Positions 1-64,000 of a stretch of DNA of 64,000 nucleotides are shown here, piece after piece. The translations under genes and the position numbers were made by a program. The notes beneath the pieces were generated by a model that did not search any database, was not told the origin of the DNA, and saw only the letters and a list, made by a program, of their open reading frames with translations. Each line of letters begins with the position of its first letter. Within the stretch, counting starts at the first letter, position 1. The stretch spans positions 1-64,000 of the forward strand of contig CALMJT010000131.1 in the NCBI GenBank assembly GCA_937864365.1. The letters run 5' to 3'. This stretch comes from an uncultured Alteromonadales bacterium (GTDB lineage: Bacteria; Pseudomonadota; Gammaproteobacteria; Pseudomonadales; Cellvibrionaceae).

Positions 1-34
1 TTTTATTTGCAGACGAGATATTATGGCAGATCTC

Positions 35-58
35 GGAGGTTAATCAGAGGTTCCTCTA
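35..58 (+). repeat. Remnant of the window's intergenic repeat (3' end only)
   Basis: The stretch GGTTAATCAGAGGTTCCT matches the 3' terminus of the repeat family described at 39444-39594. It lies where the reading frame of the downstream peptidase gene acquires a stop codon (TAA at 41-43). Only the terminal hairpin region is recognisable, so this is a scar or deleted copy, not a full element. Confidence 0.55.
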
Positions 59-160
59 CACAATAAACTGATACCTCAAGGAAAAACTTTAATAGAAGAC
101 GGTGTTCTAGGAAAAAATACGACTGAAGCAATTTTAAAATTTCAGAAATCTGCGGTTGGA

Positions 161-952
161 ATGAAAAATCCTGATGGAAGAATAGATCCGAATGGAAAAA
201 CCTTTAGATTTCTCACTCTATATTTTAGCAGTTTGGAACAGGATAAAATTGAAAGGGATTTGGTCGTTAGTGGCTCCGTCACGAAGACCAAACTTAATAG
301 CGTTACACAAGAAAAACTTAATTCTAATGCTGGCCTTGCAAGTTATCGGGTAATTTATAGTGGAGTTGAGCAATCCAAGAGGGTTGTGTCAAATTACTCA
401 CTAAATGTTATAAAACTTGCTTTGAAAGAATCAGGAATGGATGTCGCTGTGATTACATCTACTCTACGAACTCCGAGAGAGCAAGCGGTTATTATGTATA
501 AAAACGCCAAAATAAACTTGAGCAAGCAATACGCTCTCTATGGAAAGGTTGGTGATCAGGTACTGAAAGTTTTTGAAAACAATAAAAGCAAGAGTGAAGG
601 TGAAGTCTTAAACTTGATGATTAAGGCAATTGAGGAGTATGAAGATAAAAATCTACGAGTATCCAAACATTGTGTGTCTGAGGCAGGGTACAAAAAATTA
701 AACATTATTGATATTGGAGTTAACTCAACCAAAGCAGTGTGCAAGAATTTCGACTTGTCTAAATTTACTGCAGCGTTAAGACAGCTTGAAAAAGATGGTT
801 ATATTTCACGAATGATTGACGAAACTTCTAAGTCAAATTCTTGTTGGCATTTGGAAATAATTCCAAACATTAAAGCCGTGGAAAACTACAATAAAAATAC
901 GATTTTTATGCCTCAGAGATTAATAAACAGTAATGGATACATGCTATGTTAA
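161..952 (+). CDS. Peptidoglycan-binding / M15-like peptidase, 5' end disrupted (possible pseudogene)
   Basis: Probable secreted cell-wall hydrolase of the kind used as an antibacterial effector. The open frame extends upstream of the listed ATG to base 44, and those codons encode a typical peptidoglycan-binding fold (DGVLGKNTTEAILKFQ), continued after the ATG by GMKNPDGRIDPNGKT. The C-terminal half looks like a D-Ala-D-Ala peptidase (M15/VanY fold). Candidate metal ligands are the His of SKH, the Asp of IIDIG and the His of CWHLE. An in-frame ATG at 23 reads M-A-D-L-G-G and then stops at TAA 41-43, inside a repeat remnant. The true N-terminus therefore seems to have been lost. ATG 161 lies within the binding domain and has no clear ribosome-binding site. 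The gene overlaps the next one by 7 bp. The domain call is fairly safe; whether it is expressed is uncertain. Confidence 0.6.
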   Translation: MKNPDGRIDPNGKTFRFLTLYFSSLEQDKIERDLVVSGSVTKTKLNSVTQEKLNSNAGLASYRVIYSGVEQSKRVVSNYSLNVIKLALKESGMDVAVITSTLRTPREQAVIMYKNAKINLSKQYALYGKVGDQVLKVFENNKSKSEGEVLNLMIKAIEEYEDKNLRVSKHCVSEAGYKKLNIIDIGVNSTKAVCKNFDLSKFTAALRQLEKDGYISRMIDETSKSNSCWHLEIIPNIKAVENYNKNTIFMPQRLINSNGYMLC

Positions 953-1590
953 AAAAATATATACTGTGTGTGCTAATCTGTTTCTCGGGATTTGCATGCG
1001 CGGAAAAACCTCCGCAAGAGAATCATGCTAGTAATATAACAAAAAACTCTGCTTCGAAAGTATCTGAATCACTGAGCGATAGTCAAGGTGACTCTATTGA
1101 GCTTTCTAATTGTAATATTTCGTTGGCAAGTATTCATACATTTAGGAATATAAAAGACGCTAAACTTTCTGAGATAGAGCAAAGTATCGACCCAGATAGT
1201 GGTGAGCAGGTAGTAACTCAAACTGTAAGTTACAATAACGGAGATACGGTACTTGTTAGGCAGTCTTTTTGTTATCTGTACAATTTTGAAGCAGAGTATT
1301 TTTTAACGAATGTATCAGAAGAAAATTTTAAATTAGCAATTAATCGAATTGATAATTTAGTAGCAAATGTAGACCAAGATTACAAATTGAAAGCTGCATT
1401 GGTTGATGTTGTAGAATTAATGATGAATTTAAATAACTTTGCTACAGGTGATTCCTTCGAGCATGGTCTTCCAGCCCAAGCAGTAATTTCTTCACAATAT
1501 GTAGAGCACGGATTGTCTTTTAAAGCTGCTAACGAAACGGATATACCCGCTGTTATTGATTTTTATTTTTCTCTAGACGGTGAGGAATAG
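946..1590 (+). CDS. Secreted hypothetical protein, candidate immunity protein
   Basis: I do not recognise this 214-residue protein. It begins with a clear signal peptide (MLKKYILCVLICFSGFACA) that could be cut after ACA, or processed as a lipoprotein at the Cys, although the lipobox is poor. The mature part is acidic and Asn-rich, with two Cys residues (NCNIS and SFCYL) that could form a disulfide. It overlaps the end of the upstream peptidoglycan-peptidase gene by 7 bp, which implies translational coupling. A periplasmic protein coupled to a wall hydrolase suggests an immunity protein that protects the producer. That role is inferred from context only. Confidence 0.6.
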   Translation: MLKKYILCVLICFSGFACAEKPPQENHASNITKNSASKVSESLSDSQGDSIELSNCNISLASIHTFRNIKDAKLSEIEQSIDPDSGEQVVTQTVSYNNGDTVLVRQSFCYLYNFEAEYFLTNVSEENFKLAINRIDNLVANVDQDYKLKAALVDVVELMMNLNNFATGDSFEHGLPAQAVISSQYVEHGLSFKAANETDIPAVIDFYFSLDGEE

Positions 1591-1605
1591 TTGTACATTA
1601 GAATG

Positions 1606-1639
1606 CATCTGATTGATTCAGGTGGAGGTCAATCAGATG
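1606..1639. terminator. Hairpin after the effector/immunity pair
   Basis: Perfect 11-bp inverted repeat CATCTGATTGA / TCAATCAGATG with a 12-nt loop, just after the stop codon at 1590. There is no T-tract, so it may be a weak terminator or a relic of the repeat family, whose stems share CTGATT. Confidence 0.35.
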
Positions 1640-1712
1640 TCAATAATTGAGGAATACTATTTCTAAATCCTATAATATATGAACTAATTTTTAACGTTCA
1701 TACTGTTTCTTC

Positions 1713-4349
1713 ATGCTACCGACTTTTCCTATCTCCGATTTACTGCCTTCCATTCAAGAAGCCATCAGCCAAAACGATGAATTACTGCTAATCGCGCCAC
1801 CCGGCGCGGGTAAAACCACGTTAGTGCCTTTGGCGTTGCTCGATGTTTTTAGCGAGTTGGGAAAAATTATTGTTATTGAGCCACGCCGAATTGCGGCGCG
1901 CACGGCGGCATCACGAATGGCGGAAATTCTTGAAGAACCTGTTGGTGAAACCGTGGGTTTTCGGGTGCGGTTACAAACCCAAGTAAGTGCGGCGACGAAA
2001 ATCGAGGTGGTTACCGAAGGGGTTTTTCTGCGTATGCTTCAAGATGACCCAAGCTTAGAAGACGTAAGCTTGGTGATTTTTGATGAATTTCACGAGCGCA
2101 GTTTAAACAGTGATTTGGCCTTGGCGTTAACGGTTAATTCAAAATTATTGTTTTCTGATTTACGAGAAAATCCGCTAAAACTGATTGTGATGTCGGCAAC
2201 GCTGGACTCTCAGGGTTTATCCGGCGCGCTTTCGAGTTATTTAAATAAAACCGTTCCCGTACTTGAAAGCCCCGGAAAATCGTTTCCGGTTGAGATTGTT
2301 TATTCCGCAAAAAATTATTCCACGTTTGATGTTTATTCAGAGGTTTATGGGTTTGTTACTCAAGCGTTTTCTAAAACCGAAGGAAATGTATTGGTATTTT
2401 TACCGGGAATTAGCGAGATTAATCGCGTAAAAAATCATTTAGAAGAAAACAGTCTTCAGCATTATTTTGGCCCCAATAGTGTCGAGATTTTTGCCTTGCA
2501 CGGCGGTTTGTCGTTGGATGCACAAAACGAAATCGTTAAGCCCAAAGACAATAATAAAAATGCCCGTCGAGTGATTTTGTCTACCTCTATTGCGCAAACC
2601 AGTTTGACTATTCCCGGTATTACCGCGGTGGTGGATACGGGTTTGGTACGCTTACCAGAATTTGATGCCAAAACCACAACCATGCGTTTGGTAACAAAAT
2701 TGGTTTCAAAAGCGACGGCTAAACAGCGCACCGGCCGGGCTGGCCGTTTAGGGCCGGGTGTGTGTTTTCGCATGTGGAGCGAAGAAAAAGATTATCAATT
2801 ACCTGAATTTGATACACCCGAAATTTTATCGTCAGATTTAACGGATTTATTGCTGCAAATAAAAGCTTGGGGAATTGATGACGTTAGCGATTTATTTTGG
2901 TTAGACGCTCCGCCAAAACATTTGCTCGGTGCGAGTATTACTTTATTAAATGACTTAGGTGCTTTTAAAGAAGGCCAATTAACGCCGCTAGGCGAACAGA
3001 TGGTATTGCTTCCAGTAGCGCCGCGTTTGGCAAAAATGTTGTTAGTTGCAAAAGCTCTGGGCGTTAATACTGTTGTAAGCGAACGTAATGTTAGCGGTTA
3101 TATTGAACAATTGGCTTGTAACATTGCTGCCTTAATTCAAGATTATAAGCTTAAAGGTAATAGTGCAGATTTGTTTTCTGTTATTGAATCAATGAGTCAG
3201 ACGGTTTCGAAAAATAATCGTGAATTATCGGCCTCGGTTAGAATTGCTCAACAGCTAATGCAGCTTGTTAAAAATCTGTCGATAAAAGACCTGTCGATAA
3301 AAAATCAAGATAATTTACTTAATTTAGAAATCTTAAATTCAGCGTTTTTATCTCCGGTTGATGTTGCCAAAGAGTTAGTAGCATTTTTGCTGGCGCAAGC
3401 GTTTCCCGATCGAATTGCAAAAAAAGTTCGTGGTGAAGTCTATAAGTTAGCGAATGGGCGCGGTGCAGTATTAGATGAACTTGATCCATTAATTGCTAGC
3501 GAGTGGTTAGTGGTTATTGATTTGGGTGGACAAAAAAATCAATCCCGCGATCGAATTTATTCAGCGGTAGCTTTACCCAAAACGGTGATTGAAAATTCAT
3601 TATTTTATTTGCAAAAAAACTCAACCGATATTCGTTGGAACGATTCGGACGGACGTTTTGTTGCTGTAAATACCGTAAAAGTGGGCGCTATTGTTTTAAA
3701 AGAAACGCCTGTTGAAAATATTACTTCTGCGCAGCGAGTTGAGTCGTTAATTGATTGGTTTAAGAGTAAAGGCGAAACCGCTTTAAATTGGGTTACTTGG
3801 GACGACACTGTGCTTCAGTGGCGCCAGCGTGTTCAATTATTAAAAACCATTGATCCCGATTCAAATTGGCCGGATGTTTCTAATGCCGGTTTGATGAATT
3901 CTATAGAACTTTGGCTGGAACCCTACATTGCCAATGTTAGCAATTTGTCGCAGTTAAAAAATTTATCGATGACGGCTCAACTTTCTAGTCTGCTTAATTG
4001 GCAACAGTCGCAAACTTTGGATGAACTGCTGCCCGAAAAAATTACTGTGCCCTCGGGTTCTAAAATCTCTATAGATTATCAACAAAATCCTCCGATATTG
4101 GCGGTAAAGCTTCAAGAAATGTTTGGTTTGGACGCAACTCCGACGTTGGCAAACGGTAAGGTGTCGCTGAGTATTCATTTGTTGTCTCCGGCGCGCAGAC
4201 CACTGCAAATCACCCAAGATCTAGCCGGGTTTTGGAAAGGATCCTATCAAGAGGTTCGCAAAGAGATGAAAGGTCGTTATCCCAAGCATCACTGGCCTGA
4301 AGATCCCTATTCGATTGCACCTACCGCAAGAGCCAAACCACGAAAGTGA
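1713..4349 (+). CDS. hrpB: ATP-dependent RNA helicase HrpB
   Basis: DEAH-family helicase whose cellular role is poorly defined. The 878 residues fit the HrpB layout: Walker A APPGAGKTT near residues 28-36, Walker B/motif II DEFH at 124-127, motif III SAT near 161, motif VI QRTGRAGR near 340, then an HA2 region and the HrpB-specific C-terminal domain (FWKGSYQEVRKEMKGRYPKHHWPEDP). It is slightly longer than the E. coli protein. It stands alone between the effector pair and prfB, so it is probably monocistronic. Confidence 0.95.
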   Translation: MLPTFPISDLLPSIQEAISQNDELLLIAPPGAGKTTLVPLALLDVFSELGKIIVIEPRRIAARTAASRMAEILEEPVGETVGFRVRLQTQVSAATKIEVVTEGVFLRMLQDDPSLEDVSLVIFDEFHERSLNSDLALALTVNSKLLFSDLRENPLKLIVMSATLDSQGLSGALSSYLNKTVPVLESPGKSFPVEIVYSAKNYSTFDVYSEVYGFVTQAFSKTEGNVLVFLPGISEINRVKNHLEENSLQHYFGPNSVEIFALHGGLSLDAQNEIVKPKDNNKNARRVILSTSIAQTSLTIPGITAVVDTGLVRLPEFDAKTTTMRLVTKLVSKATAKQRTGRAGRLGPGVCFRMWSEEKDYQLPEFDTPEILSSDLTDLLLQIKAWGIDDVSDLFWLDAPPKHLLGASITLLNDLGAFKEGQLTPLGEQMVLLPVAPRLAKMLLVAKALGVNTVVSERNVSGYIEQLACNIAALIQDYKLKGNSADLFSVIESMSQTVSKNNRELSASVRIAQQLMQLVKNLSIKDLSIKNQDNLLNLEILNSAFLSPVDVAKELVAFLLAQAFPDRIAKKVRGEVYKLANGRGAVLDELDPLIASEWLVVIDLGGQKNQSRDRIYSAVALPKTVIENSLFYLQKNSTDIRWNDSDGRFVAVNTVKVGAIVLKETPVENITSAQRVESLIDWFKSKGETALNWVTWDDTVLQWRQRVQLLKTIDPDSNWPDVSNAGLMNSIELWLEPYIANVSNLSQLKNLSMTAQLSSLLNWQQSQTLDELLPEKITVPSGSKISIDYQQNPPILAVKLQEMFGLDATPTLANGKVSLSIHLLSPARRPLQITQDLAGFWKGSYQEVRKEMKGRYPKHHWPEDPYSIAPTARAKPRK

Positions 4350-4408
4350 TAACGCGCTTGAAATTCGTGTAACTGCTGGTTTTATGGCTGTTTTTGCATT
4401 TTCAAAAT

Positions 4409-4441
4409 AGGCGCCCTAGGGTACAATTCGCGCCTTTTTTA
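4409..4441 (+). terminator. Possible hrpB terminator
   Basis: A short stem AGGCGC / GCGCCT with a 15-nt loop is followed directly by a T-tract. The loop holds GTACAAT, which could instead be a -10 element for prfB, so terminator and promoter readings overlap here. Confidence 0.4.
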
Positions 4442-4490
4442 TTACTGGTCGCGCATTGGCGACTCGCTTGAATAGAGCCCAAATCACATT

Positions 4491-5586
4491 ATGGAAATAG
4501 CACCTTACCAAAACGCACTTAAAGACCTGCAAAGTCGTACCGACGTGCTTAGGGGGTATCTTTGACTACGCAGAGAAAAAAGATCGCCTAACCGAAGTTG
4601 AGTTGTTGTTGGCCGAACCCGATGTTTGGAACGACCAAGAACGCGCTCAGGCATTGGGTCGCGAACGTTCCTCTTTAGAGTTGGTGGTAGAAACCATCGA
4701 TAAGCTCGACCAAGGCGTTGAAGACGGCAAAGAACTCTTGTCGATGGCCGTTGAAGAAGACGATGAAGACTTGCTGGTTGATGTTCAATCAGAAATCGAC
4801 GAATTAACCAAGCAGCTTGAAGTGCTTGAGTTCCGTCGTATGTTCTCCGGCGAGATGGACCCGAACAATGCTTATCTCGATATTCAATCTGGCTCCGGTG
4901 GTACCGAAGCGCAAGATTGGGCGGAAATGATTTTGCGTATGTATTTGCGTTGGGGTGAGGCGCACGGTTTTAAAACCACTCTTGAAGAATGTTCTGCCGG
5001 CGACGTAGCGGGTATTAAAAGTGCCACCATTCGCTTTGAAGGCGAATACGCGTTTGGTTGGTTGCGTACCGAAACCGGCGTGCATCGTTTGGTACGTAAG
5101 AGTCCATTTGACTCCGGCAACCGTCGTCATACCTCTTTTAGCTCGGTGTTTGTTGCGCCTGAAATTGACGACAACATCGAAATTGAAATCAATAAAGCCG
5201 ATATTCGTGAAGACACCTATCGCGCCTCGGGTGCGGGTGGTCAGCACGTTAACAAAACCGACTCTGCGGTGCGTTTAACCCATGTTCCAACCGGTATTGT
5301 CGTGTCTTGTCAGAGCGAGCGTTCGCAGCATCAAAACCGCGATAAAGCGTGGAAGATGTTACGTGCGCGCATGTACGAACAAGAGCTGCTTAAGCGCAAT
5401 GCCGAAAAACAAGCCATGGAAGACAGCAAATCTGACATTGGCTGGGGTAGCCAGATTCGATCTTACGTACTGGATGACCAACGCATTAAAGACCTGCGTA
5501 CCAGCGTACAAACCAGTAACTGCCAAGCGGTTCTAGACGGTGATCTAGACCAATTCATTGAAGCAAGTTTGAAAGCCGGCTTGTAA
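4491..5586 (+). CDS. prfB: Peptide chain release factor 2, with programmed +1 frameshift
   Basis: RF2 recognises UGA and UAA and triggers peptide release. The ORF track shows only the part after the shift. The real gene starts at ATG 4491 ([14 protein letters not shown]), reads 24 codons to an in-frame TGA at 4563-4565, and continues after a +1 slip on CTT with GAC TAC GCA (DYAEKK). The total is 364 residues, about the E. coli length. The stop-recognition tripeptide SPF (RKSPFDSG) and the catalytic GGQ (GAGGQHVNK) are both present. The TGA is an autoregulatory recoding site, not a mutation. lysS follows 44 bp downstream, the usual prfB-lysS pairing. Confidence 0.97.
4551..4566 (+). promoter_or_regulatory. 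prfB +1 recoding site
   Basis: AGGGGGTATCTTTGAC combines the internal Shine-Dalgarno-like AGGGGG, the slippery CTT, the UGA stop and the following C. This is the canonical RF2 frameshift signal. Low RF2 slows termination at UGA and lets ribosomes slip into +1, raising RF2 synthesis. Confidence 0.97.
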
Positions 5587-5630
5587 TCGCAAGCCAACCT
5601 TTACTCTCCCAATCGAAATTAGGAATTCCT

Positions 5631-7157
5631 ATGAGCGACAATCCACAGAACTCAGTTCAACCTCAAGATGAAAACAAATTGGTTGCAGAGCGTCGCGCTA
5701 AACTTAAACAGATCAGAGAAAGCGTTGATGTCGCTTTCCCTAATGATTTTCGACCAGAGCACAAGGCTGCTCAGTTACAAGCTCAATACGGCGAGTCTTC
5801 TAAAGAACAGTTAGAGAGCGAAGCCAATGTTGTGAGCGTTGCCGGACGTGTTATTCGTTCGCGCGGTGCATTTATGGTGTTGCAAGATACCACCGGCACT
5901 ATTCAGTTATACGTTACTAAAGATGCACGTCCGTTTGCTAAGAGCGTTGACCTAGGCGACATTATTGGCGTTTCTGGTGAATTGCATAAATCTGGCAAAG
6001 GCGATCTTTATGTGAACCTTGATCAGTACCAATTGCTTACCAAGTCTTTGCGTCCGCTTCCCGATAAATTCCACGGTTTAAGCGATCAAGAAACCCGGTA
6101 CCGTCAGCGTTATGTCGATTTGATTGCGAACCCTGAAGTGCGCGATGTATTTACAAAGCGTTCACAAATTATCAATTTTATTCGTAACTACTTAGCCGAG
6201 CGCGCGTTCTTAGAAGTTGAAACGCCAATGTTGCAGTCAATTCCCGGTGGCGCTTCGGCAAGACCGTTTGTGACTCATCACAATGCGTTAGATTTAGACA
6301 TGTTTATGCGTATTTCGCCTGAGCTGTATCTAAAACGTTTAGTTGTAGGCGGTTTTGAGCGTGTGTTCGAAATTAACCGTAACTTCCGTAACGAAGGTTT
6401 ATCGACTCGGCACAATCCAGAATTCACTATGTTGGAGTTCTACCAGGCTTACGCTGACTACAACGATCTGATGGATTTAACCGAAGATTTATTGCGTAAA
6501 ATGGCTGCCACTATTTTGGGAACCACTCAGCTAAAAAGCACAGTCAAAAACGGCGATGGTGAAGTGGTGGAAGAAAAGGTGTATGACCTTGAAAAGCCAT
6601 TCCACAGAATCAGCGTTTTCGACTCTATTTTGCATTTCAATGCCGATATCAACGCTGAGAACATTTCTACCATTGAAGCGGCTACCGAAGTTTGTAAGAA
6701 ACTTTCCATTCCAGTGAAAGATATCTGGGGTCTGGGCAAGCTGCAAATCGAGATCTTTGAGAAAACCGTTGAGCACCGTTTGGATGAACCTACGTTCATT
6801 ACTCAGTATCCAGCAGAAGTTTCTCCTTTGGCGCGTCGCAATGACAGCAATCCGTTTGTTACCGATCGCTTTGAGTTCTTTGTGGGTGGTCGTGAAATCG
6901 CGAATGGCTTCTCTGAGCTTAACGACGCAGAAGATCAAGCCGAGCGCTTTATGGCGCAGGTTGCCGAAAAAGACGCCGGTGATGACGAAGCAATGCATTA
7001 CGATGGCGACTATGTGTGTGCGCTGGAATACGGTATGCCTCCAACGGCGGGTGAAGGTATTGGTATCGATCGTTTGGTGATGTTGTTTACCGATTCGCCG
7101 TCAATCCGAGACGTTATTCTGTTCCCTGCAATGAGACCCTTGTTAGATACAAAATAA
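5631..7157 (+). CDS. lysS: Lysyl-tRNA synthetase, class II
   Basis: Charges tRNA-Lys in the cytoplasm. The 508 residues have an N-terminal OB-fold anticodon-binding domain ([17 protein letters not shown]), then the class II catalytic core: motif 2 [18 protein letters not shown] and motif 3 [12 protein letters not shown] near the C-terminus. AGGA precedes the ATG. It sits downstream of prfB and ends at a strong hairpin terminator, so prfB-lysS is probably one unit. Confidence 0.97.
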
Positions 7158-7173
7158 CTTCAGTTTCTGTAAT

Positions 7174-7202
7174 AAAAAAGCCGCCGAAAGGCGGTTTTTT
7201 TA
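7174..7202 (+). terminator. Rho-independent terminator of lysS
   Basis: A-tract, stem CCGCC-GAAA-GGCGG and T-tract, 17 bp after the lysS stop codon. Confidence 0.88.
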
Positions 7203-7217
7203 TACTTGTTATTTTTT

Positions 7218-7371
7218 AGGAACCTCGGACCAACTTATCCATGACTGAATCAGAGTGAAGAAACTGAAAATACGATTTTCAGTTTCTTCACAATTTCAAT
7301 CACTTACCCATCTTGAAATTGGCGACATATCCTTGTGTCGCTAGAGACTCTAGGTTTATTGGAGTTTCTGT
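7218..7371 (+). repeat. Intergenic structured repeat, full-length copy 1
   Basis: Forward-orientation copy, AGGAACCTC... to GGAGTTTCT. Hairpin 2 is a perfect 17-bp stem here (7255-7271 with 7275-7291, loop ACG). It differs from the usual AGAAATTG/CAATTTCT by matched changes on both arms (AGAAACTG/CAGTTTCT). The dyad GCGACA...TGTGTCGC of hairpin 4 is also recognisable. Confidence 0.9.
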
Positions 7372-7823
7372 TAATTTATTAAAAAACTGTTATCGATAGT
7401 TTTTATTTTTAATTATTAACCAGTGTCCAAAAAACTAAGCTAATAAATTACCGAATACGTATGAGCGATACGAATAAATTAACATTCGGTTTTAGTTTAA
7501 CGGATTAAGAAAAACCTTTAAATGCTGCATATAGAATGCAAAATTTGATTTCAGTGAACTGTGTAGAGTATTTGTTTACTGGATGCGGAAAAATTCAAAT
7601 TAATCCTTTTTTTCTATCTGGAATGCGTATATAAATGTAGTCTATAGGGATTGACCTACTAAGGTCTTACTTTTAAAGTCAAAATTAGAAATTTGGTTGG
7701 AAAAAATCAATAATATCAACTAAGTTTTCTTGACTGTGCTCAAACAAATGTTAGTTAGACGGTTCTTTGCATCAATTAACTTGATGGTTTTAACAGGTGT
7801 TTAAATTGACTTTTAATGCTTTT
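7372..7823. other. Non-coding AT-rich spacer
   Basis: About 450 bp between repeat copies 1 and 2. I see no convincing ORF, RNA gene or terminator in it. Confidence 0.6.
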
Positions 7824-7973
7824 AGGAACCTTTGATTGACTCATTCGTGATTTAATCAGAAGAAAGAAATTGAACTGTGATTTTTAGTTTTTACAATTTT
7901 AATCACTTACCGTTCCTGAAATTCGTGACGCATTTTTATGTCACCGGAAACTCTAGGTTGATCAGAGCTTCCC
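7824..7973 (+). repeat. Intergenic structured repeat, full-length copy 2
   Basis: Forward copy, AGGAACCTTTGATTGAC... to AGAGCTTCCCT. Hairpin 4 reads GTGAC...GTCAC where most copies have GCGAC...GTCGC, so both arms have changed together. Confidence 0.85.
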
Positions 7974-8341
7974 TTAGCTAAGTTTATTTAAAAATAATAA
8001 AAGCAGGTTGTATCTATAATTTTCGTAATAAATCTAATATTAGAGCCTAATTACAAAAAATACTTTTGCTTTTTTAATTTTTAATGGTTGGCTTTTAATA
8101 ATTTTATCGTATTGGTCTTATTGAAAATTCGAGAACACAATGCGGTGTAATGGTTTATTATGGCTCGCTCTTAGCAATATTCGAATTTCGTTTAAGGTGA
8201 TATTCATGAATACGTTGGTGAGTTTCAATCTTAATATTTTCTTAAGAATGAATACTTACTATTGAGATAGCCAAGGCGTATTGGTTTTCGTTTGTGTTGG
8301 CTTGTTTCTAAACTTTTTGCTGATTCAAATGGGAGGCTAAA
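7974..8341. other. Leader/intergenic region before the small gene at 8342
   Basis: About 370 bp, AT-rich. It must contain the promoter of the downstream small gene, but I cannot point to a confident -35/-10 pair. No other feature was seen. Confidence 0.5.
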
Positions 8342-8581
8342 GTGTTACTAAAAGTTAAGGTGTCCGGCTCGCTGGTTGAAGTCTGCAATCTTTCAGAGTT
8401 GATGGATCCATGCACTAAACGCATTCACGTTCGTGAACTGCGTGGTTACAAAAATGCACAACCTGTGCATTTGCAAAAAAGCGATTTAACATTTGTGTCT
8501 GGTGAACCTCTGCCAACGTGTTGGTTACAGGTACATTTAAACTATTCAGTTCGTCAAGCGCCTCACGCAAAAGCCAGTTAA
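8342..8581 (+). CDS. Small conserved-looking hypothetical protein (79 aa)
   Basis: I do not recognise a named family. The GTG start is supported by a strong ribosome-binding site (GGGAGG at 8331-8336). The protein is soluble with no signal peptide, has three Cys residues (EVCNL, DPCTK, PTCWL) and ends in a short basic tail. Motifs SGSLVEV and SGEPLPTCWL look constrained. It is isolated between repeat copies and is the only gene between lysS and ung. The good ribosome-binding site and protein-like composition favour a real gene; function is unknown. Confidence 0.6.
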   Translation: MLLKVKVSGSLVEVCNLSELMDPCTKRIHVRELRGYKNAQPVHLQKSDLTFVSGEPLPTCWLQVHLNYSVRQAPHAKAS

Positions 8582-8591
8582 GTATTCTATA

Positions 8592-8664
8592 TTTTTAAGC
8601 CACTTCGTTCTGGATTTTAAATATTAATTATTATAAAAAATTAATGGATTAAGTGGCTTAAAAA
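8592..8664. repeat. Long-armed inverted repeat after the 79-aa gene
   Basis: Arms TTTTTAAGCCACTT (8592-8605) and AAGTGGCTTAAAAA (8651-8664) are perfect reverse complements, 14 bp, separated by a 45-nt AT-rich loop. The position suggests a terminator or mRNA 3'-end structure. Confidence 0.5.
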
Positions 8665-8720
8665 CAGACCTTTCTCACGTATTAAATTCCTTTCTAACAT
8701 TTCTGTATTTATTAGTGCGA

Positions 8721-8873
8721 TAAAAACTCTGATTAACTCATCTATGATTTAATCAAAAGGCAGAAATTAACGGTGCAATTTTCAAGCTGTTCATATTGTC
8801 AATCACTTGTTATTTTCGAGGCTGGCATTACATCACTGTTTTGCAGGCAACTCTCGCTTAATCAGAGTTGCCT
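8721..8873 (+). repeat. Intergenic structured repeat, degenerate copy 3
   Basis: Forward copy from AACTCTGATTAACTC to TTAATCAGAGTTGCCT. The terminal hairpins are intact, while hairpin 4 has decayed (GGCATTACATCACTG). Confidence 0.8.
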
Positions 8874-8960
8874 GTATTTCGTTTCATTACTCTCGATGAA
8901 TATTCTTTCATAACACTTCTAAATGAATGGTTAGCGAACTTATTTGCAAATGTTATTATA

Positions 8961-9110
8961 GCGCTTTGGTTAACTCATCCATGATTTAAACAGAGAACAG
9001 AAGTTGACAATGTGATTTCTGAATTCTTCACACTGTCAATCATTGATTGTTCTTGAAATTGACGACACATGCCCGTGTCACTGTAAACTCTGGGCCAATT
9101 AGAGTTTCCT
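8961..9110 (+). repeat. Intergenic structured repeat, copy 4 upstream of ung
   Basis: Forward copy ending AATTAGAGTTTCCTA about 45 bp before the ung start codon. The left end is degenerate (GCGCTTTGGTTAACTCATCC). Together with copy 3 it fills most of the gap between the small gene and ung. Confidence 0.8.
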
Positions 9111-9155
9111 ATGTATTTGAGTTAATCGTTACTGAAGCAATAAGAGAGTTAAAGC

Positions 9156-9833
9156 GTGCCTAAAATACAGCTATCAAAATCCTGGTTACAGCATTTGCAA
9201 CCAGAGTTTGAAAAGCCTTATATGCAGCAATTACGAGCGTTTTTATTGGCGCAAAAGCACGAAGGTAAAACTGTATATCCACCCGGTAATCTTATTTTCA
9301 ACGCGTTTAACACGACTGACTTCGACAAGGTTAAAGTTGTTATCCTCGGGCAAGATCCTTATCACGGCCCCGGTCAGGCTCATGGTTTGAGCTTTTCGGT
9401 GCCTAAAGGTGTTCGTACTCCACCGTCACTGGTTAATATTTATAAAGAAATTGAGCGCGAGTTTGGTATCACTCCTGCTAATCACGGTAATTTGGAACAC
9501 TGGGCGGAACAGGGCGTGTTGTTGTTAAACGCAACACTTACGGTTGAGGCAGCTAAGGCGGGATCTCATCAAAACCAGGGTTGGGAAATATTTACCGACT
9601 GCGTTGTAGAAGCCTTAAATCTTCATCGCGAGAATTTGGTTTTTCTGCTTTGGGGGAGTTACGCGCAGAAGAAAGGTCGAGTTATTGACCGACATCGGCA
9701 TTTGGTTTTAAGTGCGCCACACCCTTCACCTTTGTCGGCACACCGTGGCTTTATTGGCTGTGGCCATTTTCGCGCTGCTAATGATTATCTGAATCAGCAT
9801 GGCATAGAGCCTATCGACTGGGCTTTGCCATAA
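9156..9833 (+). CDS. ung: Uracil-DNA glycosylase
   Basis: Removes uracil from DNA in base-excision repair. The 225 residues are the usual family-1 UNG size. The catalytic water-activating loop GQDPYH is at residues 65-70, followed by [13 protein letters not shown]. The minor-groove loop [11 protein letters not shown] lies near the C-terminus. The start is GTG with a weak purine-rich site (AGAGAG). Its promoter must lie in or just after the repeat copy directly upstream. Confidence 0.96.
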
Positions 9834-9863
9834 TTTTCATCGGAAGTATTGGCTTGTGTGTAT

Positions 9864-10703
9864 TTATTTAAGCATATCCATAGCCATGGCCATTTCTTCA
9901 CTTAAGTCTTCCATTTCGGTGGCTTGCATGTCTGGATCTAGCCCTAAGCGTTTAAATGCCAGTACTTTGTTGTAGTTAATTTTAGACAATGGATGCTTAC
10001 CGCCCATATGACTTTGCAACAAGGCGACCGTGACAATATCTGCATAGTCAGCAACGGGAATATCACGGGCAAAATCGAGATGCTGTGAGGGAACACGTTG
10101 AATTTCCGCGGAAAAATCCCAGGTTTGTAGAATGCGATTGCCTATGGCTGGGGAGAGTTTCTCTATGACTAGATCTAAAGTGATGGCGTCGGATAAAAGC
10201 TCGCCGTGATCTTCTGCGTAGGTAAGAATTGGCAATGAACCGATCGAATGCACTAACCCAGCGAGAGTCGCCATATCCGCTTTGAGATGTTCTGCTCGGT
10301 GTCGACACAGTACGTTGCAAATGCCAGCAACTTCGGCAGACCGATTCCAAATTTCGCGAAGTCTTTTATCAACCAAGTCAGATGTTGCCTGAAACATTTG
10401 CTCCATAGCCAAACCTGTGGCGATATTACAGGTGTAGGCCATTCCCAAACGCATCAATGCCATTTTCAAATCATCTATATGCTTAGAAGCCCTAAGGAGT
10501 GGACTGTTTGCGACTTTGATAAGTCGAGCAGAAAGAGAAGGATCGGTGCCAATTACTTGTAGCAATGAATCCAAGGTTGCGTCTGGATCCATTGCAATGT
10601 CACGAACTTTAATGGCTACCTCGGGCAGTGTAGGCAGGACCAAATCATCGTTTTTAATTGCCGTTAGAATTTCTATTCTGACACGTTCGAAGACGTTCGG
10701 CAT
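9864..10703 (-). CDS. HDOD-domain protein
   Basis: The 279 residues are almost entirely one HDOD domain, a non-catalytic relative of HD phosphohydrolases found in signalling proteins. Typical segments are LPTLPEVAIKVRDIAMDPDA, TDPSLSARLIKVANSPLL and LVHSIGSLPIL. No receiver, GGDEF or kinase domain is attached, so it probably acts as a stand-alone scaffold or regulatory protein. It converges on ung, and ygfZ lies upstream on the same strand with a 63-bp gap. The specific partner cannot be told from sequence. Confidence 0.85.
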   Translation of the reverse strand: MPNVFERVRIEILTAIKNDDLVLPTLPEVAIKVRDIAMDPDATLDSLLQVIGTDPSLSARLIKVANSPLLRASKHIDDLKMALMRLGMAYTCNIATGLAMEQMFQATSDLVDKRLREIWNRSAEVAGICNVLCRHRAEHLKADMATLAGLVHSIGSLPILTYAEDHGELLSDAITLDLVIEKLSPAIGNRILQTWDFSAEIQRVPSQHLDFARDIPVADYADIVTVALLQSHMGGKHPLSKINYNKVLAFKRLGLDPDMQATEMEDLSEEMAMAMDMLK

Positions 10704-10766
10704 TTGGGCTCCTTGGGATCAACTTCGGTCTTAAAATGAATCTGCAAGGAGCCGCGGTGCGATTAA

Positions 10767-11819
10767 TTAAGCCTCGCTTGTCTCCTCTTGTTCATTAGTT
10801 ATAGCATAGGGTAGAGGAGCGAAACGGAGTTTTGTGACTTTTTGAGACTCTAGGTAGACTTCTCCAGACTTATAAGCAGAATCTAAAATACATACCAGAA
10901 GCTCATAACTAAAATCGTCGGTTGGTACAACGTTAACAATTTCACCAATTGACTGTTGGGTATCTTCACCAAACAACTTGTCACCGGCTTTTGGTATGGT
11001 TTCTATATCGGCAATTGCACGGTAGGTATGACGTTTTTGTTTGCCAAGATACTGCATTCTTGCAACCACTTCTTGGCCGGTGTAACAGCCTTTGGTGAAG
11101 CTCACTGCCCCCACTTGCGTGAGATTAATGGTTTGTGGCACAAAATTTTCGGTCGTGTCGGCATTAATCCACACTCTACCTTTGCGAATTTCATCAGCTC
11201 GCCATTCACTGGTGGCGCCTATGGCACATAAGGGTTCGAGCTTTAACCAGTAATCTTCAATTTTGTCGGCACTAACCCAACACTCGATAACGTCATCGTC
11301 AGTACGAATTAGGGTGAAATCGTCACTGTGAATGGATTCCATAAAGGTAGAGGGCGCCTTACCGAAAATATCGGACACAATGTTTTCGCAGGTATCACCT
11401 TTCAAGGCGATGCAGAGCTTAATGTCTGAATCTGGGACATATTTAGCCTTAGAGAAAACCATATATTTACCTAACGATTTTCTGGCAACGTCTTCAAGAC
11501 TTGCGTCGCAACGCAGTGTTACTTTGCCGTCTTTCGCACAGGCTAAAAAGTTAAATATCACTCGACCTTTAGCGTTGCAGTGTGCGCCGTATTGCGCGGA
11601 ATAGTCGCTAAGGTTGTTGATGTCACAGGTGACTTGGCCTTGAAGGAATTTTTTTGCTTCTTCACCTTCAATTTGAAGTGTGCACATATTGGTAAGTGCA
11701 AATAAGCGAGTGTTTGTGTTGGCAGACGCTGCGCGCTCGGACGTAGCCATCAGTTCACCGTCTACCAATTGCAGTCTGTTTGTTTGTAGAAACTCTAACC
11801 AACTGGCAAAACTGGACAT
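10767..11819 (-). CDS. ygfZ: tRNA-modifying / Fe-S cluster assembly protein YgfZ
   Basis: Folate-dependent protein of the GcvT-like family that supports Fe-S enzymes such as MiaB. The signature KGCYTGQEVVARM is present near residue 225 of the 350-residue protein. The ORF track starts 18 codons earlier. I chose the ATG at 11819 (MSSFASWLEFLQ) because AGGAG lies at good spacing just upstream (11830-11834) and the length then fits. sdhE is divergent, an association also seen in E. coli (ygfZ / sdhE-ygfX). Confidence 0.93.
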   Translation of the reverse strand: MSSFASWLEFLQTNRLQLVDGELMATSERAASANTNTRLFALTNMCTLQIEGEEAKKFLQGQVTCDINNLSDYSAQYGAHCNAKGRVIFNFLACAKDGKVTLRCDASLEDVARKSLGKYMVFSKAKYVPDSDIKLCIALKGDTCENIVSDIFGKAPSTFMESIHSDDFTLIRTDDDVIECWVSADKIEDYWLKLEPLCAIGATSEWRADEIRKGRVWINADTTENFVPQTINLTQVGAVSFTKGCYTGQEVVARMQYLGKQKRHTYRAIADIETIPKAGDKLFGEDTQQSIGEIVNVVPTDDFSYELLVCILDSAYKSGEVYLESQKVTKLRFAPLPYAITNEQEETSEA

Positions 11820-11967
11820 GAATAGCGTGCTCCTGTAAGTAGTTTTTGAGTGTATTGATCTTCGGTCTATCAAAGATTAAACCATGTTGATATCCGTCTG
11901 TGAGTCGATTGTACTGATAATCGTTCCAATTTTAAGGAGTTTTTAAAGCATAGAGCGTAAATATCGG

Positions 11968-11973
11968 TATAAT
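11968..11973 (+). promoter_or_regulatory. Candidate -10 box for sdhE
   Basis: TATAAT lies 25 bp before the sdhE start in the ygfZ-sdhE divergent region. No good -35 is visible at 16-18 bp spacing, so this is tentative. Confidence 0.3.
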
Positions 11974-11997
11974 TGCCGACGTTCAAAGTAACCATCG

Positions 11998-12261
11998 ATG
12001 AGTGACAGAATGGAAAAAAACCGACTTTTGTGGGCTGCGCGCCGGGGTATGCTAGAGCTTGACTTGGTTTTGCTGCCTTTCATAGAGAATATCTACGCAA
12101 CATTAGAAAAAGAAGATCAAGATAGATTTGACGCTCTGCTTGAATGCGAAGATCAAGACATGTTCAGCTGGTTTATCGATAAAGTTGACCCAGAAGATCC
12201 GGAAACGCTAAAAATTGTCCGAATTATCCGATCACATACCGGCCTTCAGCCAGAAAATTAA
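11998..12261 (+). CDS. sdhE: FAD assembly factor SdhE
   Basis: Promotes covalent flavinylation of succinate dehydrogenase SdhA. The 87 residues are the family size, and the flavinylation motif RRGMLELD (RGxxE type) is visible at about residues 16-23. The acidic helix-rich remainder (DALLECEDQDMFSWF) also matches. ygfX follows with overlapping frames, as in enterobacteria. Confidence 0.95.
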   Translation: MSDRMEKNRLLWAARRGMLELDLVLLPFIENIYATLEKEDQDRFDALLECEDQDMFSWFIDKVDPEDPETLKIVRIIRSHTGLQPEN

Positions 12262-12670
12262 TCTTGCTCTTATGTTGCCAGGATTTATTTTCTGGCAGCA
12301 TTTATTGGTATTGATAATCTGGATAGCCGCACTGTGTATTTCTTCTCTGGCTGTTGAGGTTGTTAGCCTGCTTTGTGCAGTGGTCAGCTTAGCCATTGCG
12401 TACAATTTTTTTCGAATACGCCAACGATATTCTGGGTATTTGATGTTTGATCGGCAATCTTGGAGTTATTGCTCACCGCACCTTCCGCCTTGTCCTTTAC
12501 GTTTAGTTTCTTACTCCATTTTATTTCGTGGAATTATCATACTCAGATTTAATAACGATGCTAAACGGCTTCATAAAAATATTGAGTATTTTTTTACGAC
12601 AAAAACACTCGATCTTGTTACCTTTCAACACATTAAGATTCTTGCAGAAACCAAAAAACTCATTGTCTAA
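12215..12670 (+). CDS. YgfX/CptA-like membrane protein
   Basis: Two adjacent hydrophobic segments (FIFWQHLLVLIIWIAALCI and VVSLLCAVVSLAIAYNFF) precede a cytoplasmic tail with ILRFNNDAKRLH and a final helix FQHIKILAETKKL, the YgfX pattern. Position directly after sdhE supports the call. In E. coli this protein was described as a toxin acting on cytoskeletal proteins, a role still debated. The start is unsure: the track ATG overlaps sdhE by 47 bp, while ATG 12272 would cut into the first membrane segment. The upstream start keeps the family N-terminus. Confidence 0.7.
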   Translation: MSELSDHIPAFSQKINLALMLPGFIFWQHLLVLIIWIAALCISSLAVEVVSLLCAVVSLAIAYNFFRIRQRYSGYLMFDRQSWSYCSPHLPPCPLRLVSYSILFRGIIILRFNNDAKRLHKNIEYFFTTKTLDLVTFQHIKILAETKKLIV

Positions 12671-12675
12671 TTTTA

Positions 12676-12830
12676 TAGGAAGCTCTGATTAACCTAGAGT
12701 TTCCAGCGACACAAGGATGTGTCGCCAATTTCAAGAACTGTAAGTGATTGAAATTGTGAAGAAATTGGATATCGCAATTTCAATTTCTGTCCTCTGATTA
12801 AATCAGGGATGAATTAATCAGAGGTTCCTA
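12676..12830 (-). repeat. Intergenic structured repeat, full-length copy 5
   Basis: Reverse-orientation copy flanked by TA on both sides (TAGGAAGCTCTG... to ...GAGGTTCCTA), starting 5 bp after the ygfX stop. All five hairpins are intact. Confidence 0.92.
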
Positions 12831-12916
12831 TAGTCAAAACTTTAGTGAGATTATGGTTGCGCTGTTACTACATATATTTCATGTATTCGTTGATTTTAAA
12901 CAGTATTTAACTTGTC

Positions 12917-12964
12917 TAGAAATCTCTGACCAGTGTATCCATGATTTAATCGGAGTTTTTCCTA
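12917..12964 (+). repeat. 48-bp mini-repeat (hairpin 1 plus terminus)
   Basis: TAGAAATCTCTG...TCCATGATTTAATC...TTTTTCCTA holds only the first hairpin and the right terminus of the family. The reverse-oriented element at 41432-41477 has the same structure. Confidence 0.6.
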
Positions 12965-13354
12965 ATTGTTCTAGTCAAAAAATACGATACAGACATTAAT
13001 TTGAATTATTGATGAATTTTAAATTATACCGATGTGCGAGATCGTTCTCTGTTGTATTAAGTTTTGAAAAGATACAAGCCTAAGAAAAGTGTTGATTTAT
13101 ATCGGTCTTTAATTTTCGATAATTCAAATATACACAGATATAAAATATAATTTTTAATCATCACGGGATAGATTCTAAATTTTCCTGATCAACTGGCTTG
13201 CATTGTTTTTAAGACTAATTGGAATTTCAGCCACTCTTAAAATATCTGTCCTGTAAAATATCTGTCATGGGAGATTTATAAATCATGTTGGTTTTGTCTG
13301 TTTTTATCTTGAGTAGTCGTGCTAGAATCTTCGCGCTTACAAAAAATAGAGCAA
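12965..13354. other. Non-coding AT-rich region
   Basis: No convincing ORF or structured element between two repeat copies. A short near-direct duplication, AAAATATCTGTC, occurs around 13237-13268. Confidence 0.5.
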
Positions 13355-13490
13355 TAGGAACTTTTGATTAACAAATCCTTAATTAATCAGTGATTAGATG
13401 TTGGAAATGTAATTTTCAATTCCTTCACAGTTTTAATGGTTGCCCTTATTTAAATTCATGGCACATCTCTGTGTCAGTAGTACTCAGATA
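13355..13490 (+). repeat. Intergenic structured repeat, degenerate copy 6
   Basis: Starts TAGGAACTTTTGATTAAC. The middle (TTGGAAATGTAATTTTCAA) and the GTGTC arm of hairpin 4 are recognisable, but the right end has decayed. Confidence 0.65.
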
Positions 13491-13957
13491 TTATAAAGAT
13501 TTTTTTAATATTCACTTAAACAGAAAATAAATTTTAATAATAAGTTTTAGTGTTAAAGCATCTTTATTTACACCTCAGTCTGAGTGATCGTTATTTTTAG
13601 TGTGAAGTTGACTTGCGTCACGTTTTTGCCAGTTACTTTTCGTGTTTTTCACATAACTGTAAAGTTTCCGACGCTTTTTTTAAAAGAAATACGATTTTTA
13701 AAATTAACCATTGCTGATCAATTAAAAATCACTTGAGTTTTAGGATTGTTTTTTAGTAACCTATAAAAATAAATAAGAAAGGTTACTGGTTTGTTTGGCC
13801 ATACGGCTATGTTTGAGAGAATTCCGTTAGCATCGTTGTGAAGTGTTTGTCTTCAACACTGCTAAATATATAAGAATAATAGATTAATTATTTCCACTCG
13901 GTGACTATCACCAAATACATTAAATCAACCAAAAAAATATTGATTCATGGGACTGTT
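13491..13957. other. Upstream region of the first beta-propeller gene
   Basis: About 470 bp of AT-rich DNA with no ORF I would defend. The long leader suggests regulation, but no operator stands out. Confidence 0.45.
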
Positions 13958-15070
13958 ATGAAACTTTCAAAAAAAATAATGACTTCGGCTGCTCTAGTTG
14001 CTGCTACTACCCTTGCAATTTCATCTGCTCACGCGTCTTACCTAGAGAGAGTTGCAACTCTTTCTAACGCAGCCGAAGGCAATGAGTTACTTATTTTTAC
14101 TCAAACTAAATCCAACGGTTTAGTGTTGCTAGATTCTGTTTCTACCGGTGGTTTTGGTACTGGTGCACCTTTAGTTTCTAACCAAGATGCGTTAATTGTT
14201 AGTGACGACGGTGACTTTATATACGGTGTAAATACTGGAAGTAACAGCATTTCTGTATTCAAAATCGGCCGTAAGGGCGTTAAATTAATTCAAACGATCG
14301 ATTCACAGGGTGATCGTCCTATCAGCTTGACCCAAACTGACGATCTTCTTTATGTGGTGAACGAAGGCACCGACAATATTGCAGGTTACAAAGTTAAAAA
14401 AGACGGCAAATTAGAAATTCTTGAAAATTCTGTAGCCAGCTTAAGCGGTTCAGGTACAGCGCCTGCGCAAATTAGTTTTTCTCCAGACGGTGATTTCTTG
14501 ATTGTTACCGAAAAGCTCACTAACTTGATTGTTACCTATCCTGTACTAGAAGATGGTCGTCCTGGTGAGTTGGTTGCCACAACTTCTGCATTGCCTGTTC
14601 CTTTTGGTTTTGATTTTGACCGTTTTGGTCACGTAGTGGTTTCTGAAGCTGCTGTACCAGGTGGTCCAGACATTGGTTTGGGTGCCGGTGTTTCTTCTTA
14701 TGAATTGGAAGCCGACGGTAGCTTGTCTGTGTTAACTGGTGGTGTGTTGAACTCTGGTCGTGCAGCTTGCTGGGTAGAATTTAGCAAAAACGGTCGTGTT
14801 GCTTATGTCACTAACACCGTTTCAAACTCTGTTTCGGTATACACAACTAACCGTCACGGTGATTTAACTCTTGCCAACGACATTGCTGCGACTCTTGATG
14901 CCGGTTTCCCATCGGACATCGCACTGTCGCAAAATAGCCGAGTGGTTTATGTGTTAAGTAACGCGGGTGGTTTTATCAACTCGTTCTCTGTTGAAGATCG
15001 TACCGGTCTTGTGTCAGTTTCTGAAACCGCAGAGCTTCCTTCTTCAGCTAACGGTTTGGTAACTTTTTAA
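13958..15070 (+). CDS. Secreted lactonase-like beta-propeller protein (paralog 1)
   Basis: Periplasmic or secreted protein of 370 residues with repeated propeller-blade segments (LIVSDDGDFIYGVN, ISFSPDGDFLIVTE, FDFDRFGHVVVSEA), as in the 6-phosphogluconolactonase-like/YncE superfamily (PF10282 type). I moved the start from the track's 13901 to ATG 13958, where a standard signal peptide begins (MKLSKKIMTSAALVAATTLA...AHA|SY); GGGA lies upstream. The gene downstream is a clear paralog. Enzyme activity is not demonstrated by any motif I can see. A binding or lactonase role is equally possible. Confidence 0.85.
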   Translation: MKLSKKIMTSAALVAATTLAISSAHASYLERVATLSNAAEGNELLIFTQTKSNGLVLLDSVSTGGFGTGAPLVSNQDALIVSDDGDFIYGVNTGSNSISVFKIGRKGVKLIQTIDSQGDRPISLTQTDDLLYVVNEGTDNIAGYKVKKDGKLEILENSVASLSGSGTAPAQISFSPDGDFLIVTEKLTNLIVTYPVLEDGRPGELVATTSALPVPFGFDFDRFGHVVVSEAAVPGGPDIGLGAGVSSYELEADGSLSVLTGGVLNSGRAACWVEFSKNGRVAYVTNTVSNSVSVYTTNRHGDLTLANDIAATLDAGFPSDIALSQNSRVVYVLSNAGGFINSFSVEDRTGLVSVSETAELPSSANGLVTF

Positions 15071-15482
15071 TTTTAGGATTAAATTGTTTTAAAAATTTTA
15101 ACTTTTTTAAATTTTTACCAAATCTAAGTTAATGTTGTATTTTTAATTTTGATTGGTTATTTATGAAAGTAGATAACAGTGTTTTGGTGTAACTAATAAT
15201 TTTACGCTTTTCATGTGTTGTTATTTAAAAAGGGTCTATGTTTTACATAGGCCCTTTTTTATTTTTGGGTTTTAATCACAAATAGTTATTTTGTGGTTTT
15301 TAAAAATGACTTTTTATTTGGAAGTGAACAAATTATTTGAATTAATTGGTAAGTATTTTTCGGTATTCGCTAAATTATATTTTCTAAATTATGGATGTGT
15401 GTAATTCACTGAAAGTGTTGGGTGATTTGCATTTCCTTTCTTTTTAATTATCACAAATCTAATAATTTATCTGGAGACTTTT
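15071..15482. other. Intergenic region between propeller paralogs
   Basis: Holds the terminator at 15227-15262 and presumably a separate promoter for the second paralog. Nothing else was seen. Confidence 0.6.
15227..15262 (+). terminator. Rho-independent terminator after propeller paralog 1
   Basis: AAAAAGGGTCTATG, loop TTTTA, then CATAGGCCCTTTTTT: a 13-bp stem with one G-U pair and a T-tract. Confidence 0.88.
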
Positions 15483-16598
15483 GTGAAAAAGTTTTTACAA
15501 GTTGGTTTATGCTCAGGGTTTTTATCGGCCGTTTTATCTACTGCTTCTTTTACTGCTAACGCGTATTATTTTCCAAGAGTTGCAACCTTAACAAATGATC
15601 TCGAAAATAATGAATTAATGGTTTTTGCTCAACTTCCCGGTCAACAAGGATTAAAATTAATTCAATCGATTCCTACAGGCGGAACGGGTTTGCAAGCCGC
15701 GCTTGGCAATCAAGACGGTTTAATTGTTAGTGAAGATGGTAATTATTTGTACGCAATTAATCCGGGTAGTGACAGTCTCTCAGTTTTTGCTATTAAGTCT
15801 ACAGGGGTTGAATTAATTCAGACTGTTTCTTCACAAGGAATAATGCCGCTGAGTTTAACGCAAAATGATGATTTATTATTTGTTTTAAATGGTGGCTCTG
15901 ATTCTATTGCGGGTTTTAGTATTAATTCAGACGGCACCTTAGCGTTTATCGATGAATCATTGGGCCAATTAAGCTCTACTGGAACAGCACCAGCACAAGC
16001 GAGTTTTACGCCTGATGGCGCATTTTTGATTGTTACCGAAAAAGTTACTGGTGTAATTTCGACATTCCCGGTCACCGACGACGGTGTTATTGGTGAGCGT
16101 GTTGGCATCGCTTCTGAAAAACCGTTTCCATTTGGATTTGACTTCGATCGCTTTGGGCACGTTTTGGTATCTGAGGCAAACCCGTTCGGCACTGACGGTG
16201 GATCTGTAACTTCCTATAATATTTCTGCAAACGGAAACTTAGAATTATTAGATTCTGCTGAGCTTAATGGGCAAAGAGCAACTTGTTGGCTAAAAACCGG
16301 AAAAGGCGGACGATTTGCTTACGTTTCTAATACGTTTTCCGAAACGATTTCTTTGTATTCTGTGGATCGTGACGGCGACTTAGTGTTAACCGGTGATGAT
16401 GGTCTGGTGGCTGAACTGGAAACAGGTGATGTACCCATTGATATCGCCTTTTCTGACAATGGCCGCATTTTTTATGTTTTAAATGAAGGTAACGACGGCA
16501 GTATTGCTTCTTATCAAGTTACCGGAGCGAAAGGTTTGCGCCTGATGGATCGCAATGAAGATGTTCCTGCGTTTTCAACCGGTATCGTAGCGTTTTAA
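15483..16598 (+). CDS. Secreted lactonase-like beta-propeller protein (paralog 2)
   Basis: 371 residues from a GTG start preceded by CTGGAG. The signal peptide ends ...TASFTANA|YY. It aligns with its upstream neighbour across the whole length (shared RVATL, NQDxLIVS, GTAPAQ, PFGFDFDRFGHV), so the pair arose by tandem duplication followed by substantial divergence. Codon use differs: paralog 1 appears to use more optimised codons, which suggests it is the more highly expressed copy. Function as for paralog 1 is unknown beyond a propeller fold. Confidence 0.85.
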   Translation: MKKFLQVGLCSGFLSAVLSTASFTANAYYFPRVATLTNDLENNELMVFAQLPGQQGLKLIQSIPTGGTGLQAALGNQDGLIVSEDGNYLYAINPGSDSLSVFAIKSTGVELIQTVSSQGIMPLSLTQNDDLLFVLNGGSDSIAGFSINSDGTLAFIDESLGQLSSTGTAPAQASFTPDGAFLIVTEKVTGVISTFPVTDDGVIGERVGIASEKPFPFGFDFDRFGHVLVSEANPFGTDGGSVTSYNISANGNLELLDSAELNGQRATCWLKTGKGGRFAYVSNTFSETISLYSVDRDGDLVLTGDDGLVAELETGDVPIDIAFSDNGRIFYVLNEGNDGSIASYQVTGAKGLRLMDRNEDVPAFSTGIVAF

Positions 16599-16647
16599 AT
16601 TGCAAGTGTTTTAGATTTTAATGAGTCTAATGGTTAAAGTGACGAAT

Positions 16648-16677
16648 AAAAAAGCCCTTTTAAAAGGGCTTTTTTTA
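16648..16677. terminator. Bidirectional terminator between propeller 2 and nadB
   Basis: AAAAAAGCCCTTTT / AAAAGGGCTTTTTT forms a long stem with A- and T-tracts on either side, suitable for both converging genes. Confidence 0.88.
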
Positions 16678-16705
16678 ATTTTATATTAATCGAATACTCG
16701 GTTTT

Positions 16706-18328
16706 TCAGCTTCTACCAACAACGACATCTTGCGCAGCAAAGTTAATAGGTACCAGTACAGTGTCACGTGCGAAGGGTTTTAAATTGGGAAAATCTAACG
16801 AGTAGTGCAAGCCGCGACTTTCTTTGCGTGCCATTGCGGAGCGAATAATCAGTTGCGCGACAACCGCCAAATTGCGAAGCTCAATTAAATCGTTGCTCAC
16901 TTTATAATTTGAGTAGTACTCGCTAATTTCATTTTGCAGTAATTTAATTCGATGATTGGCTCTTTCTAGCCGCTTTCCTGTTCGAACGATACCAACGTAG
17001 TCCCACATAAATCGACGCAATTCATCCCAGTTGTGGGAAATAATAACGTCTTCATCGGAATCCGTTACTCGACTCTCGTCCCACTCTGGTTGATATTCTG
17101 GCGACTTAATCGAATCAATAGTCTCTATAATTTTTAGTGCTGCCGAGCGTCCATAAACCAAACATTCCAACAATGAATTGCTGGCCATGCGGTTGGCGCC
17201 GTGAAGACCGGTAAATGACGACTCACCAATAGCGTAGAGGTTGAGTAAATCGGTTTGGCCAAATTGATTTACCATAACACCACCGCAGGTGTAGTGGGCG
17301 GCAGGTACAACGGGTATCGGTTGGCGAGTAATATCAATTCCGTATTTTAGGCATTCGGCTTTTACGGTAGGGAAGTGGCTGTTAATAAACTCAGCGGGTT
17401 TATGGGATATATCCAAATAAACGCAGTCGCAACCGAGTCGCTTCATTTCATGGTCAATTGCGCGCGCGACCACATCTCTGGGGGCCAGCTCTGCAAGTTC
17501 ATGAAATTGATCCATAAATCGTTCGCCACTAGGCAGTTTTAATATCGCACCTTCGCCGCGTAATGCTTCTGTGAGCAAAAAAGTTTTAGCGGTAGGGTGG
17601 TACAAGCAGGTTGGATGGAACTGGTTAAATTCCATGTTGGCAATGCGGCAACCTGCGCGCCATGCCATGGCAATTCCGTCGCCACTGCAACCGTCTGGAT
17701 TGCTGGTGTAGAGATAAACTTTACTGGCGCCACCTGTTGCGAGAATTACGACTTTGGCTTGAAAGAGTGAAACGCTGTCGGCAGTGCGGTCATAGATGTA
17801 GGCGCCGGTGCAGCGATACTTTGGTGAATCTTCGTCGGCTTGAGTAATGAGATCAACGGCAATGTGGTTAGATAATATATCAACATTCTTTTTGTGTTTT
17901 ACCGCATCGATAAGCGTGCTGTGAACGGCTTTGCCTGTTGCATCGGCACTGTGAATGATTCTTCGATGGGTGTGACCACCTTCTTGGGTTAAGTGGTAGG
18001 TATCGCTGTGTTCTTCTTTAGTGAAACGTACGCCTTCTTCTATAAGCCATTCGATGGCTTGACGGCTGTTTTCTACCGTGAATCGCACCGCATCTTCGTG
18101 ACAGAGACCGGCACCGGCGATCAATGTATCTTTTACGTGCTTATCAACACTGTCTTCCGAATCTAAAACCGCTGCAATACCACCTTGAGCCCACCAGGTT
18201 GAACCATCGGTGAGTTCGCCTTTACTGATCAAAGCAACCGAATACTGCTCGGGAATGTGTAGGGCGGCCGTTAGTCCTGCTGCACCCGAACCGATGATGA
18301 GCACGTCGTGAAAATGTTTTTGAGTCAT
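16706..18328 (-). CDS. nadB: L-aspartate oxidase
   Basis: Flavoenzyme that oxidises L-aspartate to iminoaspartate, the first step of NAD synthesis. It has an N-terminal FAD-binding motif [16 protein letters not shown], the active-site region of the succinate dehydrogenase/fumarate reductase family ([18 protein letters not shown]) and the FAD motif [13 protein letters not shown]. The track start is a TTG at 18349. I prefer ATG 18328 ([13 protein letters not shown]), giving 540 residues as in other NadB proteins. It is divergent from rpoE, the arrangement in E. coli and Pseudomonas. Confidence 0.95.
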
Positions 18329-18801
18329 AGCGCTAGGTGTCTCAAGCAAGATTTTATAGTTGTTGTGAATATTACAGTCGTGTTACTTATAAAATTTGGC
18401 GGCAGTATATACATTTTGTCGGTTTGCTCACAGCCAAGGACATTTCAAGAATGGAAGCGATACTAAAAAAACTGAATTTGAAAGAACTTTCAAGATGGTT
18501 GATGTGTCATTGTCCCGGTTTTTCATTCTAGCCTGATAAAAATTGAATGATGTCGCAAAAATCGACATCCGGCTAGTTGGCAATTACGTCACCTAAAGAC
18601 ACAGGGATTGATTTTTAATGCCAATAATTTGCTGGTGTAGTTAAAATCTAATAGGTTTTTTCGTTATTTGGCTGTGATTTGATAAAATTTCTCAAGCGTC
18701 CAGTTTAATCTCGTCAACTCAGCCCTTATTATTGCAAACCTATTGTTAGGTCACTGTGCCCTTGGATTAAGTTTGCCATTTGGCAATTGTTGGAGATATG
18801 A
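18329..18801. other. nadB-rpoE divergent region
   Basis: About 470 bp that must hold both promoters. It contains a possible sigma-E-type -35 (GAACTT at 18484) and a 26-codon ORF (18451-18531, ATG after AAGGA) that could be a leader peptide, though neither is strong. Confidence 0.5.
18484..18512 (+). promoter_or_regulatory. Weak candidate sigma-E promoter for rpoE
   Basis: GAACTT, 17 bp, TCATTG. The -35 matches the RpoE/AlgU consensus, the -10 poorly. Autoregulation of rpoE is known in related bacteria, which is the main reason to consider it. Confidence 0.25.
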
Positions 18802-19386
18802 ATGACGGGCCAAAATACGCCTAATTCTGATCAACAGCTTGTTGAGCGGGTTCAAAAAGGCGACAAGCGTGCGTTTGACATGCTAGTGCTCAAGTATCAG
18901 CACAAAATCATCGCTATAGTTGGTCGTTATATAAAAGATAATGCCGAAGTGTATGATGTGGTGCAGGAAGCCTTTATCAAAGCATACCGGGCGCTTGGGA
19001 ATTTCCGTGGCGACAGTGCTTTTTATACTTGGTTGTACCGAATCGCCATCAACACCGCTAAGAATCACTTAGTCTCTCGTGGTCGACGTCCACCGGCATC
19101 GGATGTAGATGTAGATGAGGCCGATTTTTACGAAGGCAGCGATGCTTTGCGCGATACAGAATCTCCCGAAGGGGCGATGATGCGCGATCAGTTGCAACAA
19201 GTTGTTAACGACACTATCAAAGCGTTGCCCGAAGATTTGCGAACAGCTTTAACACTTCGTGAAATGGAGGGTTTGAGCTATGAAGACATTGCAGAAGTAA
19301 TGGAATGTCCGGTTGGAACTGTACGTTCTAGGATCTTTCGGGCTCGTGAAGCAATTGATAAAGCCATTCGTCCGCTTGTGGTTTGA
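18802..19386 (+). CDS. rpoE: RNA polymerase sigma factor RpoE/AlgU
   Basis: ECF sigma factor for envelope stress. The 194 residues carry region 2 (FDMLVLKYQHKIIAIVGRYI, VQEAFIKAYRALGNF, FYTWLYRIAINTAKN) and region 4 (LPEDLRTALTLREMEGLSYEDI, GTVRSRIFRAREAI). GGAG lies 9-12 bp before the ATG. Downstream rseA, rseB, rseC and mucD are in the classical order but with unusually large gaps. Confidence 0.97.
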   Translation: MTGQNTPNSDQQLVERVQKGDKRAFDMLVLKYQHKIIAIVGRYIKDNAEVYDVVQEAFIKAYRALGNFRGDSAFYTWLYRIAINTAKNHLVSRGRRPPASDVDVDEADFYEGSDALRDTESPEGAMMRDQLQQVVNDTIKALPEDLRTALTLREMEGLSYEDIAEVMECPVGTVRSRIFRAREAIDKAIRPLVV

Positions 19387-19656
19387 AATTTTTACAAATT
19401 TTTTGAAAAAGTTTGTGAACCAAATCTTTGCTGTTGAGTCCATTGGATACACAAACATTCAGTTTCTATTAATAAAGTTTGAACTTGATCAATCTAATTA
19501 CTGCAATATAACAGCTGTGTGCTTTAAAAATTTAGAGCATCAGCTTTATAAAAAATAGGTACAAGTGCGGTACAGTACTTATTAACAGTAGATTTCTTGT
19601 GTAAATTTTATGTCTAGCTGAACTAAACCATACCAATTACTAACCGAGTTTGTTAA

Positions 19657-20367
19657 ATGGCACAGATCAACGATAAATCTATGTTTGATGAAACTTTAAA
19701 GCAGTCATTATCCGCTCTTATGGATGGCGAAGCTTCTGAGCTTGAAGTTCGTCGTTTGTTGCAGCAGTCCGATAAAGACGCTGAAGTTCGTGAAACTTGG
19801 TCTCGTTACCAGTTGGCTGGCCGCCTTCTTCGTGGTGAGCAAGCCGCGGCACCAATGATTGATCTGAGTGCCAGCATTTCTGAGCTTATCAGCGAAGAAG
19901 AGACTCATTCTGTTGCCGCTCCTGTCGAGAAAAAAGCTGGCCTTAGCCGCTTTTTTGGTCATGCAGGTCGCGCTGCGATAGCAGCCTCCGTTGCAGTTGT
20001 TGCTGTGTTCGTTGTTAATACTTACCAAGACGCTCCTAGCGAAGGTGCTGCGCCAGTTGTTGCTGAGATCCAAGCACCAGCTTCTAGCAATAACGATGCG
20101 GCTAATTTACCAATTGGTTACGGCACTGACGGTTTGAGTGCACGTACGGTAAGTACAGATTCTTCGCGTTACGATGAAAAGCGTCGCAGTGCACAACCTG
20201 TTCAGTTTATTCCTCGTACCGACTCAAGAACTGGACAATCTGAAGTTTCAAATGCAGTGGTAGAAGAAATGCTTCGTCAATTAATGATTGAGCACGCAAA
20301 TACTGGCATGTCTACCCAGGGTGATGTTCCGTTCGAGCGACTACCTCGTATCGAATCTGAGCAGTAA
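19657..20367 (+). CDS. rseA: Anti-sigma-E factor RseA/MucA
   Basis: Inner-membrane anti-sigma factor that holds RpoE. The N-terminal cytoplasmic domain has the hallmark LSALMDGEASELEVRRLL and WSRYQLAGRLLRGE. A single membrane helix follows near residues 107-125 (AAIAASVAVVAVFVVNTY), then a periplasmic domain, the target of regulated proteolysis. It lies 270 bp after rpoE and ends before a strong terminator, so it is not tightly coupled to rseB. Confidence 0.93.
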   Translation: MAQINDKSMFDETLKQSLSALMDGEASELEVRRLLQQSDKDAEVRETWSRYQLAGRLLRGEQAAAPMIDLSASISELISEEETHSVAAPVEKKAGLSRFFGHAGRAAIAASVAVVAVFVVNTYQDAPSEGAAPVVAEIQAPASSNNDAANLPIGYGTDGLSARTVSTDSSRYDEKRRSAQPVQFIPRTDSRTGQSEVSNAVVEEMLRQLMIEHANTGMSTQGDVPFERLPRIESEQ

Positions 20368-20444
20368 TTTATAATTGTGCATTTTGTTATTTAAATTGTA
20401 TTTCTTCGGTTAGTGATACTTTAGGTGACAAAAACGGTATTCCT

Positions 20445-20470
20445 AAAAGGCTTCGAAAGAAGCCTTTTTA
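20445..20470 (+). terminator. Rho-independent terminator between rseA and rseB
   Basis: AAAAGGCTTC-GAAA-GAAGCCTTTT with a final T: a 10-bp stem and GAAA tetraloop. Its place inside the usual rse operon is unexpected. Confidence 0.88.
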
Positions 20471-20554
20471 GTTTCTGGGTGTTGTTCAACTGTGTTAAGT
20501 TGCTCCCAGTGAATAATTTATTTAATGATGGCTGAATTTAATTGAGGCGCTTTA

Positions 20555-21535
20555 ATGTTGATGGGGCTGTGTTTGCGTAAGTGGCAAATGTCTTCAAAAA
20601 AGTTGGTCGCAATGGCACTGATTGCTTGCAGTCTGTCTTCTGGACAGGCTTACGCAGATACTCATATTGATACAGGTTCTTCGGATGCCCCAGCATTAGA
20701 GCTGCTGCACAATATGGGCGAAGCGCTTTCGGTTACGAGTTACAGGGGCATATACACACACGAACATTCGGGTAACATAGACTCTATTCAAGTCGAGCAT
20801 GGTATAACCGAGCAATTACAAGCTGAGCGTCTTCAACATTTATCCGGCTTCAACAAGGCTATTATTCAGCGCTCAGATACAGGATTATGCTCAGAGATAG
20901 ATCCCGAAACTTCTAACCTGCCTCGCTCCGACGATCTTTTGGATGAGCACTATCGAATTCAATTCTTGGGTGAAGATAAGGTTGCCGGTAGAAAGGCCTT
21001 TGTTGTTAACGCCACTCCTCGCGATGAATATCGACATGGATTTCGCTTAGCAGTTGATGCTGAGACCTTCATGCCTTTAATGATGATGATTATTCAAATC
21101 GAAAACAGTCGAGTACTGGATCGCTTCCAATTTGTTAGTTTTGAGCCAGTAATTTTGTCTGAAAATGATGAGTTGGATGAAATTCAGCCAGAACCTAACG
21201 ACATACTGTTAATGTCTGGTTGTGTTGAAGCGGTTGATTTGGCTCGTTGGCGTTTGGGATGGGTTCCCAATGGTTTTCAATTAGTCTCTGCCAAGGTGAG
21301 TGAAAGTACCGACATGCTGGCGTTCAGTGATGGCATCAGTCGCTTCTCGGTGTTTGTGAGTAGTTCTCAAAGCGGTAAAACCCTTGAGGGCGAGGCTCGT
21401 AGAGGCGGTACTTTGGTGTATCTCGACAAAGTTGTTGCGGCGGGTGAGTTGTACCAGGTTTCTGTGGTTGGTGAAGTGCCTATAAACACCGCGCGCAAGG
21501 TCGCGTCGGCGTTAATCCCCTTGGCTAAGCGATAG
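20555..21535 (+). CDS. rseB: Sigma-E regulatory protein RseB/MucB
   Basis: Periplasmic protein that binds the anti-sigma factor and senses lipid or lipoprotein signals. 326 residues: signal peptide (KKLVAMALIACSLSSGQAYA|DT), an N-terminal LolA-like domain (YRGIYTHEHSG, DEHYRIQFLGEDKVAGRKAF) and a C-terminal domain (LGWVPNGFQLV, FSDGISRFSVFV). The first ATG is supported by GAGGCG. ATG 20588 (MSSKKL) is an alternative that would shorten the signal peptide's n-region. Confidence 0.93.
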   Translation: MLMGLCLRKWQMSSKKLVAMALIACSLSSGQAYADTHIDTGSSDAPALELLHNMGEALSVTSYRGIYTHEHSGNIDSIQVEHGITEQLQAERLQHLSGFNKAIIQRSDTGLCSEIDPETSNLPRSDDLLDEHYRIQFLGEDKVAGRKAFVVNATPRDEYRHGFRLAVDAETFMPLMMMIIQIENSRVLDRFQFVSFEPVILSENDELDEIQPEPNDILLMSGCVEAVDLARWRLGWVPNGFQLVSAKVSESTDMLAFSDGISRFSVFVSSSQSGKTLEGEARRGGTLVYLDKVVAAGELYQVSVVGEVPINTARKVASALIPLAKR

Positions 21536-21676
21536 ATTTCAACTTTACAAGCCAGTTTGGCGCGAGTTTTGTTGGCTGGTAATGTGTTTTGATCGTAATG
21601 TATTGATCGGTGATTAATGCCACTTGATAGTAAGCGGTCTATACGCTTTTTTAGTACTACCGCACTACCAAGTTTT

Positions 21677-21834
21677 TAAGAAGCTCTAGTTCAATTTGGG
21701 TTTCCAGTGACGCAGTAATAGTAATGTCTCGCCAATTTCAGCAAAGAGTAGATGATTGAAATGGTGAAGAAATTGGAATCCGTATGGGTCATTACCCTCT
21801 GATTAAATCGTGAAAGAGCTAATCGGATGTTTCA
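21677..21834 (-). repeat. Intergenic structured repeat, degenerate copy 7 (rseB-rseC gap)
   Basis: Reverse copy, AAGAAGCTCTAGTTC... to ...GCTAATCGGATGTTTC. The central GATTGAAATGGTGAAGAAATTGG block matches well; both termini have decayed. It fills most of the gap between rseB and rseC. Confidence 0.75.
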
Positions 21835-21882
21835 ATATTTGGATTTTTTGACGTTGCATAACCGTATATTCGGAGAGTAGAA

Positions 21883-22335
21883 ATGTTAACTGAAACTGGC
21901 CGTGTCGTTGCTGTTGAAGAAACTGCATTGTGGGTGCAAACCATCCGTAAATCTGCGTGTGGCCAGTGCTCTGCTCAAAAAGGTTGTGGTCAAGCAGTAT
22001 TGTCTAAATTCGGTAGTGAGGTTGGTTATTTGAAGGTTGATCTTAACGGGCGTGATCCATCGCGTTATCGTTTAGATGACACAGTAACCATTGCTATTGG
22101 AGAAACGGTTTTTTTAAAAAGCTCACTGATTATCTATTTATTGCCGTTATTATTTTTAATGGCTTTTATTGGTTTGGGTGAATTTTTTCAACTGAGTGAA
22201 TTATTGTCGGTCGGTTTGGCTGTGATTGGGTTGTTGATGGGTGGTGTGGTTACTCGATGGGTCTTAAGTCGTGTTAATCGAAGAGAATCTATTGAGCCTA
22301 TCTTACTCGATACAATTACCCCTTCCGCCTGCTAA
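21883..22335 (+). CDS. rseC: SoxR-reducing / sigma-E regulator RseC
   Basis: Inner-membrane protein of 150 residues. The N-terminal Cys cluster CGQCSAQKGCG is the RseC signature and may bind a redox centre. Two membrane helices follow (SLIIYLLPLLFLMAFIGLGEF and LSVGLAVIGLLMGGVVTRWV). AGAG precedes the ATG. RseC positively affects sigma-E in E. coli and is related to RsxC-type electron-transfer partners. Its separation from rseB by a repeat suggests its own promoter or read-through. Confidence 0.92.
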   Translation: MLTETGRVVAVEETALWVQTIRKSACGQCSAQKGCGQAVLSKFGSEVGYLKVDLNGRDPSRYRLDDTVTIAIGETVFLKSSLIIYLLPLLFLMAFIGLGEFFQLSELLSVGLAVIGLLMGGVVTRWVLSRVNRRESIEPILLDTITPSAC

Positions 22336-22630
22336 TATTTCTGAAGTTTGAATAATCAATGTCGCGTTTTTATCCGTTAGTTGGTTGCTAAAACTTAATT
22401 ACTCTTTTTTACGCGATTCAGCTGCTTAAGTTCGCTGAGTCTTGCACTTCTGATTATTTTCTGGGACTCCAACGATAGAGTTGGAGATTTCTCTTTTTTA
22501 TCTCTGCGTTAACGCCGATAAATTTTGCGCCGTTCTGCCAGTGCATTATTCAGTGCAGTACTGATACTCTTTATTTTCTGTGCATTCGTATTTTTAAGAA
22601 GTTGCGGTCGCACACATAGTATTCTATTTA
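22336..22630. other. Intergenic region after rseC
   Basis: Contains the terminator-like hairpin at 22467-22500 and otherwise nothing I can identify. Confidence 0.5.
22467..22500 (+). terminator. Terminator-like hairpin after rseC
   Basis: CTCCAAC-GATAGA-GTTGGAG, 7-bp stem, followed by a pyrimidine-rich tract ending TTTTTT about 8 bp later. Confidence 0.45.
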
Positions 22631-22785
22631 TAGGAAACTCTGATTAACCTAGAGTTTCTCGCGACACAAGGATGTGTCGTCAATTTCAAGAACTGTAAGT
22701 GATTGAAATTGTGAAGAAATTGGAAATCACATTTTCAATTTCTGTCCTCTGATTAAATCAAGGATGAGTTAATCAGTGGTTCCTA
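22631..22785 (-). repeat. Intergenic structured repeat, full-length copy 8 (rseC-mucD gap)
   Basis: Reverse copy with TA at both edges (TATAGGAAACTCTG... to ...GTGGTTCCTATAAT). One of the best preserved copies and nearly identical to copies 5 and 12 through the central hairpins. Confidence 0.93.
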
Positions 22786-22923
22786 TAATCTTGCTGTTCG
22801 CGATGAAGTTATCGAATGCTAGGATAAAAAAATACACGTTGTTATTACTTTTTTCGTTGAACTTTAAATAATTTGAAATAACAAAGCTAGGCACCATATT
22901 CATGGCTGACCGAGGTGCTCACA

Positions 22924-22951
22924 GAGCTTTTTGGATGCAGATTTTTCTGTT
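22924..22951 (+). promoter_or_regulatory. Candidate sigma-E promoter for mucD
   Basis: GAGCTT, 16 bp, TCTGTT resembles the sigma-E consensus GAACTT-N16-TCTGA and lies about 87 bp before mucD. DegP/MucD genes are known sigma-E targets. Confidence 0.35.
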
Positions 22952-23037
22952 CTGAGAGTTGTACGATGTATCTCTACCGGATAAAAAAACCGAATAAACG
23001 TTTCGTTATTTGGCTATTAAAATTAGGAGGAGCTTAA

Positions 23038-24426
23038 ATGCGTTGGCCAAATGTTGCTACCGCTTTAATACTGTTGGTTGTTTCTTTTTCTGCATCTGCC
23101 CAGAAATTACCGAATTTCGCAGATTTGGTTGAGGCGCAAAGTCCGGCCGTAGTAAAAATTAACACTGTCTCTAGAGCTAACCGCTCTCGTCAATCCATCA
23201 TTCCTGATACTCAACAATTGCCAGACATATTTCGTCATTTTTTTGACCCAAGAAATATTCCCGAGCGTGAGCAGCGCGCCATCGGCTCTGGCTTTTTAGT
23301 ATCTAGCGACGGTTATTTGTTGACGAATAACCATGTGATCGACGGTGCTGATGAAATTGTCGTGCGTTTGCAAGATCGACGTGAGTTCACTGCCGAGCTT
23401 ATTGGTACCGACCCGCGCTCTGACATTGCACTGTTAAAGATCGACGCTGAGAAATTACCCTATCTGACTTTCGCCAAAGAGGAAGAGTTACGCGTGGGTG
23501 ATTGGGTGTTAGCCATTGGTTCTCCATTTGGTTTAGATTTTACAGCCAGTGCCGGTATCGTTAGTGCGATTGGCCGCAGTATTCCATCAGAAGATAATGG
23601 TAACTATGTGCCATTCATTCAGACAGACGTAGCGATAAACCCAGGAAACTCGGGTGGCCCTCTGTTTAACTTGAAAGGCCAAGTGGTTGGTATTAACTCA
23701 CAGATCTACACGCGCTCAGGTGGCTCTATTGGCTTGTCGTTTGCGATTCCAGCAAGTGTAGCGATTAATGTGTTTGATCAACTTAAATCCAAAGGTCGTG
23801 TAGATCGTGGTTGGTTGGGTGTTGTGATTCAAGAGGTTGATCGCAATCTTGCAGAGTCTTTCGGGTTGAAAAAGCCAGAAGGTGCCTTGGTCGCCCGAGT
23901 TGAGCCCGACAGTCCTGCCGATAAAGCGGGTGTCAAAAACGGCGATATCATTACCGAGTTTGATCGTCAAAAAATCATTGAGTCAGGTGATTTACCTCAC
24001 GTAGTTGGCATAACTCCGCCCAACTCCACGGTAGACATGCTGGTTATTCGCGAAGGCCGCAAGAAGACTTTGAGTGTGACGGTGACAGCACTTGAAGGTG
24101 AAAATTTCGCATCGAATTCGAACAGTCCAATTGGTTCTGCTCAAGATGGTCGCTTAGGTATGGTTGTTGAGCCATTACCCGACGAAATTGCGAAGCAATT
24201 CGATGTCAGTGAGGGTGTGCTTGTTCGTTCGGTGACCGCAGCGGGTCCTGCGGCTGAAGCTGGTATTCAAGCGGGCGATGTAATCACTCAGATCGGTTTC
24301 AATGCCATTTCTGATCTAGATAGCTATCATCAGATCGAGGATCAGCTTCCACCCGATAGCTTATTGCCAATTCGCTTTGTTCGAAAAGGCACCCCGATTT
24401 TCAGAACCATTGCTACTCCTGAGTAA
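23038..24426 (+). CDS. mucD: Periplasmic serine protease MucD/DegP
   Basis: Envelope quality-control protease and chaperone. 462 residues: signal peptide (...SFSASA|QK), trypsin-like domain with catalytic His99 (TNNHVIDGADE), Asp129 (DPRSDIALLKI) and Ser205 (NPGNSGGPLF), then two PDZ domains (GWLGVVIQEV..., RLGMVVEPL...). The ribosome-binding site AGGAGGAG is very strong. It closes the sigma-E gene set as in Pseudomonas and precedes lepA. Confidence 0.96.
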   Translation: MRWPNVATALILLVVSFSASAQKLPNFADLVEAQSPAVVKINTVSRANRSRQSIIPDTQQLPDIFRHFFDPRNIPEREQRAIGSGFLVSSDGYLLTNNHVIDGADEIVVRLQDRREFTAELIGTDPRSDIALLKIDAEKLPYLTFAKEEELRVGDWVLAIGSPFGLDFTASAGIVSAIGRSIPSEDNGNYVPFIQTDVAINPGNSGGPLFNLKGQVVGINSQIYTRSGGSIGLSFAIPASVAINVFDQLKSKGRVDRGWLGVVIQEVDRNLAESFGLKKPEGALVARVEPDSPADKAGVKNGDIITEFDRQKIIESGDLPHVVGITPPNSTVDMLVIREGRKKTLSVTVTALEGENFASNSNSPIGSAQDGRLGMVVEPLPDEIAKQFDVSEGVLVRSVTAAGPAAEAGIQAGDVITQIGFNAISDLDSYHQIEDQLPPDSLLPIRFVRKGTPIFRTIATPE

Positions 24427-24452
24427 CTAAACTCCTCTCTCTGTTCACTCGT

Positions 24453-24478
24453 TGGGAGCCGCCGTTTGGTGGCTCCCA
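24453..24478 (+). terminator. Hairpin after mucD
   Basis: GGGAGCCGCC-GTTT-GGTGGCTCCC, a 10-bp stem with one G-U pair. There is no clean T-tract, so it may be an attenuating or Rho-associated structure. Confidence 0.5.
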
Positions 24479-24633
24479 TCTCTGTAATAGCTCAGTTAAA
24501 ATAAATACTGTAGACTTGCGCGCTGATTTGCATTTGCAGGTGAGTTTGTTATTAAAACAGGCATGTTTTGTGTTCGCTTTTAACTTGTGCTTATGCGTTC
24601 GACCTTCAACAATTTTCGGTAGTAAATAATACT

Positions 24634-26433
24634 GTGACAGACCTTAGCCATATTCGTAACTTTTCGATTATTGCCCATATTGACCATGGCAAATCGACCA
24701 TCGCTGACCGTTTTATCCAAGTTTGTGGAGGACTTTCTGATCGAGAAATGGAAGCTCAGGTTCTCGATTCAATGGATATCGAACGTGAGCGTGGAATTAC
24801 GATCAAGGCTCAAAGTGTTACGTTGGAATATAAAGCCCGTGATGGCAAGGTCTATCAACTTAACTTCATTGATACACCCGGACACGTAGACTTTTCCTAC
24901 GAGGTTTCTCGCTCCTTGTCTGCCTGTGAAGGCGCATTGTTGGTTGTTGATGCTGCGCAAGGTGTTGAGGCGCAATCGGTAGCTAACTGTTATACCGCGG
25001 TGGAACAAGGCTTAGAAGTTATTCCCGTTTTAAACAAAATGGATTTACCGCAAGCAGAGCCTGAACGCGTTGCCGAAGAGATTGAAAATATCATCGGTAT
25101 TGATGCGATGGACGCGGTTCGCTGTAGTGCGAAGTCGGGTTTAGGTATAGAAGACGTACTTGAGCAGCTTGTACTTCAAGTTCCGCCGCCAGTAGGTGAC
25201 CACGATGCGCCGCTTCAGGCGCTCATCATTGACTCGTGGTTTGACAACTATCTAGGTGTAGTGTCCCTGGTTCGTGTTAAGCAAGGCACATTATCCGTTA
25301 AAGATAAAATCATCGCTAAATCCATTGGTAAAGCCCATATTGTAGATAGCGTTGGTATATTCACGCCGAAACGTGTCGAGAAAAAGCAATTACGTGCCGG
25401 TGAAGTGGGTTTTGTGGTCGCAGGAATCAAAGATATTCATGGCGCACCTGTTGGCGATACCCTAACTCACAGTCAAACCAGCGGTACACCCGCGTTACCC
25501 GGTTTTAAAAAGGTAAAACCACAGGTTTACGCGGGCATGTTCCCAATCACATCGGACGAATATGAATCGTTCCGCGATGCACTTTCTAAACTAACACTTA
25601 ACGATGCTTCATTGTTTTTTGAACCTGAGAGTTCCGACGCTTTAGGCTTCGGTTTCCGTTGTGGTTTCCTTGGCATGTTGCACATGGAGATCGTTCAAGA
25701 GCGTCTTGAGCGTGAATACGATCTTGATTTGATCACCACGGCTCCTACCGTTATTTATCAAGTTGAAAAGAACGACGGTGAAGTTGTTTACGTAGATAAT
25801 CCTTCGAAGTTACCTGATAACAGTTATATCAAGGAAATGCGTGAACCAATTTGCGAAGCTAATATCTTAGTTCCTAATGAGCATTTGGGTAGTGTAATCA
25901 CTCTTTGCATTGAAAAGCGTGGTGTTCAAAAAGACCTACAATTTGTGGGTGGTCAGGTCGCTGTGCGTTATGAGCTACCCATGAACGAAGTTGTGATGGA
26001 CTTCTTTGACCGCTTGAAGTCGGTCAGTCGTGGTTTTGCAAGTCTCGATTACAGCTTTAGCCGTTTTGAACCCGCGAACCTAGTACGTCTAGATATCCTT
26101 ATCAACTCTGAAAAAGTTGATGCATTGGCGATTATTGTTCATCGCGACAACGCCCAATACAAAGGTCGCGCGTTGGCCGACAAAATGAAAGAGCTTATTC
26201 CAAGACAGATGTTTGACGTGGCCATTCAGGCTGCAATTGGTGGTCAAGTTATTGCGCGTACCACAGTAAAAGCTCTCCGTAAGAACGTGACTGCTAAATG
26301 TTACGGTGGTGACGTGACACGTAAAAAGAAACTGCTTGAAAAGCAAAAGGCCGGTAAAAAACGCATGAAACAGGTTGGTAGCGTTGAGATTCCTCAAGAG
26401 GCCTTCTTGGCGGTTTTGAAAGTCGATTCTTAA
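24634..26433 (+). CDS. lepA: Elongation factor 4 (LepA) GTPase
   Basis: Ribosome-associated translational GTPase. G1 [10 protein letters not shown]3 DTPGHVDF and G4 NKMD are visible, with the C-terminal LepA-specific domain ([21 protein letters not shown]). The track start is a TTG. I chose GTG 24634 ([21 protein letters not shown]), which gives 599 residues, the E. coli length. lepB follows 146 bp downstream. Confidence 0.96.
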
Positions 26434-26579
26434 AAACAGGTTCTTAAAAACACGTTCTTAAAAATAGAGTGCTGCGCAACAAGTTGCTGAAATTAAACAG
26501 TAAATTGTTATTTGGGTTATTTGAGTGAGACCAAATCAACACTGGCCTCCAATATGGAAATCAAAAAAGTTAGCTTGTT

Positions 26580-27422
26580 ATGGATTTTATTAATTTTCCT
26601 CTTATATTAATGGTGCTGGTAACAGTGACCGGTTTACTGTGGCTTTTTGACATCATTGCCTTAGCGCCAAAGCGCAAGCTGCAAGTGGCTGCGGTTGATG
26701 ATCAGTTCAAGAGCTCCAATCTAGAAGACGAAAACATAAAGCAGCAGCATTCTTTGGCGATTTCCGCTGTAAAAAAAGAACCCGTTCTAATTGAGTATTC
26801 CAAATCCTTTTTCCCGGTTCTAGCGCTTGTATTTGTGCTTCGGTCGTTTTTGTACGAACCCTTTCAAATACCTTCAGAATCCATGGTTCCAACCCTTGAG
26901 GTTGGTGATTTTATCTTAGTGAACAAATACACCTACGGCATTCGTATGCCAGTGTTTCGCAATAAGTTAATCTCTATTAATGAGCCTAAACGCGGCGATG
27001 TTATGGTGTTCTTTAAGCCTGGTGAGCAGGTTTATTACATCAAACGAGTCATTGGCTTACCTGGCGACAAAATAGCAATGAAGAACAATGTTCTTTACGT
27101 TAATGGCAAACGCCAAGCGTTAGAGTTCGTTGAGACCACGTCAGATGAACACTTTGACTACCGCGTTTATGAAGAAAATCTAGAGGGTTTTGCTCATAAA
27201 ATGCGCAACATCTCTTCGGGTCGTATTGCCTTCCAAGATAGAGAATGGACGGTTGAAGAGGGTCACTATTTTATGATGGGTGACAACCGTGATAACAGTA
27301 GTGATAGCCGAGTTTGGGGTACAGTGCCAGCGGAAAACATTGTCGGTAAAGCCGAGTATATTTGGATGCACTGGGAATCCTTTGGAATACCTTCGTTTTC
27401 AAATGTGGGAAGTATTCAATAG
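26580..27422 (+). CDS. lepB: Signal peptidase I
   Basis: Inner-membrane protease that cleaves secretory signal peptides. 280 residues with two N-terminal membrane segments (PLILMVLVTVTGLLWLFDI and FPVLALVFVLRSFLY), the catalytic Ser101 in PSESMVPTL and Lys155 in YYIKRVIGLPGD, and box E GDNRDNSSDSR. It is followed closely by a DUF4845 gene and rnc, the order seen in Pseudomonas. Confidence 0.97.
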   Translation: MDFINFPLILMVLVTVTGLLWLFDIIALAPKRKLQVAAVDDQFKSSNLEDENIKQQHSLAISAVKKEPVLIEYSKSFFPVLALVFVLRSFLYEPFQIPSESMVPTLEVGDFILVNKYTYGIRMPVFRNKLISINEPKRGDVMVFFKPGEQVYYIKRVIGLPGDKIAMKNNVLYVNGKRQALEFVETTSDEHFDYRVYEENLEGFAHKMRNISSGRIAFQDREWTVEEGHYFMMGDNRDNSSDSRVWGTVPAENIVGKAEYIWMHWESFGIPSFSNVGSIQ

Positions 27423-27439
27423 TTTTACTCGGAAATCGG

Positions 27440-27445
27440 TATAAT
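27440..27445 (+). promoter_or_regulatory. Candidate -10 box before the DUF4845 gene
   Basis: TATAAT lies 48 bp upstream of ATG 27494. No matching -35 was found, so it is tentative. Confidence 0.25.
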
Positions 27446-27493
27446 CACATCCAAATTGATAAGAAAAACAATCTTGATAATTTAGGATCTACT

Positions 27494-27931
27494 ATGGCTG
27501 TTGTTTTCCGTAATCTTCAAAAACAACCTTGTGGCAAAAATAGCCAGCTGGGTTTGGGTATGGCTGGTTGGCTGGTGGTTATTCTGCTGATTGGCCTAGC
27601 TGCATCGCAAGTTTTTAAATTAGCACCAAGTTATATCGATAATTACACCATTCGATCAGAACTGAAAAAGCTCGCCTTAGCGCCTGGTGGAGTAGAGTCT
27701 TTGAGTCTGCAAGAAATTCGCTCTTCAATTAATAATAGTTTTTTAGTGAATGGTATCCGCGGCGATATTCCTCAAGCGCTGGACGTTAAAAAATCAGATG
27801 GTCGCACCATAATCAACATCAATTATGAAAAAAGAATCAAGATGTTCTATAACATAGATGCGGTGATGACATTCAATAACCAGCTAGATAGTAAATTTCC
27901 TAATAAGTGCTGTGACCCTATCGGTGAATAA
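27494..27931 (+). CDS. DUF4845 membrane protein
   Basis: 145 residues with one N-terminal membrane helix (GMAGWLVVILLIGLAASQVFK) and a small periplasmic domain. Genes of this family sit between lepB and rnc in many gammaproteobacteria, and their function is unknown. The track ORF begins 44 codons earlier inside lepB. ATG 27494 (MAVVFRNLQ) is preceded by TAGGA and is the realistic start. The 3' end overlaps the rnc start by 20 bp, implying coupled translation. Confidence 0.85.
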   Translation: MAVVFRNLQKQPCGKNSQLGLGMAGWLVVILLIGLAASQVFKLAPSYIDNYTIRSELKKLALAPGGVESLSLQEIRSSINNSFLVNGIRGDIPQALDVKKSDGRTIININYEKRIKMFYNIDAVMTFNNQLDSKFPNKCCDPIGE

Positions 27932-28604
27932 TCCCATATTGTTAGAACGCCTACAGAACCGTATCGGCTATCATTTTCAAAAATCTGCATTACTTACCCA
28001 AGCATTAACGCACAGAAGCTTCGGCGCAAACAATAATGAGCGGCTGGAGTTTTTGGGTGATTCATTGTTGGGCATGTACATTGGTGAGTACCTTTTTCAC
28101 AAGTTTCCAGAAGCTACAGAAGGACAGCTCACCCAACTTAGAACGTCACTGGTAAAAGGCGAGACACTTGCCGACATTGGTCGTGAATTAGAGTTGGGTG
28201 ATTGCTTAATTATGGGCGAGGGTGAACTAAAAAGTGGCGGTTTCAAACGTGATTCAATTTTAGCGAACGCTGTTGAATCCATCATTGCTGGTATTTACTT
28301 AGAATCTGGATTAGATATCAGTCGTAACTGCGTACTGTTGTGGTTTAAAACTCGGTTAGAGTTACTTCAGCTAGAATTGGTATTAAAAGATCCCAAAACA
28401 CAGCTACAAGAGCTTTTGCAGTCTCAAGGTAAACCCCTGCCAAAATACTCCATAGAGTCTTTTGAGGGTGAGGCACACAGTCAAGTAATTACAGTAAGTT
28501 GTACGATAATAGGTCGCGATGAACCTTTTATCGCATCGGCTAAAAACAAGAAATTAGCCGAGAAGAAAGCGGCACAAATGGCTTTAGTTGAGTTGCAGTC
28601 ATGA
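27912..28604 (+). CDS. rnc: Ribonuclease III
   Basis: Double-strand-specific endoribonuclease that processes rRNA and mRNA. Signature [21 protein letters not shown] contains the catalytic acidic residues. The second acidic site is in [13 protein letters not shown], and a C-terminal double-stranded RNA-binding domain follows ([11 protein letters not shown]...[13 protein letters not shown]). Two GTG starts are possible: 27912 (230 aa) and 27924 (226 aa, matching E. coli). It overlaps era by 4 bp. Confidence 0.96.
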
Positions 28605-29521
28605 CTACAGATGTTTCTGAAAATAACGGCAAAACCTACTGTGGGTATGTAGCGATTGTTGGTCGTCCGAATGTAGGCAAATCTACCTTACTGAATCATT
28701 TGCTTGGCCAAAAGCTCAGCATTACATCCCGTAAACCCCAAACAACGCGCCATAACATGCTCGGAATAAAAACTGAGAATAATGTACAGGCTATTTTTGT
28801 TGATACTCCTGGGATTCATTTAGGTCACTCCAAAGCTTTAAATCGCTTCATGAATAAATCGGCGACCAATGCTTTTAAAGACGTTGATTTAATTATTTTT
28901 GTTGTTGATAAGCTTCAATGGACCGAAGAAGACGAATGGGTTGCGACCCAAATCGCCAGCAGCGGTACGCCAATTATTATTGCCGTTAATAAAATTGATC
29001 AAATTGAAGATAAAGAAACTCTGTTACCGCATTTGTCGATGTTGACAGAAACCTTATCTCCCGATCATATTATTCCCATCTCGGCATTGCGATCGAGTAA
29101 TCTTGATCGCTTAGAAAAACTTATTCAGTCGTATTTACCCGAAAGTGAGTTTTTCTTCCCAGAAGATCAAATTACTGATCGTAGCAGTCGTTTTATTGCC
29201 GCGGAAATTGTTCGCGAAAAAATTACTCGTCAATTAGGTGATGAATTACCCTATCAAATGACCGTTGAAATTGAAGAGTTTTCTCACAATGGTTCTTTGT
29301 TAACGATCAGCGCCTTGATTCTTGTTGAACGCAAAGGTCAAAAGAAGATATTAATTGGCGATGGTGGCAGTCGAATAAAACTCATTGGTAGTGAAGCTCG
29401 TGTAGATCTGCAAAATTTGTTCGACGTACAAGTTATGTTGAATTTATGGGTCAAGGTTAAATCGGGCTGGTCCGATGATGAACGTGCGTTAAGAAGCTTG
29501 GGGTATCACGATTTTGAGTAA
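28601..29521 (+). CDS. era: GTPase Era
   Basis: Essential GTPase for 30S subunit maturation. 306 residues: G1 [13 protein letters not shown]2 region KPQTTRHN, G3 DTPGIH, G4 NKID, and a C-terminal KH RNA-binding domain ([18 protein letters not shown]). The ATG overlaps the rnc stop (ATGA), so translation is coupled. Confidence 0.97.
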
Positions 29522-29539
29522 AGCGATTGTGGCGCTCAG

Positions 29540-30304
29540 ATGGCTGTTAATTTTTTAAATCCTGCCTTTATTTTACGAACTCAAAAATACCGAGAAACCG
29601 GACTCATAGTGGATTTTTTTTGCCCTAACTATGGAAAGGTTTCTGCGGTCGCCAAAAAAGCGTTAAGCTTTAAAGGTTATCTTTCTTTGTATCAGCCCTT
29701 TATGCCGTTGAGTATTTCTTGGCAAGGGCAGTCTGAATTGAAACAATTGATTTCAATTGAATCCAGCGGAAATTCAGTTCACCTTAAAGGGCTTATTTTT
29801 TACAGTGCCTGTTATCTCAACGAATTATTATTAAAACTATTACCTGTTGCTGAAAACTCCATTGAATTGTTTGGTCAGTATCTTCTTACCATAAATACTC
29901 TTGGACAAAACCCTTCACGTTCTGAGGAAGAAATTGTACTCAGAAGTTTTGAGTCGGCATTGATAAAACATCTTGGGTACGAGATTGGTTTTACGACCAC
30001 CGATCACTCCGAATGTATTTTCAATATTGATACAAATTACGTACTTTTGCCCGAGCGTGGTTTTATTACGGAAGACGATTTTCTATCAGAAAGTACTTTC
30101 AGAAATCGACAAGCTGGGGGCCAGTCTCTATTGTTTTCGGGCCCTCATCTTGTCGAGCTATCTAAATTCGGTCTGCAAAGAGAAGGTACCAGAAAAACCG
30201 CGAAAATTATTAATCGAATAATGATCGATTATCTTCTTGGTGATAAGCCTTTAAACAGTCGAAAAATCTACGGGCAAATGCTCGGTCGATTACAAAATAA
30301 GTAA
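29540..30304 (+). CDS. recO: DNA repair protein RecO
   Basis: Recombination mediator that loads RecA with RecR in the RecF pathway. 254 residues: N-terminal OB fold (AFILRTQKYRETGLIVDFF) and a helical C-terminal part. The start lies 18 bp after era. No pdxJ follows, unlike in some relatives; instead the convergent hybrid kinase gene begins at once. Confidence 0.94.
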   Translation: MAVNFLNPAFILRTQKYRETGLIVDFFCPNYGKVSAVAKKALSFKGYLSLYQPFMPLSISWQGQSELKQLISIESSGNSVHLKGLIFYSACYLNELLLKLLPVAENSIELFGQYLLTINTLGQNPSRSEEEIVLRSFESALIKHLGYEIGFTTTDHSECIFNIDTNYVLLPERGFITEDDFLSESTFRNRQAGGQSLLFSGPHLVELSKFGLQREGTRKTAKIINRIMIDYLLGDKPLNSRKIYGQMLGRLQNK

Positions 30305-33271
30305 TTATTCTTCAAACATTACATCTAAGTCGTATTCTTCTTGCCAATCGATAAGTTCGTCGATGGCGAATAATAATGATTTAGAAAATTCGGGTACTTG
30401 TTCGGTTTCTCCATTCACTAAAGCCTTATCAAATTCGGTGCTGATATGTTTTAGTTTGTGTACGCCGGTGTAGCTCGTGCCGCCCCGAAGTTTATGCACA
30501 ATCTCTTGCAGTGCGTCATAATCTTCTGATTCTAATGCTTTTAAAATGGCCGATTTATTATCGTCTAAAGAATTTAATAATAGTGCCAACATATCTTTGG
30601 CGAGACGTGTGTTGTTGTTACATAAAGCAATGCACTGATCTATGTCGACGGGCTTTTCGAGTACTTTTTTGCCCAGATTTTTTGTTACGGGTAATGGCTC
30701 TTGAGCTGAGATTTTCTCGGCGGATTTTAATTTAGAAACTTCAACGGGAATAATGCCGTCATCGCCAACGTTTTGTTTTGCTATGCGCTTGGTAGCATCT
30801 GTTATGGGGGTAACTGTGCCTGTTTTTAGTGGTTCTTGGACTTTTAAATCGGCGTGTTGACACCAGCGTTGAATTACGTGCGAAAGCTGTTCTTGAGTAA
30901 TAGGTTTACTTAAATAATCGTCCAGTCCAGCTAGTAATAATTCAGATTTGCGATCATTCACCGCATGTGCCGTTAATGCAACAATGGGTGTTCGTTGTCC
31001 ACTTGGTTGTTTTTCTCTGATTTTTTGCGTTGCGGTAATGCCATCAATTTTAGGCATTTGTATGTCCATAAAAATCAGGTCAAAATTTTTGCTGCCGCAA
31101 GCATCAATAGCATCTTGTCCTGTATCGGCTGTGCTTACATCTACTCCCATGTTGGTTAGGAATTCTTTCACCAACATAAGGTTCGCAGGGTTATCATCAA
31201 CAGCTAATATTTTGAGTTTTCTACCTTGTTTTAAAAAATCGGCAGCAGGTTTTATTACGGAGTGTTTATTGATATTTAAATGGTCGCACATGATTTTGTA
31301 AAGGCGATCTTTAATGATCGGTTTATTTACAAACACCACCGAATTATGGATTTGAATATTGGATAATTCTTTTTGATGATTGGGTGTGGTAACCAAAATC
31401 GATTTGCATCGGAACTGATGGTTAACTTGATATAGAGTCTGCTCAAGTTTTTTCAGGCGTTTAACTTTGGACGAATCTACCGGAATATCAATAATAAGCA
31501 GCTGTTGGACGCGGTTTTGGCTTTGTAATTTATCGAGGGTTTGAATAATGTTTGCAGCTTTAGAAACCTCAGTTAAATTAATTTTCCAGTCGCTGAATAT
31601 TTGCCGAAGTTGAAGAGATAAAGCTTCATTTTCGGTGCACAAGGTTACCGAGATTCCATTTAACGCTTTTTTAGGTGAGTCTGACTCATCTTGACCTTCA
31701 TTTAACGGAATAGAGAAATACAGAACAGGTTTTGAAGCATCGTTGCTGTAACCTAAACTGCCGCCAAGGGCGTTAATTAAACCTTTTGATATGGCAAGTC
31801 CTAAACCGTTTTCATTACTGCGTGTAGAGCCTGCATCTAACTTAGAGAATGCACGTAATGCTGACTCGGTATCTAGATTTAATGGATTTTCGAAGCCTGC
31901 AATTTCAAATAGATAACCATAAACGTCAGTTCCCATGGTTCGATTATCTAAGGCTGTATCGTGGGACACCTTTAAAAAAATACCCGATGAACTGGAATGC
32001 TCAATAGCACTATTGAGAAGATTTGTCAGAATTTGCTTAATTCTTAAGGGATCGCTAATAACGCGCATTGGTAATTTGGTGTCTAACCAATAATTTAATT
32101 CTTTTCCTGCTGCAAATGCCGTAGGCGCTAAAATTTGCAAAGTTTCTTCGATAACCTTATCAAGTCGGGTGGGAATGTAATCCAGTTTAACGGTGCCCGC
32201 TTCAATATGAGAGATGTCTAAAATATCGTTGATAATGGTTAACAAACCTTGAGCTGAAGACTCGATGGTACGTAAGTATTCGAGCTGCGATTCGCTCACA
32301 TCGCTTTTTAACATCAGTTGAGTAAAGCCAATAATACCGTTGAGCGGAGTTCTGAATTCGTGGCTGGCATTGGCCAAAAACTCTGATTTTACTTCGTTCG
32401 CTTCCAAGGCTTTTTTGCGCGCAATATCCAATTCAATATTCTGAATTTCAATGGTTTCCATGGTCTCTTGCAGTTCTGCAAGTGAGCTTTCTAAATTGTT
32501 AACCAGCTCGGTCTTCGCGTGTGCCGCCGATTCTGAAATTGCGTTTAAGTCTTCAGCTAAGGGTGCTAAGGCATTATTCGGCTGTAAATGAATGCAATAC
32601 TGATAATCGCCGTGAATAATGGCTTGAATTTTTTCTTCAATACTTTCTAAATCGGGTTTTAATTTACTGACTCTATTTTGCAAGAACAGAGCAATTAAGG
32701 CCGGCGAGATTAAGCAAATGATTAAAATCGCTAAGATCATTTCAATGTATAAATAACGTGAGGCACTGGTGTCAAAAGCGATGTCGGTCCAGCCGATAAT
32801 TTCGCCCTGATTTCTCGAAAAAATGGGATGAGATATTCTCAGAATACTGGACTGTATTGGCGCACTGTTGACCGAGCGTGTCAGCCATTCTTCGGTAGGA
32901 AATTTTTCTAAGTATCGCGGCCCTATGTGGGTAATAATATTTTTATCGATGTCTAAAATTCGAATACTTCTAACTTGTTCGTGTTGAATGATGGCAGCTA
33001 GAGCGTGTTGCAATCGGTCAGCGAGTCTTCGATCAACGTAAGGACTGCTCAACTCGGCACTGATTGATGCTAGGTTCTGTGCTTGATCTTTTGCCGTTTT
33101 ACTCGTTTCGTAAAAGTAAAAGGTCGCCAAGGTGACACCCAAAACCAACGCGGTGAAAAAGATGGGTATCAGGGTGAGTTTTCTCAATAAATTTTGGACT
33201 TGTCTGAAGTACATATAGCTACGGGTAAGTTTTTTTCTGGAATGAGGTGATTGTAAACCAAACTTGACCAT
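30305..33271 (-). CDS. barA: Hybrid sensor histidine kinase, BarA/GacS-like
   Basis: Membrane sensor kinase expected to phosphorylate a GacA/UvrY-type regulator through an internal relay. Order: membrane helix (about 34-52), periplasmic sensor region, second helix (about 170-195), HAMP-like linker and coiled coil, HisKA (NASHEFRTPLNG), HATPase, a degenerate pseudo-receiver, a full receiver (MDIQMPKIDG) and a C-terminal HPt domain (VHKLRGGTSYTG). The HATPase keeps the N-box (NLLNSAIEH) and GLGLAI, but the usual DTGIGI box reads like IAGFENPL. The pseudo-receiver has lost its acidic pair. cysM is divergent, as around gacS in Pseudomonas. Confidence 0.88.
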   Translation of the reverse strand: MVKFGLQSPHSRKKLTRSYMYFRQVQNLLRKLTLIPIFFTALVLGVTLATFYFYETSKTAKDQAQNLASISAELSSPYVDRRLADRLQHALAAIIQHEQVRSIRILDIDKNIITHIGPRYLEKFPTEEWLTRSVNSAPIQSSILRISHPIFSRNQGEIIGWTDIAFDTSASRYLYIEMILAILIICLISPALIALFLQNRVSKLKPDLESIEEKIQAIIHGDYQYCIHLQPNNALAPLAEDLNAISESAAHAKTELVNNLESSLAELQETMETIEIQNIELDIARKKALEANEVKSEFLANASHEFRTPLNGIIGFTQLMLKSDVSESQLEYLRTIESSAQGLLTIINDILDISHIEAGTVKLDYIPTRLDKVIEETLQILAPTAFAAGKELNYWLDTKLPMRVISDPLRIKQILTNLLNSAIEHSSSSGIFLKVSHDTALDNRTMGTDVYGYLFEIAGFENPLNLDTESALRAFSKLDAGSTRSNENGLGLAISKGLINALGGSLGYSNDASKPVLYFSIPLNEGQDESDSPKKALNGISVTLCTENEALSLQLRQIFSDWKINLTEVSKAANIIQTLDKLQSQNRVQQLLIIDIPVDSSKVKRLKKLEQTLYQVNHQFRCKSILVTTPNHQKELSNIQIHNSVVFVNKPIIKDRLYKIMCDHLNINKHSVIKPAADFLKQGRKLKILAVDDNPANLMLVKEFLTNMGVDVSTADTGQDAIDACGSKNFDLIFMDIQMPKIDGITATQKIREKQPSGQRTPIVALTAHAVNDRKSELLLAGLDDYLSKPITQEQLSHVIQRWCQHADLKVQEPLKTGTVTPITDATKRIAKQNVGDDGIIPVEVSKLKSAEKISAQEPLPVTKNLGKKVLEKPVDIDQCIALCNNNTRLAKDMLALLLNSLDDNKSAILKALESEDYDALQEIVHKLRGGTSYTGVHKLKHISTEFDKALVNGETEQVPEFSKSLLFAIDELIDWQEEYDLDVMFEE

Positions 33272-33609
33272 GATTTATTTCATTCCTTTCAAATCTTTAG
33301 CTATTAGATTTTCTTTTACTTTTGAGTCCGTTTTTTAGTACTAATAGAGCGTTGAATTGGTTGATTATTGCTCTTTAATCGGTCGATATTTTTATAAATT
33401 AGCAAAAGCTTTCACCAAGACTTTATACCACCATAAAGCAGTACATCAGCTGTATAAATGCAGTGATGCTCTCGCTTGATCGGTTCGAAAATTTTCAAAA
33501 GCCCTGATCTGATCTTTTTGATAGAATGGCTATTTTAGGATTTTATAATTTACGCATTCTTGCGTATTCAAAATTAGCTTAGAAAGCAGTTCTGTTTGGG
33601 TGCCAGTTA
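33272..33609. other. barA-cysM divergent region
   Basis: 338 bp, AT-rich. It must carry both promoters. A TAGAAT -10-like box at 33522 faces cysM, but no good -35 is evident. Confidence 0.4.
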
Positions 33610-34506
33610 ATGATTCATTTTCCGACGATCGAAACCTGTATTGGTCATACACCGCTGGTGAAATTACAGCGGTTACCGGGCAATACATCTAATACCATTT
33701 TGGTAAAGCTTGAGGGAAATAACCCTGCGGGTTCGGTTAAAGATCGACCTGCGCTCTCGATGATTTCTAGAGCAATTGCGCGTGGGGACATCAAACCCGG
33801 CGATACGCTTATCGAAGCTACCAGCGGTAATACCGGTATTGCCCTTGCTATGGCGGCGGCAATTAAAGGTATTAACATTATCCTAATTATGCCTGATAAC
33901 GCCACCCAAGAGCGTAAAGATGCAATGACCGCCTATGGCGCCGAGTTGATCCTTGTTACCAAAGAGCAGAGTATGGAAGGTGCTCGCGACCTAGCCTTGG
34001 CAATGCAAGCGGAGGGTAAAGGCAAGGTGCTCGATCAGTTTGGTAACTCCGATAATCCCTTGGCTCACTACGAAGGTACTGGCCCTGAAATCTGGACTCA
34101 AACCCAGGGAACCATCACGCATTTTGTGAGTTCTATGGGCACCACTGGAACCATCATGGGCACCTCTCGGTATTTAAAAGAGCAGAATCCAGCCGTAGAA
34201 ATAATTGGTTTGCAGCCAGAAGAGGGCGCGGCTATTCCGGGTATTCGTCGGTGGCCGAAAGAGTATCTTCCCACTATCTTTGATGAGACCCGTGTCGATC
34301 GCATCATCAATATGGGCCAGGTTGAAGCTGAACAAACCATGCGTGCTTTGGCTCGTCAGGAAGGAATTTTCTGCGGTGTATCCTCCGGCGGTGCGGTTGC
34401 CGGTGCACTGCGTATCAGTCAGGAAGTTGAGAACGCGGTTATTGTTGCAATCATCTGCGATCGCGGTGATCGGTATTTGTCTTCCGGTGTTTTTAAGCAA
34501 GACTAA
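33610..34506 (+). CDS. cysM: Cysteine synthase B (O-acetylserine sulfhydrylase)
   Basis: PLP enzyme that makes cysteine from O-acetylserine and sulfide or thiosulfate. PLP-binding Lys44 lies in NPAGSVKDRPA, the substrate loop is EATSGNTG, and the phosphate-binding loop is SSMGTTGTIMG. 298 residues is close to E. coli CysM. It starts the cysM-rlmD-relA-mazG block conserved next to gacS/barA in this group. Confidence 0.95.
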   Translation: MIHFPTIETCIGHTPLVKLQRLPGNTSNTILVKLEGNNPAGSVKDRPALSMISRAIARGDIKPGDTLIEATSGNTGIALAMAAAIKGINIILIMPDNATQERKDAMTAYGAELILVTKEQSMEGARDLALAMQAEGKGKVLDQFGNSDNPLAHYEGTGPEIWTQTQGTITHFVSSMGTTGTIMGTSRYLKEQNPAVEIIGLQPEEGAAIPGIRRWPKEYLPTIFDETRVDRIINMGQVEAEQTMRALARQEGIFCGVSSGGAVAGALRISQEVENAVIVAIICDRGDRYLSSGVFKQD

Positions 34507-34522
34507 TAAGAAGCATTGTCGA

Positions 34523-34549
34523 GACGTCAGGCCGTCTGACGTCAATTTT
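34523..34549 (+). terminator. Hairpin after cysM
   Basis: GACGTCAG-GCCGT-CTGACGTC, perfect 8-bp stem followed by AATTTTG. The T-tract is short, so termination may be partial. Confidence 0.45.
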
Positions 34550-34574
34550 GTGTTACACGTTATGAGTATTCTCC

Positions 34575-35951
34575 TTGGCAAGAATTTTTCAGCCGTCAAA
34601 ATCTAACAAGGCCAAATTGCCCAAAAAAACTGAGCTTTTGGTGGAAGGTCTTACCAACGAAGGTCGCGGCATTGCCTATTTTGAGGGTAAGACCGTATTC
34701 ATTCGCGGCGCTTATCTGGGCGAGCGAGCGAGAGTTCGATTTGTTCGAGCCGATCGCAATGTTCTGCACGCCGAGACCGAATCCATTTTAGAATTGTCAC
34801 CCGAACGTGTTGAGCCCTTCTGCCAGCACTCTGGCCAGTGTGGTGGTTGCGATTGGCAATATCTTTCTCAAGATCGACAAATCGAGCTAAAGCAACAACT
34901 GGTTTTGGAGTTATTGGCGAAATTCGCGCGCTGTGAACCCAGCCAAGTTCTACCACCTTTAATGCAGTCTGAGCGCAGCTATCGCTACCGAGCCAAATTG
35001 GCAGTTTGGAATAATGCGTCTGGCGAACGAGTCTTGGGCTTTCGCGAGAGCGAAGGTAAGTCAGTTGTTGCTATCGAATGTTGTCCTGTGCTTAGTCTTG
35101 GCAATCAACGCAGCCAGACTCTGCTGCAACAATGGCTGGCTAGCAATAAGATCATCCACCGTATCGACCAAGTTGATCTTCTTGAAACAAAAGAACGTTG
35201 TGCCGTGGTGTTGACACTCAATGCCAATGTTGATGAATCAATACTTAAGCGTTTGCACGAACTTCTGAATCAAGAAAGCCATTTAGTCGATATCTGGCTT
35301 AGTCGAAAGTCCAAAATCACGTATTTTAATCCTGTTATCTCAGCAGAGGGTGACCCAGATACATCGCCTTCTTATCTGCTGAGCCTTGATCATCTCGAAT
35401 TATCGCTCGACTTTTCGCCAACAGACTTTATTCAGGCGAATCAATCTCTTAACTCAAAAATGGTGCATCAAGCGGTAAATCTACTCGCTTCTTATGTTCC
35501 AAATCCCAAGATCGCTCATGTGCTTGATCTATTTTGTGGCATTGGTAACTTTTCTTTAGCGTTAGCGCGTATCTTTGGGGCGGTTACCGGAGTGGAATTA
35601 TCAGACTCCATGGTGGAGAAGGCGCGGGCCAATGCCATCAAGTCTGGTATAGAAAATGCGTCTTTTGTCGCGGAAAATTTACAAGATAATCAAGCTCAGC
35701 GAGCTTGGGTTTCGACTGATATTCAGGGGGTTTTACTCGACCCGCCCAGATCGGGGGCAAAAGAAATTCTGCCACTGATCGAGAAACTCAAAGTCCCGGT
35801 GTTGGTCTACGTGTCCTGTAATCCAGTGACGTTTGTTCGTGATGCAGCTTATTTACTCGATCACGGCTACAAACTCGACAAATTTGGGTTGATTGATATG
35901 TTCACACATACTCATCACAGCGAAGTTATGGCCAGTTTTGTGTTGGCTTGA
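34575..35951 (+). CDS. rlmD: 23S rRNA (uracil-1939-C5)-methyltransferase RlmD
   Basis: SAM-dependent enzyme methylating U1939 of 23S rRNA. 458 residues: N-terminal TRAM domain (LLVEGLTNEGRGIAYFEGKTVFI), [4Fe-4S] cysteines CQHSGQCGGC plus a later CPVL, SAM motif LDLFCGIGNFSLALA and catalytic Cys in YVSCNPVT. The start appears to be TTG 34575; no in-frame ATG exists nearby. It sits between cysM and relA, as in related genomes. Confidence 0.94.
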   Translation: MARIFQPSKSNKAKLPKKTELLVEGLTNEGRGIAYFEGKTVFIRGAYLGERARVRFVRADRNVLHAETESILELSPERVEPFCQHSGQCGGCDWQYLSQDRQIELKQQLVLELLAKFARCEPSQVLPPLMQSERSYRYRAKLAVWNNASGERVLGFRESEGKSVVAIECCPVLSLGNQRSQTLLQQWLASNKIIHRIDQVDLLETKERCAVVLTLNANVDESILKRLHELLNQESHLVDIWLSRKSKITYFNPVISAEGDPDTSPSYLLSLDHLELSLDFSPTDFIQANQSLNSKMVHQAVNLLASYVPNPKIAHVLDLFCGIGNFSLALARIFGAVTGVELSDSMVEKARANAIKSGIENASFVAENLQDNQAQRAWVSTDIQGVLLDPPRSGAKEILPLIEKLKVPVLVYVSCNPVTFVRDAAYLLDHGYKLDKFGLIDMFTHTHHSEVMASFVLA

Positions 35952-36130
35952 ACTTTAGTGATTTCGACACAAATATAACGAACGATAGAAGCACGAAAAC
36001 TATAATAAAAGCGTGGTTAGCAAGGGAAATAAAACCGGCGTGTTGGTTTGGGTTAGAGCGCTCACGCGCTGCAACACAAACTGCGTATCGTCTAGGACAT
36101 GCAGTCCATTTTTGATTGAAAAGGCTACAC

Positions 36131-38383
36131 ATGGTTAAAGTTCGCGCCGATTTGCCCTTGAATGAAGGGGGTGAACTCGATATTAAATCTTGGGTTGATC
36201 ATATAGATCACACCATCGCTCTGGGCGACCTCGGCCGAGGTAAGCTCATTCAAGCTATTCACACCGTAAAACATGCCGATGACAATGGCCCGGAAGATCA
36301 TCCGTGGCGCCAGTCTTGTCTGTCGGTTGGTGTCGAAATGGTTGAAATTCTCTCTGACCTTAAACTCGATTCATCATCGCTTATCGCCGCAATGCTGTAT
36401 CGCGCTGTTCGTGAACAAAAGGTCAATTTAGATGCCATCGAAGACGACTTCGGGAAAGAGGTCGTTAAACTGATTCGTGGTGTGATCGGTATGGCAGCCA
36501 TTACCGGTATGCGCAATGACACCGGTGGCGAAGTCTTTGGTCGTCAATCGAAAGAACAAACCGAAAAGGTGCGCAAGATGCTGGTTGCCATCGTAGATGA
36601 TGTGCGTGTTGCACTCATTAAGCTGGCCGAGCGAACCATCGTTATTCGTACCTTAAAGAATGCTCCTCAAGACAAACGCATGAGAGTTGCACGCGAGGTT
36701 TCTGAAGTCTACGCGCCGCTGGCACACAGACTGGGTATCGGTCACATCAAGTGGGAGCTAGAGGATTTAGCCTTCCGCTATCTTCACGCGGCTGAATACA
36801 AGCGTATCGCTAAATTGTTGGACGAAAAACGCCTGGATCGGCAAGGTTTTATTGATCGCGTTATTGAGACTCTTGAGACCGAGTTGGGTGCTGCAAAAAT
36901 TAAAGCCAAGGTCATGGGTCGAGCCAAACACATCTACAGTATTTGGCGAAAAATGCGACGCAAAGAAATTGGCTTCTCACAGGTTTATGATATTCGCGCC
37001 GTGCGTATCTTGGTGCCGACCGTGCGCGACTGCTACGCGGTATTGGGCATTGTTCACTCGCTTTGGCGCAACATTCCCAATGAGTTTGACGACTACATCG
37101 CATCACCAAAAGAGAACGGTTATCGCTCGTTGCACACCGCTGTGATTGGGCCGCAACAAAAGGTCTTAGAAGTACAGATTCGAACCGATTCTATGCACGA
37201 AGAAGCAGAATTTGGTGTATGTGCTCACTGGCTCTATAAAGGTGCCGACCGTGATACCAAGAGCGACAGCTACGAGGCGAAGATCGCATGGTTGCGCCAA
37301 GTTCTGGAATGGCACGATGAGGTTGGCGGCGGTAATCCGCTGGAAGATCACCTCAGCCATGGTATTGAGCAAGATCGTATTTATGTCTTCACACCCGAAG
37401 GTCACATTATCGATTTGCCACAGGGTGCAACGCCGCTGGATTTTGCTTATCAAATCCATACCGATATTGGTCACCGCTGTTCGGGCGCTAAGGTTAACGG
37501 CCGAATTGTGCCGCTCAATTATCAGCTGAAAACATCTGATCAAGTTGAAGTGCTTACCGGAAAACGCGAGTCACCCAGCCGTGATTGGTTGTCGCCAGAC
37601 CTTGGCTATTTGCGCACTTCTCGTGCCCGTGGCCGAGTACAGCAGTGGTTTAAAATGCAGGCGCGCGATCAAAATATCGCCGACGGCCGTGTTATGTTGG
37701 ATCGAGAGTTTCGTCGCATGGCGATTCAGGATTTGGATTTTGAGCGTCTTGCGCAGAATATGAATCTAAACTCGCTGGAAGATTTATACGCAGCGGTGGG
37801 GGCTAGTGATCTTGGTGTACATCAAGTTCTTAATGCTGCACAAAAACTGTCTGGAATTCAGCAGCCCGACGTACCGGTGTTGTCGCTAACCTCAAAAGCG
37901 TCTTCAGATGTTGGCAAAGATCTGTACATTGATGGTGTTGGTAACCTACTCACAACTATCGCTGCGTGTTGTCATCCTGTTCCGGGTGACGCCATTGTTG
38001 GTTACATTACCAAGAGTCGTGGTGTGGCGGTGCACAGACAAGATTGCGAAAACATCTTGTATCTCAGCGGTGAAGAACCCGAGCGCATCATCAAGGTTGA
38101 TTGGGGTGAAGCACCACAGCAGATGTACTCTGTGGACATCATCTTGGAAGCCTTCGACCGTCACGGATTGCTGCGTGATATTACGGTGTTGTTGGATAAC
38201 TTAAGAATCAACGTCAGTGCCATGCGAACCTTGTCTGACAAGAACTCAAACACGGTGGATATGGAAATTACCATTGAGATTCGAAGCTTCGAAGAGTTAA
38301 GTCGAGTATTGGCACGTGTTAATCAGTTACCCAACATTGCCTCTGCGCGACGTAAAATCGCCAAAGATTCGACAACACACTAG
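36131..38383 (+). CDS. relA: GTP pyrophosphokinase RelA ((p)ppGpp synthetase I)
   Basis: Ribosome-associated stringent-response enzyme. 750 residues: an N-terminal hydrolase domain that has lost the HD pair (LYRAVREQKV where bifunctional SpoT has an HD motif), synthetase domain (HRLGIGHIKWELEDLAFRYL, SPKENGYRSLHTAV), TGS domain (YVFTPEGHIIDLPQGATP), zinc-finger region (AACCHPVPGD) and ACT domain. The track start is a TTG. ATG 36131 follows AAAAGG and matches the family length. It should be synthesis-only. Confidence 0.95.
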   Translation: MVKVRADLPLNEGGELDIKSWVDHIDHTIALGDLGRGKLIQAIHTVKHADDNGPEDHPWRQSCLSVGVEMVEILSDLKLDSSSLIAAMLYRAVREQKVNLDAIEDDFGKEVVKLIRGVIGMAAITGMRNDTGGEVFGRQSKEQTEKVRKMLVAIVDDVRVALIKLAERTIVIRTLKNAPQDKRMRVAREVSEVYAPLAHRLGIGHIKWELEDLAFRYLHAAEYKRIAKLLDEKRLDRQGFIDRVIETLETELGAAKIKAKVMGRAKHIYSIWRKMRRKEIGFSQVYDIRAVRILVPTVRDCYAVLGIVHSLWRNIPNEFDDYIASPKENGYRSLHTAVIGPQQKVLEVQIRTDSMHEEAEFGVCAHWLYKGADRDTKSDSYEAKIAWLRQVLEWHDEVGGGNPLEDHLSHGIEQDRIYVFTPEGHIIDLPQGATPLDFAYQIHTDIGHRCSGAKVNGRIVPLNYQLKTSDQVEVLTGKRESPSRDWLSPDLGYLRTSRARGRVQQWFKMQARDQNIADGRVMLDREFRRMAIQDLDFERLAQNMNLNSLEDLYAAVGASDLGVHQVLNAAQKLSGIQQPDVPVLSLTSKASSDVGKDLYIDGVGNLLTTIAACCHPVPGDAIVGYITKSRGVAVHRQDCENILYLSGEEPERIIKVDWGEAPQQMYSVDIILEAFDRHGLLRDITVLLDNLRINVSAMRTLSDKNSNTVDMEITIEIRSFEELSRVLARVNQLPNIASARRKIAKDSTTH

Positions 38384-38429
38384 CGTTTCTGCAATTCATC
38401 AGAACTTCTTTACCAAGTTCTCGCATCTC

Positions 38430-38472
38430 AACCTATTCGAGCTTTTACTCCACAGGAAAGCTCGAATAGGTT
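38430..38472 (+). terminator. Long hairpin after relA
   Basis: AACCTATTCGAGCTTT / AAAGCTCGAATAGGTT, a perfect 16-bp stem with an 11-nt loop, followed by a short T-run. Probable relA terminator or 3'-end stabiliser. Confidence 0.6.
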
Positions 38473-38611
38473 CTCACTTTTACCTCTGTTCGTTATTTTG
38501 CAACGGCTTAAAGGTCACTCGATACCAGCAAGGCTGATTTAGTCACGGATTCTTCAATGTTGTAGGATATGGCTATTTCACAAACTCCGCGCATTTAATT
38601 TGGGAATCAAC

Positions 38612-39445
38612 ATGCACAATATTGATGATTTAAAGTATTTGATGGCTAGGTTGAGAGATCCAGATTCAGGCTGCCCTTGGGATTTAAAGCAAGATTTTCA
38701 TACCATCACCAACTCCACCATAGAAGAAGCTTACGAAGTTGCCGACACTATCGAGCGCGGCGACCTCAAGCATCTTTCGGAAGAGCTGGGTGATCTGCTG
38801 TTTCAGGTGATCTTCTACAGTCAGCTCGCTAAAGAGCGAGATCTGTTCGATTTCGATGTCATCGTCGATAACATAGTTACCAAGCTGGTTCGACGTCATC
38901 CGCACGTATTTCCCGATGGGAATCTGCAGGGTTCAATAGATCCCCAGGACAAGTCTGACAGCGCTGTAAAAACCAATTGGGAGCAAATCAAAGCCGATGA
39001 GCGCAAGCAAAAAGGCCAAGGCGGAATTCTGGACGACGTACCCGTGGGGTTACCGTCGTTAACGCGTGCCGAAAAGCTGCAAAAAAGAGTGGCAAGAGCC
39101 GGATGGGATTGGCGCTCGCTTCAAGGTGTGCTCGATAAGATCGATGAAGAGGTCGCAGAAATCAAAGAAGCCATTCACGTCGCCGGAAGCGAGCAGGCCG
39201 CCAAGGTCGATCCCCACGTGCGCGAAGAGTTGGGTGATTTGATGTTTATGACTGTTAATCTATCGCGTTATCTAGGGATCGATGCCGAGGGTTGCCTACG
39301 TGAAAACAATCACAAATTCGAGCGGCGAGTTAAAGGTATGGAGTCGGTATTGTTAGAATCTGGCATCGCGTTTAATGATGCCAGTGACGAGCAACTGGAT
39401 GCCGCTTGGGAAGCCGTGAAGCTCGCCGAGAAATCTCGACGATAG
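38612..39445 (+). CDS. mazG: Nucleoside triphosphate pyrophosphohydrolase MazG
   Basis: Hydrolyses NTPs/dNTPs to the monophosphate; in E. coli it counteracts (p)ppGpp accumulation, which fits its place after relA. It has two MazG domains. The first shows CPWDLKQDFHTI, EEAYEVADTIE and EELGDLLFQVIF; the second EVAEIKEA and EELGDLMFMTVN. ATG 38612 (MHNIDDLKYL) is preferred over the track TTG. The stop codon TAG overlaps the first bases of the repeat at 39444. Confidence 0.94.
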   Translation: MHNIDDLKYLMARLRDPDSGCPWDLKQDFHTITNSTIEEAYEVADTIERGDLKHLSEELGDLLFQVIFYSQLAKERDLFDFDVIVDNIVTKLVRRHPHVFPDGNLQGSIDPQDKSDSAVKTNWEQIKADERKQKGQGGILDDVPVGLPSLTRAEKLQKRVARAGWDWRSLQGVLDKIDEEVAEIKEAIHVAGSEQAAKVDPHVREELGDLMFMTVNLSRYLGIDAEGCLRENNHKFERRVKGMESVLLESGIAFNDASDEQLDAAWEAVKLAEKSRR

Positions 39446-39594
39446 GAACCTCTGATTAACTCATCCATGATTTAATCAGAGGACAGAAATTGACAATGCG
39501 ATTTCCAATTTCTTCACAATTTCAATCACTTACCCTTCTTGAAATTGGCGATACATCCTTGTGTCGCGAGAAACTCTAGGTTAATCAGAGTTCC
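39444..39594 (+). repeat. Intergenic structured repeat, full-length copy 9 (reference copy)
   Basis: About 151 bp from AGGAACCTCTGATTAAC to GGTTAATCAGAGTTCCT, near-perfect inverted termini. Five hairpins in order: CCTCTGATTAA/TTAATCAGAGG, AGAAATTG/CAATTTCT, AATTTCAA/TTGAAATT, GCGATACA/TGTGTCGC and GAAACTC/GAGTTTC (one mismatch here). It begins inside the mazG stop codon and ends in the gap before the SDR gene. No ORF is present within it. Confidence 0.93.
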
Positions 39595-39630
39595 TGTAGA
39601 TTTCGATAATAAGGTTGGTATTGTTCAGCG

Positions 39631-40395
39631 TTAAAGATGAATTCCGCCAGAGACTTCGATTCTCTGGCCGTTAATCCAGCCGCTCTCTTTACTTAACAAA
39701 GTACTTATCACACCACCAATGTCATCCGCTTGGCCAACTCTGCCCAGCGCTGTTTGGCCAGCGATGTGTTCATTAAGCGGTTGGTTGTCTCTAACCAGCC
39801 CGTCACCAAAATCGGTTTCAATAGCGCCGGGCGCCACGGTATTAACGCGAATTTTTCTGTCTTTAAGCTCCAGCGCTAGATAGCGCGTAAACACTTCAAT
39901 AGCGCTTTTCATCATGGCGTAAGCGCTGAATCCGGGTAGTGCGAAGCGCGTTAACCCCGAAGAAATATTGATGATGCGACCTTCGTCTTCAATAAGATCA
40001 AGCAGTGTTTTGGTGAGAAAATAGGGCGCCTTGGCATGTATAGAGACCATTCGGTCAAAATCCACTTCGGTCAATTGTTCAATGGGCTTGTTTATGCCAA
40101 CGCCCGCGTTATTGACCAAAAAATCGAAGCTCGAACGCTTAAATTCTGCATTCAATACCGAGCGCAAAGACTGCTCAAAATCTGTAAATGAAGCAGTGTT
40201 TTCAACGTTCAAAGGTAATGCTACCGCTTTAACATCGGTCCAATTCTTCACCGTGTTGATAACGTCTTGGGCGGCTTGTGCATTGGTATGGTAGGTGAAC
40301 ACCACGTTAATACCTTTCTCGGCAAGTGCCGTGACCATGCTTCTTCCTAAACCTCTGCTGCCGCCGGTAATCACCGCTATTTTTTGAGTTTTCAT
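39631..40395 (-). CDS. SDR-family oxidoreductase
   Basis: Classical short-chain dehydrogenase of 254 residues. Cofactor motif GGSRGLGRSM, structural NNAGVG, and the catalytic Ser-Tyr-Lys in ISSGLTRF...FSAYAMMKSA. The C-terminus ISTLLSKESGWINGQRIEVSGG is typical. Substrate cannot be inferred. A LysR gene is divergently transcribed from the same intergenic region and is the likely regulator. Confidence 0.9.
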   Translation of the reverse strand: MKTQKIAVITGGSRGLGRSMVTALAEKGINVVFTYHTNAQAAQDVINTVKNWTDVKAVALPLNVENTASFTDFEQSLRSVLNAEFKRSSFDFLVNNAGVGINKPIEQLTEVDFDRMVSIHAKAPYFLTKTLLDLIEDEGRIINISSGLTRFALPGFSAYAMMKSAIEVFTRYLALELKDRKIRVNTVAPGAIETDFGDGLVRDNQPLNEHIAGQTALGRVGQADDIGGVISTLLSKESGWINGQRIEVSGGIHL

Positions 40396-40510
40396 TAACT
40401 GATCTCCAACAAAAGAAGTATTTATCGATAGGCGCTCAGATTAAGCACTTGTGTTGTTCGGATAAACACACTAAAAAGATATGTACTGTTTGCTTTTAGA
40501 GAACAATCTT

Positions 40511-41419
40511 GTGGATAAATTTTTAGCAATGCAGCGTTTTGTGGTGGTTGCGCAAACGCGCAGTTTTACCCAAGCTGCGGACATTTTGGGGTTGCCCAAG
40601 TCGAGTATTTCGTCTGCGATTAGGCTGTTGGAGAAGTCACTCAATACGCGATTATTTCATCGCAGTACACGCAACGTAACGCTTACCGAAGACGGCAGTC
40701 AGTACCTGCATAAAGTCAAAGATATTCTTGCCGAAGTGGACGCGCTCGAAAGTCATTTTCAGGCGCAAAGTGGTGAACTCGGTGGCACCTTAAAGGTGGA
40801 TATGCCGAGTCGATTTGCTTCAACCGTGGTATTGCCCAATCTTCCAGACTGGTTTTCGCGTTATCCCAGTACACAAATAAAAATCAGCTGTGCCGACTAC
40901 CGCGTTAATCTGGTGAAAGAAGGTTTCGACTGCGTAATTCGTGGTGGAAATCTTATCGATAGTGATCTCGTGGCACGACCTATTGCTACCTATCGATTCG
41001 TCAATTGCATAAGTCCTAGTTATCGAGAAACCTACGGTGAACCCCGTTCTCTTGACGAGTTGAGTCGGCATTATCTGATCGATTACTCGCCCGACATGAC
41101 ATCAACGCGCTCCGAATTCGAATACGTCATTGATGGGCAAGTTAATTACCTTACCATGCCAAATCGCATAACCGTGGCTGGTACCGATGCCTACTTAAGC
41201 GCCTGCCTCGCTGGTTTAGGCATCGCTCAATTTCCCGAAGTAGGCGTGCGTGAATTTCTCGAAAATGGCGAGTTGTTGCAGGTGTTAGATAGATACGGAG
41301 CGCAGGATATGCCTTTGTCGTTTGTGTATCCATCAAGGCGATTATTGTCGGTGCGAACGCAAAAGTTTATGGACTGGGTACAGGAGTGTGTTGATAATTT
41401 GCTCAAAAGCAAACGGTAG
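40511..41419 (+). CDS. LysR-family transcriptional regulator
   Basis: 302 residues with an N-terminal winged HTH (MQRFVVVAQTRSFTQAADIL, SSISSAIRLLEKSLNTRLFHRS) and a C-terminal effector-binding domain. The GTG at 40511 (VDKFLAMQRFV) fits the family start better than the track ATG ten codons upstream. LysR genes usually control the divergent neighbour, here the SDR gene at 39631. Confidence 0.9.
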   Translation: MDKFLAMQRFVVVAQTRSFTQAADILGLPKSSISSAIRLLEKSLNTRLFHRSTRNVTLTEDGSQYLHKVKDILAEVDALESHFQAQSGELGGTLKVDMPSRFASTVVLPNLPDWFSRYPSTQIKISCADYRVNLVKEGFDCVIRGGNLIDSDLVARPIATYRFVNCISPSYRETYGEPRSLDELSRHYLIDYSPDMTSTRSEFEYVIDGQVNYLTMPNRITVAGTDAYLSACLAGLGIAQFPEVGVREFLENGELLQVLDRYGAQDMPLSFVYPSRRLLSVRTQKFMDWVQECVDNLLKSKR

Positions 41420-41431
41420 TTTTAATAAGTA

Positions 41432-41477
41432 TTGGAAACCCTGATTGAATCACGGATGAGTTAATCAGAGGCTCCTA
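41432..41477 (-). repeat. Mini-repeat (hairpin 1 plus terminus), reverse
   Basis: TTGGAAACCCTGATTGAATC...GAGTTAATCAGAGGCTCCTA: the same truncated structure as 12917-12964 in opposite orientation, 13 bp after the LysR stop. Confidence 0.7.
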
Positions 41478-42480
<1,003 letters not shown>

Positions 42481-42506
42481 GTCACCGCTGGTAATACTGG
42501 TTCTAC

Positions 42507-42532
42507 AAAAAACGCCCTAGTGGCGTTTTTTG
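42507..42532 (+). terminator. Rho-independent terminator of adk
   Basis: AAAAAACGCC-CTAGT-GGCGTTTTTT, 26 bp after the stop codon. Confidence 0.88.
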
Positions 42533-42808
42533 CGTTTTATGGCCTTAAATTCACAATAGCCTGCAAATTCACGGCAGTAGGAATCTTGGAATGTTATTGC
42601 GTTAGCTGTGCGTGTGTTTTTTGTAGGTTTGAACGCATATCTGTGAGTATGGAAGCCATTCAGGGTTTTTGAATAGCTTTAATCGATTAGATTTTCTACA
42701 AAAAGTGCTTCTAGGTTTGGGTTTTAGGTTGTTCGGTACAATTCAAATTGCCTAACCGAGCTTAGGTCGCTAATCTAAGACCTTTACCAATCAAAGCGTT
42801 ATATCCCC
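42533..42808. other. Intergenic region adk-tsaB
   Basis: About 275 bp; nothing identifiable beyond a presumed promoter. Confidence 0.45.
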
Positions 42809-43498
42809 TTGAAAATTCTCAGTCTCGAATCCTCAGGTGAATCTTGCAGTGTCGCTCTGTGCAATGAAGACCGTCTGTACTCTCAAATCCGAACCGAAGC
42901 TCGCCAACACGCGAAGTTATTTTTGCCATTAATCGATGAAGTTCTTGCAGAATCAGGGCTCGCCCTTACTGATCTCGATGCTATTGCATTTGGACAAGGC
43001 CCCGGTTCTTTTACCGGTGTGCGAATTTGCATGAGCGTTGTGCAAGGTTTGGCCTTTGGCGCGCAGTTGCCGGTCATTCCGGTTTCTACTTTAGCGGCAA
43101 CGGCAGCGGCGTATTTTGCAAAAAACTCATCGGTGACTTCCACGGTCAGTGTTGGTCTTGATGCACGAATGTCAGAGGTGTACCTGGGTAAATATCAGTT
43201 ACATAACGGCGTGGTGGTAGCGAAGCAAAACGAAGCGGTTTTAGGTTTTGACTCGGCTATTGAATTGATTGAGCGTGAAGAAATTTTAGTGGGTTCAGCT
43301 TGGGCTTTAGATGCATTCTCCCAGTTGCGGGAAGATGCTCCAGAGTGTCAGCCGGACGTTTTCGCCAGTGCCTTAGACATACTAGCGGTTGCCAAAGGTA
43401 AGTTTGTAGACGGTGAGTTACAAGATATTGGCTCCGTTGAACCTGTTTATTTGCGTGATGAGGTTGCTTGGGAAAAACGAGTCCGTATTCGCAACTAA
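42809..43498 (+). CDS. tsaB: tRNA t6A biosynthesis protein TsaB
   Basis: Partner of TsaD/TsaE in making N6-threonylcarbamoyladenosine at tRNA position 37. 229 residues with the ASKHA-fold N-terminus (KILSLESSGESCSVAL) and the family motif AFGQGPGSFTGVRI. The start is a TTG with no clear ribosome-binding site, but it aligns with the family N-terminus. uppP follows 64 bp downstream. Confidence 0.93.
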   Translation: MKILSLESSGESCSVALCNEDRLYSQIRTEARQHAKLFLPLIDEVLAESGLALTDLDAIAFGQGPGSFTGVRICMSVVQGLAFGAQLPVIPVSTLAATAAAYFAKNSSVTSTVSVGLDARMSEVYLGKYQLHNGVVVAKQNEAVLGFDSAIELIEREEILVGSAWALDAFSQLREDAPECQPDVFASALDILAVAKGKFVDGELQDIGSVEPVYLRDEVAWEKRVRIRN

Positions 43499-43562
43499 GT
43501 TGTAATGTATGGTTGTAATGTGTGGTTGAAATCAATGCTACTGGCTAAGGAAGTATTAACCC

Positions 43563-44357
43563 ATGGACTTAATTCAAATCATTCTGTTGGCACTGATTCA
43601 GGGTATCACCGAATTTCTGCCGATCTCTAGCTCGGCGCATCTCATTCTTCCCAAAGAGGTTTTGGGTTGGCCCGACCAAGGTTTAGCGTTTGATGTTGCT
43701 GTTCATTTTGGTTCGCTCATCGCGGTGCTTGCCTACTTTAGAAAAGATGTCGGTAACATGATTGGCGCTTGGTGTACGCAGTTTGGTTCAAACGGCCAAA
43801 CTGATGACAGTCGCCTAGCGTGGATGATCATCATCGCTACCACTCCCGCCGGTCTGTTTGGTTTGTTATTTAACGACTACATTGAAACCAATTTCCGTTC
43901 GGGATTGGTCATTGCGGTAACTACGTTGGTCTTTGGTGTCGCTTTATATTTTGCCGATCGCCGCACTGAGCTTCATAAAAATATCTACCAAGTCGGAATT
44001 TTTACCGCTCTAGTTATTGGTCTTGCGCAAGCAATGGCGTTAATTCCCGGAACTTCTCGCTCAGGAATTACCATTACCGCCGCGTTGTTCTTGGGCTTTA
44101 CGCGGGTAGATGCGGCGCGATTCTCGTTTTTTATGTCGATTCCCATCATTGTTTTGGGGGCGCTGTTCAAAACCATCGAGCTGCTCGAATCCGGTTCTGT
44201 GGAGTGGCTAGATTTAGGCATTGGTACCGTGTTGTCGGGCATCAGTGCGTATCTTTGCATTCATTACTTCTTAGCATTTATCGAACGTATTGGCATGTTG
44301 CCGTTCGTAATCTATCGAATGGTGCTGGGTGGATTCTTGCTTTGGATGTTCTTGTGA
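43563..44357 (+). CDS. uppP: Undecaprenyl-diphosphatase UppP (BacA)
   Basis: Integral membrane enzyme that dephosphorylates undecaprenyl-PP to recycle the lipid carrier. 264 residues, mostly hydrophobic. Signature motifs ALIQGITEFLPISSSAHLIL near the N-terminus and PGTSRSGITITAALFLGF in the second half carry the catalytic Glu, Ser and Arg. AAGGAAG precedes the ATG. Confidence 0.96.
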   Translation: MDLIQIILLALIQGITEFLPISSSAHLILPKEVLGWPDQGLAFDVAVHFGSLIAVLAYFRKDVGNMIGAWCTQFGSNGQTDDSRLAWMIIIATTPAGLFGLLFNDYIETNFRSGLVIAVTTLVFGVALYFADRRTELHKNIYQVGIFTALVIGLAQAMALIPGTSRSGITITAALFLGFTRVDAARFSFFMSIPIIVLGALFKTIELLESGSVEWLDLGIGTVLSGISAYLCIHYFLAFIERIGMLPFVIYRMVLGGFLLWMFL

Positions 44358-44636
44358 CATTACCCGGTTAGCTGACAATCTTTGACGCATATTTACATTC
44401 AAGGCACAGCTTGGCCGGAATGAGTCACTCATTTCTGAACGTTTGTTATTTTTTAATACTTATTAGTTATAAATTTACTGTTTTTGATAAAAATAAATTA
44501 GGTCTTTGTTCACTAATTTCCAAAAACTTGAATAGCCTCACTTTAGTACAATCGAGTCTATCAATTCTATTTTTTGTCATTTGACTACAATTCCCCGTAC
44601 ACATGTGATATCAAAAATTGTAGAGGAACATCGTCG

Positions 44637-45737
44637 ATGGCAGTAACGCCTGAGCAATTGAGTACATTTCATCCGTTTTCTACCTTGGATCGAAAATACC
44701 TAGAAGCAATTTGCGACAAGAGCCAAATTGATAAATACACAAAGGGAAAAATTGTATTCAAACGCGGTAAGGATTTGCCGAGCCTTTATTATCTGGTAGA
44801 TGGCGAGGTGAAATTAGTTGACGCTAATTTCCAAAGTCGTCATATCGATCTTAATCACGAAGAAGCTAGATACGCACTTAACGAACTAAATCCCAGTAAA
44901 GAATCTGCGGTAGCCGCCAGTGACGTGGTTATTCTAGAACTGAACCGACATGTCGTTGATGCTGTTCTGACTAAGTCTGAGTCACAGAATAACCAAGAAA
45001 CCGTAGCCGCCGCTGCTGCGGTGAGTTCTTCAGAAACTTCTGGATTTGTTACTTCAGAAATCAACTACCTAGATGCCTATGTTTTTCCGCAATCTCCGGA
45101 GCTTGATACCGAGCGCAACGATTGGATGAGCCAATTGCTTGAGTCACCATTATTTACATCGATTCCGGCATCTAACATCCAAAAATTGTTCAGTCAGTTT
45201 GAAGAGATTGAGGTTGAAGCGGGACAGTCTATCTTTGAAGCTAACGATCCGGGCGATTATTTCTACGTTATAGCCTCTGGTTCTGTGCAAGTAATTCCTT
45301 TGAGCGGCGGTAATACTATCCAGTTGAGCGAAGGTAGTTACTTTGGTGAAGAAGCTCTAGTGGGCGATACCACTCGCAATGCCAGCGTAAAAATGCAAAC
45401 TAAAGGCAGCTTGATGCGTTTGTCCAAAGAAGATTTCGTTGAACTCTTGCAAAATCCTCTGTTTAAGTACATCGAGCGCGATCAAATTGATGATTTTGGC
45501 CCACAAGTGCAATTGCTTGATGTGCGTTTGCCGATCGAGCATCGCCATGTTTGTGTACGCGGCAGCCGCAACATTGCCTTGGGTAAACTGCGCGATAATA
45601 TTCAATCTTTAGATCCCGGTTACACCTATGTCGTTACCGACGATGGCGGTAGCCGCAGTAAGGTAGCGGTGCAGTTACTACTGCAAACTGGCTTAAGTGC
45701 TGTGATCTTAAATCACTCTGAGCAGTGTTATTCATAA
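44637..45737 (+). CDS. Cyclic-nucleotide-binding / rhodanese-like signalling protein
   Basis: 366 residues from ATG 44637; the track start is a TTG 21 codons upstream. A first, divergent cNMP-binding-like domain covers about residues 10-110. An Ala-rich linker (VAAAAAVSS) leads to a canonical cNMP domain at about 130-245 (GDYFYVIASGSVQVIPL, YFGEEALVGDTTRNASV). A C-terminal rhodanese-like domain follows (VQLLDVRLPIEHRHVCVRG), whose active loop reads TDDGGSRS with Asp in place of the catalytic Cys. There is no DNA-binding HTH, so it is not a CRP-type regulator. It probably senses a nucleotide and acts through protein contacts. Confidence 0.85.
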   Translation: MAVTPEQLSTFHPFSTLDRKYLEAICDKSQIDKYTKGKIVFKRGKDLPSLYYLVDGEVKLVDANFQSRHIDLNHEEARYALNELNPSKESAVAASDVVILELNRHVVDAVLTKSESQNNQETVAAAAAVSSSETSGFVTSEINYLDAYVFPQSPELDTERNDWMSQLLESPLFTSIPASNIQKLFSQFEEIEVEAGQSIFEANDPGDYFYVIASGSVQVIPLSGGNTIQLSEGSYFGEEALVGDTTRNASVKMQTKGSLMRLSKEDFVELLQNPLFKYIERDQIDDFGPQVQLLDVRLPIEHRHVCVRGSRNIALGKLRDNIQSLDPGYTYVVTDDGGSRSKVAVQLLLQTGLSAVILNHSEQCYS

Positions 45738-45774
45738 CGCTGCTCAATTAGGACTTTTTTAAAGAACCTTTTTA

Positions 45775-45807
45775 AAGAAGCCTTTGTCTTTTAGGCAGAG
45801 GCTTCTG
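45775..45807 (+). terminator. Terminator-like hairpin after the cNMP gene
   Basis: AGAAGCCTTTG...CAGAGGCTTCT, 11-bp stem with one mismatch; no T-tract after it. Confidence 0.4.
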
Positions 45808-45908
45808 CTCCTACCTTTCATCCTTTCTTTATTTTTTACCTGCACCTGTGTTTTCGATAGGATTCTTCGCAAATTTCTATCAATATTTGTCCTATCAACA
45901 AATGTCTT

Positions 45909-47057
45909 ATGAAAAACGTACTTTTACTGTCGGCCTATCACAGCGCCAGCCACAAATATTGGGCCGATGGCTTGGTGAACTATTTTTCCGATTGGAACTG
46001 GTCCCAAGAGACTTTGGCGGGGCGTTTTTTTAACTGGCGAGTACGAGGTAACAGTTTAACTTGGGGTTTGGGTGATTATCCGAGCTTGTCTGAGCCCTAC
46101 GATCTTATTGTCGCAACCTCAATGGTTGATTTATCCGCGTTACGCGGATTTCGGCCTAACTTGGCAACTATTCCAACGGTTGTTTATTTTCACGAAAATC
46201 AGTTCGCCTATCCCGATAATCAGTTGCAGCAAGGTTTGGTAGAGGTCCAAATGACTTCTATATACAGCGCACTTTGCGCCAATGGCATTGTGTTTAACTC
46301 GTCGTTTAATGAAAAAACCTTTTTCCATGGCGCCAAAGCATTACTCAAAAAGCTCCCCGATGGTGTTCCAGCGGGATTAATTGAGCAGCTAAAACAAAAA
46401 AGCACGGTAATTCCTGTTCCTGTTGGCGAGCGACCTTCGACGATGGGTGAAGGTGACGCTAAGAGCGAGGTATTAAACGGTTTGCCATTGCAGGTTGTTT
46501 GGAACCATCGTTGGGAATGGGATAAAGGTCCAGACCGCTTGCTGTTATTGTTGCAATGGTTGGATGATCAGGGGCGAATGGGTGATTTTAAGTTCCATGT
46601 ACTTGGCGCAAGTTTTCGCCACAGCCCTAAAGAATTCAAACAGATTAAAGCGTTGCTTGAGGGAAGCAACGCACTTGGGCGCTGGGGTTACATCGAGGAT
46701 TTTGCAGAGTATCAGAGAGTCTTGTCGCAATCGCAACTAGTTCTATCAACGGCCATTCACGACTTTCAGGGCCTCGCGATGATCGAAGCCGCACGCGTAG
46801 GTTGTATTCCCATTGCGCCTGCACGCATGGCTTATCCACAGTGGTTTGCGCGAGAATGCCTGTATCCAAGTAATATCGACGATCCCATTCAAGAAGCTCG
46901 TCAACTTGGCGAAAAACTCGTTTCTTTGCTATCGACGGAATCAGAAAAAACGTTTGTTCAATTAAGGCAACAAACGCAAGATTCGTTGTGTATGCAATTG
47001 AGTTGGGCTGATTTAGGGCCGCTGTACCGGAAGTTTTTCGAAAAGATTTCTCGTTAG
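45909..47057 (+). CDS. tRNA-queuosine alpha-mannosyltransferase-like glycosyltransferase
   Basis: 382-residue GT4-type enzyme. The N-terminal half carries the DUF3524/GTDC1 signature: LLLSAYHSASHKYWADGL, RFFNWRVRGNSLTW and TVVYFHENQFAYP. The C-terminal half has VVWNHRWEWDKGPDRL and the sugar-nucleotide site DFQGLAMIEAARVGCIPI. The vertebrate family member (GTDC1/QTMAN) mannosylates queuosine in tRNA-Asp. A tRNA-modifying role here is inferred from family only. trpS follows 127 bp downstream and may be co-expressed. Confidence 0.85.
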   Translation: MKNVLLLSAYHSASHKYWADGLVNYFSDWNWSQETLAGRFFNWRVRGNSLTWGLGDYPSLSEPYDLIVATSMVDLSALRGFRPNLATIPTVVYFHENQFAYPDNQLQQGLVEVQMTSIYSALCANGIVFNSSFNEKTFFHGAKALLKKLPDGVPAGLIEQLKQKSTVIPVPVGERPSTMGEGDAKSEVLNGLPLQVVWNHRWEWDKGPDRLLLLLQWLDDQGRMGDFKFHVLGASFRHSPKEFKQIKALLEGSNALGRWGYIEDFAEYQRVLSQSQLVLSTAIHDFQGLAMIEAARVGCIPIAPARMAYPQWFARECLYPSNIDDPIQEARQLGEKLVSLLSTESEKTFVQLRQQTQDSLCMQLSWADLGPLYRKFFEKISR

Positions 47058-47184
47058 CGCGTAAACCAATCAGCTAAGCAATGCCATCTAAGTTCAAACT
47101 CGTTATTATTGGCAGATGAAATGGCCTTAATTGGCGTAAATTTGAACAGCTGCGAAGCAATAACGCAAGAGTTAACACCTAACA

Positions 47185-48192
47185 ATGACAAAGCAACGAA
47201 TTCTTACTGGCATTACCACCACGGGTACTCCGCACCTTGGCAACTACGTAGGTGCAATTCGTCCGGCAATTGAAGCCAGTAAAAGTGATGACAATCTATC
47301 GTTTTATTTTTTAGCCGATTATCACGCCTTAATTAAGTGTGGTGATCCCGATCAAGTGCATTCGTCTACCGCAGAAATTGCAGCCACTTGGTTGGCTTGC
47401 GGCTTAGATCCTGAAAAAGCAGTGTTTTATCGTCAATCCGATATTCCAGAAATTCCAGAGCTTTGTTGGTTGCTAACCTGTTTGACGGCTAAGGGTTTAA
47501 TGAATCGCGCACACGCATACAAGGCTGCGGTGGCTGAAAACGAAGAGGCCGGTGAAGATCCTGATTTTGGCATCAACATGGGTTTATACAGTTACCCCAT
47601 TTTAATGGCCGCAGATATTTTAATTTTTAATGCTAATAAAGTTCCGGTTGGTAAAGATCAGATTCAACACGTAGAAATGGCCCGTGATATTGCTGGTCGA
47701 TTTAATCATCATTACAGTGAAAAATTTGTACTACCAGAGGCTCAAGTTGACGAACATGTTGCGGTTTTACAAGGTTTAGACGGTCGTAAAATGAGTAAAA
47801 GTTACGGCAATACTATTCCGTTATTTTTGCCGCCTAAAAAACTGCAAAAACACATTAATAAGATCAAAACCAATTTGCTTGAACCCGGTGAACCTAAAGA
47901 CCCAGAAACGTCTACGGTTTTCCAGGTTTGGCAGGCATTTGCCAATGCCGAACAACTGGAATACATGCGCACTCAATTTGCCGATGGTATTGCGTGGGGT
48001 GAAGCTAAAAAACAACTGTGTGCATTAATTGATGAAGAAATTGCACCCGCTCGTGAAAAATACGAAGAATTGATGGCAAAACCGCAAGAAGTAGAAAAAA
48101 TTCTGCTGCAAGGTGCTGAAAAAGCTCGTGAGTTTGCTAAACCATTAGTGCAAGAATTACGACACGCTGTTGGTATTCGCAAGCTAAGTTAA
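47185..48192 (+). CDS. trpS: Tryptophanyl-tRNA synthetase
   Basis: Class I synthetase of 335 residues. The HIGH-type motif reads TPHLGN in [16 protein letters not shown] and the KMSKS loop is intact in [11 protein letters not shown]. The typical [10 protein letters not shown] and ILMAADIL segments are also seen. Confidence 0.96.
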
Positions 48193-48212
48193 TTATTTAA
48201 ATTGTGTTTAAA

Positions 48213-48247
48213 GCAGAAACCTTTGCGTTCAAGTAGAGGTTTCTGCA
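48213..48247 (+). terminator. Terminator-like hairpin after trpS
   Basis: GCAGAAACCT...AGGTTTCTGC, 10-bp perfect stem with a 14-nt loop, 20 bp after the stop codon; no T-tract. Confidence 0.45.
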
Positions 48248-48496
48248 AAGCCTAAAAGATTTTTTTGGATTACAACGCTCGTTATTTATAAATGCGGTGA
48301 CTTATTTTAAATAACGCTTAAAGCACAGCGTTATTGCTTGCTCGTTGTTGCCTGCTTGCAGTTATTGCTTATTTGCAGCGATTACTTAGTCGCAGACATT
48401 GTTTAATCAGCAACGTTTTTACGGTAGCAAATGTTGCTGATGATATTGAATTATTAAAACCCATTGTTAATTATTAAAGAGGATTTTTTCTCACTC
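48248..48496. other. Intergenic region trpS to small membrane gene
   Basis: About 250 bp with imperfect short direct repeats around TTATTGCTTGC and GCAGTTATTGCTTATTTGCAG (48329-48380). No gene was seen. Confidence 0.4.
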
Positions 48497-48709
48497 ATGG
48501 AAGCGCTTATTGGATTGTTAACATTGCCCTTTATTTTAATTGGCTTGTTATTTTGGTGGTTACCTATTATTTTTATCTTGTTTTCTGGCAAGGTTACTTT
48601 TGCCGAAAAATTAGCATGGATTCTATTAACCTTGTTTGTATCTTGGTTTGCGTGGATCTTCTTTATGCTACTGGCTCCCATTAAACCTAAACGACCTGAT
48701 TATTATTAA
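48497..48709 (+). CDS. Small two-helix membrane protein (70 aa)
   Basis: I do not recognise a family. Two strongly hydrophobic helices (LIGLLTLPFILIGLLFWWLPIIFIL and LAWILLTLFVSWFAWIFFMLL) are joined by a short charged turn (SGKVTFAEK), ending in a basic tail KPKRPDYY. ATG 48497 is favoured over the track TTG at 48464. AGAGGA lies 14 bp upstream, slightly far. It is likely a real small inner-membrane protein of unknown role. Confidence 0.6.
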   Translation: MEALIGLLTLPFILIGLLFWWLPIIFILFSGKVTFAEKLAWILLTLFVSWFAWIFFMLLAPIKPKRPDYY

Positions 48710-48729
48710 ACTGGTTGAATTACTTAACT

Positions 48730-48932
48730 TAGCAACCTCTGATGAATTCCGTCGTGATCTAATCAGCGGGCAGACATTGAAGATGCGATTTCAATGTTTT
48801 CGCAATTTCAATGTTCTCGCAATTTCAATGTTCTCGCAATTTCAATGTTTTCGAAATTTCAATCACTTGTGGTTCTTGAAATCGGCGACACAAGAGTGTG
48901 CCACTGGAAACTCTGAGTTAATAAGAGTTTCT
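48730..48932 (+). repeat. Intergenic structured repeat, expanded copy 10
   Basis: About 203 bp rather than 150. The ends (AGCAACCTCTGATG... to ...AATAAGAGTTTCTTT) and hairpins are degenerate, and the centre carries an internal tandem expansion (see 48789-48856). Hairpin 2 has become ACATTGAA/TTCAATGT, with both arms changed. Confidence 0.85.
48789..48856 (+). repeat. Four tandem 17-bp units inside repeat copy 10
   Basis: TTTCAATGTTTTCGCAA and close variants occur four times head-to-tail with 1-2 differences. The normal copies have a single equivalent unit at this point. Confidence 0.93.
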
Positions 48933-49117
48933 TTGGTGTGAGATATTAAAGGCACTCAATACCCTTATGTTGCAATACTCTGGTGTTTTTTGTGCTTAAT
49001 TCTTGCCGTAATTTGCATTGTATCTCGTCGACGACTGAACAATAATAGAGAATTGCTGATGGCTATTTATCTGATTTTATCAGAGGTAAGCGTTGTAAAA
49101 GCGATTGCTAATGTCTA
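48933..49117. other. Spacer between repeat copies 10 and 11
   Basis: About 185 bp. It includes TTTATCTGATTTTATCAGAGG, a possible eroded terminal hairpin. No gene was seen. Confidence 0.4.
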
Positions 49118-49272
49118 TAGGAACCTCTGATTAACTCATCTATGATTTAATCAGAGGGAAGAAATTGACAATGCGATTTCCAATTTCTTCACAGTTTCAA
49201 TCACTTACCGTTCTTGAAATTGGCGATACATTCTTGTGTCGCGAGAAACTCTAGGTTAATCAGAGTTTCCTA
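49118..49272 (+). repeat. Intergenic structured repeat, full-length copy 11
   Basis: Forward copy with TA flanks (CTATAGGAACCTCTG... to ...AGAGTTTCCTATATA), all five hairpins intact. It ends 24 bp before the hydrolase start codon, so it lies in that gene's leader or promoter. Confidence 0.93.
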
Positions 49273-49296
49273 TATAATTTCAACAACTTAACGTTA

Positions 49297-50253
49297 ATGA
49301 AGTTGGCAACACCGGAGAGTGTTGTGGGTGACTCTAGGCTTCTTTGTGTGGGTTCCCAATCGATTATTGTTACGAGCGTACCGAGGTTTAACTTGCATCA
49401 TTACACAGAACAAGAATTTGACTTGGGCCATATAAAATTACAGGCGCGGGTTTGGGGGCGAGAAAAATCTCACAAAGTAATCGCGTTACACGGCTGGCTG
49501 GATAACTGTGCGAGCTTTAATCGCATCGCGCCGTTAATGGATGCTCACGTCGTAGCGCTAGATCTTGCCGGTCATGGTCTTAGCGATCACCGAAAACATC
49601 TTGCACCCTATAATTTATGGGAAGACATTGCCGAAGTATTTGCCGTTGCTGATGCGTTGCAATGGCAAGAGTTTTCGCTATTAGGTCACTCACGTGGAGC
49701 TATGGTAGCAACCTTAGCTGCTGGTACCTTTCCAAAGCGAATTAAAGCACTCTCTTTAATTGACGGTATTTGGCCTGAGCCAGTTAATGAAGAAGATGCA
49801 CCACGTCAGCTCGCCCAGAGCGTTGCTCAGGTTTTAAATCCTCGCCGTAAACGCGCAACCGTGTATCCAAGTTGGGATGCAGCCATAGAAGCACGCATGA
49901 ATTCTATATTTCCCATTGCTCGCGAAAGTTCAGAACTGCTCGCCGAAAGAGGTGTCTTAGCCCACGAGGGCGGTTATATTTGGCGAGCCGATCCCAATTT
50001 ACAATTACCTTCGGCGATTAAGCTTACCCGTAATCAGCAACACGCATTTGTTCATAAAATTGAAGCGCAATGCAATTTAATATTAGCGGAAAACGGCATT
50101 AGTCATCATGTTAAAAACCTGCGTGAAGAACTTAATCATTTCCCCAAAATTAGCGTAACTCTCTTAGACGGCAGCCACCATTTACATATGGAAACTCGTG
50201 TTAATGAGGTGGCCGATGCGGTCAATCAATTGTTTTCACAACTGCACTCGTGA
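49297..50253 (+). CDS. Alpha/beta-hydrolase
   Basis: 318 residues of the alpha/beta-hydrolase fold. Oxyanion-hole region ALHGWLDNCASF, nucleophile elbow GHSRGA (Ser), and C-terminal catalytic His in DGSHHLHME. Substrate unknown; esterase-type members are the nearest general class. The N-terminal 30 residues before FNLHHYTEQEFDLG are atypical, and the true start may be later. Transcription probably begins within or beside repeat copy 11. Confidence 0.85.
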   Translation: MKLATPESVVGDSRLLCVGSQSIIVTSVPRFNLHHYTEQEFDLGHIKLQARVWGREKSHKVIALHGWLDNCASFNRIAPLMDAHVVALDLAGHGLSDHRKHLAPYNLWEDIAEVFAVADALQWQEFSLLGHSRGAMVATLAAGTFPKRIKALSLIDGIWPEPVNEEDAPRQLAQSVAQVLNPRRKRATVYPSWDAAIEARMNSIFPIARESSELLAERGVLAHEGGYIWRADPNLQLPSAIKLTRNQQHAFVHKIEAQCNLILAENGISHHVKNLREELNHFPKISVTLLDGSHHLHMETRVNEVADAVNQLFSQLHS

Positions 50254-50356
50254 GTAAATATTTACCTGTATGAGCGCAATGGATATGGAAGCTAATCAGT
50301 TTGGATTGGTTTTCATGTTTTTCTATAAGCTCATTAACAATAAGCCTAATAAATTA

Positions 50357-50511
50357 AAGGAAACTTTGATTAACCTAGAGTTTCTTGCGACACAAGGATG
50401 TGTCGCCAATTTCAAGAGCAGTAAGTGATTGAAATTGTGAAGAAATTGGAAATCGTATTGCCAATTTCTGACCTCTGATTAAATCAGGGGCGAGTTAGTT
50501 AGAGGTTTCTA
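50357..50511 (-). repeat. Intergenic structured repeat, full-length copy 12
   Basis: Reverse copy, AAGGAAACTTTGATTAACC... to ...TTAGAGGTTTCTAA, about 105 bp after the hydrolase stop. Hairpins 2-5 are well preserved. Confidence 0.9.
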
Positions 50512-50715
50512 AAGGTTTAAGCTCTATTACTCGTACAATTTTCCCGTTTTTCATTTCAACAATTTGGCCGATGAATATCAATGTATAACGGGTGTTTTTC
50601 TGGTTGAATATTAGTCATCATCAAGTTCAGACCGAATAATCTTAAGCTGTCATTGACTAATTATCTTGAGCGGTTATTGTCTTTTCCTAAAATACACTCG
50701 CGTTTCTAACAAATA
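50512..50715. other. Upstream region of the DUF4892 gene
   Basis: About 200 bp; presumably holds the DUF4892 promoter. Nothing else was identified. Confidence 0.4.
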
Positions 50716-51636
50716 ATGGCTAAAAATAATTTAATGCAAGTTCTCGTGAAAATGGCAGGTCGATTGAAATCCCTAAAAATTATTGCTTTTGGACTACTGT
50801 TAAGCGGCCCTGTCTGCGTAAATGCCTTAGAGTTAACCAACTTTCGAGGAGCAACCTTGGTTGCTGATCAAACCTCCGATGGCGACTACTCCGTACCTTT
50901 AGGGCCTATGCGCAATATCAATGGCAATTGGCAGCCAGAAAGCGAGCGTCTAGTGCAAGGCGTTATGTCTCGATCGTTATTGGAGTTACCGCGCAATCAC
51001 TCGCTTACCGAGGTTATGCAACAATACTTCTCGCAGCTACAGCGCCAGGACGCGACACCACTGTATGTCTGCCAAGGCCATACTTGTGGCAGCAGTGCTA
51101 GTTGGGCCAATGAGTTTTTTAATGATCGACGCCTTTATGGTTTAGATCAGTACCAGGAGCTATTGGTCTTTCAACAGTTAGATTCGGAAGGAGCAACTCT
51201 CGCAACGGTATACGGTGTGACTCGGGGTAACCAGCGCAGCTATGTGTTGGTTGATGTAGTCAGCGTTGATTTTAATAGCGCTATCAATCAAGAGCCGGAT
51301 GCCAAAACTGTGGAAGTTATCTTAAAAGGGCAGCGATACTTATCATTGCCGGTACAGTTGCAGGGTGGAAAGTGGCAGATGAGTGATGCATTAACAGCAT
51401 CCATTACGCAAACCTTGAAAACCTCACCGAGCTTGAAATTGGCGTTGGTTGTGGTTGATCATCGCGACGAAAAACTGGCTACGAATTTAGCCAAATCCAG
51501 CGACATTGCTGAACAAATTAAAACGCAAATTATATCTCAACAGATTGATACGGCCCGAATTGAAGTGCATGGCTTGGGCAGTTTGGTACCGGCGGGAGAG
51601 AGCACCGTGAGTGCTTGGTTGATTGGTACACGCTAA
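50716..51636 (+). CDS. DUF4892 periplasmic protein
   Basis: 306 residues with an N-terminal signal peptide (LKIIAFGLLLSGPVCVNA|LE). The conserved segment YVCQGHTCGSSASWANEFFNDRRLYG, with two Cys, marks the DUF4892 family found in Pseudomonas and relatives. The C-terminal part (LALVVVDHRDEKLATNL, ARIEVHGLGSLVPAG) recalls an OmpA-like fold. Function unknown; an envelope role is likely from its location. Confidence 0.8.
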   Translation: MAKNNLMQVLVKMAGRLKSLKIIAFGLLLSGPVCVNALELTNFRGATLVADQTSDGDYSVPLGPMRNINGNWQPESERLVQGVMSRSLLELPRNHSLTEVMQQYFSQLQRQDATPLYVCQGHTCGSSASWANEFFNDRRLYGLDQYQELLVFQQLDSEGATLATVYGVTRGNQRSYVLVDVVSVDFNSAINQEPDAKTVEVILKGQRYLSLPVQLQGGKWQMSDALTASITQTLKTSPSLKLALVVVDHRDEKLATNLAKSSDIAEQIKTQIISQQIDTARIEVHGLGSLVPAGESTVSAWLIGTR

Positions 51637-51698
51637 GGTATTTGCCACCATACAGACAAACTACCGCTTATGTCTGTATGGTATTAATGGATCTAAAA

Positions 51699-52244
51699 CT
51701 AACAATTTCCAATTAATGCTAAAAACTCAGAACGTGTCGCTGGATTTTCACGAAAATCCCCCAGCATAGACGACGTTTTCATTACAGAGTTTTGTTTTTC
51801 AACACCGCGCATCATCATGCACATGTGTTTGGCTTCAATCACTACCGCAACACCGCTGGCTTTGGTAACGCTCTGAATAGTTTGTGCAATCTGCGTTGTC
51901 AGCTGCTCTTGAATTTGTAAGCGGCGCGCAAACATATCGACAATTCTGGCGACCTTCGATAACCCCAGTACTTTACCGGTGGGAATATAAGCAACATGAG
52001 CGCGGCCAATAAACGGCAGCAGATGATGTTCACACAGTGAATACAGCTCAATATTTTGCACTAACACCATTTCTTGAGAATCAGAAGGAAACAAGGCGCC
52101 ATTGATTACTTCTTCAAGTGTTTGGTTGTATCCGCGAGTTAGGTAAGCGAACGCTTTAGCCGCTCGATCTGGTGTATCTTGCAAACCAGGACGGTCTAAA
52201 TCTTCACCAATGGCAGAAATAATTTCCGCGAAATGTTCTCTCAT
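51699..52244 (-). CDS. folE: GTP cyclohydrolase I
   Basis: Converts GTP to dihydroneopterin triphosphate, the first step of folate/pterin synthesis. 181 residues of the FolE type. Zinc-site motif [18 protein letters not shown] at about 71-88 and the second Cys in [17 protein letters not shown]. It is convergent with the DUF4892 gene and divergent from prmB. Confidence 0.96.
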
Positions 52245-52433
52245 AGCTTCTTTCCTAAAATGAATATTAGCGCGCTAAAAAGGGTTGCATACCCTACGCC
52301 ATGACGGCTCGCGGGTAAAGCATTCTGGATTCGCGAGCACTAACTTTGTTCTCAAATTACAAGAATAGACGTTAAAAACGATTTATAACGATAATTCACG
52401 AACTACAAGACTCTTACGTAACGCAATGCGGCT

Positions 52434-52462
52434 TTGGTTTAATGCGTTATACCCGTTAGAAT
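52434..52462 (+). promoter_or_regulatory. Candidate sigma-70 promoter of prmB
   Basis: TTGGTT, 17 bp, TAGAAT, about 30 bp before the prmB start. The -10 is good and the -35 partial. Confidence 0.45.
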
Positions 52463-52492
52463 AGCGCCCATTCGAGAGGAGAGAACGAATTC

Positions 52493-53416
52493 GTGAATCA
52501 AGATAACCCCCAAATTTGGCAAGAAGCCGTTACCGATCTTGAAACCTTGTTGGATTTTATTCGGTTTGGTGCAACACAAATGTCGAAATCCGACATCTAT
52601 TTTGGTCACGGTACCGACAACGCCTGGGACGAAGCCGTCTTTTTGGTGCTAGAAGTCGTGAATCTTCCCTATGATCTCTTACCTCAACTCTATTCCAGTA
52701 AACTAACTACTACAGAGCGCCAGAGCATTTTAGAGCTGTTTCAACGTCGCATAGCCGAGCGCAAGCCTGCGCCTTATCTTGTTGGCCGAAGCTGGTTTTC
52801 TGGAATGCCCTTTTTGGTGAATGATCAGGTCTTGGTACCACGTTCGCCGTTTGCAGAACTCATTTCACGACGTTTCCGTCCTTGGTTGCAAAAATCGCCT
52901 GAGCGAATTTTAGACCTTTGCACCGGCAGTGGTTGCATTGGTATTGCTACCGCCGTCGCCTTTCCAGAAGCGGAAGTTTTACTCAGTGATATCTCTGCTG
53001 AAGCCGTCGATATTGCTTGGCAGAATATCGCTTACCACGATTTAGAAGACCGAGTTTCGGCCATCGAGTCTGACTTATTTACAGCATTGCCCGGCGAACA
53101 ATTTGATCTCATCGTCTGTAATCCACCGTATGTTGATCAAGAAGATTTTGAATCCATGCCGCAGGAATATCACCACGAGCCGCAAATCGCCTTAACTTCT
53201 GGCTTTGATGGCCTGGATTTTACGCGTCGCTTATTAAAAGAGGCCTGCAATCATTTAACCGATAACGGTCTATTATTTTGCGAAGTGGGCAACAGTTGCT
53301 TTGCTCTAGATGCTGCCTTCCCTGAATTTAATTTTACTTGGATTGAGTTTGAAAACGGTGGTCACGGCATTTTTGTGATTACCGCCGAAGAATTAAAAAG
53401 CTATTTTCAAGCGTAA
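52493..53416 (+). CDS. prmB: Ribosomal protein L3 glutamine methyltransferase PrmB
   Basis: SAM-dependent N5-glutamine methyltransferase of the HemK family. 307 residues, close to E. coli PrmB (310). SAM motif ILDLCTGSGCIGIA, catalytic NPPYVD, and a helical N-terminal domain. GTG start with a strong GAGGAGAG site. aroC follows 45 bp downstream, the usual prmB-aroC operon. Confidence 0.95.
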   Translation: MNQDNPQIWQEAVTDLETLLDFIRFGATQMSKSDIYFGHGTDNAWDEAVFLVLEVVNLPYDLLPQLYSSKLTTTERQSILELFQRRIAERKPAPYLVGRSWFSGMPFLVNDQVLVPRSPFAELISRRFRPWLQKSPERILDLCTGSGCIGIATAVAFPEAEVLLSDISAEAVDIAWQNIAYHDLEDRVSAIESDLFTALPGEQFDLIVCNPPYVDQEDFESMPQEYHHEPQIALTSGFDGLDFTRRLLKEACNHLTDNGLLFCEVGNSCFALDAAFPEFNFTWIEFENGGHGIFVITAEELKSYFQA

Positions 53417-53461
53417 ATAAATATTATTGAATAAATACCGAATACAGTAACGAGAGTCATC

Positions 53462-54553
53462 ATGTCAGGTAACACCTTTGGAAAATTATTTACTGTCACT
53501 ACCTTTGGTGAAAGTCACGGTATAGCGTTGGGTGCAATCGTTGATGGTTGCCCACCGGGTTTAGAAATTTGCGAAGCCGACTTACAAATCGATTTGGATC
53601 GACGTAAACCCGGTCAATCTAAATTCACTACGCAACGTAAAGAAGACGACATTGTTGAGATTTTATCCGGTGTATTTGAAGGTAAAACCACAGGCACACC
53701 GATTGGTTTATTAATTAAAAATACCGACCAACGCTCAAAAGATTATTCTAACATTAAAGATTTATTTCGACCTGCCCACGCCGATTACACCTACATGCAA
53801 AAATACGGTGTGCGCGATTATCGCGGCGGCGGTCGTTCTTCGGCACGCGAAACCGCCGTGCGTGTTGCGGCTGGCAGCATTGCCAAAAAATATTTAAAAG
53901 TCTTTCATGGTATCGACATTCGAGGTTATTTGAGTCAGCTTGGCCCGGTAAAAATCGAAAGTGTCGATTGGGATGAGATTGAAAATAATCCTTTTTTCTG
54001 CCCAGATGCCAGCAAAGTACCTGAGATGGAAGCCTTTATGAAAGGCTTAAAAGGCGATTCGATTGGAGCCAAAATTACCGTGGTTGCCAAAGGCGTTAAA
54101 CCGGGTTTAGGTGAACCTATTTTTGATCGCTTAGACGCCGATATTGCCCATGCGATGATGGGCATTAATGCTGTTAAAGGCGTAGAAATTGGTGCTGGTT
54201 TCGACAGTGTTGAGCAATTAGGAACTCAACATCGCGATGAAATTACCAAAGACGGATTCTTATCGAACAATGCCGGTGGTGTGTTAGGTGGAATTTCTAC
54301 CGGGCAAGACATCGTGGTAAATCTTGCTCTTAAACCTACTTCGAGCTTATCCATTCCAGGACGCAGTGTTGACGTGCACGGTAACGAAGTCGAAGTTGTT
54401 ACCAAAGGTCGTCACGATCCATGCGTTGGTATTCGCGCTACACCAATCGCCGAAGCCATGCTCGCCATTACCTTGCTCGACCATCTACTGCGTGATCGCG
54501 GACAAAATGGTGGCGTTAATCATTCGGTAGCGCTTATCAATCCACAAGCGTAA
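53462..54553 (+). CDS. aroC: Chorismate synthase
   Basis: Last step of the shikimate pathway, making chorismate with reduced FMN. 363 residues. Signatures [38 protein letters not shown] and [18 protein letters not shown] are intact. A strong terminator follows. Confidence 0.97.
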
Positions 54554-54569
54554 AGAAAACCGTAAATTC

Positions 54570-54596
54570 AAAAACCGGCGTGAGCCGGTTTTTTTG
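54570..54596 (+). terminator. Rho-independent terminator of prmB-aroC
   Basis: AAAACCGGC-GTGA-GCCGGTTTT followed by TTTTT. Confidence 0.88.
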
Positions 54597-54837
54597 TTGC
54601 AGAAATCCTAGACTCAGTTGATCGGGGTTTTGAATCGTAAAATTGTGAAGAAACCGAACACCACTGTATTTCTGCTTGATTCACGTATTCTTGTGTTAAC
54701 TTCATGACATGCGATGGTGGTAAGACCTAAAACTTTTTTACTACTTTTATGCGATAAAAGCATCAGGGATAACATTGTTTATGGATGCACTAAAGCTCTA
54801 AACTTCTTAATTTATTATCAACGGTCTAGGGATTAAC

Positions 54838-55365
54838 ATGCATATTATTATAGGAATTATTACAGCACTCGCTGGATTAGTTTGGGCTCTATACAGACTG
54901 CAAAATGCAGGCGTAGACCTTAATTCGTTTAATCCATTTTATTGGTTAAGACGCCGTAAATGGTCTAAACAACTTGGAATAAAACCCTTACATAACTTAG
55001 ATAGCCCCTTCGAAGCGGCGGCCTTACTCGTTGTTGGTGTTGCAACCTATGATGAAGAAGTCACTCGCGAATTAAAAGTCGATGTTATCAATTTATTTAT
55101 GCAAGAGTTTTCAATTTCCGATGCAAAAGCCTCAGAACTGTTTTCTGCCTCGCGCTATTTATTGCAAGATACCAGTAATTTAGAAGCAGATATTAAAAAT
55201 ATTCTGGCACCCAACAAAGAAAAATTCACGCAGTCGCAAAAAGACTCTTTGTTTAGCATGATAGAAAAGGCTTCAAGTTTTGAAGGTGAGGCCAATGAAA
55301 AACAGCAGAAAATTATTGCTGCTATTGAGAAGGAATTTTCTCAAGATAAATTGCAAAAATGGTAA
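54838..55365 (+). CDS. Membrane-anchored TerB-like protein
   Basis: 175 residues. An N-terminal membrane helix (IIIGIITALAGLVWALYRL) is followed by a basic juxtamembrane stretch (RRRKWSKQLG) and a helical domain resembling the TerB fold (AALLVVGVATYDEEVTRELKVD, FSISDAKASELFSASRYLL). A long C-terminal helix ends it. TerB domains bind metal in tellurite-resistance systems, but no other ter gene is nearby, so the role is open. AGGGA precedes the ATG. Confidence 0.65.
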   Translation: MHIIIGIITALAGLVWALYRLQNAGVDLNSFNPFYWLRRRKWSKQLGIKPLHNLDSPFEAAALLVVGVATYDEEVTRELKVDVINLFMQEFSISDAKASELFSASRYLLQDTSNLEADIKNILAPNKEKFTQSQKDSLFSMIEKASSFEGEANEKQQKIIAAIEKEFSQDKLQKW

Positions 55366-55407
55366 TGCCGCAAAATTTTGATTGATGACTTTTTGTGAAA
55401 ATAATGT

Positions 55408-55435
55408 GAGGCTCTGATTAATCCAGAGATTCCTA
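55408..55435 (-). repeat. 28-bp mini-repeat (terminal hairpin only)
   Basis: AGGCTCTGATTAATCCAGAGATTCCTA is the isolated hairpin 5 of the family, lying between convergent genes. Confidence 0.65.
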
Positions 55436-55445
55436 GACAAGGTGA

Positions 55446-55979
55446 TTAAGGTTTTAAGCTCAAGATAACTTCACCTAATTCGCTTTCTCCCTGTGCTTTT
55501 GCAGTCGCGGCATTTTTGATGGGCCATTGAAAAGGAATGTCGAGTAGTTCTCGTCCACCGACTTCACGGGCGGCTTCAATGCGAAGACGATAGTTACCAG
55601 GAGTTAGATTTTTTAATTTTTTATCATCGGCTATAAAGTTGAGGTTGTATTTACCGGGCCCTTTCGTTGCGGCGGTAATGGCATCCACTGGCATATCCAA
55701 CGAGCGACCAGACTTGCGCCACCATTGCCGTAGATCTTTTAACCATTTACTGCCTTCTTTGTCTCGCATTTTGGCGTTGTACCACACTTGTACGTCAGTA
55801 ACCGATTTATCGTCTTGGTTTTCTATCCAGATAGCAACATAGGGATTGTGATATTCGGCAACGTTTAATTCTGGAATTTTGATGCTGATATTTAACTCGG
55901 ATGAGTACGTAGAATGTGCGAACGAAAAAATATTAACGGCAAATAGTAAGGTGTAAATACTTCGAAAACGAAATGCCAT
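55446..55979 (-). CDS. DUF2271 periplasmic protein
   Basis: 177 residues from ATG 55979, where a signal peptide begins (FRSIYTLLFAVNIFSFAHS); the track ORF starts far upstream inside the PepSY gene. Family features include YVAIWIENQD and DAITAATKGPGKY. DUF2271 proteins are commonly encoded with PepSY-type membrane proteins and flavin-transfer (ApbE) genes. Here it is 32 bp after the PepSY gene and shares its probable Fur control. Biochemical function is unknown. Confidence 0.82.
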   Translation of the reverse strand: MAFRFRSIYTLLFAVNIFSFAHSTYSSELNISIKIPELNVAEYHNPYVAIWIENQDDKSVTDVQVWYNAKMRDKEGSKWLKDLRQWWRKSGRSLDMPVDAITAATKGPGKYNLNFIADDKKLKNLTPGNYRLRIEAAREVGGRELLDIPFQWPIKNAATAKAQGESELGEVILSLKP

Positions 55980-56011
55980 AATAAACCTTATTTGGAAATT
56001 TTTTATGTGAA

Positions 56012-56668
56012 TTAATGAATGGTAATTAGAATTAACACCACTGGAATAACAAAACCCAAAGTTACCAACGGCCATGTACTTGGACGTTGTTTTGCGTAGC
56101 GAACTAAAAGCCATAAGCCGCTTAACGAAAAAATAATACAAAGACTGGCAAATATATCTAAAAACCAGCTCCAAGCTGACCCGGTGTTACGGCCTTTGTG
56201 TAAATCATTTAAAAAAGAAATGGTGCCTCGATGGGTTCTTTCATAAATAAATTCACCGGTTTCTAAATCAATACTGAGCCAAGCATCACCACCGGGTCTG
56301 GGTAAACCTAAGTAAACTTCGGTCGCGTCCCACTCAGCATCTTTAAGTGGAATATCCAGCTGGTAATTTCTTTCTAGCCATTTTCTAACCCTAAGCGGTA
56401 GCGGATTAAGTTTTCCGTCGTGTGTTTCGAGTAACGCATCGAGCAGTGATGGCGTTAATTCTGACTCAATGGTAATGATTTCTGGTTTTGCAGAAACAAG
56501 ACGGGCGTTATTCAAGGTTATACCGGTAACTGCAAAGAGCAACATTCCTATCAGACAAAAAGCGGAACTAATCCAGTGCCATTGGCGCAAGGTTCCAAGT
56601 GAAATCCAATAGTTGGATTTTTTAGATGCCGAGTCTTGTTTAACTTGCGTATGCATACAATGCGGCAC
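56012..56668 (-). CDS. PepSY-associated transmembrane protein
   Basis: 218 residues: a first membrane helix (WHWISSAFCLIGMLLFAVTGI), a periplasmic PepSY-like domain with YLGLPRPGGDAWLSIDLETGEF, and two C-terminal helices (FLDIFASLCIIFSLSGLWLLV, WPLVTLGFVIPVVLILITI). The HKGRNTGSAWSWFLDIFA segment is typical of PepSY_TM proteins, linked to iron-related membrane redox systems. The start may be at ATG 56656 instead. It is first in the unit with DUF2271. Confidence 0.82.
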   Translation of the reverse strand: MPHCMHTQVKQDSASKKSNYWISLGTLRQWHWISSAFCLIGMLLFAVTGITLNNARLVSAKPEIITIESELTPSLLDALLETHDGKLNPLPLRVRKWLERNYQLDIPLKDAEWDATEVYLGLPRPGGDAWLSIDLETGEFIYERTHRGTISFLNDLHKGRNTGSAWSWFLDIFASLCIIFSLSGLWLLVRYAKQRPSTWPLVTLGFVIPVVLILITIH

Positions 56669-56730
56669 TACCCATATTGATAGATGTTTGTTATTTGAAT
56701 TTACAAAAAAATAAAAGGTTAAATTAACTC

Positions 56731-56835
56731 TAGGAACCTCTGATTAACTCGTCCACAATTTCAATCACTTACAGTTCTTGAAATTGGCGACACATCCTTG
56801 TGTCGCGAGAAACTCTAGGTTAATCAGAGCTTCCT
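56731..56835 (+). repeat. Intergenic repeat, 105-bp internal-deletion copy 13
   Basis: TAGGAACCTCTGATTAACTC at the left and TTAATCAGAGCTTCCT at the right, with hairpins 3-5 intact. The second half of hairpin 1 and all of hairpin 2 are missing (about 48 bp). It lies between the Fur-box promoter region and the PepSY start. Confidence 0.92.
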
Positions 56836-56907
56836 CTACGAGAGTTGAGCAACGCTTCTTTTGAGCTACAAATTTTGACGGTTATATTTTGATAACGATT
56901 TCTATAT

Positions 56908-56920
56908 GATAATTATTATC
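56908..56920. promoter_or_regulatory. Fur box
   Basis: GATAATTATTATC is a perfect 6-1-6 inverted repeat of GATAAT, the core of the Fur operator. The upstream GATAACGATT (56891-56900) resembles an additional half-site. It lies about 240 bp upstream of the PepSY start codon on the minus strand and is the only such site I see in the window. Confidence 0.65.
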
Positions 56921-57239
56921 AATAACAAAATCTACAGTTTTAAGCCTGCAAAGTGTTAATTTTGTTTAGTAGATTAAGGAAGAAATGTGGAAATAGGTCA
57001 GATGTTGATAGCCACAGGTTAGATTCTAGAAAACGCTTGCAAAGTAATCTAGGAGTTTCTGCTTAGATCATGGCTGAGCCAATCGAAAATTTCTGTGCAA
57101 AAACAGAAAAGAGACTCTTTTTTGTATCTCTGCCTATAAAGATAAATATTGCGAAATATAGGCAATGATATGCGAGGTATTGTTGTTTCTAAAGGGGATT
57201 AGATAATAAATCTTAAAAAACAGCAGCGGATTTTTTATC
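56921..57239. other. Intergenic region between Fur box and decayed repeat
   Basis: About 320 bp; includes CAAAAACAGAAAAGAGACTCTTTTTTGT, a possible weak hairpin with a T-run. No gene was seen. Confidence 0.4.
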
Positions 57240-57316
57240 GGTTAAATAACCTACCGTTTTCTAAATGGCCGACACATCCCTGTGTCGCTACAAATTCTGG
57301 ATTTATTAGAATTTAT
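57240..57316 (+). repeat. Partial repeat (hairpins 4-5), decayed
   Basis: GGCCGACACATCCCTGTGTCGC is a good match to hairpin 4. The right end (CTGGATTTATTAGAATTTATA) is degenerate. It lies just after the nucleoside hydrolase gene. Confidence 0.7.
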
Positions 57317-57330
57317 AAGAAGATTGGAAA

Positions 57331-58467
57331 TTATTTTTGGGGAAGTGGTTTGTTCATTAACTCAATCATGAGTTTTTCTAATCTTTTTACATCAACCGAT
57401 AAAACCACGGTTTCTTTTTTTGCACCCAAATCTGGTTGATAACCTTCCGCCCAGGAAAGAGTATCACCGTAAGATGGGCCAAAGTCGGTTGCGACATCTA
57501 CGTATAATTGTGCAGATTCATCAATTAAACTTGGATCTAACCAAACCGCCGAGGCAATTTCGTCCCACAAAGGAAAATTAGGCTCACGTGTGCGAACAAC
57601 GTCGGTCATTGGGTTTTTACGTTTTGACATTGCTTTTAGCAACTGAGGCGTTAATTGCGTTTCTGTTGATGGATCAACGGGAACCATAACAATTTTTTTC
57701 CAAGGTGCACGCAAGGCTATGCTCGCGGCTTCTGGGTCCCAGCGGAAGTTAAATTCTCGTCTTGGTGAGTTCACGAATTCTCGGGCAAACTCTTTAGCTG
57801 GTTGATTATCCAAAACCTGTTTTGGATTTAAACTGCCGCCCATATAAATTAATTCTTTTGCTAGAGATGCAAATTCGGGATCAAGGCTTTGCGCTAGAGC
57901 AATATTCGTCATTGGGCCTGTGGCGATAATGCTTATTTGTCCGGGAAATTCGCGAACTTTGCGAATTAAAAAGTTTGCGGCAATTTCATTGGCTGCTTTT
58001 GTGGTTGGATTTCCTTCCGGTAAATCGGGTACTTCATTCCATGCGTGATAGGTTGGTAGTACCTGCTCGGTATCTTCTGCCCAAGCCTTTTGCCAAGCAC
58101 CTTTCCAAATTAATTCACCGTAGCGTTCTTCCCAAAGTTCTGTGGATTTTTCACTGTTTAATAACGGAAAAATCGCGCCGGGAATAACGGGTATATCACT
58201 TCGGTTGGCTAATTCTAACCAGCGTAATGCTTGCGCTACGTTAGCGTCGCGCCAGCGATTACCACTAACGATGGTCATTCCAAGGACATCGGTATTATCG
58301 TCTTGAATAATCATCCATTGGGCTATAGCAAAACCATCGTCGTCGAGAATAACTTTTCTTTTTTCGTCAGCGAATGTTTGCGCACAAAGACTAATACCTA
58401 TGGCGATGGTACAAATTTTAGAGATAACAGTAGCGGCCGCTAGGTGAGCGGAAAAAAATTTACGCAT
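57331..58467 (-). CDS. Secreted nucleoside hydrolase-like protein
   Basis: 378 residues with a signal peptide (ICTIAIGISLCAQTFA|DE) and an inosine/uridine-preferring nucleoside hydrolase fold: VILDDDGFAIAQ, GMTIVSGNRW, SIIATGPMTNIALAQ. Canonical enzymes have DxDxxxDD at the calcium site. Here the last two Asp residues are replaced (DDDGFAIA), so metal binding or substrate may differ. The TonB receptor gene lies immediately upstream on the same strand, suggesting a periplasmic partner for nucleoside or related ligand uptake. Confidence 0.83.
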   Translation of the reverse strand: MRKFFSAHLAAATVISKICTIAIGISLCAQTFADEKRKVILDDDGFAIAQWMIIQDDNTDVLGMTIVSGNRWRDANVAQALRWLELANRSDIPVIPGAIFPLLNSEKSTELWEERYGELIWKGAWQKAWAEDTEQVLPTYHAWNEVPDLPEGNPTTKAANEIAANFLIRKVREFPGQISIIATGPMTNIALAQSLDPEFASLAKELIYMGGSLNPKQVLDNQPAKEFAREFVNSPRREFNFRWDPEAASIALRAPWKKIVMVPVDPSTETQLTPQLLKAMSKRKNPMTDVVRTREPNFPLWDEIASAVWLDPSLIDESAQLYVDVATDFGPSYGDTLSWAEGYQPDLGAKKETVVLSVDVKRLEKLMIELMNKPLPQK

Positions 58468-58514
58468 GGGTATTTCCTATGTGAGTGGATTAGCCATCCT
58501 TAGCCGAGACTATC

Positions 58515-58672
58515 TAGAATTTCTGATTAACGCTTCCGTGATTTAATCAAAGAAAAGGCATTGAAAATATAATTTTTAATGTCTTCGCAATTTTAATGGT
58601 TTACGGTTTATGAAATTGGCAACACATCCTTGTGTCGCTAGAAGCTTTTGGTGAATCTGAATTCACTTTAGT
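58515..58672 (+). repeat. Intergenic structured repeat, copy 14 between receptor and hydrolase
   Basis: TAGAATTTCTGATTAACGC... with hairpin 2 as GCATTGAAAAT / ATTTTTAATGTC and a clean hairpin 4 (CACATCCTTGTGTCGC). The right end is decayed. It separates two genes on the minus strand that otherwise look like an operon. Confidence 0.8.
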
Positions 58673-58774
58673 TTCTGCAATTCCTTTTATTCTTTACTGG
58701 TAAGGTATGCTTTGAAAATATTTTTGCTTAGCAGGTGCTTCGCTGAATTTAATCAAAACATCTTATCTCAACGC

Positions 58775-61057
58775 TTAGAAAGACGCTTTAAATTGCGCAC
58801 CAATCACTCGTGGATCATTCACAAAGCCGGTGCGGTTATTAAAGTCGATGGCGCCTGTTACGCGGGTTTCGTCGGTACAGTTACGGCAGAATAATGCGGC
58901 ATCGTATTTACCACCGCCCCAGTTGTAGCCCAAGCGTAAACCGGTTTCAAATAAGCCTTCGCTTTCGAACTCTTCCGATTCGTACAAGAAGAAATTCACT
59001 TCGCTGGTATAAGCAAAATCAGCAAATGCGTAAACTTGAGAGCCATCGGTTAATGGATATTCATAACGTACGGTTGCGTTACCAATCCACTCTGCGGCTT
59101 GTGGAAGTGGATTGCCATCAATGCTGAAGGTCTCTTCACCGTTTGGACCTATCACTAGCGGATCATTAATATTACATAGGCGGCCATCAGCATCAGACCC
59201 ACAACCAGAAACCGATAAAGATGGATCGTTGATTTCGGTATCGTTGTAGCTACCACCTATTGTCACGAATAGGTTTTCGGTAATGTATGCTTCAAAATCT
59301 AACTCAAAACCTTGGCCGGTAGTTTCATCGGCATTAATTAACGCGGTTTGATTAGAGGTACCACCAACAGCCGTTAATTGTTGATCGCTAACTTCGTAGT
59401 AATAAACGTTAAAGTTTAAACGGGCACGACGATCAAAGAGTTCGGTTTTGATACCGGTTTCGTAGGACAAAATGGTTTCTGAATCAGCGAAGGTAATTTC
59501 ATCACCGGTAGAAGAGAGTGAACCAAAGCTAGGGGCTCTAAAACCGGTAGCAATACGTGCATAAAGCGCAACATCATCGTTTAGGGAATAGTGCGCGCTT
59601 AAATCCCAAGTTACTTCAGATTCGTCGCCACCGGCCTTAAATTCGGCAGGTGAATTAATCGACTGAGTAAAGTCTTTATCGTCGTAGGTGTAACGCAGGC
59701 CGCCGCTCAATTGTAAATCGTCGCTAACGTCGTAGGTTAAAGAACCAAAAATTGCCCACGCGGTGTTTTCTTGATTACTTTGCTGAAGGGTGCGATCACC
59801 ACCGAATAAGGTGTCGTAAGTGAATGAGTTATCGGTTACATCTTCGTAGAAATAGAAGACACCCGCTTGCCAGTTTAAAGCTGTGGGTAAAGTAGATTCG
59901 ATACGCAACTCTTGCGTAATTTGCTCGTGGTCGTCTAATCCGCCAGCAGTTTCAACCGAGAAAGGAATAAATCCTGGGCCAAAAGGTGGCGCGAACGAAG
60001 CACCAAAACCGGCATCAACGTCACCACGGGTAAAGTAGTGGGTTACGCTTTCATAACCGGTAATAGAATGCAGCGTGTAATTTTCGTTTAAATCCCATTG
60101 CAAGCGAGCACTACCACCAACGCTGGTGTAAGACTGGGTATTTTCACCGTCAATAGAAATTTCTTCAGGATCAAAACCCGGTACTAAATCATTGTCGCCT
60201 TTTTCGATAATGTTTGCGCGGAATAAACGAGCAGTACCGTCGTCGATATTGCGTACATGCAGATTAAATAACGCGCTAAAGTCGCCTTCGCTGGGTTCAT
60301 ATAAAAGCTGGAAGCGAGCGGCGCTGTCATCGTAACCACCGAATGCATCGCTGTTGCGAACGGTATTGCCGTTGGCATCTTGAATTACGTTATCGACGAA
60401 ATCGTCACGATGTTGGTAAAGCGCGGAGAAGCGGGCAGCCCATTCATCGTTAATTGGCAGGTTAAATGCGCCCTCAACATTGGATGTGTTGTAAGTTGCC
60501 GTTGATAAATTGACGTAACCTTCGCTAGAACCAATGACCGGCTTTGCAGAATTAAATTTAACCACACCGGCGGGAGTGTTGCGTCCAAATAATGTACCTT
60601 GTGGGCCGCGTAAAACTTCTACGTTGGCAAGGTCAAAAATTGGGAAACCTTTTAACGCAGGGTTTTCAAGAACGATATCATTATAAACCAGTGACACAGG
60701 CTGTGATGCGAAACTTGAGAAATCGGTATTACCGTAACCGCGAATATAAAAGCGCGGAAAGGTTCGACCATTGGAAGATTCGACGTTTAAACTGGGTACT
60801 TTGCTGGCCAAGATTCTTACATCGCCACCGCTGGTACCAATTGCTTCCAGATATTCATTACCCAACACAGAAGCGGAAACCGGTACATCGGTAATGTCTG
60901 CTTCACGTCGTTCGGCGGTTACCGTAATGGTTTCTAAAACACCGCGCGTTTGCGCCGCGGATTCTTGCGCAAATGCATCGTTACAGATAACAGAGCCAAG
61001 TGCCAAGGCTGTAACAGAAATGCGGTGAATGTGTTGAGACAAAAGATTTTTCCTCAC
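58775..61057 (-). CDS. TonB-dependent outer-membrane receptor
   Basis: 760 residues. Signal peptide ending DAFA|QE, TonB-box-like ETITVTAERR, plug domain (RFYIRGYGNTDFSSF, NVEVLRGPQGTLFGRNTPAGVV) and a 22-strand-type barrel ending in the aromatic C-terminus QFKASF. Extracellular-loop Cys pairs (SGCGSDADGRLCN, CRNC) are present. The neighbour nucleoside hydrolase suggests a nucleoside-type ligand. The class is often annotated as a siderophore receptor, but nothing here shows that, and no Fur box precedes it. Confidence 0.9.
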   Translation of the reverse strand: MRKNLLSQHIHRISVTALALGSVICNDAFAQESAAQTRGVLETITVTAERREADITDVPVSASVLGNEYLEAIGTSGGDVRILASKVPSLNVESSNGRTFPRFYIRGYGNTDFSSFASQPVSLVYNDIVLENPALKGFPIFDLANVEVLRGPQGTLFGRNTPAGVVKFNSAKPVIGSSEGYVNLSTATYNTSNVEGAFNLPINDEWAARFSALYQHRDDFVDNVIQDANGNTVRNSDAFGGYDDSAARFQLLYEPSEGDFSALFNLHVRNIDDGTARLFRANIIEKGDNDLVPGFDPEEISIDGENTQSYTSVGGSARLQWDLNENYTLHSITGYESVTHYFTRGDVDAGFGASFAPPFGPGFIPFSVETAGGLDDHEQITQELRIESTLPTALNWQAGVFYFYEDVTDNSFTYDTLFGGDRTLQQSNQENTAWAIFGSLTYDVSDDLQLSGGLRYTYDDKDFTQSINSPAEFKAGGDESEVTWDLSAHYSLNDDVALYARIATGFRAPSFGSLSSTGDEITFADSETILSYETGIKTELFDRRARLNFNVYYYEVSDQQLTAVGGTSNQTALINADETTGQGFELDFEAYITENLFVTIGGSYNDTEINDPSLSVSGCGSDADGRLCNINDPLVIGPNGEETFSIDGNPLPQAAEWIGNATVRYEYPLTDGSQVYAFADFAYTSEVNFFLYESEEFESEGLFETGLRLGYNWGGGKYDAALFCRNCTDETRVTGAIDFNNRTGFVNDPRVIGAQFKASF

Positions 61058-61904
61058 GGATAACTCCTAAATAATGTTGAGCAGTATGATAAAAGCTCAA
61101 GTCATGCGTAATTAATGAGCGTTATAACCACGGTAGATAATTCGATAGAGTGGTGCACAAGATCCAACCTAAGTGAGTTTAACAACGTCACTCGAATGGC
61201 AATAGTTATGCCTAAAGTAAGTGCTTAGAAAAAATAACGGCAAGGATTGTAAACTGTGGGATTGAACAGGTAAAACAAGAAATTAAATTATTCGTTCGTA
61301 TAAATATGCACAATAGCTGACCACATGGTTAATAAATTATCACATTAATGCGTCAAGTTGGTATTTTTTATTCATAACTGTATTTTTTGAATCGATCGCT
61401 CAAAAATTAGGCGTGAAAATATTATCGTAACTCGGCAAGTCGCGACTGTATTTTCGAGGAAATTGCCTAATTCTGTAAAAAATACCGTAAATTAAGGAGT
61501 ATTCGTTCAGTAGCAGGGCTTCTTAACGATTAGGTTTTTGCACAAATTTCAGTATTGTTAATTAATAATGACAAAAACTTAATATTTGCTCAAATTTCGA
61601 CAGGCGGTTAGCTGTTGTTCTATTGATGAACAAGATCAAAAAAGTTGACCAAAATGACAAATTGCTTGGCGGTTAATTTATGCGCTGATTTATCAGTAAT
61701 TACTGATGTTGCAGACAATTTAAACACGAGCATCAAGGGCAGTTTTTTATTTTTGTACGATAAATGCTGATCTAATTATGATGTGAATGAATTACTTACA
61801 TTTATCAGTAGTATCAATCAGAGTTTTTTATATCAATGCTACGCTGATAATTAATTTGTGTTTATTAGACTATTACTCGCTATTATATTTTGAAGAGTAT
61901 AAAT
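61058..61904. other. Long non-coding region upstream of the receptor
   Basis: About 850 bp, AT-rich. It must include the receptor promoter. No convincing ORF, tRNA or operator was found. Confidence 0.5.
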
Positions 61905-61947
61905 AAACAGTAGGAAACTCTAGGTTAATCAGAGTTTCCTACTGTTT
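61905..61947. repeat. Isolated terminal hairpin of the repeat family, perfect 17-bp palindrome
   Basis: TAGGAAACTCTAGGTTAATC...GAGTTTCCTA equals hairpin 5 alone (61911-61941). The flanking AAACAG/CTGTTT also pair, giving a perfect 17-bp stem with a 9-nt loop. Confidence 0.85.
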
Positions 61948-63339
61948 GATTCCCTTAATTTAGTTCAGTGAATTCTGTATTCTCCCGCTAGATTATTTTT
62001 ACAGTACGTAAAAATAATCACTGCAAAATATATTCGGTAATTTTATTCATAGCACTGTCGACAACTTCGGTTTATATCTGTCTAGAGCGAAATTAACAGT
62101 CATCCGAAACCTTGGCAGCGATTTATTTTTAGAGCCATTAGTATGCCGGCTGCGTAATTAAGTATTTCGGTTAGTCTGTTGTTAAATTTAGCGGTTGTTA
62201 AATTAGTGGATTTTTAAATTAGTGGCTTGTTAAAAACTTGCAATCCAATTGGTTACTGCTTCAATCAGTGTGCACACATTAAAGCAGTAATTTCCAGCTT
62301 TTGGTTTAGGCCAGTTGTTTATCATTATGGATGTTGAGGATAGGGCGTTGGTTGTAGGAAGCTCTGAATTAATTGACATTTCTTTTATTTTTACAGTTTT
62401 GTATATTTCATTTGAGTTGAGCATTTCTTAAAAAATAAATATTTTGGTCGTTTGATCAAGTATTTGAAATGCTATACCCTTACAAATGTTGCTGCATTTT
62501 CAACCGATTCACCGACTAGACCTAGATTCTTTTAGTCATGTTCCTCTCTATTGATGAGCGCCAAGATTATCGGTTTTTTGCTTGGACAGAGAGTTGGCTA
62601 TTTTTTTATCAATTTTTGATAATTGTGTTGCTGATGAAGCTCCATAATTCTTGTCTGAACTTTCAACGTTTTTCCCGTATACACATTTTTTTAGATATTA
62701 GTTAAACAACAAGTGATATTTGAAAAATGTAGGCTGTTCAATTTTTTGTTCAAATTGATTGTTTTTTAGTCTTTTTCAGGTTTTAACATTTAAATATTTC
62801 GGGGTTTTTCCGACGCATTTCGGGCCCAAAAGCTTTCCAAAAGCAAAAAATTGTTAACCACTTCTAGCTTTTTTCATCTCAAAGAAGTGTTTGCTCTCTT
62901 AACTCTCTGTTAACTTTTTCTTAATACTTTTTTCTTATCTTTAATCTTAAATTAGTTTTTTAATTTAGAGCGTTCTAATTTCCTATCTTCTTATTTTTCC
63001 ACTCAAATTACATATATTTACAATTGTAATGATTTTCACCTTTCTTAGATCATCCGAATCTTTAATATCAAAGAGCTATCGGTCAAATAGATTTTTTTAA
63101 AATTTTATTCAGCTTGGCTTCCTGAAATCCCGTGATAGCATTTGTTTCGTTGAAATTTACTGACTCTATCTTTCAACTGCGGTTATCAAGATGATCATGT
63201 TTAAGCCAGCTCGAAATCGCATATCGACGCACGGTTTTTAGAACGTGTTAATGACTAAGCTCGAAATTTACAAAGTTACGTAAAGAACTACGTAGCGCCG
63301 TTTAAGAATCAATTCAATCATCTATGTAAGGGAAGAATT
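61948..63339. other. Long non-coding AT-rich region upstream of the haloperoxidase-like gene
   Basis: About 1.4 kb with no ORF I would defend; the 64-aa minus-strand ORF at 62230-62424 lacks support. Short repeats of GTTAAATTAGTGG occur near 62180-62230. T-rich tracts are frequent at 62700-63120. It may hold a long leader or an undetected small RNA. Confidence 0.5.
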
Positions 63340-64000
63340 ATGATGAAGATGAAAAAACTATCAGCGATTTTAATCGCGTCGTCTTTGGGTATGGCCGCCG
63401 GCTCTGTATTCGCAGAAGAATCTGCCACTGGCAGTCAATCAAAATCTCAATCTGTTGGCTACATCGGTAAACTAAGTAAGTCTACCATCCAAGCCGGTAA
63501 CCTATGGCGCTTGCAAGCAGTTGGTTATGACGATTTTTATTCTTCTGTTGATAACCTATCTGAGCGCGTTAAATTCTGGCACACCGTTGCACTTGACACC
63601 GTAGCTCTTGACCACACTCCTCCGTCTCAAGACGAACCAGCTCCAGCTAACCAAGGTGGTCCAACCCGCACCAGTCGTGCATTAGCCATGGTACAAGTTG
63701 CTGTTTTTGATGCATTAAACGCAATTGAAGACGAATACAATTCATACGCTGCAACCGATCTAGTTGCTCCTGCAAACGCATCTCCTGATGCAGCAGTTGC
63801 TTTCGCAGCATTCCGCACTCTTAAGCGTTTATACCCAGCTCAAGAAGCCCGTCTAACGGAAATTAAAGACGAAGAAGTTACTCGTATCAAATCATTCACC
63901 AGCCAAGCTAGCTATAACGCGGGTAAAGACGTAGGTATTGCTGCATTTAAAGCAATGCGCGACCTTCGTGCTGGCGACCGTTCTGGCCGTGCAGAAGCAG
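63340..64000 (+). CDS. Vanadium-dependent haloperoxidase/PAP2-like secreted protein (5' part, runs off the window)
   Basis: Open to the window edge (220 codons), so it is absent from the ORF track. AAGGGAAG precedes the ATG. The signal peptide is KKLSAILIASSLGMAAGSVFA|EE. The mature N-terminus (RVKFWHTVALDTVALDHTPP, GGPTRTSRALAMVQVAVFDALNAI) is typical of bacterial vanadium-haloperoxidase homologs of the PAP2/acid-phosphatase superfamily. The catalytic vanadate-binding Lys, Arg and His residues would lie beyond the window, so activity cannot be judged. Confidence 0.85.
   Translation, partial: MMKMKKLSAILIASSLGMAAGSVFAEESATGSQSKSQSVGYIGKLSKSTIQAGNLWRLQAVGYDDFYSSVDNLSERVKFWHTVALDTVALDHTPPSQDEPAPANQGGPTRTSRALAMVQVAVFDALNAIEDEYNSYAATDLVAPANASPDAAVAFAAFRTLKRLYPAQEARLTEIKDEEVTRIKSFTSQASYNAGKDVGIAAFKAMRDLRAGDRSGRAEA

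Follow-up and report, generated by a model that had tools for sequence, protein, structure and literature searches.

Matched changes in both arms of a hairpin are usually regarded as the best evidence for a functional RNA structure. Several families of small repeats with which the element described here can be compared are known from bacteria. BrickBuilt and the other IS5-derived MITEs of Porphyromonas gingivalis are likewise small and non-coding, carry IS5-type terminal inverted repeats (TIRs), occur in many copies and are flanked by target site duplications (TSDs) (PMC4596501). Correia/NEMIS, ERIC, and QMITE2 share with the present element a length of 100–200 bp, AT-richness, an intergenic location, TIRs and transcripts predicted to fold strongly (PMC10969869, PMC2229807). 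Template switching between hairpin arms is a known mutational process by which, it has been proposed, hairpins may arise and be maintained (PMC8794818; PMC7202029); as suggested below for one hairpin of the present repeat, the described cases, including the quasipalindromes of E. coli, involve compensation through copying of one arm, with no two-step path.

The repeat under study is a MITE, a small non-coding mobile element scattered across the genome of a marine bacterium. It is ∼151 bp long (GGAACCTCTGATTAA...TTAATCAGAGTTTCC), contains no ORF, and is bounded by 15-bp TIRs and 4-bp target duplications, the TIR pair being GGAACCTCTGATTAA/GGAAACTCTGATTAA. A profile search located ∼17 copies or copy fragments on both strands of the window (the whole stretch of DNA analyzed, 64,000 nucleotides); across 1.76 Mb of the genome it recovered 202 that were near-full, or ∼540 copies in 4.72 Mb by extrapolation. 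The exact 15-bp end, when sought alone, gave 405 matches genome-wide. The TSD, mostly TATA, TTTA, TTAA, or TCTA, was exact in 55 of the 64 young copies (<5% divergence) and its exactness fell with age, the overall figure being 93 of 201 copies as against 20 with shuffled partners. Only two of the 202 copies overlapped an ORF of at least 100 aa by more than 75 nt, which places the repeat in intergenic DNA, and between tandem genes it was found in both directions relative to the genes (56:58). The repeat was classed as a MITE on the basis of its short length, intergenic location, multiple copies, TIRs, TSDs, and lack of orientation preference. Hundreds of intergenic copies range in age from 1% to >30% divergence, and of the 57 relatives searched, MITE copies, all of them old, were present in one examined congener only, whose orthologous region downstream of lysS had no copy. 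The TIRs in common with a longer, probably transposase-encoding element, the TSDs, the intergenic copies, and the mostly unconstrained decay of the stems all support this classification. A REP/REPIN identity, with RAYT and IS200/IS605-like mobilization, is unlikely because of the TSDs and the IS5-type TIRs.

Copy 1 (GGAACCTC...GGAGTTTC(T), 7219–7369, plus strand; nhmmer profile alignment 7219–7368, 13% from the consensus) sits between lysS and a run of more copies, and the ordinary intrinsic terminator of lysS (GCCGCCGAAAGGCGG followed by T7; 7174–7201, plus strand) lies apart from it. On the plus strand of copy 1, hairpin 1 (7223–7256, profile columns 5–38) consists of the left TIR core and an inverted copy thereof and covaries family-wide; it is followed by hairpin 2 (7255–7291, exact sequence match), hairpin 3 (7291–7321, columns 73–103), hairpin 4 (7322–7341, columns 104–123), and hairpin 5 (7344–7368, columns 126–150), which forms the right TIR end. 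Copy 2 occupies 7825–7975 (plus strand, right end approximate). Further copies located by nhmmer on the plus strand are at 8722–8872, 8963–9109, 13356–13498 (divergent), 39444–39593 (3% from the consensus; the copy that served as query, also supported by BLAST), 49119–49270 (5%), 56734–56829 (left part missing), and 57051–57311 (interrupted or expanded); those on the minus strand are at 12678–12829 (5%), 21680–21834 (divergent), 22633–22784 (4%), and 50359–50510 (9%). The plus-strand copy at 58517–58663 carries matched changes at pairs 5–38 (C-G to T-A) and 44–66 (A-T to C-G). Copy 10 (48731–48931, plus strand) harbors an internal array of 4.5 units of 17 nt (ATTTCAATGTTCTCGCA) at 48788–48863, which originated from the hairpin 2/3 region of this copy, i.e., a minisatellite that arose within a MITE.

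Longer elements with an identical 18-bp end, GGAACCTCTGATTAACCT, were also found, with two kinds of end at 14 and 10 places. One of them, with a 54-bp end (GGAACCTCTGATTAACCTCCGAGATC...) found by pattern search at 14 places in the genome, lies at 1–54 on the minus strand, where it is cut by the contig start. Draft contigs often stop within the MITE or within longer GGAACCTCTGATTAACCT-ended elements, as at window positions 1–54 and at 23 other places. One kind of longer end continues into a transposase C-terminus of 56 residues, the contigs ending inside the element. This C-terminus matched DDE_Tnp_1 above the Pfam cut-off, and its best NCBIfam model was IS5_4 (E = 4e-10), under the whole-protein cut-off, as a fragment would be. 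A full-length relative, 44% identical across the 56-aa fragment, scored 321 bits against a cut-off of 140, and the full relatives in the same bacterial family are IS5-type. A related IS in L246 measures 1158 bp and has the TIR GGAACCTCTGA(A/T)TAATTC and the TSD CTAA, in line with the ends and duplications of the IS5 group. Identical TIRs also bound unrelated MITE-sized elements of ∼140–290 bp (L180, L188, L192, L193, L206, L217, L231, L236, and L237) in an uncultured Saccharophagus, a Pseudolysobacter, and other MAGs, so that one TIR is associated with many independent interiors.

The folding potential of the repeat is beyond chance, with whole-element z values of −5.3 for RNA and −6.7 for DNA, and all five hairpins out-folded nearly all shuffles. 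As DNA, hairpin 1 (−10.0 kcal/mol) and hairpin 4 (−8.5 kcal/mol) are the most stable, the other hairpins reaching −4.7 to −5.4 kcal/mol; these two most stable hairpins are the two that covary. Long-range pairing between the TIRs, seen when the RNA of one copy was folded to minimum energy, was rejected as the TIRs did not covary with each other. A role as terminator was similarly rejected, as no T-run stands behind any hairpin and a separate lysS terminator precedes copy 1. A search of the whole window against Rfam revealed no family at gathering score.

The genome-wide covariation test proposed in the preliminary description was approximated by aligning 197 distinct copies and controlling for mutation rate, for relatedness among the copies, and for pairing with wrong partners. 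A cell was counted as compensated when both partners differed from the consensus yet still paired, and the counts were compared with a tree-based null, with site-specific substitution spectra and with matched wrong-partner control pairs (n = 2579), which stood at 0.97–1.05 of expectation. Robustness was evaluated by splitting the data in half and by dereplication (removal of copies less than 8% apart). Only two hairpins had more matched changes than chance would give, hairpin 1 clearly and hairpin 4 weakly. In hairpin 1, 50 cells were compensated, compared with 20 under the tree-based null, 20 under the site-specific spectra, and 24 in wrong-partner pairs (20–25 over the three kinds of null). 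The excess persisted in both halves of the data, upon dereplication (43 vs. 23), and in every age class; it exceeded 2000 matched control sets whether or not the data were dereplicated, and sliding the partner by one column abolished the covariation signal. Hairpin 4 had 55 compensated cells compared with 27, 33, and 39 under the same three nulls, respectively, an excess of matched changes of the transition type that is modest yet reproducible, in columns that include fast-mutating, CpG-rich positions. No excess was seen in hairpin 2 (18 vs. 13–16 across nulls) or hairpin 3 (13 vs. 12–13); hairpin 5 (12 vs. 6–12) was borderline against the tree-based null only, and TIR–TIR pairing (20 vs. 18–20) showed that the left and right ends do not covary.

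No individual pair was significant in an R-scape-like test that used the 197 distinct copies, their tree, and a simulated null, and double changes on the same branch were only weakly enriched (16 vs. 11, p = 0.1). The conclusion that there is no covariation whatever, which had been drawn from these per-pair and same-branch results, was overturned by the hairpin-level tests with wrong-partner controls. A column shuffle also flagged hairpin 2, but this result was set aside: the shuffle takes no account of how copies differ in age, and the same number of double changes was reached by a slid control.

The preliminary description had inferred from matched changes in hairpins 2 and 4 that a folded structure is maintained. 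The sequences on which it relied are present exactly: the perfect 17-bp hairpin of copy 1 (GTGAAGAAACTGAAAAT-ACG-ATTTTCAGTTTCTTCAC, 7255–7291) was found letter for letter, as were GTGAC...GTCAC at 7925–7944 in hairpin 4 of copy 2 (pair C105-G122 changed to T-A) and ACATTGAA...TTCAATGT at 48774–48797 in hairpin 2 of copy 10. These matched changes are hand-picked examples and represent about what decay yields, because 42% of random double changes come out complementary owing to the dominance of transitions. Nor do matched changes dominate: among 613 stem-pair cells in 12 near-full window copies, 104 were changed on one side and 15 on both (9.7 expected), with seven of them matched, and at most ∼2% of stem changes are compensated. 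For hairpin 2, the view that matched changes exceed chance did not hold (18 compensated cells vs. ∼16 expected genome-wide, p ∼0.3). What stands of the claim of compensatory change is thus the excess in hairpin 1, which had not been cited, and the modest one in hairpin 4; matched changes by themselves, moreover, do not demonstrate that an RNA is under selection.

The consensus of hairpin 2 has a stem of 8 bp and, inside it, a second helix of 4 bp, which copy 1 extends to 17 bp, the longest perfect run among the hairpins of the 197 copies. Only a single consensus stem pair (T46-A64 to C-G) was altered on both sides in copy 1; the remaining gain in stem length came from one-sided changes where the consensus is unpaired, and copy 1 also bears nine one-sided stem changes. 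Starting from the GGGAAG subfamily, copy 1 requires just one paired and two single changes. In another copy (L006:7290–7440), the outer 5′ flank of hairpin 2, TTGTGAAG, matches the opposite arm, CTTCACAA, giving a 15-bp stem; no other copy shows a clear multi-base tract, which makes this one the best candidate for template switching over several bases. A general extension of stems by template switching, suggested by the long stem of copy 1, was considered and rejected, as pairing gains at consensus-unpaired positions were at the null level, though copying between arms should lengthen stems.

The covariation of hairpin 1 is most likely caused by mutational copying between the arms of a DNA hairpin. 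A point mutation would arise in one arm of hairpin 1, i.e., in the left TIR or its inverted copy; the replicating strand may then fold back at the quasipalindrome, whereby the mutation would sometimes be copied into the opposite arm. Such copying would keep the two arms matched with no selection on RNA. Two-step compensation, whether selected or not, is expected to give a lower share of transversions. In a spectrum test devised only once the list of compensated genotypes was known, the transversion share of hairpin 1 compensations was 0.35, similar to that of one-sided changes (0.38), compared with 0.13 in wrong-partner controls (p = 2e-4, dereplicated). This similarity points to one copied mutation rather than two independent ones, and template switching accounts for the hairpin 1 pattern at least as well as selection does. 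That covariation falls on the two hairpins most stable as DNA likewise points to a DNA process. Compensations in hairpin 4 had a transversion share of 0.08, without the spectrum of copying, and hence a cause other than arm copying is needed there. The account as a whole, namely a ∼151-bp MITE mobilized in trans by an IS5-family transposase and subject in hairpin 1 to arm copying by template switching, is about evenly balanced between being right and being wrong.

Selection could also act at the DNA level, through transposition. A palindromic left end would then be needed, either as two inverted transposase-binding cores or as a folded end, and mismatches in hairpin 1 would make a source element less mobile, whereas compensation would restore its movement. 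The left TIR lies within hairpin 1, the hairpin 1 excess extends over all age classes, and compensated alleles occur in young copies and in amplified subfamilies; since some of these alleles belong to young multi-copy subfamilies (5–38 G-C, three copies), selection at the source element fits them as well. However, the two TIRs show no covariation with each other (20 vs. 19), the hairpin 1 excess is equally strong in dereplicated, divergent copies, its transversion share is too high for compensation in two steps, and the known ends of the longer partner element lack an inverted TIR core. Selection for transposition is therefore possible but on the whole rather unlikely. In a more specific but doubtful proposal, the left end is functionally palindromic: folded or bound twice, it would serve the transposase or a replication intermediate, and selection for mobility would keep its hairpin paired while the rest of the element drifts; if true, this would constitute an unexpected end requirement for an IS5-type, DDE-mobilized element.

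Chance combined with shared ancestry might also explain all of the matched changes, the excesses in hairpins 1 and 4 being residual artifacts of the tree, the alignment, or site-specific mutation bias. The absence of any single significant pair, the near-null count of same-branch double changes, and the fast-mutating, CpG-rich columns of hairpin 4 are in agreement with this explanation. It is nevertheless improbable, as wrong-partner pairs drawn from the same copies stayed at a ratio of 0.97–1.05, hairpin 1 lay above 2000 matched control sets and was significant in both halves of the data, and a slide of the partner by a single base removed the signal.

Selection for a folded RNA, which the preliminary description had read from the matched changes, is unlikely because there was no preference for G-U wobble, no preference for orientation and free decay of the stems. 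The strong folding potential of the repeat and the roles reported for other bacterial MITEs (PMC10969869, PMC2229807) would suit an RNA structure useful to the host, such as an mRNA stabilizer, an RNase III site, a terminator, or a small RNA, but the chance of this is slim, as one-sided transitions that form wobble pairs were nearly equal on the plus and minus strands across hairpins 1–4 (hairpin 1, 95:97; hairpin 4, 119:128), orientation between tandem genes was unbiased, hairpins 2, 3, and 5 decayed neutrally, compensation was confined to the small fraction of stem changes given above, and neither T-runs after the hairpins nor an Rfam match were found, with the lysS terminator already in place upstream of copy 1.

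Hundreds of mostly neutral MITE copies, 1% to >30% divergent, amount to a natural mutation experiment. In this family, matched changes can surpass chance in the most stable DNA hairpins with no RNA-level signature, which calls for caution when covariation tests are applied to palindromic repeats. If mutational copying between hairpin arms is confirmed, the family could serve to measure, in a natural bacterial genome, how often such copying occurs relative to ordinary mutation.

Compared with the MITEs of Porphyromonas gingivalis (PMC4596501), the present element differs in its TIR (GGAACCTCTGATTAA), its 4-bp TA-rich TSD, and its interior of five hairpins. An internal tandem array like that of BrickBuilt (PMC4596501) occurs in copy 10, here in one examined copy only. 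Unlike Correia/NEMIS, ERIC, and QMITE2, to which it showed no sequence relation in Rfam, its hairpins are local, its TIRs do not covary with each other, and it bears no RNA-level signature. The elements with the same TIR in Saccharophagus, Pseudolysobacter, and Burkholderiales MAGs are similar in their identical 15–18-bp TIR, in CTAG/CTAA-type duplications where these are intact, and in their size of 130–290 bp, whereas their interiors are unrelated and their inspected left ends have no inverted TIR core. The precedents for template switching come from RNA genes (PMC8794818) and reporter quasipalindromes (PMC7202029), whereas the present proposal concerns a dispersed MITE with copies largely unconstrained by selection.
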